DNA of 64,000 nucleotides from the NCBI RefSeq assembly GCF_900496995.4, contig NC_044019.1:3410001-3474000 (forward strand). Direction: 5' to 3'. The stretch comes from Aquila chrysaetos chrysaetos. Lineage: Eukaryota > Chordata > Aves > Accipitriformes > Accipitridae. The position numbers and the translations under genes are program-made. The first letter of the stretch is position 1. Each line of letters begins with the position of its first letter. The notes below the pieces were generated by a model. The model had not been told where the DNA came from. It did not search any database and saw nothing but the letters and a program-made list of their open reading frames with translations. This document shows positions 1 to 64,000 of this stretch, piece after piece.

Positions 1-82
1 ATACGGCATCCCCCGATGGGGCTGTGGGATGATGGCAGAGCGGGTCGGGGCACGGCGGGGTGACCGTCCCCTCTCCGTCCAG

Positions 83-146
83 GTACACCACCCGGCACCT
101 CAATGACGACACCACGTCCAAACAGATCCGGGCCCTGCTGCAGTGA
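83..146 (+). CDS. last coding exon of an unidentified gene (partial)
   Basis: A pyrimidine-rich acceptor (ctccgtccag) at 73-82 is followed by an open frame that supplies one base to finish a split codon. It then encodes 20 residues beginning YTTRHLNDD and ending KQIRALLQ before a TGA stop at 144-146. The tract is hydrophilic, with no membrane segment or recognisable motif. A long 3' UTR with a poly(A) signal follows, which supports a genuine gene end. I do not recognise the protein. The usual neighbours of TRIT1 in vertebrates (PPIE, HPCAL4, NT5C1A, BMP8, OXCT2) do not, as far as I recall, end in this sequence. The gene is transcribed towards TRIT1, so the two genes converge. Confidence 0.55.
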
Positions 147-730
147 GCGCGGGGCAGCCGCCGGAGCCAGCCCCGACCCCGCACGCGTCACCGTGTCACC
201 TACGCCCATGACCATACCGCTCATTTTGTACAGAAGGAAAAGGGACAGTAAGAAATACACCGAAATACAAAAAAAAAAAAAAAAAAAAAAATCAAAACGG
301 CCCAAGGCCACCCCTCCATGCACTCCTGACCCCTTCCCACCTCCACCCCCCCTCAAATCAGCACCCATTTACTGGACACAAGGTGCAGGTGGCACCACGG
401 GGACACTGCGCCGGGGGTGCTGGGGCTAGGCAGGATAGACCCGGGCAGGGATGTGCCGATGGGGCCGACGGCAGCGAGCGTCCGCGGCACGGGGGGCACC
501 TTGGGGAGGGGGGAAAGGGGCAGGTGCCGCCCCCGTCCCCATCCTCGTCCCCGAGCATCCGGCTGTGGAGGAGGAGGAATAAGCATCCCTGCGGATCTGC
601 ACTGACTTTGGTGGAAACGGCTCAGTCTCACCTGGTAGATTTTTAATATGAGCAATTAAATCTCCACTCACCTCTTCTTTTCTACATTTTTTTTTTTTTG
701 GGGTGTGAAATAAAACGACATTTAATCTGT
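147..730 (+). other. 3' UTR and poly(A) signal of the upstream plus-strand gene
   Basis: This noncoding stretch follows the TGA stop at 144-146. It holds an A-run of 23 at 269-291. A canonical AATAAA lies at 709-714, preceded by a T-run at about 688-699, so cleavage near 730 is likely. The A-run is internal and could cause false oligo-dT priming. The UTR end is inferred from the hexamer only. Confidence 0.5.
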
Positions 731-3439
731 TCGTGGCTGGAGCGGGGCCGTCTCTGCTGCATCCCATCCCACGCCGCACCGGCTGGAAGCACCCGGATCA
801 CCGTGCCTGCCCCTCGTGGGCCAGGGACCCCATCCGTGACACCCCTGGGACTGAACCCCCCCCCTCCAGGGACCACGTCCCCCCCCTCCATGATGCTGTG
901 GGGACCCGTCCCTGCTGGGAAAAATCCCATCTCCCAACCCCACCGTGACACTGTCAGTGACCAGGAGCTCCTGAAGGGACAACAGCCCAGGGTGCCCCCC
1001 CCCTCCATGGTGGTGCTGCCCCCCCCTCACCCCCCCCCAGCTGCCCCTAAGCCAGCCCATCCAGGGCACACTCCTGCCCCAGCAACTCCAGACTGGGAGA
1101 ACTGGGAGACTGCTGGAAGCCATGGCTGGCTGCCACGGGCCCGTCCCTTTGCCGGCAGATGGCCCTGTGACACCGTGACAAAGCAGCCCTGGAGGCCCCC
1201 CCCCTCCCAGCATCCCCCCCAGCTCCACCATAAGGGGACCCACTCGCCCCCCCCCCCCCCCCAAGCCCCCCAAACTGGGGGATGCCCCGACGGACACCCT
1301 GCAGCGCAGGGCCCCGTACCAGCCCTCGGCGGGGGCTGCATCACCCTCCCACCCCCGCCATGGGGACACCCCAAGACTCGTCCTGCTGCGGCCACGCTCC
1401 TGGGGTGCAGGGCCAAGTCCCCCCGAGTTTGGTGTCCCGCCAGCCGGACGGTGCTCTCCTTCCCGCTGCCTTTCCCACCGGGCAGCCGTGGGCAGCTGCC
1501 TGCACTGCCGGCCCCCCCCCCTCGCTGCCCGGGGACGGTGGGCACCTCACGTCTGACACCAGGACCCCAGAACCTTTGTGGAGGGTGGCTCTCTGATGGC
1601 ATGCCCATGCCTCAGTTTCCCCACCTGTGCAATGGGTGACAACCGCTGCCTCCAGTGTGTGCTGGAGGGCGCACGGGCAGGGTCCCCACAGCCTCCTGCG
1701 CTCTGGACCCCCCCCCCCCCGAATTGCTCAGGGTGCCAACATGGGGACACCCATCCCACCCACCGCAGCCCGGCACAGCCCCCACGTCTCCAAATCTGCA
1801 TGGGCACCCACCAGCACCCCCGGCCACGGCAGCCGCGGGGGATCGTGAGCAGCACAAGGAGGGGACAAAGAGGGGAAAAGACCTGGCAGCCCCCAGCCCT
1901 TTGGATACTGGCGTTTCCTGGGCCCGGTGCCAGGATCCAGCCGCGCACACCCGGGCTTTGCCGCCAAAGCCACCAAACTCCCGCGCGGCACGGGACGCAC
2001 ACGCCGTTGCCCAACCTCGGCCAACGGCTCCTTTTATTTTTAGGCTCTTGCTACACGGCTTCCCCGTAGCCCGCCAGAAATGCCGCCGAGGCACCGGGTT
2101 GGGCCACGGGATGCGAAACGCCCTGCCCTGCTCCCAGCCCTGGCAGCGATCAGAGCAACTCCATGCACCAGCCGTGCCTCAGTTTCCCCATTAGTTACCT
2201 TCGCCCGCCAGCCCGGCGACGGCAGCGATGCCAGCCAGCCCTGCTGACCCCAAGCAGGCTCCGAGAGCTCCCTCCCACCGAGCCCATCACCCAAGGCTTC
2301 GTTAAATCCCCCTGGTGCACAACGATCCCACCTGGGAACTGAAGATGAGGCCAGGACACGGCTCAGTTTGGTGGCTGCAGGTGTCTGCAGGAGCTGCCGT
2401 CCCCAGGTGACACCGTCCCCCAGATGGTCCCCAGCCTGTCCAAGGCACCGGGACAGGATCGTCCCCGCAGTGTGGGAATTGGGGTGGGAAGAGCCGGGAC
2501 AGCGTCACCACCCAGGACCTCCAACGGGAGTTAAGGGACAGCCAGATCCTTTAAAGCCACCAGCGAACACAGGCACAGACACCAGCTGGTCACCAGTGCC
2601 GGGCGAGATGGCAGCTGTGCCACGGTGCCGGATGGCTCCTGGCACAGAGCTACAGCCCGGCCGCCCATAACGTGTCCCCCCCCGGCCCCCCGCAGCGCTG
2701 CCTCTTCCTACAAGGGGAGGGCTGAGGCCAAACTCATGCCACATCTGTGGCTTCAGCCCCGGCTGTCCCCGCCGCAGCACCTTGCGGGACAGGGCAGGTG
2801 GCACATCCCACCCCAGCAGCACCGCACGGATGAGAAGTTTCCCGCAGGTCGAGCAGATCGGGGCATTTTACAGCCAAAACGTGGTAAGAAAAGGGAACCA
2901 AAAGGTAGAGGAACCAGAAGCAAGCGCAAGTCCTCGAATATCACGGACAACATTGGATCTGAGATCAGCAAAGGGGCTTTGGCTGCTTTGAGCTCCAGGG
3001 ATGGCGGCCACAAGTGCGAGCTGTGGGGCTCGGCCAGCCCCCCCGTCCTCTGCGGGCAGCAAGTCGGGGCCGAGCTTGATGTGGTGCCACGGAAGGGGCT
3101 GGTGAAGGCTGGAGGCAGTAAGCGATGGGGATGCAGGCGGTGGGATGCTGCCCGTGTACCTTTCGCTGCCGGACGCAAGGATTCGGGCTGCGCCGGCTGC
3201 CGTGGCGCTTGCCGTGTCCCCCGGGGACCTGCGTCACCAACTCCGCCTGGCACCCAGCCCTGCCGGTGGCCGGGGACAGGAGCCCACCCCAGCGCCGTGC
3301 CAAAAAGCCAGTGCCCAGGTGAGGGGACCCCTCCGAGGACAGGCAGTGCCATGGGGAAGATGCCGGATCAGCGAGGAAATGGGTCTCTTCCAGCTCAAGC
3401 TCTCCAGCTGCGACGCTCAGCCAGGCCAGGGCGCCGAGG

Positions 3440-3545
3440 ACTTTAATTGATGGCAAGCCAAGCCACGCCAGGCCTGTACTGTTTTCTAATCCCAGTGTAA
3501 TTAATGACCTTATCTTTGGCCAAAGCCATTTAGATTAAGTGGCTG
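3440..3545. promoter_or_regulatory. AT-rich island dense in homeodomain-type motifs (candidate enhancer)
   Basis: Inside GC-rich intergenic DNA this roughly 100-base stretch carries TTAATTGATGG (3443 onward), CTAATCCCAG (bicoid/OTX-type core), TAATTAATGA (antennapedia-type core), TTATCT (GATA type), TTTGGCCAAAG (NFI-like palindrome) and GATTAAGTGG (NKX2-type core). Such density suggests a tissue-specific enhancer. This is motif reading only; no conservation or chromatin evidence is available. Confidence 0.25.
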
Positions 3546-4225
3546 GTGTGATGGGCTCGGCAGCTCCGGCTGCACAGATGGAAGAGCTGCGTTTGTCTGG
3601 GGATTAGTGGAGGGCAGATGGAGTGAAGTGCCATTCCCCATCCCCAAACCTCTCGGCACTGACAGCAGCCTGAAAGCTGAGACCACAACAACTTTCTCAG
3701 CGAGTCCTGGCCGGGACTGGAGAGAGATTTCGCATCGTTTGTCCCTTCTGCAGGAGACCAGGAAGGCGGGCAGGGCCCAGAGCAAGAGGAGCAGGAGCTG
3801 AACGTGTGCCGGCACCAGGAACTGGTGCGACCCTTGCCAGGAGCTCGATCCCAGTCCCTGCCTTGAGTCCTCCGAACAGCAGAGGTACAGCAGACACCAG
3901 CTTCTTCCCTGGGGAGCAAATCATTGCAGGGATGTTGGCACTGGCTCTGCATAAATAAAAAGCCGTGTCCTCATCGACAGTTCTTACCTCGCCGAGAAAG
4001 CAAACTCACCTGCTCCTTGCTGCTGGCAGGATCAGGGTGCGCTTCCACCTTCCTATAGCCGTCCAGCCACAGCACGAACAAGCAAACATGCCAGCCCCCC
4101 CCCATTCTCCTGGGACCCACGGGAGCTGCCACCCCCAAAACAAGGCACTGCAGCGGGCGGCACGGAGCAAGGGGAAGGCCTGGGAGACCCTGCCCGACAG
4201 CGGCTGCAGCACAGCCTGTTACGAG

Positions 4226-4264
4226 CAGGCTTGTGAACAGAACAGGCTTGTGAACAGAACAGGC
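4226..4264. repeat. 17-bp direct tandem duplication
   Basis: The unit caggcttgtgaacagaa occurs twice in perfect tandem (4226-4242 and 4243-4259), followed by a third partial caggc. It looks like a recent slippage or micro-duplication in intergenic DNA. Confidence 0.8.
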
Positions 4265-4889
4265 AGAGTAGCAGCTATTGTGGTAGAGGAATAACATTTA
4301 TCTGTGGGGATAACAAAGTTCATATTAAACCGATTAAGGATATTAAATCCATTTCTAACAGTATGGTCATCTGAGTGCACTCAGGAGACAGAGCAGATAA
4401 TCCCACCCCTCATTCACAGAGCTGCCCCGATGATCCTAGCCTGGCCTGGGGAGATGACTCAAGGTGTCATGCCGTCTATCAGAAGACCACACTCGGCACA
4501 TCAGCGGCAAATGGGGCTTTACACCCGGCCTCACCTCCATCTCGTCCATCCAGGCTAGGAGAAGACAGTTCCACGCCATGACCCCTTGGCCGTGGGCGCC
4601 AGTGCTGAGCCCGTATCCTCATACACGCTTGAGTCAGCGTGGATGGCAAACAAGTCTGGGCTGGAGAAGAGGTTCAGCTGGCGCTGCAGACAGACCCAGC
4701 AACACAAACGCGGTGCCCAGAATTTCAAAGCTGATGCCCGGCTCTGCCCAATGCTGGCAGAGAAAAGCCAACCCAAATTCCCAGCTCTTCCCTGCATATT
4801 CCTTTCAGTCCGAGCTCCCTAGCCACCCCACACCCCTATCAAACAGCTCAAGGCAGCCGCCCCACGGAGCGTTACAGAAATAATTCAGT

Positions 4890-6087
4890 GCTGAGGAACA
4901 CAAACCGGAGGTTTAATCTAATCCCCACCAGAGCAGGCATCTCCAGAGCCTGCGATGGCAGATCCACCCACGCAGCTCTTCCCCTCGCAGGCTGAGCCCT
5001 GAGAGATGGCTCTTGCCACATGGTGTATCGCAAGCAGCTGAAGGAAAAATTTGTGCTCTACCAACCCAAAACCCTCCCAGGAGGAACCGTCTTGATTGCA
5101 TTTGCCAGGAGAATCCCAAATGCCCTGGAAAAGGCCGTCCCAGTTTCACCCAGAGCGGCACGCCGGGAAGCGCGGTGGGGCAGACGGCGCTTGCGTCCTC
5201 CAGGAAGGACGCTGCGGAGACCAACTGCCTCGCGGACGTGGCACAAGGAATTTGCTGCTCAGCAACTCGGATTCAAATGCGGGGCCGGTTCCCACTGCCA
5301 AACCACAGTGTAAACCCCCGGGAATTCAGCTTTAACTAGGACAGGCTCATCTGTTGCAAACTTGATGAGATCATTTCCAAGTTCCTGTTTAACAGGTGCC
5401 AGCTCCTTCTGCACCTGCTATGTGCATAGGGATCAGCCTGCCTCCACCAAGCTGAGAACATCTGCTCAGCTCCCTCAGAAGCTGCAGAAAAGGTGACTGG
5501 AAGAAGGAACCAGGCCTGGACGTCCTGCCCTGTGCCCAGAGCAGGGAACTTGGGCCAGGTGGAAACAGAGAGCAAGAAAACTGCGCTTGTTAATAGGGAG
5601 GGGAACCCGCAAGAATCTTGCAGCATTATTTCCATATAAAAGAAAAAAAAAATCCTCTCCACAATAAAGGCAGTAAGAGCTCACTCAGCTCCGGAGCTGC
5701 ACTCCTGGCCAAGCTGGAGGAGTGCAGGGTATTTCTGTCTCTGAGAACGACACGTTTGCATGCCAGCAGGATCAGCTCAACCATTCCAAGGATAATGCTG
5801 CGTCTCTGGCAGGAATTAACGCTTGGCATGGGAGGATGCTCCTAGCAGCCTTGCCCCAGGGCCCAGCCCTTTCCAGGCAGGGCTGGGGAAGCATGGGAAC
5901 ACGGCGCGATGAGGCCACATGAAGAGGATCTGATGCAGCCGACGGCCTTTGGCCATCACTTACACACCTGCCTCATCCCGAAAAAAATGACTCAGCTCGT
6001 TCGGTTCAAGGCCACCCAGGACTAAGTCGCTTCCTCGCCGTACAGGTGGAAGCGCGGCTGCTCCCCTTCGCCAGCTGGTTTGCAGGC
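4890..6087 (-). other. TRIT1: probable TRIT1 3' UTR
   Basis: This stretch lies downstream of the TRIT1 stop codon on the minus strand. The first plausible poly(A) signal is ATTAAA on the minus strand (plus 4912-4917), followed by a GU-rich tract (GGTTTGTGTTCC), which suggests cleavage near 4890 and a UTR of about 1.2 kb. No AATAAA was found closer to the stop. The end point is inferred and could lie further left. Confidence 0.35.
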
Positions 6088-21895
<15,808 letters not shown>

Positions 21896-22244
21896 GGGGA
21901 CGGGCGGGCGGGAGGGACGGGGGCGGGCCGGGGCCGGGGCCGGGGCCGGGGCCGGGGCCACCCGCGGGGAGGACGGGGCCGAGCCCTGTGCCCTGTGTCC
22001 CTCTGCCAGGCGGGGTTCCCGTCCCCAAGCCGGGTCCCTCCCCTCGCCCCCGGCCCGGGTCTCCATCCCTGTCCCCTGCCCTGCCCATCCACACGCCCCC
22101 GACCCATTTTTGGGTCCCCCGGGCACCCCCCGCCTTTAGGGACCCCCAGCAACCCCCGGGCCGCGTCCACGAGTGGGGTTCTGCCCCGTGGTACCTCTTT
22201 TCTTTTTTTTGGGGGGGGGGGTAGGATGGGGTGGGAAGGATGCT

Positions 22245-22521
22245 GTTGCCATAGCAACGGGGGCAGGAGGGTGAGGAGCGGGGCTGTTGCCGTAGCAACG
22301 GAGAGGAGCGAGTTGCCGTGGCAACCGCAGCAGCAGCCTCCACGAAGGATCTCGTCCTCCCCCATCGCCACGGCAACACGGGGGGGGGGGGGGATGATGA
22401 GATGGGGAGCGGGCGACTGTCTCCGTGGCAACAGAGGGGAGGGAAGGCAGGGAGACGGTTGCCATGGCGACGGCGGGAGGAGGGTATCTCCCTGGCAACA
22501 CACATCCTTTGCCATAGCAAC
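22245..22521. promoter_or_regulatory. array of eight RFX/X-box-like palindromes
   Basis: Eight 14-base sites fit GTTGCCATGGCAAC or near variants: 22245-22258 gttgccatagcaac, 22286-22299 gttgccgtagcaac, 22312-22325 gttgccgtggcaac, 22364-22377 atcgccacggcaac, 22419-22432 gtctccgtggcaac, 22458-22471 gttgccatggcgac, 22486-22499 atctccctggcaac, 22508-22521 tttgccatagcaac. Start-to-start spacing is irregular (22-55 bases) and the sequence between sites is not a simple tandem unit, although ggagg-like filler recurs. The array lies 350-630 bases upstream of the TRIT1 ATG. RFX-family factors bind this palindrome, so a homotypic regulatory cluster is likely. Confidence 0.7.
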
Positions 22522-24179
22522 AAGGAGCAGGAGGCTGCGGGCCGGGGAGGGGTACACGACTCGGGAGGGAAAGGATTATCACCGCCTCGGGAAACTGTCC
22601 TAAAAATTTGCCAGCCCAGGCGTGAAGGCGGCACCGCGCCCGCGACATCCCCCGGGTCCGGCTGAGGCTGCCCCGCGTGAAGCCGGCGCTGGTGGGAAAG
22701 CAGAAGTGGGGTGTTTTTTTTTTGGGGGGGGATGTGGTAGCAGAGGCAAGGGGGTGAGCAGGGCAATGGGGGTTAAAAAAAATAACTGTCAGGCTTGGGG
22801 ATGCTGAATTGTGATGGTTACAGCCGACACTTGCAAATTGCGGCGCTGAACAAATGGGGAGGAAAAGCCCTGTGTGTTTATTGTGTTCACTTAATAGCAC
22901 TGTCAGTCTGCTTTCCTGGTCCTTACCGTGGCAATACGAGAGGAGGCATCTGCTTTAGTATCCAGGAAAGTTTCAGGTGGATATGTATGTATGCATGCCA
23001 CCTTTAAGCAGGAGAACTCAAAGGTATGTGCAAAACTGCAGCTGTTCCTCGGTTTGATTTGAGACCAACTACATTTTTCGCTGGTGATGGTCTCAGTTCA
23101 GACCAAAGGATCTGCACAGCATTTCCAAGAAAGAAAAATGATGTTTTGAACATCCTATGTGCCTTCAGCATGAAAAGAAAAAGCACACCTTACTAAAAAC
23201 CTTATTGGGAGGGTCACCTTGAACTGAAAAAAGACACCAGTCTGCAAGTGTCGGTGTACACAACAAAAATAAACGTTTGAGGGACTGGTACATCTGGGCT
23301 TTGTTTCCTGCGCATGGGCGAGGTGTCAGATTTAGGTCACCCTGCTCCGTGTTTAAGCTGTGGTTCCTGTGAGCACCTTTTAATACAGCTCTAAAACGCT
23401 TTGACACACTGTGATGCAACATGCAGAAAGTGTGAAATGTTGCCGGAACCGAAGGGAACAGGTATTTAAGAGCTTCCGTGCAGTATCATTGCTTTTTAAG
23501 GCTGGCTTCCCGTGGGTGATTGAGTCTCCTGCTGCAGCAGCAGCAGCTCTCTTCTGACCTCTCAGTAGTAACAGGATCCCGTGTCCCTCCTGCATTTAGA
23601 GTAAGACTTTCGCCGCCAGTATGAAGGAAACCCAAAAGCATCAGGTTCAGGGACGGCAGGGAGAATGCACATATATATAATTTCATCCATTCGGCAGATC
23701 TGGGTATATGAAGTTCTCCGATGCCCCTTGAAGCGAGCGGATTGCATTCCCCCCCTCCCTATAGGATTACCAGCAACCACGGCCCTGGCCCCTGACCCGT
23801 GGGGCAGCGATCGCCCCACACCGACTGCCCCGAGCCCCATTAGGGGGGTTTATAGTTACACTAAAGCTTTCTCCAAGCCCAGTGTGGGCTTTCTGCCCCT
23901 CCTTGCCAATAAAGCCACTTAAAAGGAGGAAAAATAATCCAGGTGATTTGTTTCCCTGGCCCCACCACTGTGACCACTTCTGTTTCAAGCGCTGTGAGAA
24001 AGTCAGGACAAAGAGCTCAGTCTTGCTGGCAGCGAGGCAGCCAAGCCCCGGTGCGAAATACATTAATTTCTGTTTGTGTCCAGGACACCCCAAAACACAG
24101 CAGCCAAGCCAGCCCCCCCAGGAGCATCATGGTGTGATGCATGGAAACCCACAGCCGCCTGCATGGAAAAAGCCAACCC
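22522..24179. other. intergenic region between TRIT1 promoter and MYCL 3' end
   Basis: No exon or protein-like frame was recognised. It holds T- and G-runs near 22722-22732, AATAAA-like hexamers on both strands (for example about 23267 on plus) and a CTG/CAG-rich bit near 23528-23550. An X-box half-like ccgtggcaatac lies at about 22926. Nothing else is supported. Confidence 0.5.
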
Positions 24180-25481
24180 AAGCTGTTGCAAACTTATTTA
24201 TTTATGAAGTGTGAGGTAATGAAGAAAGTGCTAAATCCGACCACAGTGTTAACTCTAACGGTTCTCAGCAGGTCAGCGGGGACCCAAGGGTGCTGTCCTG
24301 CAGGGCCACCCCTGCCCGCACCCCGGGGAGGGGACAGGGGACTGTGCCACCCACATACCCCACTGCAGGCTGGGCAGCAGGACAGCACAAGCAGGGGAAA
24401 GCCTCGAAGGCAGCACAGCCCCCCCCCACCATGCACCCAACTTGCCCCTTCCAGCCAGGCTCCCTGCAAAGTCCAAAGCTTCACTGGGGATTTTAAGTGG
24501 CTGCTGGTGAGGGGGCACTCACACAGGTGGGAAAGGGGGTCACAAGCGTGGGAAAGGGGAAAAAACCCCTGTTATTGCAAATGGGTGGTTTGGAGAGCTG
24601 CAAGGGGGGAACCGGCCTCTGCGAGGACTCAGCCAGCCCCTTCCTGATCTCCCTAAAGTGCAGCAGGACTGAGCCCTCCCCCGCAGCAGGAACCCCCCCT
24701 CAAAAAAAAAAAAAAGTTTTTATATATATATAAAAAAAGCAAACTCTTTACCAATACTTCTCAAAAAGTGGTACAAAAATACAGTATAAAAACACAGCCT
24801 CCAGTATAAGACTCGCAGTTACAGCAGCAGTTTCTAGAACATAAAATCCAAGACAAGCTACTGCGTGAAGTGGTAAGAAAGTGAGGTACGGTCCAGCCGA
24901 GCAAGGGGATTGCCCACAGGGTGCTGTTAACCCTGGTGAGAGAGACACCCTGCCGTCGCCATCTCCATGGAGATCCATCCAGAGACGAGCCCTGTGCTGG
25001 GCTCTCTGTGTCTGCCTCTACCTGCTTCCCTGAGCCGAAGCAGACCATGGTTGCTTGGGATTTTTAGGGCGAGATGGGTGCCCAGGGGCAGCTCCCAGTG
25101 ATGCTGTCAGTAGCAGATGGCAGAGAGGGGTGCAGGGGCTGCCAGGGAAGGGGGAATAGAGTTGAGCCTGCAAATTGAAGCAGTCACTTCAGAAAGCTTC
25201 ACAAGGGGGACAGGGGAAATCTTGCAACACCCGGTGCCAAGAAGCCAGCCCCAAGCAGGTGATGCCATGGGGGGGGGGCCCTGCTGTGGCCCCGTTCCCG
25301 CAGCCGGGAGCAGCACCACAGCCACCCCACATGCAGCAACCGCCACATGCTCCCTGGGGCCAACAGTTCAAGAAACAACAACAACAAAAAAAAAAAAAAA
25401 AAAAAAACAAACCTAAAAAAATGTGCAAATTGAGAGGGAGCCAGGGGGTCGTGGGGACCGGGGTGGGGGGCACATTGGGCA
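24180..25481 (-). other. MYCL: MYCL 3' UTR
   Basis: About 1.3 kb follows the MYCL stop on the minus strand and ends at overlapping AATAAA hexamers (plus tttatt at 24197-24202). In transcript order it contains a 22-base U-run (plus A-run 25386-25407) about 75 bases after the stop, and an AU palindrome near 24716-24738 built of UAUAUA flanked by A- and U-runs. Such U/AU-rich tracts are typical binding sites for ELAV-like and decay factors in short-lived mRNAs. That role is inferred. Confidence 0.6.
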
Positions 25482-28400
25482 CTAGTGCCCCTTGAGGTGA
25501 GCAATCCGTTTCAGCAGCTGGGTCTGCCGCAGCCGCAGCTGCCGCTTCTCGGCCGCCATCCTCCTCTCGGCACTGATGAGCGACTGCAGGTACTCGGAGG
25601 ATTTGCTCAGGATCACCACTTTGGGCGTCTTGGGGCAACTGGCGAGCCCGGGCACCTGGTCCCGCAGGGCCAGGAAGCGCGAGCGCAGGTCGTTGCGCCG
25701 CTTGCGCTCCAGGTAATTGTGATTTTTCCTCTTGGCCACGTCCTCGCTGTCGGAGCCGGGGCTGCTGCTGGCTTTCGGCAAGCTGGGCTCGGGCAGCGTG
25801 ATGGCAGGGGCTGGCTCCGCGGCACTTGGTGGCTCGTCCTCAGCCTGCTGGGGTGGCTCCGGTGGCGGACAGGCGTCCGGCGGCGAGCGGGCAGCGTAGT
25901 TGTGCTGCTGCTGGTGGACGGAGATGTGGAAGCGTTTCATGCAGGGGTCCAAGGGGTCGGCACGCAGCGTGATGGTGACCGGCTTCCTCAGGCTGAGCGA
26001 TTGTCTCTTCTCCACCGTCACCACATCGATCTCTTCACCTTCTGCTCAAATTAGACAAAAAATCCCCATGAATTGGGAGCCCCTGGTCACCCCTTTTCAC
26101 CCCGCTGGGTCTCCCCACAGCCCCTGGACGATCTCCCCACTGCTGTCCCACAGAAGTTTGCTCACGCACTGCAAAGTCACTCTGCGACCTCCAGAAGGGA
26201 TTACGTGATTTAAGTGCTTTTCCGATACCATCGCAAAGGAAGGAGCTTTCCCTCCACATTCATGTGCCCAGTCCCCTGAAATTGGGATAGGGCTTTCCTT
26301 TCACCTCAATTCTGCACCAGGAGCAACATGTGTCCAGGATAAAGGATCATCGGATAAGAAACACCCAAACCCACCTGCCCGGGGGGACATGAGGAGCAGG
26401 ATGCTGGGGACCTGGGACAGCCTAACTCCAAAGTTCATCCTGGTCGGGCGCTTTCATGGCCCATTGGAATTGTAAATGAGGGACATGGGGGCAGAACTGC
26501 CCTTTGTTCCCCTTGGCTGCAGCTTCCCACTTCAGTGACTTGTTACTTTTCACAAGCGATAAACCCCATTCAGCCCAGGCTCCCCGGGGACAGAGGGGAC
26601 AATCCCCCGCGGTGCAGGGCGGGGAGGGAGAGGTGAAGGGGTCCCTCCAAAGGACTCGGTGAACCTCGAAGGCATCGCAAGCCCAAGAGTCAGTGGGGGG
26701 AGGTTATCAGAGCTGTGAGCAGCGAGACGCAAATAAAGCATAACTGGACCCAAAGCACCCCGTCTGTTGTCATTGCAGCTTGTCCCCATCCAGTGAATCC
26801 CAGTGGCACGAAGCTGGCCCCTGGGGACAGCGGGGTGACCTGGTTCCAGACACCCCCGCGATCGCTCTCACTTTAGGAACGGGCTTCCACCTTTTTTCTT
26901 CGGCTTTGGGGGAAAATACAGCCACTCACTTAAATGTCCCCCGAGACACTCAGACCCCCACCGGCATCTCGGGCAGAGGCCTGGCCCCCCACCCCTACTG
27001 CGACAGGGCCAGCGGTGGCCGCAGGAGCGGGGCTTCAGGGCACTCTCCTGCTTGTGGCCCCCAACATCCCCCCCCAGGCTCTGGGGGCTCTGCCCAGCAA
27101 GCTTAAGCCACCCTGCTACTGGAGCTACTGGTGGTGGTGGGGGGGCACTCGCTGCCCTCACACATGCCAACGGCCGCGGTCACCAGTGTCACAACCCGAC
27201 CGGTCTCAGCCACGTGTATATACACACACACACACGCACCCCCCCCCCCCCCCCCATTAATAAAAGTCGGACCGCGGAGTCCCGCCCACCCGAGCCACCC
27301 ATTGGCTGTCTGGCGGGGCCGGCCGGCTACCTTACCATCCCATTGGTCGCTAGCCCTGTCCATCAACGCTGCCCCTCTCATTGTTTGCAATCTGTTGCTT
27401 TTTGTTCGGCGCCCACGTGGCGCGGCCGGATCCGGACCGGGACCGAGTCCGGGACCCCACCGGGACCGGGACCCCCTCCGACCCCCCCCAACCCTTCAAC
27501 CGGGCCCCCCCAGTTTGGGTTAAGCCTCTTAACGCCCGCAACCTGCTTACCGTCCCCGGGCTGTTAATGGCATTAAGTCCCCATCCCGCTCCCTGACTCA
27601 CCGGCGCAGGTCGTTGCCACCGGCAGATTTATTAACGGGGTCAAGGCACCGCGGGGCCGTTATCAACGCTTCCACGGCAGCCGAGTCAGCCCGCCTTCCG
27701 TGGGAGAGAGGGAAACAGCCTACGGCCCCCCCCCACCCCGCGCCGGGGCTACGCGGCCGGGGGGGGAGACCCAGGGTGTTTGTAAATAGGGACTGAAAAG
27801 AGGCGGTTATGGCCTGAGATGCGGGAGGGGGGTTCAGAGGCATCCGCTTCCCAGCCCCCTCCCCACGCGGGACAAGCAGGGATACCCCGGGGGTGTCCCG
27901 GGACGAGCCACAGCTGATGCGGGATGTTCCTGCCCGTCACACCGCCTCGGGGGACGCGGCCGCTGCTCCGCGACCTGCCGGCCCCTGGGGATATTTTGCC
28001 TTTTGTCCCGAGGAAAGCCCGTCCCGGGTGGGCTGGGGAAACAGCCGAGGTTACGAGCTGGCAGCAGAGCAGGCTACAACGCTCAAAAAAAAAACCCAAC
28101 CCCAAACTTTCCACGCTGAGCTGCAAACTTGCCCCTCACCAACCTACCCGTGAGGTTCCCGTGGGGTCGGGACGAGGGAGAGGGACCACCAGAGACCCAC
28201 GCAGTGGTCGGGGGGAGCCCCACGCACCCTCCTGTGAGGGGTAGGGATTTCCCGAGCAGAAATCCCGCAGGAAGGGGAGCAGCCGAGCCCGCTTTGTTCA
28301 TGGGGGCCGGGACCGGGACTCGCTTGGAGCCACAACAAAGGCTCTGCCTGGCTGGGAGCCTCCCGGCACGCACATGTGTGGACACGCGTGTCCTCCACGC

Positions 28401-29005
28401 CGGGCTCCCCGTGGGTTTCAGCAAGGTTGGAGGGTGCCTGGGGAGGGGGTGGGGGGGACGGGGACAGCCCGCACCTGGACGGCGGAGAGCTTGGATCCCT
28501 TACCAGAATCGCTTTGGCCCTCGGATCCCGAAGATGCGGGGATCTTGCTCTCGGCCAACGGGCAAAGGAAGACGGCAGCGGGATCCACGCACTCGCTCAC
28601 CGAGCTGCTGAACCCAAAATCCTGCGCGAAGGAAGGTTTGTGGGGGGTGGCCCTCTGCGTGCCCGTGGAAAGTTTCTCTGTCATCGCCTTCTCCAGTCTC
28701 TCCCGGGCTGAAAACCCACTCCACATACAATCCTTGAGGATGAAAGCGCTCAGGTTCCCGAAGATCTCTCCCGTCCCTATGAGATACTCCGGCTCTTCCC
28801 CGGCCAGGCAGTAGCGGGAGAGCCAGCCGGAGCCCTCCGCCCCGGAGCAGCAGCCTTTCTCCCCGGGGGTACCCAGGGGGGAGACGGGGGGGGTAGGAAC
28901 CAGCTCGAACTTCTTCCAGATATCCTCGCTGGGGGCCGTGGAACGATGGAAATCCTCCTCGGCATCGTGGTCGTAGAAGTAGTGTTGGTACGAGTCAAAC
29001 TCCAT
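25482..29005 (-). CDS. MYCL: L-Myc proto-oncogene, bHLH-leucine zipper transcription factor
   Basis: Nuclear factor that heterodimerises with MAX and binds E-box DNA. Two coding exons (minus), 29005-28504 and 26041-25482, join in phase 1 to give 353 residues (human about 364). Myc box I, FELVPTPPVSPLG, is at residues 33-45, and Myc box II, DCMWSGFSARERLEK, at 92-106. The acidic link EGEEIDVVTVEKR spans the splice junction. The bHLH (KRKNHNYLERKRRNDLRSRF...) occupies about 271-323 and the leucine zipper about 325-353. The DNA-contacting H-x3-E-x3-R pattern (HNYLERKRR) is intact. The start ATG at 29005 opens MEFDSYQHYFYDHD, the conserved L-Myc N terminus. An upstream in-frame open stretch lacks a conserved sequence. 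The box I and C-terminal wording is closer to L-Myc than to c-Myc or N-Myc. Confidence 0.96.
27211..27420 (-). promoter_or_regulatory. MYCL: promoter-like island in the MYCL intron with paired CACGTG E-boxes
   Basis: Two perfect Myc/MAX-type E-boxes (CACGTG at 27211-27216 and 27414-27419) flank two CCAAT boxes in minus orientation (plus attgg at 27301-27305 and 27342-27346), a GC box and an AT-rich TTTTATTAAT (plus 27255-27264) 40 bases downstream in the minus direction. The order resembles a minus-strand promoter inside the intron, or an enhancer open to Myc-family feedback. This rests on motifs only. Confidence 0.35.
27221..27254. repeat. CA microsatellite followed by a C-run
   Basis: A run of CA dinucleotides (27222-27234) is followed by gcac and a C-homopolymer of about 16 (239-254 of the 27000 block). 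It adjoins the palindrome gtgtatatacac. Confidence 0.8.
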
Positions 29006-29230
29006 CTCTGCCTGGCGGGCGGCAAAGGCGGGGGATGGGGGGGGGGAGCAGAAAGAAAACGGGGGGCACCCCCCGCCCGATCTGCAGCCCCGCTCAGGAA
29101 GAGGGCACCCCCAGCCCCATGGATGAAGGGGGGGAAGCCCCCGGTGCACCCACCTCCCCCGGCGCTGCGGGTCGCGGCGGCACCAGCCACCGAGCCGGGA
29201 CCGCGGGTGCATTGTTTCCCCCCCCACACA

Positions 29231-29293
29231 CTTATAGCCTGTCTGCGGGGGCCGGCCCCGCCCGCCCGCCAATCCACGGGCTGAGATTTGCAT
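29231..29293 (-). promoter_or_regulatory. MYCL: MYCL promoter: octamer, CCAAT, GC boxes, TATA
   Basis: In minus-strand order: a perfect octamer ATGCAAAT (plus atttgcat 29286-29293), GC boxes (ccgccc-type, about 29255-29270), a CCAAT-type pentamer on the plus strand at 29269-29273, and CTATAAG (plus cttata 29231-29236). The TATA-like box lies 226 bases upstream of the ATG, predicting a start near 29205 and a 5' UTR of about 200 bases if unspliced. An additional noncoding exon further upstream cannot be excluded. Confidence 0.65.
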
Positions 29294-29299
29294 AGAGGG

Positions 29300-30519
29300 A
29301 GGGGCTCAGCCCTATTCCCCGCCCCCCTGGGGGCACGGTGTGAAGGATGCCGCGGCCCCCCCCCCCGGTTCCCCGGTCCTGCTAACGGGGATGCTAACGG
29401 GGCTATTAGCCAGTGACCACCCCGTGCGCTGGGCTGGGGGACCCTCGCTGCCCCCCCCAGAGCGTCCCGCCAGCTCCCGATGCCAGCCCGTCAGAAAGGA
29501 CGGGGTTTGGGGGACCCCCCAGCCTCTGCAAGCGCTAAGGAGGGACTCCTGCAAGGAAGATTTTGGCTGAGGACACCCCAGCACAGCAGTGCCACCAGCC
29601 TGGGGATGTTCGGCTGAGCACGATGGCAAAGCAAACTGGAGAAGTGGGGGACACGTCACAGCCAGACATCACCCACTGCCAGAGACCACCCCTGGGTGCC
29701 CTTTCGCATCCACCTCCTCCTGCCTGGGCATCCCCCCACTTCCCTTTGGGCTCCCAAACCCGCACCAGGACACTGCCACCACCCTCTGCCACAGCCACCC
29801 ATCGCCGCTGCGTGGCTGTTCCCTACGGACATGGGCAGGAGAGTAGCTCCAGCCCCGGGGCAGCAGTGGGGTCACTTAACATTTGTGTCCTGCCCAAGGT
29901 GTTCCCACAGAGGAGCCACCGCAGCCCTCGCAGGTCCAGCTGGGAGCTTCGCCCCCCCAAAACCACCACCCAGCAGGGCTGGGAGCTGCCAGTAAAGCTG
30001 GGACCAACAGGCCAGAGAGAATTCTGAGATAGACTGGGGCACAACAGAGCTGTTCTCGCACACACAGCTCCCACCACCAACACTTTGGTCCATCGTTGCT
30101 GCCCAAACTCGGCTTTGCCCGTGCAGCACCTGGCACATCCAGCCTGGGGGTCCGGAGAGACATGCTGTGTCCTCCGGGACCCAGGCAAGTGCAATGGGAT
30201 GCTGCATCTCTCTACTACCAAGGTCCTTCTAGGAAGGGCAATAAATGTTGTGAAAACACAGCAAGGTTTTCACCTCGAACGCTAATGACCGTGGCATCGT
30301 TACGCACACACACGTGCCGTTACAAAGTCCACCCGGGACGAGCAGATTCCCCCCCAGCAGCGTGCACTAACCCACTTCAGCCCCAGCACCCTCCTTTTGC
30401 CACCCAGTGAAGTTGGGATGACAAGACCTATCCCAGCCGGCGGTGCTGGGAGCTGGGGGGGCTGGGGGCTGGGTCCCCGGGCTGCAGCACCAGCCCTGCA
30501 GGGAGCAATCCGCCCCAGT
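29300..30519. other. intergenic region upstream of MYCL
   Basis: GC-rich at the left, near average to the right. AATAAA occurs at about 30240 on the plus strand without a gene. No coding exon or structured RNA was recognised. Confidence 0.5.
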
Positions 30520-30935
30520 CCAGCGACCAGCATAGCCCAGTACAGCCCAGTGCAGCCTAGCCCAGCAGAGCCCTGCATAGCCCTCTATGGTCCTTCATGG
30601 ACCAGCACAACCCAGTGCAGCCCAGCACAGTCCAGCATGATCCTGCACGGACCAGCACACCCCAGTACAGCTCAGCAAAGCACAGCCCAGTGCAGCCTAG
30701 CCCAGCAGAGCCCTGCATAGCCCTCTATGGTCCTTCATGGACCAGCACAGCCCAGCCCAACACAGTCCAGCTCTTCCCAGCACAGTCCAGTGTGATCCTG
30801 CATGGACCAGCACACCCCAGTACAGCTCAGCAAAGCACAGCCCAGTGCAGCCCAGAATGGACCAGCACAGCCCAGCACGGATCAGCCCAGCCCCGCATGA
30901 ACCAGCACATCCCAGCGCTCCCCAGCACAGCCCTT
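30520..30935. repeat. degenerate CAGCACAGCCCAG tandem repeat block
   Basis: About 410 bases of short units built on ccagcacagcccagtgcag. Superimposed is a longer duplication: the segment from cagtgcagcctagcccagca through tggtccttcatggaccagca appears at about 30549-30607 and again at about 30689-30747, and a gatcctgca(c/t)ggaccagcac segment also recurs. The block is stop-poor in one frame and gives false repetitive proteins. Confidence 0.85.
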
Positions 30936-33900
30936 CCCCGGTCCCCCCCCCGTTCCCCCCCCCCCCCGGTCCCGGGCTCCGGCCGCCGCCACCGGCGGGC
31001 GCAGGGCGCCACCTGCTGGGACTCGGGATGGGCGGGGGGGGGCCGTGAGGGAACCACCGTCCGTGGGGCAACGGGGGGACGGGACGGGACGGGACGGGGT
31101 GGACGGACACCCCACCGGGCAGCCCCGGCCCCGTAGGGCACCGCCGAGGGGGAACGGCGCTGGCCGCTGCGCACAGCTCCGTGCCTCAGTTTCCCCGTTG
31201 CGAAGTCGGCGGGGGGCACGGGGGAGGCAGAGGAGAAGGGTTGGTAGTGGACGCTGGGCTGGTTGGTGGCTGTCCTCCAGGGTCCCCCAGCATGTGGGGT
31301 GCCCCAGGGCTGCTTCAGCCCTTTCCTTGCTGGCTCGGGGTGCAGCTGAGCTTGCAAAGCTTTGCCAGCTTCGTGCATCTGGGTCAGCACAGGGTGGTGG
31401 GACTGGGGCTGGGGCTGGGGCCATAAGGGTGCCTTGGGGTCCCCACGATGGCTGCAGCACCCTACATGCCCTCCTGGCCCGTCCAGACCATCCCGATCCC
31501 CAGCCACATGCCTGTGGGGCTGGGGCAGGAGCTCCAGGACCCACACAGTCCCAAGGAGCCCAGGTTGATGGTCCCTTCGTGCTCAGCTCTCAGCGTTGGC
31601 CCCAGTCCCCAGGCAGGCTGGGAGCCCTAGGCTCATCCCCAGGGTGTCCCCAGCCAGGGTCCTCCCGCGCCATGGCTGCTCCCATCCCTTCACCCTCCCC
31701 GGGAAGCATGGGTGAAGTCCTCTCTTTAGGAAACAAATTGCCCCATCAACATTAAAGGCAGGGGCTGAGCTGCCGTGGGGGATCCGGATCTTCATCCTGC
31801 CCCAGTGCCGTTGGGGACAGCAGGGACAGAGGGTCAGGACTGGGGACAGAGCTGGCACTGCCCCAGACCACCTGCTCCGACACCAACACATCCCCGGGCA
31901 CAGGAGCAAAGGCTCCTACAACCTATAGCTCTCGGCCACGTCTCCTTCCCCCTCCCTGCTGGCTTCGGGGAACTCTCCAGCTTTTCCCAGGGTGAGGCAG
32001 GAGCTTGACCCAGCTTCAAGGGGCTCCAGATGCTTTGAAGGTGCAAAAGCACCGCTGGAGAGGGCTGGAGGGCCCGCGCAGCCCTTTCATCCCAGTCTCT
32101 CCAGGCACTTGGCAAACAGGACCCGGGAGCCTCTTGCCAGCGCCCGCGCCGGCTGCGCAAACAGGGGTGGGTGGGTGACTGCCCCAGGGACCGCGTCACC
32201 GCAGGTGACAGGGCTGGGGGGGCCGCCCACGGGCCGGGCCAGCACCTTGCCGTGCCCCCCCCCCAGTCGCAGGGTGCTGGCACTCTCGACAGCCAGCACC
32301 GAGCACGTGCCCCCGGCGCTGGCACAGCTCCGCGGGAGCTGCCGTGGCCCGGCCGGCGGCTGGCACGGCTCCGGCACATGACACAAGGCAGTTCCTGGGA
32401 CCTCCATGCCCTTTGGATCCCCACTGACAGCAGGGCTGGACTTTGAAGCTCCAGCCCCAAAGTGTTTCCCCACGGTTGACAGCCACCCTGAGCCTGACAG
32501 TTGGCCTGGGGGCAGCCTGAGCTGGGATCTGCCTCTGGCTGTCCCCATCCCGCTGCAGCAGCAGCCTTTGAGCCACCCTGCTGTCCCCACAGGGCTCCTG
32601 GATCCCCAGGGACAGCAGAGGCTGTGACCCCCCATGCCAACACATCCCGGTTCCGTCTTGTCCCCCTCAGCCTCGTGACGCGCTCCCCAGGGTCCCACAC
32701 GGGAGAGGTGTGGGCAGCACAGGGTGGCTGCCACATGCTGCTGTGCAGCGTGTCCCCTCTGTCCCTGCGAAGCTGTCGGGCAGCGGTCGCAGGGGCTGGC
32801 CGGGCCCTTGCAAAACCCCTGCTCAAGTCCCTGCGGGGTACGGGAGCACCACGAAATACTGCCCAAACGTACAGGGTAGGGGACGGTGCTCACAGCCCCG
32901 GGGTCACACCAGCCCCGGTTTCCCAGGGGTGCAGCCACCCGCTCTGAATTTAGCAGGCAGTGAAGTCCAGAGAAGGGGGAGGAAAATGCACCATTGCCCC
33001 CCCCCCCCCCAGACCCATTTTGCCCCCAGCACACCCTGCCTGATGCCAGGAGATGCCCTGAGCCCTGGAGAAGTTCTGCGGCGTGCGGGCAGCACTATCC
33101 CCAAGCTGGGGAGTCACACCGAGGCCGGCCCGCAGCCCGTGGTCCCCCAACAGCTTTGGGACCAACGCACTGCCATTTGCCCCCAAACCCATCCTCCCAG
33201 TCCTGGCTGGCCCAGCCTGGCAGGGCTGTCTGGTTTCGGGTGTGCTCACGCTTGCTCAGCTCCTGCTCCGGGCTGTGCCGGATATGTGACAGCGGGGACG
33301 CGTGGGTGGTAGGCAGGATGGCAGAGCCATCATCCGCTGGAGCAGTCCTCATCCCTATCCCTGTCTTCAGGGCTAAACCACATCCCTGGGGCTGAACCAG
33401 GTCCGCAGGACCAGCATTTGGGTCCCAGCCCCTGAAGAGTCACCCCCGGAGCCCGATGGTGTCCCAAGCTCCGGGATGTGGAGGCCGGGATGGGGTAGCA
33501 TCACCATCAGAGGGTATTTGAGCTCTGGTCTTGCCTGCAAGACCATCGTGCTGAGTTGGTCCTGGTGCCAAGAGTGGCCCTGTGAATGGCCCAGCCCCAA
33601 CCACATGTGGGTCCCTGGGGACCCCAAGCCTGGCAGGAGCTGCTGCACTGACATCCCCACTGGGATCAGCCCTTGGCAGCTCATTTATTGCTGTGAGGAT
33701 CCCCCAGAACATCTGCTTGGCAGGAAGGTCTAAAATCCCCCACCGGAAATTGTGCAATACCAGATTTGGGGGAGAAAATCCTCCTAATCCGGGGAAATCC
33801 TGGTGTTTCTTTCTACTTCTTCTACTTCATATGTAAGGCAGGGCTACACCTATCTGTGGTCTTTCTGCACAATCTCTGACACAAAGGGTGGCTCATTGTT

Positions 33901-35798
33901 CCCCTAAAGCCGTGTTTGCCCAGGAGGCAGTTTCTCAGCGCTTTGCTCAAGGATAGGAATGCCAAAAGCATCAGGAGCTGAGGACCCCCTGGGACAAAGG
34001 GAGCAGAGCAATAGAGCTGGGGCCAAACACAGTGGGGGACTGAGGACAAGATTACCCCGCCTCCGGGGAGCCTGGTCCCTCCAGGGTGGGCAAGTGTCAC
34101 CATGGGAGTCCCCTCTGCTCCTGCGCAAGAGGCCTTCTCTGTGGAAAGGGAAACTGAGGCACGGAGCAGAGATCCTGCACGGAGCCTGGAGGGTGTTGAC
34201 TCAAACACGCCTCCCCAGCAGATCCCTGGTTACGTGTATTGGGGGAGCAGAGAACTTTGGGGTACCCAAATTTCTGCTTTTGTGGTGGTGCAGGACCAGG
34301 CTCAGGCATGGACACAAATCCACATGGATGTCCCCAGTGGCTGCATCGATGCTGCCCTGGGACACGGTCATCCCCAGCAAGAAGGTGTCCAGGGCCCTCT
34401 GCTCCACACCAGCACCCAGAGCCAGCAGCGAGCTGGCTGCAGCCTCACAGCATGGCCACACACTTCTCTCAACCATCCGGCACAGGAGGCAGCACAGACC
34501 CCGAAACCGAGACCCCTCAAACCGTTCGTGCTGCTCACTGCAGTGCAGGGTGATGACGCTCGTCCCCATCGCCTGAGCTCTGATGCTCAGGGAGAGCAGA
34601 GCCCATCCAATTCATTACACATATGCCAGCAGACGTAGGCACAAACCCATCCCCGATACGAGGCTCCTTTCTCCTGGGGGACCTGGGAGGCTTCCAGCTC
34701 GTGCCAGGATGTCTGTCCTGGGGCTGCCCGGTGCCAGATACACCCGAGCCAGCATGGCACAGCAGGGCGAGGAGCCCGCGGCAGATCTCTGCCAAACTGG
34801 CCGGGCAAGTGGCATCGCCCACACAACTTCTTCCTGTCTTGCTTCAAGGTATTTTGTGTCACCGAACAAATTTGGACAGCCTGAAGCCTCACACAGGTCC
34901 CCCGTCCCTGGCAGGTGGCATCCCTGAGCCCAGCGTGGCCGGGCGCAGGGCTGTGACATGTGGTGGCACCGGGGGGGAACTTGCTGCACACGTGTGAGGG
35001 GCCAGACACCTTGAGTCAACAGTGACACCAGCTCAGCGCTCCGGAAAGCAGGGAGTGCCCGGAGCTGCTGTGCCACCGCTCCGTACCAGGGGCCACCCGC
35101 CCCGCTCGTCCCCAGCACCCGCTTCGGCTCTGCTGTATCCCAGGTCCCTGCTCAGTGCCAGCTGCCTGTCCTGCCTGCCTGTCCCTGTCCCCAGGTAAGG
35201 GCAGCTCCAAGTCCAACTCCAAGTGGTGATCAGGTGATGGCACCGGGTGCCACGCTGGCTCAGCCCTGCTGTGCAGCCCCATCTCATGGCACATCTCAGG
35301 GTGATCTTTGAACCCTGGTGGCCTGAGCTGAGCGGAGTTGGTGGCTGTCGCTGTGGTGACACGGCACCGGCACAGGCGTACGTGTGCCCGTTGGTGGGCA
35401 AATGGCACCCAGCACAGCCGAGAGGTGCTGGGCTTGATGTCTACATCGCCGTCTGGCACAAGGGACACCGCAGGTGGCCCGGGGAGAGGTGCTGGGGCCC
35501 GGGAGCCACCGTCACCCACCAAAGCTGTTGTGCAGCAGTCAGGGACCACGGGCGCCAATGCTGGGGGTGGGGGGTCCTGCTTCCCTTTGGCCCCTTCGAT
35601 GGGCCCACGTGGAGGGGGGTTAAGAGTGGGGCCACGCTGGGGCTGGCACTGAGGGTCTCCAGTCCCCAGGCCTCACGGGCTGGTGCCACTGGGAACCCAC
35701 GGGACGGGGAGGGTGACGGTGCCTTTTGCAGCCCTGACCCTTTGTAGGGCAACGCAGTGTTCGCTCGGCCTCTGCCATCGATGGGGGCACCTGGTGGC
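30936..35798. other. intergenic region upstream of MFSD2A
   Basis: No recognisable gene on either strand. A short GGGAC array lies at about 31075-31099 and C-runs at about 30950-30968. Many long open frames here are products of GC bias; none shows a conserved domain or a coherent set of splice sites. Regulatory content cannot be judged without conservation data. Confidence 0.5.
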
Positions 35799-36032
35799 GG
35801 GGGGGGGGGGGGGGGATGGAGGGACGGGATGCAGAAAGGGAAGGGCTGGAAGGGCTGGGATGGAGGGAAGGGATGAGGAGGGGGGTGAGGGATGGGAGAA
35901 CGGAGGGATGAAGGATGGAGGAAGGATGGGGCCGGGGGGAGCGGGAGGACGGAGGGAAGGGGCCGGGGGCTGGAGGAAGGGCCGGGGCAGGAGGAGGAGG
36001 AGGAGGAGGAGGAGGAAGAGGAGGAGGGGGAG
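35799..36032 (+). repeat. purine-rich tract with GGA repeats at the MFSD2A promoter
   Basis: A 17-base G-run (35799-35815) leads into over 200 bases that are almost all purine on the plus strand, ending in a (GGA)n array at about 35989-36032. It ends about 110 bases upstream of the MFSD2A ATG. Such polypurine tracts can form G-quadruplex or triplex DNA. The start ATG then follows in CpG-rich sequence with no TATA box. Confidence 0.75.
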
Positions 36033-36144
36033 GCTGCTGCCCGGGGGGCGGGGAGCGGGTCGGGCGCGGCCCCTCCCGGGGCGGGGCTCTGCCGGTACAA
36101 GGGCCCGCGCGGGCGGCGGCGCGGTCCCATTCATCGCGCACGGC

Positions 36145-39100
36145 ATGGCCGGGGGCGGCGGCGCGGAGCGGGCCCGGCCCGGGGGGCTCCTGCCGCCCGC
36201 CTGCCGCCAGCCCCGCCGCAGGGTGAGCTCCGGGACCGGCTTCTCCGGCAAAAGAGGAGGAGGAGGGGGGGTGGAAGGGGATATCGGGTCGCGGGGGGGG
36301 GGGGGGGGGAGTTTCCCGGTGGCGCTAACGCCGAGTCCGGTTGCAGGAGAACCGGGAGCGGCTGTCGGTGTGCAGTAAGCTGTGCTACGCCGTCGGGGGG
36401 GCCCCTTACCAGATCACGGGCTGTGCGCTCGGCTTCTTCCTTCAGATCTACCTCCTGGACGTGGCGCAGGTATGGCCGGGAACCGGGGCGGGGGGGGGGG
36501 AGACCGGGACCCGGGACCGGGGGTGGGGGGTCCCCGGTGCCGCTTTGCCCGGTGGGCGGGTGCGCCCGGGGCTTGCCAGTGCCCCGACCCCCGCTGGAAG
36601 CGATGTACCTCGCTGGGGTGCGTATGGGGAAGGGGGGGGTATCAGTCACGCAGGAGTCGCGGTCCCGCGTGGGTCTGAGGGTCGTGGGTTTCCACCGGGC
36701 TGGCCCCACGCGTGGAGCCGTGCGGCCGCTCCGTGCCTCGGGCTACCCCGGTGATAAAAACGGGCCGGCGGTGTCGGTCCTGCGGGATGCGGGATCCGTC
36801 CCGCGAAGCCGCGGTGTTTCGAGTCGGTGTGAAATAGGGAGGGAGGGCACGGGGAGAAGTGCCCGTGGGGCACCCTTGTGCCGGCTGCAGAGTGGGTTTT
36901 GGGGAGCTCCACACTGAGGTGTGGGAGTTTGGTGTGGAAAGAGCATGGTGGGGCATCACCAGGAGGGACTGGGTCACCGTGCCTCAAATCCCACTGAACG
37001 AAGGGGAGAGGCTGATGGACCGGTCCCCTGCTCCCAAATGGTGACAGGGCTGCAGTACAGTTGGGAAGGTCTTGAGGAGCTCAGGAAGGGCAGCCGGGGG
37101 CACGGGGGTTTGCATGTCCTGACACAAGATCTTCTCCCGGCAGCTGGACCCTTTCTACGCCTCCATCATCCTGTTTGTGGGGCGAGCCTGGGACGCCATC
37201 ACAGACCCCATGGTGGGCTTCTTCATCAGCAAAACATCATGGACCCGCTTTGGCCGCCTGATGCCCTGGTAAGAGCCGCCTGTAGCACCCCGCATCCCTG
37301 CCTGATGTGTCACAGCGCTCCCAGTCAGCTTTGGGTCTCCATTGGCATGAGGTTTGCAGTGCAGGATGTGCTGATGCTCTATCTCACCCAGGTGAGATGC
37401 CAAGTTCTCCAAAAAGCCCAAGGTGCTGCCAGCAGCTGGGGCTTCAAGTCTGTGCCTGTTACTCTGACTGGTTCCAAACCATCCCCGCATGAGGCGGGCC
37501 TGGCTGTCCTCGATGTTACTGCGCCTGCAGCAGCTCCAGCCTCCCTGAGAGCTGCTCCCATGCCGGACTTTGTTCCTGCGGCGTTTGCTGAGCCCTGGCC
37601 GGTGGCAGGGCCGCGTTGCCAGCAGAGCAGGTGGCATCACACCCATGGGGAGGAGGGACGGGGGTGTGCGCAGTTGAAGCGCGGTGGTGGGGTGCCGGCT
37701 GACAGTCACGAGGATGCTCTTCTGGCAGGAAAACAGCTGTCATGGATCTGGGTGTCTGCGTGCGGGCGCTCCCGCTGCCCTTGGGAGCAGGGTGCTGAGC
37801 GAAGGGGTGCCGGAGGGAGTTGGAGGAGATGGGACAGGGTTTGCAAAGCCCCAAAGGGCTCATGCCTGCACCCAGGGCAGAGTCAGGACATCCGTAAACA
37901 CCTGGCCCTGTGCGGGACACGGGGCGTTGCAGCGTGCTAATGCCTAAGTGCGGACATGGTGGCATGTCGTGGTGCTAAAATAACCCACATCCTGGGAGCT
38001 TGCGGGATTGCTGAAATACAATGCAGCCGAGAGGGTGGGCATGGGGGGGGGAGTGGAATTAGAGGGACGCAGTCCTTTCCCCCGCAGATTATACCCTCTG
38101 CTTCCGGCCTTTCCTGGAATAGCTCTGGGCAGTGGCAGTCGGCTGTTGTTAAAGCCAGGCTCCACGCACGGCCTGAAATAGTTTTTCTACAGCCGCACAT
38201 GTGGCAGGGTCTGGGGTCCGGAGATTAGAGCAGGGCTGCCTGCGCGGAGCCGCCTGGGCGTGCAGGCAGGGCTGCGCGGGATAGCCGTGTGCTCGGATGG
38301 TCACCACGGCTCCGCTCTCTGTAATTTCGCATCCTCGAGGCAGGGTGGGGGGATTGAAGCAGCTGCATTCCTCCAAACGGCTCCTGCTTCGTTAAAATTA
38401 GCCAGAGCTTTCGACTTGCGCTGGGGCAGCTGGCCGCGAGGAGCTTGCCGCTATTGTACATGGCTCAAAGGCAACCCGCCGAGTCCAATTTGGATGGAGT
38501 CGAGCTGAGTTTAAACCTCCCGAACTCGGGATTCGTCGCCTGTGTGGGGGCTGCACAGCCCCGGGCTGGTGTGGCTGCAGAGCTGCTTGCTGCTGCCTCA
38601 GTTTCCCTGTGTGCAAAGCCAGGAGCTGCAGGCACTGCGGGGTGATCTCTGAGGCTGCTGCCTGACCCCAACCCTCAGCACCCGTGAGGTGACTCCGTGT
38701 AACTCCCCCGTGTGCGAGGGTTTATTGCCCAAAGTTTCTGCTGGGCTCTGAAGTGTCTAATCTGCGAGGCCAAGCCCCAGCCGGCTGCCGGCAGTTCTAG
38801 CTTGGCTCTAGCTCAAAGCTTGGGGCTGCTCCGGCTCCTCGGGAGAGGAGACCTTCCCTGAGTGCTGTCACCCTTTCAGTTCTTTCTTTTTGAAACACTT
38901 TTTGGGCACATTTTGTCCCAGCAGCTCATCCACCGGCTGCCTCCTCCTCTCCCCCAGCCTCGGCGACCCCGCTCTGTCCCCAGCCCCGAGCAGATCCCCG
39001 TTTCTTTGATCATCCCAGACTTCCCGGTGACTAAACTTTTCCTTGATGTGTTGGTGACTGAAGAGCCCCAACTTTGACCTTCCTTCTCCGGGGCAGCAGC

Positions 39101-42100
39101 CGTTTGCAAACAGTTAACCGCCGGGCTGGGAAGGGGTGTGCGAGCCGTGGCACAAAGGAACACACCATCGCGCCGCGGCCAATGAGCGGGCGAGCGCGTC
39201 ACGGCGGCGGCCTCCTCCGAGAGCGAGAGCGTCTTAATCACCTCGGCCTCGGTCAGGGGTAACTCTCAGTCACTTCTCTGCCATTGCCAGGAGCTGTGGG
39301 TCAGCCTTGGCCAGGGCTCAGCACCCTGGTCCCGGTGCCGGGAAGGGCCCGCGGGGGATTGGCGCATCTGACGCGCAACACGCTGGCACCCAGCGTGAGC
39401 GTGACGTGGTTCCCGCCGCGCGGCTGCCGTGACTCATTTAAAATTTCCCTTGGCTCCACGTATGCATGTGGCGATAAGCGCGCGGGAGAGGAGTGGCTGG
39501 AGCCGGCTCGCCCCTTTCCTCCCCCTTGCCGGGTGACGTGCTCATGGAAAAATGTGCATGTGTTGGGTCCTGTGCAATGCCTCTGCTGGCTCTCCATCCA
39601 TGGAGATTTGGTTTCTCATTCTCCTTCCCCCCCCCCCCCCCCCCCCTTTAAATTTAAACTTTGCGTCCTGTACGTCAGTCCGGACGGAAAGATTTCACTG
39701 TACCCTGGCAGCAGAGCGGCAGAGGGCCAGACCTGACCGTGTGTGGCTGTGTCCCATGTCCGGTTCTGCTGGCTTCATTCCAGGTTGCAGCCCTTGTCCA
39801 GTAGTTTGTGGACTGCAGGGTGCTTGCAAATCCCCAGGCAAAATCAGTCTCCTAAACAGATGTGGAAAGAACCTTAATACCTGGGTCGCATCCCTCCAGG
39901 AGGAGGAATTCCTCCTGTGCCTTCCCAAGTGATGGAGGACCTGGGTGCTCGTGGTGTCTTTGGACCGCTGGTGCGGGGTAGAGCTGTTCCCTGTCTGGGT
40001 TGTAGCAGGAGAAGGGTTATGAGATGCGCTGGATGAAGCAGAGAGATGCTCTGGGTGGCTTCCCGCTGTGATCACCCTCACTGGCCAGTCCTGCTGGGAC
40101 TGCTGCCAAGGCCCAGCGCTTGAGCAATTCCCTCTGATCCTCTGTTGCGCTTTGCATCCCGTGTCCCTGTGCCCACAGCTCCAGGGGCAGGGGTGGAAGA
40201 AGGAGCCAGCCTTCCGCTGGCTGGTGGTTTGCCCCGTCCCTGCCAGTAAAACGGAGGTGACCCCGGGACCGGGGCTTGGAGGGGGGGCTGGCAGCAAAGC
40301 CAAGCTGGTGAGAGGCATTTGGCTGCTGGGCCTGCAGGGCTGAGCTGCTTGGCTGTGCTACCTGGCCGGTCCCCAGCCCTTGCCAGGATGAGGGAGGTGA
40401 TTACACACTGCTGAACACACAGCAGTGCTGCCTGGGGGACAGGTTGGGGCCAGGGATGGAAGCCAAAGGCAGGAGCAGATCAATCACTTCCATCGAAGTA
40501 GGGATGTCTGTTTTTGCAAATAAAGCTCTTCTCTGGAAGTCTGAGTCAGCTCTTCCGCTTCCCATCCTGTAAGACCTGAGCTGCTGCCTTCAGCCTGGTC
40601 TGAATCACCCCTGTGGCAACCACCTCTTGTCCAAGTGTTGAAGAAGGGTGGGCCACCCCTGGGGCAGCTCAGGAGTCCCCAAAATCAGATGGCTGAAGCC
40701 CACTGGACTTGTGGCAGCAGGGAGAGCTGGGCTGGTGGGGTTACCCAGGCGCTGTGTGCTTGCGAGGCTAACGCTGTGTCTTCCCAAAGGATCATCTTCT
40801 CCACCCCATTTGCCGTCATCTCCTACTTCCTCATCTGGTTTGTGCCGGACATCTCCAGAGGCCAAGTGATGTGGTACCTCGTCTTCTACTGCATCTTCCA
40901 GACCCTTGTGACGGTGAGTTGGGCTCTGCACACACCAGGGCTGGTGGGTGAGGGATGGAGAGGACGAATCCCTGCCTTTACCTCGCTGAGCTATGCAGAG
41001 GGGCGGGTTCCCATCCCTGAGCTAATTCCCCTCGTGCCGTTGCAGTGCTTCCACGTGCCCTACTCGGCGCTGACCATGTTCATCAGCAGGGAGCAGAGTG
41101 AGCGGGACTCGGCCACTGCCTACCGTAAGAGTATTTCCTTCCCTTCCTTGACGTGGACGGGGGGCAGCCGGTGCTCAGCTCTTGCTGCAGCTCTTGCTGG
41201 GGCATGATCCTCCTCCAGATGCCTTGCTGAAAGGGCTTGGCATCCCCAAGGATGGTGTGTGGTGAACATTGTTCAGGGCTTGAATTGCAGCTGGTCAAGC
41301 TCTTCCCATTCCTCTTCCCCGGCTCCTCCAGCAGGCACCCTTGTCTAATCCAGCGAGACTGGGCTGATGGGGAGGTGGTCCCTGTTACGGCCAAGTGCCT
41401 GGAGCAGATGATGGGGGATCTGAGCTCCTGCGTCTTTCCTTCTGCTCTGTCATACAGCAGTGGGAGCAGCATGACCAAGTCTTGGCCTCTCTCCCTGCCT
41501 CAGTTTCCCCAGCAGACACTCTCCTTCCTTGCGGCTTTACCTCTTGGTGATTTGGAGGGAGCTGTAGGAGAGCTGAGCTGGCTCATTTCTCCTGGTGAAG
41601 GGGAATGAATAGCAGCTGGGGAGGCTCTGCTGTGGAGAAGGGTTTTGCACCCATGCCCTGGGTGCCCAAGGGCTGTGCTCAGTCCCGCTGGCCTCTCCCT
41701 CCAGGCATGACAGTGGAAGTGCTGGGCACTGTGCTGGGCACTGCCATCCAGGGCCAGATCGTGGGCAATGTGGTTACTCCCTGCATCGAGAGCCCCCTCT
41801 TCATCGGCAAGACCAACTCCTCGGTGGCCATGGAGGAGCTAAACATGACCCATGACACTGGGTCACTCACAGACACGGTAAGCCAGGGGGACCTGCTGGC
41901 AGCCCCTGTCCCACTCTCCTTGCCTTTTTGATCGGGCTGGCTCCTGGGATGAGCCCCCTCCCTCACCACTCCCCTCCCTTGCGCAGAGAAATGCCTACAT
42001 GATTGCTGCGGGGGTCATCGGGGGACTCTACATCCTCTGCGCCGTGATCCTGTCGGTGGGCGTGCGGGAGAAGAGAGGTGAGGCTTGAGAAATGCTGGAA

Positions 42101-45100
42101 TACTCCGATCTCGTGGAAATGCCGTAGCTCCTGCCAGGGGCTTCCCAGGAGCCTGGCTGAGCTCTTGGGCCCTCAATTGTGGGTCAAGCCCCAGAGAGGG
42201 GCAGGTGGAGCTGAGGTCTGGGTACGGGGGCATGGGGAAGGCGCTGCAGAAGGGCAGCACTGTGGGCAGGAGGCCAGAGCATCTCCAGGGTACATTACAG
42301 CACAGCCCTGAGGACTTAGCTCTCTGCTCTGCACTGTCAGAGATAAATGTTATCTTGCACAGTTTTGGCTGGCCAAGGTTGCTAGTGCCAGCTAGGGCAT
42401 CCCGGGGTGAGGTGATATCCAAAGTCCAGTAGTTCCTGTCCTTCCCTCTCTGCTTTGCGACCAGCTCCGCTTATCCTGGGTGAATCTACCAGGCCATCTT
42501 CTCCCCTCCGTGGGGCTGAGGGACCCCTGCGTGAGGGCAGGGAGGTCCCTGCAGGCATTACCCTCACTCCTTTGAGGTGGGATGCTGTAGGTGGGCAGGG
42601 GCTTGTGCAGGGTGCTCAGCAGCAGGCGTGAGGCACTGCACCCCTTGCACCCAAGGGTGCTGTTTCAGCGGGTCTAACGATGGGCTGATTTGCTCTGCTC
42701 CCCAGAGTCCTCTGAGCTCCGGTCGGATGAGCCTGTCTCCTTCTTCCAGGGGCTGAAGCTGGTGATGAACCACGGTGCCTACATCAAACTCATCGCCGGC
42801 TTCCTCTTCACCTCGCTAGCCTTCATGGTAAGCACAGCCGGGCTTGAAGGATTGGGGAGAGGGAACGGCAGCAGCACAGCTTGGAGATGGCTGGGGGACA
42901 AGCAGCGTAGGGCCCAAAGAGGATCCCAGCGGGCTGGGAGCATGTGAGGTGGCAGCTCAATGAGCCGGAGCTGCCCCAGGCAGAGAGGAAGGATGTGGCC
43001 TCGTGCCCTCGGATGGGTCGGTGAATGGCTGCTTTCTTTCCCTGCTTATGCTTTGGGTGCAGCCTTGCGAGGAGGAGCACATCCCTCCAGCGTGGCTGGG
43101 GTGTCTGTCCCCCCCCGCCTAACCACCGTTTGCCTCCTCTGCAGCTGCTGGAGGGTAACTTTGCCCTCTTCTGTACCTACACCCTGGGCTTCCGCAACGA
43201 GTTCCAGAACATCCTCCTGGCCATCATGGTGCGTATAGCCCTGTCCTGGAGCCCCTCGGGGCCGGGGCTGCGGTGGGATGCTTGCTGTGGGATCCTGTGG
43301 GTCCTCCCCAGGAGCTGGCATGGGATGGGTTCTCTGTGGGCTGAGGGGAAGGGAGGCTGTGGGGCTGCGATGGTCAGCCGTGGGGACAGTGACCGAAGGT
43401 CCCCTGGGAGGAGGAGGGGGAGAAGGAGCTGCCAAATGTCCTGCAAAGGCCAGGCGGGTTGGCAGGAACAGCAAGGCCTTTGTTCCTGTGTGAAGGCAGC
43501 CAGAGATGGGGGAGACCAGGAGCCGTGGGGGCCTTTTGTCCAACTCCTGCCACTATCTCCCTTCCCCCCCTGCCTCGAGAAAAAGATCTCAGTGTTTACT
43601 GCCAGGAAGATGGAGCAAAACAGCTCCTTGAGAGCCCTTTCCAGCTTGCCTCATCCCTGGGAGCCCTTCCCACCCTTCCTGCTCAATGGGGTGGAGAGGT
43701 CCAAGGTGCCAAGGTCCCCGCAGAGCCTGGCCCTTGGCCATGCTGTGTGCGGGCAGCGGTGACAAGATCAGGTCCCTTCCCGGCACTGAGGATCAGGTCT
43801 GGTCCTCCCCTTGTTTGGGCAGGTGTGCTGGCACCTGATGGGTGCCCCGAGGCTGGTGGTGCTGGGTGCCAGCGTGCTCTTCACTGGGGAAGGAGGTGGC
43901 CCCATACACCCGCTCCAATTACAAGCTCTCTTTCCTGGGAGTGGAGGCAGGCGAGGGATGGGATGAGGGCAGGAGCAGGCAGCGTGGCTGCGTGCCAGCC
44001 CCGGGAGCGTGTGGAAATCGGAGGTGCTGGAAAAAGCTGGAAATGTGATGGAGGAGGCTGTGCCCAGGAGCTGCTCCTTGCTGGGAAGAGCTTTTCCCCC
44101 AGAGAAGAGCCTGGCCAGCAAGTGACACCATGACCCCCTTCTCTTCCCATAGCTCTCGGCCACCTTGACCATTCCCCTCTGGCAGTGGTTCCTTACCCGC
44201 TTTGGGAAGAAGACGGCTGTCTACGTGGGCATGTCGGTGAGTGGGTCCCCTCGAGCGCAGAGATGCATGTGAGGATGGTGTTTCCCACATGGGATGAGCA
44301 GAGCTGTGCCCCCCTGAGAGGACCTGGAGCTGGGCAGGGGCAGCTGCTGCTGCTGATTTGGTGCCTGTTCCTCATCCTGCTATTTGTGCTGTCATGGATG
44401 TGGCCAAGGCCAGCAGAAATGGCTGCTGCGGGGCTCTGGGAGGAGCGCCGCACTGCTGCTTCCCTGGCCATCCCTGTGGCTGGAGGGCTGGCATGCACGG
44501 GAGGGAAGGGGAAAGGCCAAGGAGTCTGGGTCAGGCGCTGCTGACACAACCTGGTTTCTGTCCCCTATCCAGTCTGCCATCCCCTTCCTCATCATGGTGG
44601 CCGTCCTGGACAGTAACCTCATCATCACCTACATTGTGGCCGTTGCAGCTGGGATCAGCGTCGCCGCTGCCTTCCTCCTGCCCTGGTGAGTGGGAGGTCC
44701 TGGTGCTCTCAGCACTGCACCCCGAGAGCTGGGCAAGGTGCTTCCAGGGCCTGCTGGAGTGGTTGGAAATCCTTGGGAGGCCTTTTTGCAATGTTTTCAG
44801 CCCAAGATGGGGCTCTTGAAGGGAAATCCTCTCAGCAGGGAGAGGAGATGCTTTGTTGGCTCAGTCCTAGTGTTCACCATCCCACTCTCCACGCAGGTCC
44901 ATGCTCCCAGACGTCATAGATGACTTCAAGCTGCAGCACCCCAACTCCCATGGCCATGAAGCCATCTTCTTCTCCTTCTATGTCTTCTTCACCAAGTTCA
45001 CCTCTGGGGTCTCCCTGGGCATCTCCACGCTCAGCTTAGAGTGAGTTTTTGCGTGGGAGCTGATGAGGAGGGAGGGAGGCCAGCCTGATGCCTCCGCATC

Positions 45101-45836
45101 CAGGCATCTCTGCTTCCCAAGGGCTGGGAGGGAGGTGCGGGGTCTAAATCCAGCTGTGGGTCCATGAACCTCTCCCCGCAGGGACAGGTTTGCCTCCTAG
45201 AAACTCCTTTGCCTGAAGGTCTCTTTCTGTCCACAGCTTTGCAGGGTACCAGACCCGGGGCTGCTCCCAGCCCAGCGAGGTGAACTTCACCCTGAAGATG
45301 CTGGTGTCGGCTGTGCCGGTGGCGCTGATCCTGCTGGGGCTGCTCCTGTTCAAGCTGTACCCCATCGATGAGGAGAAGCGGAGGAAAAACAAGAAAGCCC
45401 TGCAGGACTTAAGGTGAGTGTCAGCTTGTGCTATGGAGGTAGGAAGCACGGAGTGCCAGCAGGGTGTGTGGGGGCAGGATCAGGCCCAGACAGGTTGGGA
45501 CACACTGTGACTTGTCCAAGAATCCTCCAAGCCCCGTGGGTGGTGGGGTGAGGAAGGGCTGGCTTGTTTTCCCAATCCCAGCTTCCAAAGAGATGGCGTA
45601 AAGTGTTTGAGATCAACAGGGAACCCGCCCCAGCTGCTAAAGAAAACTCATGTGGGGACTGTGCAAGGTGGTGCCATCCCTCTTGAGCCCTTCGGCGGCT
45701 CCGAGGCGGAGGTCTGCTCGGAGGCAAGCCTTGCTCCGTGGCTCACTCCCTGCCTTCTCCCCAACCCTTTGCCCCCAGGGAGGAGAGCAACAGCAGCTCA
45801 GAGTCGGACAACACAGAACTGGCCAGCATCGTGTGA
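36145..45836 (+). CDS. MFSD2A: sodium-dependent lysophosphatidylcholine symporter 1
   Basis: Major-facilitator transporter of LPC-bound long-chain fatty acids such as DHA at brain endothelium and other tissues; plasma membrane and ER. Fourteen exons: 36145-36222, 36347-36469, 37144-37268, 40790-40913, 41046-41124, 41705-41877, 41987-42077, 42706-42827, 43145-43228, 44153-44236, 44573-44685, 44897-45040, 45237-45413, 45779-45836. They total 1575 bases in consistent phase, 524 residues (human 530-543). The motif AWDAITDP carries D84 and D88, matching the family's sodium-site aspartates. K432 in FFTKF matches the lysine needed for lipid headgroup binding. N-glycosylation sequons N214-S-S and N223-M-T lie in the large extracellular loop. 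C203 and C456 probably form the known disulfide. The tail ends in a serine/acidic cluster. All introns are GT-AG. The exon 1 start ([11 protein letters not shown]) is poorly conserved, but context and CpG setting fit. Confidence 0.95.
37269..40789 (+). other. MFSD2A: MFSD2A intron 3
   Basis: The longest intron of the gene (3.5 kb, donor TG|GTAAGA). It contains a CpG-rich, promoter-like segment at about 39110-39545 and a 20-base C-run at 39627-39646. No coding exon was recognised. The other MFSD2A introns are short and unremarkable. Confidence 0.8.
39110..39545 (+). promoter_or_regulatory. MFSD2A: CRE/AP-1-rich CpG island in MFSD2A intron 3
   Basis: CpG-rich compared with the surrounding intron. 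It carries a CCAAT box (39179-39183), a CRE half-site CGTCA (39197-39201), TGACGTGG (39402-39409), a perfect AP-1 site TGACTCA (39430-39436) and TGACGTG (39534-39540). Mammalian MFSD2A is induced by fasting and cAMP signalling, so a cAMP-responsive enhancer or internal promoter is plausible. A transcript starting here would lack exons 1-3. Confidence 0.35.
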
Positions 45837-46430
45837 CCCCGGGCTGGGTCCGTCCGCTCACACTGGGGGTCTCCGAAGGACTCGGCCCCTCCAGGACTGG
45901 ACCAGCCTCGTGCTGCTGTAGGTGTGCACTGTCAAGGAGCGCCTGGGAGAAGCCGTGCAGAGCATCTACCGACTCGAACGCGAGATCTGTGCCGGTCCTG
46001 TGCCTTCCATGGGACCCACAGAGCGCTGGTAGTGTACATTACACGAATTGACGCTGTGGTACCTGTGTGCCTCATGAGAAACAAATGCTATTCCCTGCCG
46101 GGTCCCGGAGAGCAAAAAGCCCAAAGCGGGATCCTTTTGCTTGTAACACTCGTGCCCGCTGCCCGCCTGTGCCCAGCCTGTGCGGGGCTGATTGCCTGTG
46201 GGACCGGGGGTAATGGTTAGTGTACATTACACTGTCAATGTGACCGCGGCAAGGACGTGAGCTCACCTCTGCTGTCTGTACATATGACACTAATGTGGAA
46301 AGCTGTTCTTTTTTTATAGAGCCTAATTAACTTAATGATGTAAATATGAAACTATTTCCTATTTGTATATATCTGTACAGAAACCAAACTTGAGCTATTA
46401 ATATTAATTTACATAAAAGAGGGGGAAGTC
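45837..46430 (+). other. MFSD2A: MFSD2A 3' UTR with Pumilio-type elements
   Basis: About 590 bases follow the TGA. No AATAAA is seen. The variant CATAAA at 46412-46417, followed by a strong GU/U-rich tract (46434-46470), marks the probable 3' end. Three perfect UGUANAUA elements (46277-46284 UGUACAUA, 46339-46346 UGUAAAUA, 46364-46371 UGUAUAUA) and two UGUACAUU near-matches (46033-46040, 46221-46228) occur. The near-matches sit in an identical repeated 14-mer, AGTGTACATTACAC, which is itself a GTGTA/TACAC inverted repeat. Confidence 0.6.
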
Positions 46431-49400
46431 AGCAGCGTGAGTGTGGAGGATTTTTTTGTTTGGCTGTTTTTTCTGTGGATGTCAGCAAGCCCAGGGTCCC
46501 TTTACACACCATGGGGTGCAGGATTGACTTCTCCTGAGCCGAAGGCGCAGGAATGCCATAATCCAGGCAGGCGGCTGTGCCCGGCAGCCCCTTACCCCCA
46601 TGCGGCTCCTTGCTCGATGTCTGTGCCGCAGTGACCCAACAAAGGCTCTATTATTTTCTCCCTTTCAAGAGGGAATGGGGGTGGAGGGAGGAATGAAATC
46701 AAAGTGCTGGCTGCAGAGATTGTGAACCCAGGGCTGGGAACAGGAGAGGCAGCTGGGGAGTGGAGAGAAAGGGAATGTGGGCTGTGGGTGACACTCAACA
46801 CTTTCTCCCAGGGCAGAGTGCTGTGCAAGCGCTAATCTTCGTGGATATTTATACCTTGCTCTCGCATTCCCCTCTCCGCAGCAGAAATGGGGAGAGCCCT
46901 GGCCTCCCTGCTCAGCAGGAGCACTGCGCTCCTGCGACAGCAAGTGTAACGCAGAGGGGAGAAGCAGGCTGGAGTAAGCACAAGGAGGATGCACCAGAGA
47001 TGAAGCAGCCTCCCGAACAGTTGGGGCAAATGGCCAGTGTGAGGGGACTGTGCTAGCTCTGCTGTTCCCCATGGCCGCTGTGCTGGGGGACAGGGCTGTT
47101 GCCTTTTGTTAAGCACATTTGTCACACCAAGAAAGTTGTGGGGTCAGTGCCTGAGTTCAGAGCAGTGCCTCTGCGCAGGGGAGCTCAGGGGAAGGATGGC
47201 TCATCCTTTGTTCCACATTTGGGTACAAAGGAGTGGAATGAGGATGGGGTTTTAAAAATAGGCAGAGGGATTAGACCTTAGCTGGGAGTGCTTAACTGGG
47301 CCCCACTCTGCCACCGTGGCGTGGGTCATGGAAAGAAGCAAAAGGGATGATGCAAGGCGGCTGGGAGATGGCTTTGTGCTGAGCAGAGGGCAAGAGGCAG
47401 TGTTAGCCATGGCCTGGGTGCCCCCTGCTCCCCCAGGGACGGAGCTTGCAGCAAAGGAGCACGGGCAGGACAAAACAAGGGGGACAAAGCCAGTGCTCTC
47501 TGAAGCCCCTGTGGCAGAGCAGGTGGGTGCCATGTGCACCCTCTGTGAGAGGAGGAGGAGGAGGAGGGCAGTGCTCCAGCCATGCACAGAGCTTGAGACT
47601 TGCAAATGTACTGACCCCTGTCCTGCTCCTGGCCGGGTTTGCGAGGAGTCATCCTGACCATTGCTATGACCTGGCTGCCTCCAAGGGGTGTGGGCAGCAC
47701 TGCTGTCTCCAAGGATTTGAAAGATTGCTGCTAGCTTTTCTTTTCAGAGTTTCAACAGAGATCAGGGACATTTTATTCTTTGCCTCCTCTTTTTTGGCTC
47801 AGTGGGGTTCAGAAGTCTCTGTTGAGTTTTTCTGCAGCCAGCTCAAGAGACTAAAACCATACTGAGCTTGAACCAGGGCCCAGACATTCCTAGCTGAGCA
47901 CACCTCTTCTATTTGAGGCTTTTAAGAAAAGAGATGGGGGGGGGGGGGGAAATGACCATGGGAGTTGATAACACTGAACCCTGGGCAAAACTCCAGCCTT
48001 GAAGCAGGGACCATGTCTTGCTTCAGTCATGATTACAGAGACCTTTCACTCCAAGCATGAAGAAAGTCTTTCTGGCATGATGGGAAGTCTGCCCAGCCAG
48101 AAATGCATGGGGAGATGCTGCCAGCACCTACAGCTGGCCTCCAGTAGCAGCTGTAGAATGGCTTAATCCACACTAACCTTGATGATGAAGCAAATGCACC
48201 CAAGCGCCCAGGAAGAACCTCCTTGCAGAGCTGGAGTTACATGGCTGCTGTGTCCTCTGCGCCAGCCGGGTGAGCCATGAGTCAGGGCTGATGTATGGGC
48301 AGTGCTGGCCTTGTAAAATCAAAGCCAGAACATGGAAAATACAGGGTGTCAGCTGTGTGCTCAGCACCTGCTGAGCCGATGCCTGTAACGGCATATGGGC
48401 TGCGGCTGTGCTGCCCAGAAACCATATGTGGGTGCTGGGAATCAGCCCTGATTCCCAGCTGATGGGCTTTAACAGGCTTCTGGACCACTTGGGGCAGGGG
48501 TTAGCCATCTGGTGCGAGGGGCTTGGGGAGCCTCCCCCTGAACTTGGGGGGCACTGCTGCCCATGCTGGAAGGAAGCAGAAGGTTTCTTGGGGCTTGTTG
48601 GTCCCCAGGTTGTCTGGTCCCTTTTGTTCACAAGGGAAAGAGCCTTTCATTGTACATCGGTGAAGGTGCATGTGAGCAGTGGGGCTTGTAGAAAGAGCCT
48701 GGCAGGGGTACAGGCCCACATCCCAGGACCCAGGGCTCGCTCAGCGGGGAGGGCAGGCTGCTGTAGGCACCCCTCTCTCCACTGATACTCACTGGAGTAT
48801 GTTAGTGCACCCTGTACCCTTCCCAGGGGCTCTGGTCAAGCTGCAAGGCTCGCCTTGAGCCCTGGGGAAACCTGCTGGGTGCCAGCTCCCAGTGCACATG
48901 GCTGAGCCCAGACTGGTGGGCAGCTCTGCCTCTCTTGCAGCACAAAGCTGTCAGAGGAGCATTTCAGGAGGATGCTGCCCTGGTCACGCCACAGGGCAGC
49001 ACTGAGGTGAGCCAGTGAGATGCCATCGGGGCTGGATGTGCCAGGAGAAAGGTGGGGAGGGGGCTGGGAGGTGATGGGGCACAGGCAGATGTTCACCTCA
49101 ACTGCAGGGCACTTGTTCTGGGAGGTGACTGCAAAGGGGACAAAACCAAGCAAACATCAGTCATAGCCTCCAAAGGGCAGCACATGAACCTGCAAAATTG
49201 GACTTACATCCTCTGTTTGTCACCAAAGGTGGCTTTGCCAAGAGGCTGGTCCCCTCCTGGCTGAGGCACACGGAGGCAGCAGGAGTGACTGGAGGGACAG
49301 TCCCCGAGGTAAAAGAGGCCACGCTGTGTCTGTTTACAGGGAATAAGTGGAAGTGCGAGAAAAGTCTCTTCTTGCAGAGGGTGAGGAATAACCCCCCTCC

Positions 49401-52400
49401 TTATTCCCAGGGAAAGGGCAAAGAGCCTCGGGTTTGTCTTGCAGCGGGAGAGATTTATGAAGCATTCAAACAGCTGCTGGCGGGGATGGTTTTCCCTTGG
49501 CCCCTGGGCTGGAGGGACCCACGTGCCCCGCGCTGCAGCAGAAATCACCCAGGTCTGGTTCCACGGACACTTCAAGCTGAACAAAGCAAAGGCTCCCATG
49601 GAAAGGGGTGTCTGACAGCGCAGCCACCCCGCTGTGCCGTTAAGTCTCCAGGGGGCTGGGTCAGGGAATGGCTCCAGCTGGAAGTTAGCTCAGCCTGGGA
49701 AGCTCTGGGGAGAAGCAGGATTGCTAGAGCAGGGCTGTGCTTGGGACAGAGGTGCTGAGCAGTGGATCACGGTGAGCAGGTCCACCTCCCTGGCACGCTG
49801 ATCCCCAGACGGGCTGGGATCTGTCACCAGCTGGGGAAGGCAGAGTTAAGCCAGGGTCAGCTGCGCAGCCCAAGGCATGCAGGACAGAGGCATTCTTGGC
49901 TGTCCCCAGGGGTCACCTTGTCTGTGTCACCTGGCTGAGGTCACTCACTTTATCTGCAAACAGAGACTGAAGGCTACCGACCTGTTTTGGTGGGCTTTAG
50001 TTAATGTTTTGCAAACCCCCTGTTTCCAAGGATGTAAGCAGCCAAGGCACTGCAGTACGTGGCCAGAAACTGATGGGACAGTGAGATGGTTTCCCGCTAC
50101 CAAGAAACTTCTTTTCCCAGGAATGAAGCTTTAAATTGCTTTGCTGGGAAATGAAATGCTGCATGCAGGCTGGTGTTCTAGGCTTAGCCTTAACCAGAGG
50201 TGGCTCAGGGAGCTCTGAAAGCACAGGACTGCCTTAGCCCCTGCCAGGACTGTGTGTGCTCCTGCAGAGGAGTCGGAGGCTGCTGAGTACGACAAAGACC
50301 TGGGCTGGAGCTTGGACAAGTGCCCTCCCCACACCACAACAGAGCAGGGACAAATGCTCTCTTTCAGCTGCGACAAGCCAAAGGGCGCTGTCTAGGGGAC
50401 ACAAGGGCATTTTAGCCACTTCATGGCTAAAAAGAGAAGCAAATATTCCCATGGTGCTTGGAGGAAAAAGGGATGAGGCACCAACCACCTGGCAGCAGCA
50501 TGGGGAAGCTGTAAGCTTTTCCCTGGAGACAGGACAGTGACGGCCCCAGGCTGGCATGGTTTACAGGCACTGGGATCCCCCACAGAGCACTGACCTGGTT
50601 TACAGTCCTCCTAAAAACAGGCAACTCTGCCATGACCCAGCCTTACCAGGAACTTGATCTTTGTTCCTTCAGGAACCACATTCAGCTGAACAGATCCACC
50701 CCAGAAGCAAACACACCAGCCTGGGGTTGGGTTGCGATATCCCCGGTGAGCCACGCTCTTCCTCTCCCCGTTCTCTGGTTATTTCTAGTTCCTCTCCCCA
50801 GTCTCACTTTCTTCTTACAGCTGCAGCCCGGGCGGTCAGCTCCTGCCTGTGCTGCCCACCAGGACTACCAGTCCCCCCAGCACCAGTGAGGCAGGACATG
50901 GTTTGTGCTTCACTCCTGTGACTGTTACAGGATGCTATAAAATATGCACAGAAAAGAGATGTTTGTATCTTATTTTCTATTTTGCATCATGTCAATTGAG
51001 CCTAAGGTGTCCGATCATGATGGAGACAGCTGCAAGAGGCAGATCAGGTGTTGGCAGGGTGGAAAACAAGGCAAGAAAACCAGCCAAAGGGCATCAGTGA
51101 CTGCAGGGAGCTGCTCGCCTCCTCTATAGGCTTCAGCCTAACTGGGAAGGATGATGTGAGGGCAGTGGTGCGGGTCCTGCTTGGCTCCATGTGCTTTGCC
51201 AAGGCAGCAGCTGGGAGCCAGGGGAGGCCGCACAGAGGGGAGGGGGGATAGTGGCGAGCTGCGTCTTCGCCAAGAAGACACACAACTCCTACCCGCTGGC
51301 TGCTCAGAAGAATCAAACCCTCAAAGGGTTTTGAACGCCTCCCCAGCTCACGGGGAGCGTGAAGCTGGAGGAGACAACCTCACTAGATGTCAGCAGAGCC
51401 ACGCTCCCGGCGATCCTGCTCCCAGCCCTTGGCTGATCCCAGGCTTGGCCCTGCTCCCGCCTGTCCCGGTTGGGATCCCACAGACGGAGCCCGGATCTCC
51501 TCTGCTCGGGAGCTCGGCGGTGGACGGGCCCCGCTTCCACCCTGCGCTGCAGCAGATGTGACCATCTATGGTAGCGGAGCAGAGGGCAGGAAGCGGTGGT
51601 AAAGTCAGCCGACCTTGCTGGGTTTTCTCCTCCTTCCCATCCTGTCAACGTGTCCCAGCCCTCGCCGGGACAGATGCTCCGTCTGTTTGTCTGCACAGAC
51701 CCCCCAGCTCTGAAGGCGGCTTCAACTCCCTCCCCAGGGCTGCTGGGACTGAAAAACACAGAGCAAAGCTCCAGGTCCCTTGCAGCAGGCAGGGCCAACT
51801 GCTGCCCTTTCTCTAACTGTAGCAGCAAACACCTTTTCAGAGCAAGTCTTGCCCCAATGGTAAAAGCAGACAGTGGAGCCTTCTTTCTGTGGGAACAATC
51901 CCGTGTTGACTCCAGGGACCTTTTCCTGACTCCAAGTTATTTTTCCCTTGACTGCCCCGGTCTCAGTCTCTCCAGCAACAAAGCTGGGACAACAATATTT
52001 ATCCATCCTCTGCCAAGTGCTTCGAGACCCTTGGATCAAAGAGGGTCTGTGAGCGTGAGGCTCCAAAGCGCTTTGTACCCCCAGAAGCACAGCAGCCTTG
52101 TAGGAGTCGTTTCATGCTCAGGGTGAGCCAGCACGCACCAAAAGTAAAACCATCTTTGCCGCACAGAGCCAGCAATGACGACCAACCCTGGCACAGAGCC
52201 CCCCAGGATTTTCCCTGTGTAAGGGTGTAGCTGTTTCGACTGTCAGCAGTTCCCCAGAAGGGCCTTTCTCCCATCCCACGCCCACCAGACGTATCTTGGA
52301 GGGGCCTTGACCTCAGCTCCCCCTGACGCAGCCAGATGCCATTCCTGAGGGACAGGAGGACCCCATGTCTCCCTTCCACCTCCTCTGTAGCCCCAGCCCA

Positions 52401-52479
52401 GCCTGCCTTGCTCCCCAGCCAAGCCCTGTCCCTGCAAGGCCAGGACGATCCCCCTCCCCAAGGGGGGGGGGCTCATGCC
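46431..52479. other. intergenic region between MFSD2A and CAP1
   Basis: Six kilobases without a recognisable exon set, RNA gene or mobile element. Contains a 14-base G-run at 47936-47949. An AT-richer stretch lies around 50930-51030. Open frames are short and without recognisable homology. Confidence 0.5.
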
Positions 52480-52860
52480 ATCTAGCCCCACCCTGGGGGC
52501 CCAAATTGCAGCCCCCCAGCCACATCTCTAGGGCCCCAACCTCCAGCCTAACCCCTCTCCCAGGGGTCCCTGCCTCCTCCCAACACCCCAAAACCACCCC
52601 CAACCCCTCTCGGGGGGGTCCCAGACCTCCTGAGGACCCCAACAGCCCCTCCTGGGGGGACCGCGGCCCTCCCCCAGACCTGCCCTGGGGGGGGGGGTGT
52701 CCCAACTGCCCCCCCTGGAGCTCTCGGCTCCTCCAGCCCCTCTGTGGGGGCCTCGGGCACCTCCAGGATCCCGGAGACCCCCCCCCAGCCCCTCTCCGGG
52801 GGTCCCGGTGCTCCATGGGGGTCCTGGCCCCCCCCCCACCGCCCCGGGCACCTTCGTGGC
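52480..52860. repeat. degenerate GC-rich minisatellite upstream of CAP1
   Basis: Units of roughly 35-45 bases built on cagcccctctcnggggggtcc alternating with cctcc-aggaccccaac-like filler recur imperfectly about eight to ten times. G-runs of seven to ten alternate with C-runs. It ends some 70 bases before the CAP1 promoter CCAAT box and gives false proline/glycine-rich frames. Confidence 0.6.
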
Positions 52861-52929
52861 CCCACCCCCAAGGAAGACCCCGCCCCTCTAGCCCCACCCC
52901 TCACTCTTTCTAACCACGCCCCTAACCCC

Positions 52930-53095
52930 ACCCGCCAATCACAGGGCGGTGGCCGACCAAAGTTCCTCCCCGCCGGCGCCGCGCCGCGCTGTGCGTACTT
53001 CCGGTGCGCGGGGCGGGGGCCGGAAGCGGCGGAGCGCGGGGGGTGCTGGGCGGCGCCGGGCGGCGGCGGCGGCGGAGCGGGAGAGCGGCGGGGAG
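52930..53095 (+). promoter_or_regulatory. CAP1: CAP1 promoter and noncoding exon 1
   Basis: A CCAAT box at 52935-52939, ETS-type ACTTCCGG at 52997-53004, a GC box at 53011-53020 and CCGGAAGC at 53020-53027 precede a CGG-rich 5' UTR. It ends at a good donor, GGGAG|GTGAGC (53095/53096). It contains no TATA box. The transcription start is probably between about 52990 and 53030. The first coding exon lies 5.4 kb downstream. Confidence 0.6.
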
Positions 53096-56000
53096 GTGAG
53101 CGCCGGAGCGGGGAACGGGGGGCTCGGCTCGGGTCCCCGCCGGGGATGCCGACCCTGCTCCGGAGCCGGTATCAGTGGGACGAAACTCCCGGTGGGGGAG
53201 CCGGCAGCGGCCGCGCCGGGGCTGGCCGGGGGGCACCGGTGATGGGTCGGGCCCGCTTGGGCTCGGTGGAACGGGGAGGGAGGGGGAGGCGGTTCCGTCC
53301 GCCGCTGCTGGAGCCGCGCTGGGTGGGCGCAGGGAGACGGGAGGGGCTCCGGCCCGGCTGTTGGGGTTAAATCCGTTAAAAGCGGTGTTTTCGGGTGAAT
53401 TTAGTCACGAAACGGTGAAAACTCCCCCGACGGGGTTATTACCGGGGTCCGCCGCCACCCGTGGCATCGGGCGGGGCGGCTTCGGGCCTCCGTGGGGCTT
53501 CCTGCGCCGGAGCGGAGGCGTTTCCTGCCGTGGGGGGCCGGGCCCGGGGGTGTTTCAGCACCCGAATTCTCCCCGGGACGGCGGGGGGGGGGGGGACACG
53601 GACACGGACACACAAATTACCGAGGTCCGGTCCATCCCCACCGGCGCCGCTCGGCCCGTTGCGGTGGGGTACGCTGTCCCGGTGGAAGGGCGGGCTGGGG
53701 GGGGGGGGTCCTGTACCTGCACCCCACAACCTGGGGGGTTAATCCTGCCCCGGTTCCCTCCCCTGGAAGCCGCGGGGGGGGGGGCGGTTACCGGGGCTGG
53801 CAGCTCCTGGATGACTCCCTCGGGCGGTGGGGGGGTGTGTGCCCAGGTGATATATCCAGCTTTCCACGACAGGACTGATTCGGCGCAGCCTGAAGCGAGG
53901 GTGTTTCTGTAGTTTGTGCTTCCAGGTTGTTCTCTCCATCTTGCTGGGGTTGGGGCGGTTCTCGTCCTCAGCCTGTTGCTGGCTTCTGCCTTTTGTGTTT
54001 CGGTGGTGATTAGGATGGGATAAAGGTGTGATTGCTTTGGATTTTGTGATAGTGAAATGAAAAAAAAAAAAAAGGTATTGGGCGTTTCATGCGTCAGGTC
54101 ACAGGATTTCAGGCATCGGCTTCTGGAATTCCCCAAGACCTGGGAAAACTGAAAAACCAGGAATCCGTGGCGTCGAGAAACTGCTGTATTCCCTTTCTCT
54201 TCCTGATGCGATCCTTGTGTCCCTGGAATATCGCTGAGCTTTCTGAAAGCCAAAAATACCCCCTATTATTCATGTAACAAAGTTCAGCCAAGCAGCCTCT
54301 GCTTGAGCAGGCACAGCTCAGGAGGGATGCTGACGAGGTTCGATGCTCTGAATTCCTGATATGGAGCTTGGTACTGCATCCAATTTAGCTTAGATCTGAG
54401 ATCCTCAGTTACTTCCCTGGTGGATTCATCGCCCTGGCAGGGAATGGAAATGAGAGGAGCATAGCAACAGAGTCTGGCAAGTGCAAATCTCCTATTTCAT
54501 ATAATTGTGAAGAAAAAGGAGTCCTTGCGCTTGCTCTAGTGCAGAGCGAAGTGATACTTTAACCATCTCTTAATGTTTGAGTAAAAATACCAAATAATAT
54601 TTTTAATGACTTCAGTAGGATTTGTTATTTGGGAGAGCTTAAATAGGGTCCAGATGGATTTATTTTTTTTAAAGCACTTTTGGTTTTCTAAATAAAGTAG
54701 ATCTGAAATACCAGAAGTAGCCACCATGGGTCCTGGAGCAATGTCAACAAGTATTGTTGTACTATAAACAGCAGAGATCTCTGTCTTGGCAGCTGCTGGG
54801 ACTAGCAATAGCTGTCTTGTGTTTGTGGCTGGTCCTGACAACTGACTAAATTCAGGCATTTGAGTCCTGTCTTGCTTCAAATAATTCCTTACTTGATGAG
54901 CTGAACTGTTTAAAAAAAAAATTCTTTGGGCTTTTAGAAGATATAAATGTTGGAAATCATCTGGTAGCTGATCCCCTGAGATATTCCAGTGTCAGCTCAG
55001 AAATAAACTGTGGTATGTTCTTAATTTAGTTGTCCCATCTTTATTTCTTTTGCCTGTAGAAACAGGAAGTAGCTGATGCAAATTTCACGTTGCTGACAGC
55101 AGTTTGTTGGGCTTCACAAAAGCTGAATCTGAACAGAGGCGTAGGTTTGGCTTGCTTTGGCTATAAAACTAACATTTGTGTCTTCCAGAATGTCTAAGTG
55201 AGGACCCAGGTTAGTGTGCTGTCTCAGGCAACCGGAAGAATTTCATTTATACTGGTTTTATGAGAAGTTGCTCACTCCTCTGAGGACTGGCCTTTGGCTA
55301 GGACGTGCCGACTCCTTGATATTCTCCAAACAGGAAACTCCTCTTACTGTGTTGTTGCACAGGATTGGCTTTGGGATAGCTAGTGTTCTTACAAATAAAA
55401 TCCCTTCCCTTTATTGCTCTGATCAGTATATCAAAACAGTCTAGTTGTAGATGAAAGCCTGTTTGCTGTACAGTGTGTTCAAAACCATGTTCCCAAGCTT
55501 TGATGGAAATAAAGGCTAGTTAATAGATTAACCAAATGTGCTATGAAAATGAATGGACTTTCTGGCCCAGGGTGAAATGTGTGTTTGCTGTGAGTCCATA
55601 GCTTCCGCTCCATTGGTAATCAAAGTTCAATTGAATTTAAACAAGACCTAGATTTAAATCCTGCATTATAGTCCCAAAAGGGAGAGCTTCATCTCAACTC
55701 CACTTCTGTCAGCTGGAGAACTCTAACCCCTGGCTGCAAGCACAGAGTAGCTTGAAATCCTTTCTCATTCCTCCTGAGCACAGGAGGATGTGCTGAACAA
55801 AAATGACTCTTTGGTGATCTGTGTGTCTCGGCTTCCTGTTTAAAGAAGGCAAATGAGATCCGATTATATGTACTGTACTGAGATCCATGAAGACAGTTTG
55901 TTGCTTAGTGACAAATTATTTCGCATTTGAAGTGATCGATAGACAAAACACTGTTTAGATGTAGCCCAAACAGGTCTACTTTGTGATCTTTTTTTTTTTT

Positions 56001-58472
56001 TTTTTCCCCTTTGCTAAATGTTAATCTCTGGATTGCAAACTCTGGCTGTTGATGTTAGTTACAACTAAATCTTTTTACTTCTTTCTGGATGGTATGTAGG
56101 TAGCAGAAAAAGCTGCATCCACATGGCAAAGAGCATAGTAAGGGTGAGTCAAGATTGCTTTAGTGAGGAGTGACTGAGGTATAGCTGTCTGCTCTAGGAC
56201 TTTGTGCTGCCTGCACTTAGTTCTGATTTTGCTGCCAATTTACCAAGTGACTTACCTTGCAAATTGTCCTAATGCTGCCCATTAAACAGAAATTAAAAGG
56301 AGTTCACCATCTGCCAGATAGCACAAGGTTTACAAAGCTGGTATTGAGCACTGTGAGTTTATGGCTTCTGTCAGGGAAACCCAGGAAGGGTGTGTCAAAT
56401 GGCAAGGAGATTGGAAGGAATCTGAATCTCAAGGAATACTTTCTTGTTAAAGGACATTAATCCTGACAGCGTATCTAGAACTGATGCGATATGCTCCTCG
56501 CAACAGCATGTTTTATTGCTGGGGGTTGGAAGCAGCTTTCCATCTGGACTTTCTGGTTTGTAATCCTGATTTGAAGTGCAGTTTGCGACTCGGTAATGGG
56601 GCTGATCAGATTAGAGCCTCGTGTGGAATGTGATGGGGATCAGTGGTGCAGAACAGCAGCTTGTCTGCCCGACACTCTGTAAACCTGGTGTCCTTCCTGA
56701 AACCCCTGCGTTAACACCCCTCTATCTTGCTGCACTCTTGAAGCATGGGAGAGTTTCTTTAACAGGTGGCTCTTTTGGGGGAAAAAAACCACCCTTCTTT
56801 TAGTGTGCTGAGAGCGGGGGAGGCAGAGCCCCGCTCTTGGCTGCGCTCCCACTTGAAGACGTGAGCCCCATTCTGGATGCTTTGTCCTCGGCTGCAGCAG
56901 AGCGCTGACGATCCTGTGGTCAGGATTTCTACATTGTACAGAATAAAAAAAAAAAAAAGGTATTCATTACTGTTGATTATATGGGTGACCGCCCACAAGT
57001 TTCAGCCTCTCTGAACTTTTTTGTCTCTGGAAGCCATCCAGTTACTGCTGTCCAGTCTTATGCACAGTATCTCCTCTGGCTTACTCTTGCATAGAGGAGG
57101 AAACCGCTTTCTTCCTCTTGGAAGGGGGGTGGCCTCTCCCTCGCCTCCCCCACCCCCCTGCCCCCCTCATCAGTGCTGCTTCTCCTCATGCAAGCAGGCA
57201 AAAGAGGGGTGGAAAATGGCCTTTTTTGTCTTGTGACATCAGTGCCGTTCATGACTAATGCTGGATCTGCCCCACATCCTCTGGAAATTGGGTGAAAACA
57301 TGCACTTTAGAGCAGGGCTGAGAAGGCTTGTGAGCAAAAGCAAAACCCTAGTTAGGACTTCAGGTTTTGTTTCTGAGGGAGATCTAGTATCAGTTTGTCA
57401 ACGCAGCTGGGTAAACCCTGTCTTCCTTTTTGGGTATGCTGGGGAATGTGCTGGGAAGGACATTCTCCTTCAGGCGGGGTTTTGAGCTCTTGCAGGCTGT
57501 TGCAATAAGAAGGAAGTTGTGTTCAGGACATAATCGTGATTCATATCGTAAAATCTTTCAATGAGTGGTGATAAGATAAAAATGCAATTGGTGACTTGCT
57601 ACTCCCTCCCTGCATTCTCTGTGCATTAGTGTGCTTGGAGCATGACTTGTCTTGCTCCTTGGTGCACAGTCTCTGCAAAGCAGTAATTAATGGAAAGTTT
57701 ATATGACTCTTAAGACTTTTCCAGATGAGACACTACAAATGACTCGCTTACCTAAATCACTTTCCTGTGCAGTGCCTGCAGAGTAGGTTCTGCAGTTCAG
57801 ATACCAAAGCCTGTAGAGGGAGAATATGAACAGGGGCACATTGTTGTAGAAGCAGCTATGCCTTCGTAGCTTGTGCAGCTGCTCATCTTAGCATGTGCCA
57901 GGGTGGCTCGTTCTGCACACTGATGCTCTACACTGTAGCAATGCTGGAGTTATAGATGTGCCTTGGAGGAATTCAAGACTCCGGGAGGTCCCTGTGGATG
58001 CTTTTGGAGAATCAAAACCACTAGTTCTAACCTGAAGTGTGTGAACTCCCAGCGAAACAGTTGTACTTGATTTGCTATATGGTGACAGCTGGGACTTTGG
58101 CCAAGAATTGGCTGCAGTGAGATTCTGTGCAGACCTCTGTTTTATAGAGTGGTGTCAATACAAGGTTAGAAGATGAAAGTTTTGTATTCCTACACGTGTA
58201 AGAAGTCCTTACAATGGAATAGAAACTATGTGGCCATTAAGGAGTAACTGTGGCAATAGAAAGTTGCTACATGCATAGCTGTTGTGTAATCCAAACGTCC
58301 TTGCTAATGTGAGGGTACCCTGCTGTCCATCATCAGAGTGCAGAGCTAGGCAGAAATTATTCTTCTGGAACTGGCAGAGCTTGTACCAGACAGCTGATAA
58401 ACCCTCCTCAATATTTGGCATATGAGTTTCATACTGTCAGAGGATGTGAATAATTGTATGCTCTCTGTGCAG
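53096..58472 (+). other. CAP1: CAP1 intron 1
   Basis: GC-rich near the donor, with G-runs at about 53583-53594, 53699-53708 and 53776-53784, then distinctly AT-richer from about 54000. A-runs occur at 54060-54074 and 56945-56958, and a T-run at about 55989-56005. No coding exon was recognised. Additional alternative 5' UTR exons cannot be excluded. Confidence 0.65.
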
Positions 58473-58491
58473 GTTGTGGACAGCGGTAGAT

Positions 58492-61400
58492 ATGGAAAGA
58501 CTGGTTGAACGGTTGGAGAAGGCTGTGGAGCGCCTGGAGACGGTGTACCAAGGACCTGGCATGTGTGGAGATGGCTCTTCCAAAGGTAAGGCCCAAAGCA
58601 CCTCCCCAGCAGCAGCATCTCTCTGGAGTCCCTGTGCTGAAGCATCGGACATCAGCGGTAGCTGTTGCAGAGCAGGCAGTGCTCATGCAGGGCATGCAAA
58701 GGGCTGTTAGATGAACTGGCTGTGCACAGAGGGGAAGTGACTTTTGCAGCAGATACTGCGCAAACGCAAAGAGGCCTGCGGTTACCGTCCTGCTAAGATA
58801 AGGATTTCCTGTGGCTGCAGCGCTTCCCTCGTCTGCGTTCAGCTGTGTCCTTCGGGCTGAGCCTCCTGCGTTCAGTCGATGTGACCCGGGGGGGAAGGTT
58901 CAGTGTGGAGCGGGTGGGAGGTGCAGCCCAGGAGCGCAGCGCATGTATGTGAGTGCTCCCAGCCCAGGAGCGCACCCGGTGCCTCTCGGTGATACCTGTG
59001 CTCTGGTTCCTTCTCTGCAGGAGTGGCTCAGTACGTGCAGGCTTTTGATGCCCTTCTGGCTGGCCCAGTAGCTGAATACATCAAGATCAGCAAAGAAGTT
59101 GGCGGGGATGTGCAGAAGCATGTAAGGACTCACGTTCTTCTCCCTCCGCTCTAAATAGATGCTGCTCGTCCTTCAGGGCTGTTAAGGGCCAAGTTTGCTG
59201 TCAGTGTTTGCATTCCTTTAGCACCATATCCTAGGATGTTTGTAATCCCTGAGGATTCAAAACAGATGCAGACGCCCAGATAACCTCCAGCAGATTGCCA
59301 CCTACACACACACGATGAATCAAACCTCCTTCTTGAAATCTTTGGTAGTTAGGTGCTTAGCTCTCTTTACAGACTTTGGTGTGTGCCTTTAGGAGGCCTG
59401 TAAACTACCCAGCCCAAGAGCTGTTGCAGTCTTCTGAGTTTTGTCTGAGGATGGGTGTCTCCAAGAATATATGCTTTGAGATCAGCATAGCTGCTTTCTT
59501 ACAGACTAGGAACTGCAGGCAGCGGGAGCTTGAATGACTGTTAGCGTTACGCTGGGTACAAGGGAAGTGCTCTCATTTTTCTCTCTATTCTTAGGCTGAG
59601 ATGGTTCATGTGGGCTTGATGAGTGAGAGGGCTCTTCTGGTGACAGCATCTCAACATCAGCAGCCAGCAGAGGTAAGTCTGGGAAATCACTTACCAGTAA
59701 CCTTGTATGCTCTTACCTCAGAGTTGGAGATGACTGGAAGTGTAGGGGAATCTGGGCTGTTACAGTTGCTCCAAAACAGGAACCGAAGGAGAACTGGAGA
59801 TGCTTGCATCCATGTGGTGGCACTTGCTGCAAGTGTGAACTATTCTGGGTGCTCACCCAACACTGAGCAGAATTCCAGAGGTTGATTCTTAGAGCTGCAG
59901 AACTGGCATTTTCCAGTCATTAGAGCAAAAAGTTTTCTGTAGCTGTCAGAGCAGCTTGTGAGTGTCATCTCACAGCATCTGTCTCAAGTTTCACCTGGCA
60001 CCAACACCACACAATCACTGTTCCTTGAGGATGCAGCCTGCAGACAGGAACTTGTCTGAGACAGGAGCCACAGTGGGATTTGCGTAGAGTGTGCTTTTCA
60101 TTGCGTGATGCTTATAGACTTTCAGGCATCAAACTCCTCCTGAAGTATAACAGACACTTGTCTCTATTGAATGGCCTCTGAATAATAGCTAGGCTTTTAG
60201 GATTGATTTGTCCTTAGCAAGTAATTTAACACTTTAGCCTAGGCTGCTGCTTCTCAGCAGGGTGTGTGACTGAGAATCTGATCCTGAATGCATTGGCTTT
60301 TCCCTGCTGAGAACTGTTTTTCCTGAGCAACAGGATCCCACCTTGCTTTTCTTTGCAGTTATTATCTGGCTCAGTCATGGCTTCTACTGTTACATTGTGG
60401 TAGCTGGATTTCTGTGTTACTTTCTTATTCACTGCAAAATATATCTGCATCTTTTTTCCCCCAAAGTCAGCATTGGAGGGTTGTTTATCTTTCACTAGGC
60501 TTGCCAGGATGCTGCTCTGCATAGCCTCTAGTCTGAGAATCTGCTTATAAATTCCACTGATACATTATTTAAATAAAGGATTATGAACAAAGAACAACCT
60601 TAATCTAGGTCTTTGTGCAGGTTGTCTTGCAGGAGTCTAGTTGGTTCTGGAGTAGCCAGTTTAAAATGCAAAATGTATGAACTTGTGGCAAAGAATTTCC
60701 CCATCCTGTTACTCAACAGTGGCACTAGGCTGGAGCTTCTGAAAGTGTAGCCTGGCCAGTGGTGCTCGGAAACTCTTTTTTTTTATCTAAACAGGGGAAG
60801 GGACAGCAAAAGGAAAAGCCAAGGCTTTGAAAAGCAAGTTTTCCTCAAATTTGTCCCTCACTGGTGCCACCAGCAGGAGACTTTCTGATCTTAAAGAAAA
60901 GAAAAGTTGCCTAAGAGGCATCTCTGGAAACATGTAATTGGCTGCTCTGCTCTGACCTCGGAAGACTTATAAGCACTTTCAGTCGGCATTCCTAGTGGGC
61001 AACACACAAACAATTTTTATCATCCAAATACTAAAGGCTTGGATTGACTTGAGAAGTAGCTTGAATCCTGAAGTCTAGCTTGATAGGCTGAATTGAGAAC
61101 TTGCTGCAACTCTGATTGTAATGCAGGCTATAGATCTCAAACTACAAAAACCTGCATAGCACCCCTTTCTCTAAGGGTTTGTAAAGGAGAGGAAAAATTT
61201 GACAAACTGTCTTGGAACAAAAGAATCCAGGAAAGGCAAATGCTATTTCAGTCCTCGTTACTAACAAGCTCTGTCAGTGTCTCTTGGATTGAACATGAGT
61301 CACAGTTCTTGGCGTACTCCCATAGTACCAATCCGGTTGGGAGCTATGACTTCAGCCCTGGAGGAGCGAGGCTGTGGGACGGAGCTTTGCTTGTGGGGAA

Positions 61401-63988
61401 GGCCAAGCCTGGACAGGAGCTGTAGCAGTAACTTGTGCCAGTTGGAATCTTCCTCCGAGTGACCATCATCTCAGCAGAGCCGCCCATGAAGATGTGCAGC
61501 CGTTCCAGGGCAATACTAATATACTTAATTGTTATTGTCCCTCTTGTTCTGCAGAATGCATTCTCATCACTTCTGAAACCGATTTCAGAGCAAATCCAGG
61601 TGGTGCAGAATTTCAGGGAGAAGAACCGTGGTAGCAAACTGTTCAATCACTTATCGGCAGTCAGCGAGAGCATCCCAGCCCTGGGCTGGGTGGCCATGGT
61701 AAGAATTCCAGTAGGAAGTGGTTTCCTTGGGCTGGTGAGAAAAGTCTGGCTCCCTGGTCAGCTGTTCCATGCCAATGTGTTCTTTCTTCTTTAGGCTCCA
61801 AAGCCTGGTCCTTATGTGAAGGAAATGACTGATGCTGCCATGTTTTATACCAACCGGATCCTCAAGGAGTACAAGGATGTGTAAGTTCACCTTCTCTCTT
61901 AAAGATGTCATTGAACACAGCTAACTGGGTGTGTAGGGGCTACTCCAGTGTCTAACCACAGCTGCCTTGGTCTTTAATTCTTTCTTTTTAAAGGCAGGGC
62001 GTATTTATAAAGCCTCACTTTAGCTGTTCTTCCCTGATCCTTAGACAAGGTTCCTTGCATTCATGTTGCAGCTGGAATCTCTAGTAGCAAATGTATTGCT
62101 GCTCTTGTCTCAGCATCATCTGGTGGCTGAACTGTTTCCCAGGACAGCAAGTTGTGCCTCAGGAATGGGTCTTGTTGGAAGTACCAGACTCCTCAATTAA
62201 AATGGGTTACAGGGCAGAGCAGGCTTGTGGCCTTCTGCCTGCAGGTGCAAGATTAATACTGAAGCTAGAATGCAGCGCTGGAGGTGCAAGGCTGCCATGC
62301 TGGTCCAGCTGTGTCTTGCCTGTAGGCTGAGAGGTGGAGAGATGTAAAGAACTAACTGTAGTCCTTGGGTTTTAATGGCAAATGCACCTGCTCACTCCTC
62401 ATGACCTCCTTGTGTCCTCAGAGATAAAAAGCAAGTGGACTGGGTGAAAGCTTATCTGAGTATCTGGACAGAACTGCAGGCCTATATCAAAGAGTATCAC
62501 ACCACAGGGCTGACTTGGAGCAAAACGGTAAGTGCTGGCTACATCTGCAGGAGCTTCTTAGATGAGTATTGCATGATTATTGCAGCAGATATGGAGCTTG
62601 TGCAATCGCCTTTCCTCTTGCTGGCCTCTTACAGGGTCCTGTAGCAACAGAAGGGGCTAAATCACCATCCGCTCCCCCAGCCGGGGCTGCGCCTCCCCCA
62701 CCAGGCCCTCCTCCCCCACCTGCTCCTGCCCCCACAAGCTCTAGCACAGATGACTCTGCCTCCCGCTCCGCGCTCTTCGCCCAGATCAATCGGGGAGAAG
62801 GCATCACCTCTGGTAGGTGGAAGTAGCTAGCGGAGGGAGGGCAGCCACAAGCGAGAGTACTGTTGTGCTGCAAATCCTTGTTTTGCCTCTGTCCCTCAAT
62901 ACACCTGCTTAGAAAGTACGCTTGCAGTAACAAAAGACCATCCGGTCTGAGTGTGGTGCTGGGAGCCAGAAGCAGCCCTGAGGCAGTTACAGGGACAAAG
63001 GGAGCACATCTGAGTTAGCATTCTCAGCCTCATCGGTCAGGTGTAGCAAGAGATTAATCTCTAGCTGGAACAGAGAGAGGGAACCCTTTGGTTGCCTGCA
63101 CATTTCCTATTGCACCTATTCGTATTTGCACAGGACTTACCCCTTTTGTGTGTTACCTGGTTAGCGTATCAGGATAGACGTGAAACAAAAGTGAGGTGCT
63201 TGGCTCAAGGCTTTTACCGGCTGCAGAGTAGAAGAGCCGGTGTCTTCTGGTTCTACAGTACGTCTTATGTTCTCGTCAATATTGCATCAGTGTTTCTTGT
63301 TCCCTCTTTCACTTGCTGTCACTTGTGCTTGGGCTCAACTTAGGCCCAGTTTCAATAATGTGCATTTTGAAAAATGTTATCGTGCTGGTTGTTGTAATCC
63401 CTGATGTCTGGTGTTTGTGAAACTGCATTCTTGGAGGAGAGCTGGATCTCAGGTTTGACTTCTCTTGCAGGCTTAAGACATGTTTCAGATGACATGAAGA
63501 CCCACAAGAATCCAGCACTGAAGAACCAAGGGGGTCCTGTGAGAAGTGGACCTAAGCCTTTCACTGCTCCCAAACCAGCCTGTAATGCTAATCCCTCCCA
63601 AAAAACCTCTCCGAAGGCACCTGCGCTGCTAGAATTAGAGGGCAAAAAGTGGAGAGTGGTGAGTGCTTGGCATTGGCATGAGTGGATTTGAGGGATGGGA
63701 GCTTTGCAGGAGGGAAGGACGGTCTCCTGAGGACCTTTCTTGTAAGAGGCACCAGCCCGAAGGCACATGCAGTTTGCTTTTAAAGGGTCTGCAGTGCCCT
63801 GCTGTTCACATGGACTAATTGGTCTGCATTCCAAAAATAAAGGGCATTTTTGCTGCCTTTTCAGGAAAACCAGGAGAATGCCACTAACCTGGTAATCAGC
63901 GACACAGAGTTGAAACAGGTAGCATATGTTTTCAAGTGCACAAATAGTACACTCCAAATCAAAGGCAAGATCAACTCCATCACCCTCG
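58492..63988 (+). CDS. CAP1: adenylyl cyclase-associated protein 1 (5' part, runs off the window)
   Basis: Cytoplasmic actin-turnover factor that works with cofilin to sever filaments and recharge G-actin. Coding exons: 58492-58585 (exon begins 58473), 59021-59121, 59595-59672, 61555-61698, 61795-61880, 62422-62527, 62635-62812, 63471-63658, 63865-63988. They give 366 of about 475 residues, all in phase. An N-terminal coiled-coil oligomerisation segment ([17 protein letters not shown]) is followed by the helical folded domain in exons 3-7 ([41 protein letters not shown]). A polyproline profilin-binding stretch is at about 222-236, the WH2-linker [13 protein letters not shown] in exon 9, and the beta-helix CARP domain starts at about 326. 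The ATG at 58492 has a good context (G at -3 and +4). No upstream ATG matches the MADM start of mammals, so the protein begins about three to five residues later. Confidence 0.95.
59673..61554 (+). other. CAP1: CAP1 intron 4
   Basis: GT-AG intron of 1.9 kb between the [20 protein letters not shown] exon and the exon starting [15 protein letters not shown]-rich, with no repeat or gene recognised. The remaining CAP1 introns within the window (58586-59020, 59122-59594, 61699-61794, 61881-62421, 62528-62634, 62813-63470, 63659-63864) are likewise plain. Confidence 0.75.
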
Positions 63989-64000
63989 GTAAGTGGAGAA

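Follow-up and report, generated by a model that had tools for sequence, protein, structure and literature searches.

A homotypic cluster of candidate RFX sites upstream of TRIT1 in Aquila chrysaetos chrysaetos

Eight X-Box-like Sites Lie Upstream of TRIT1

The 64,000-nucleotide stretch of the Aquila chrysaetos chrysaetos genome analyzed here (the window) carries eight X-box-like 14-mers at positions 22245-22521, just upstream of TRIT1, a tRNA-modifying gene acting in the isopentenylation of A37. Our reading, to which we give slightly better than an even chance, is that they form a homotypic cluster of candidate RFX binding sites in the TRIT1 promoter region. A preliminary description of this DNA had reported eight such palindromes, and all eight were recovered, with starts at 22245, 22286, 22312, 22364, 22419, 22458, 22486, and 22508, none of them an exact palindrome.

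Each site was scored out of 12 for identity with the half-site string GTTRCY/RGYAAC. The sites were also compared with two X-box strings found in the available text of PMC2375033, the stringent RTNRCC N1-3 RGYAAC and the degenerate RYYNYY N1-3 RRNRAC, the first of which fits 5/8 sites and the second 7/8. The stringent consensus is fitted on the plus strand by site 1 (GTTGCCATAGCAAC, 22245-22258), site 2 (GTTGCCGTAGCAAC, 22286-22299), site 3 (GTTGCCGTGGCAAC, 22312-22325), and site 4 (ATCGCCACGGCAAC, 22364-22377), and on the minus strand by site 6 (22458-22471; GTTGCCATGGCGAC as read on the plus strand). The three sites that miss it all read on the plus strand. Site 5 (GTCTCCGTGGCAAC, 22419-22432), with a perfect right half and a weak left half, fits the degenerate consensus only, as does site 7 (ATCTCCCTGGCAAC, 22486-22499), the weakest of the eight with four mismatches and 9/12 by half-site identity. 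Site 8 (TTTGCCATAGCAAC, 22508-22521) fits neither published string and has a half-site score of 11/12. The sites at 22245, 22286, and 22312 had been credited with two perfect half sites each. Strictly, this holds for 22312 alone (GTTGCC and GGCAAC); at 22245 and 22286 the right half is AGCAAC, which is perfect only if R is allowed at its first position, as the RFX consensus strings permit (PMC2375033, as available to us).

The site starts are separated by 41, 26, 52, 55, 39, 28, and 22 bp. These spacings share no single period of which they are multiples, and helical phasing of the sites was rejected. The cluster has a GC content of 0.66, with a CpG observed/expected ratio of 0.66 at 22201-22600. 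An identical 16-mer of T and G runs flanks it at 22203-22218 and 22716-22731.

Gene Surroundings and the Candidate Target

The nearest gene start found is that of TRIT1, whose first coding exon (21704-21895, minus strand) encodes the P-loop of a tRNA isopentenyltransferase. The best matches of this P-loop are solved tRNA isopentenyltransferases (E 1.5e-4), and a weak IPPT match, slightly below Pfam's cut-off, was found at 12379-12858. With the first ATG at 21895 (a second, in-frame ATG follows at 21868) and the gene on the minus strand, the cluster lies 350-626 bp upstream of the first ATG. The CpG observed/expected ratio around exon 1 is 0.86 (21601-22000). A tandem repeat with a 51-bp unit, present in 4.8 copies, lies just inside intron 1 (21399-21645).

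MYCL, also on the minus strand, heads towards the cluster, with reading frames containing its Myc_N exon at 28421-29305 and its HLH exon at 25485-26045. The positions of the reading frames of both genes agree with the earlier placement of the cluster, which lies upstream of TRIT1 and farther from MYCL. Upstream of the MYCL Myc_N exon, at 30520-30933, there is a degenerate CCAGCACAGC-type minisatellite. Further along the window is MFSD2A, whose best solved match is PDB 7mjs, which we take to be the chicken MFSD2A protein; one MFSD2A exon differs from it at 2/41 residues.

The cluster could instead be a distal element of MYCL, or the promoter of an unannotated divergent transcript on the plus strand, which we consider improbable. 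The end of the MYCL HLH frame is about 3 kb away, the cluster is GC-rich with the CpG ratio given above, and a review states that RFX1 binds the c-myc X-box and represses c-myc (PMC8106159, as far as its text was available), so that MYCL stays in play. However, the TRIT1 start is only 350 bp away, whereas MYCL has its 3′ end towards the cluster, with the stop codon about 3 kb and the Myc_N frame nearly 6 kb away. MYCL is also absent from the literature matches listed for RFX1, X-box, and promoter, a set of records covered in part. The minus strand has several polyadenylation-like hexamers, including those at 24197 and 22877.

Ten other promoter motifs, taken as commonly known patterns, were scanned at 21700-22700 and yielded no more than a single SP1-like match and two MYB-like ones; the latter read CAACGG and sit at the 3′ edge of site 1 and of site 2. 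A known structured RNA was rejected, with no match in the window to 4227 Rfam families at gathering score. A sigma-70 promoter and terminator scan, which is not meaningful for a vertebrate, gave nothing above chance.

Site Density Exceeds Local Chance

All five stringent sites of the 64-kb window fall inside the 277-bp cluster. Local dinucleotide shuffles (300 shuffles of 361 bp) produced a mean of 0.01 and a maximum of 1, against the five observed. The degenerate consensus has 86 places in the window, of which seven are within the cluster, where the local shuffle mean is 0.31 and the maximum 3. Allowing up to three mismatches gave 11 matches in the window against 5.2 expected, a number reached in 1/100 shuffles; 7 of these 11 sit in the cluster. 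Likewise, every window place with a half-site score of at least 11/12 (5/5) lies in the cluster, as do 7/28 of those scoring at least 10.

These counts bear on the simplest alternative, chance similarity within a GC-rich region. The window does have 21 single sites scoring 10/12 outside the cluster, but no local shuffle in 300 held more than one stringent site. Among 300 sequences generated by a third-order Markov model of the local DNA, none had more than four sites of score 10 or above, against the seven observed, even though such a model learns from the cluster sites themselves. Chance as an account of the number of sites was ruled out by the mismatch, half-site, and stringent-consensus counts, and we regard chance similarity as a whole as very improbable. 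By the shuffles, the Markov null, and the genome background described below, the site density is above local chance, as would characterize a homotypic cluster.

Comparison with the Rest of the Genome

The genome (1.23 Gb in 144 contigs, with the window on contig 16) was searched for the exact palindrome GTTGCCATGGCAAC, which was reported at 29 places, none of them in the window; the reversed control gave none. We fetched 3 kb around each of the 29 places. In 27/29 the palindrome stands as the sole stringent site, with no other within 1.5 kb, and in the remaining two (loci L032 and L034) a second stringent site lies within 40 bp. Outside the cluster, 191,006 bases contained four further stringent sites, two of which are those beside the L032 and L034 seeds. 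This background comprises the 29 loci, what remains of the window once 22201-22600 is removed, and 40 kb of neighboring contig; the 29 seeds themselves were not counted, and L035 and L036 were left out because they overlap L034 and L032. Given 27/29 lone palindromes and four sites in 191,006 bases, five stringent sites in 277 bp are exceptional relative to the sampled parts of the genome, the background set being small and selected through exact palindromes. Together with the consensus matches, the shuffles, and the column test below, this bears out the earlier identification of the sites as X-boxes by motif and as unusually dense.

The two exceptions are mini-clusters that, like the TRIT1 cluster, have X-boxes near one another, but unlike it they hold two or three sites, each group including an exact palindrome. 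In L034 (1468-1530; G000:C106:2001-2063), three X-box-like sites occupy 63 bp; one (score 11) falls short of the stringent consensus. This locus looks like an RFX-type promoter. The trio lies shortly after two CCAAT boxes in the plus-strand reading. In L032 (1463-1514; G000:C100:108670-108721), a pair of full X-boxes, both followed by GG, are spaced 38 bp apart within 52 bp. None of 10 reading frames (39 listed) neighboring these two loci had a Pfam match.

Variation among the Sites and Possible Internal Duplication

Compared with their majority sequence, the eight copies show 17 differences, all confined to 7 of the 14 columns (1, 3, 4, 7, 8, 9, and 12). The variable columns include 1, 3, 4, and 9, positions at which the published string allows several letters. 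The probability of such confinement is 0.0055 for random changes per copy and 0.0078 on the 12 half-site columns, values that ignore both shared descent and the choice of sites by motif likeness. The pattern resembles constraint and is supportive only, because the copies were chosen for their likeness to the motif and may share ancestry.

Shared ancestry is the basis of another explanation, an expanded repeat in which one or a few X-boxes were multiplied by local duplication, for example of a 174-bp three-site unit, with most copies drifting neutrally. We consider this possible but unlikely. Block A (sites 1-3, 22211-22325) and block B (sites 5-7, 22382-22499), both read on the plus strand and possibly copies of one another, align at 67.5% over 120 columns (E 1e-5; 1.5e-4 in a wider self-comparison), although these E-values take in the X-box cores themselves. 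The site spacings within the blocks are alike (41 + 26 in A versus 39 + 28 in B), and sites 1 and 8 with their flanks (22246-22283 and 22509-22547) match at 82% over 39 columns, a match that is not one of the two that the wider self-comparison listed. The top self-alignment score of 48 exceeds the mean of 37.5 obtained when the cores were kept and the spacers shuffled (P 0.037), and the site flanks are slightly more similar to each other than random places in the region are (P 0.024). However, the G-rich, low-complexity spacers inflate similarity, few of the 36 spacer pairs beat their own shuffles, and no TRF array covers the sites. The registers also disagree: one pairs sites 1-3 with 5-7, another site 1 with site 8, and a third, obtained after masking of G runs, site 1 with site 6. 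Since these three registers conflict and run through G-rich spacers, duplication is possible and no firmer than that; the alignments lend weak support to an old local duplication that perhaps helped in part to build the cluster.

Duplication would in any case be compatible with function. If the two blocks do stem from one duplication, their core pairs, which match at 10, 11, and 10 of 14 positions (31/42), are barely better kept than the blocks overall (67.5%), which argues against strong constraint since the duplication.

A Possible Role in TRIT1 Regulation

That RFX proteins bind here, that TRIT1 is their target, and in which direction they act are inferences, and we judge function of the cluster somewhat more probable than its absence. 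RFX dimers of the RFX1-4 type would bind the better sites 1, 2, 3, 4, and 6, with the weaker sites 5, 7, and 8 contributing half-site or low-affinity binding. Jointly, the eight sites would increase occupancy by RFX at this place and tie TRIT1 transcription to the RFX level. Activation appears more likely than repression. RFX factors are capable of both, and RFX1 represses Spata4 through a 14-bp site (PMC3795713, available portion).

The X-boxes of proven human RFX targets are concentrated in the 500 bp nearest the transcription start site (PMC5838959, in the portion available); counted from the TRIT1 ATG, the present cluster spans 350-626 bp. In the available part of a Drosophila study, degenerate upstream X-boxes were equally frequent at control genes and at RFX targets, so that their presence by itself did not predict regulation in that species, while palindromic X-boxes were over-represented at RFX-regulated genes (PMC2375033). 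Neither the human RFX target analysis (PMC5838959) nor a mouse RFX2 study (PMC4498915) names TRIT1 in its main text, as available to us. The literature containing both "RFX" and "TRIT1" had unrelated titles, and no X-box cluster at TRIT1 was reported within the partly covered literature searched.

A more speculative extension, which we hold to be improbable, is that the cluster is an RFX dose-sensing array, perhaps bird-specific, that couples TRIT1 to the RFX program of ciliated or germ cells. Codon-specific decoding capacity would then rise with ciliogenesis or spermiogenesis. If RFX proteins do use the cluster, it would be an extreme natural homotypic X-box array in which the effect of RFX site number on occupancy and output could be studied, and RFX wiring of a tRNA-modification gene not known as ciliary would be suggested. 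If it is merely a drifting repeat, it would usefully illustrate how a regulatory motif can multiply without being functional.

Relation to Known Systems

Searches with a two-site X-box pattern gave no matches in viral contigs and found, among genome contigs, five bacterial ones, which we take to be unrelated to RFX. Loci L006, L007, and L009, from three Myceligenerans species, carry paired GTTGCC-type palindromes 31-32 bp apart, perhaps a bacterial operator. An AT-rich bacterial contig (L005, 6649-6738; OMZC01000028.1, uncultured gamma proteobacterium isolate hRUG862) has X-box-like palindromes as well, three within 90 bp.

Among known RFX systems, the target promoters of Spata4 and Alf resemble the TRIT1 cluster in having a 14-bp X-box in a gene promoter (PMC3795713, PMC2797782), which in Spata4 is associated with a CpG island (PMC3795713). 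In the parts of these papers available to us, one functional site is described for each, versus eight within 277 bp here. One CpG-island promoter has, like the cluster, several neighboring RFX elements, but these are three half sites amid MYB, SP1, and NFY sites, unlike the arrangement at TRIT1 (PMC2797782, same portion). The reporter pEP4, which reports RFX2 activity, likewise carries a row of X-boxes, four from a viral enhancer; it is man-made, whereas the TRIT1 cluster is natural and irregular and has eight sites (PMC2797782). Within the literature search, as far as its sources were available, no RFX cluster of comparable size was named. Homotypic clusters as a general class place many sites for one factor, irregularly spaced, in a short regulatory stretch. 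The TRIT1 cluster shares with homotypic transcription-factor clusters its many irregular one-factor sites in a short stretch, and it is a dense case of this known kind; it does not represent a novel type of system.
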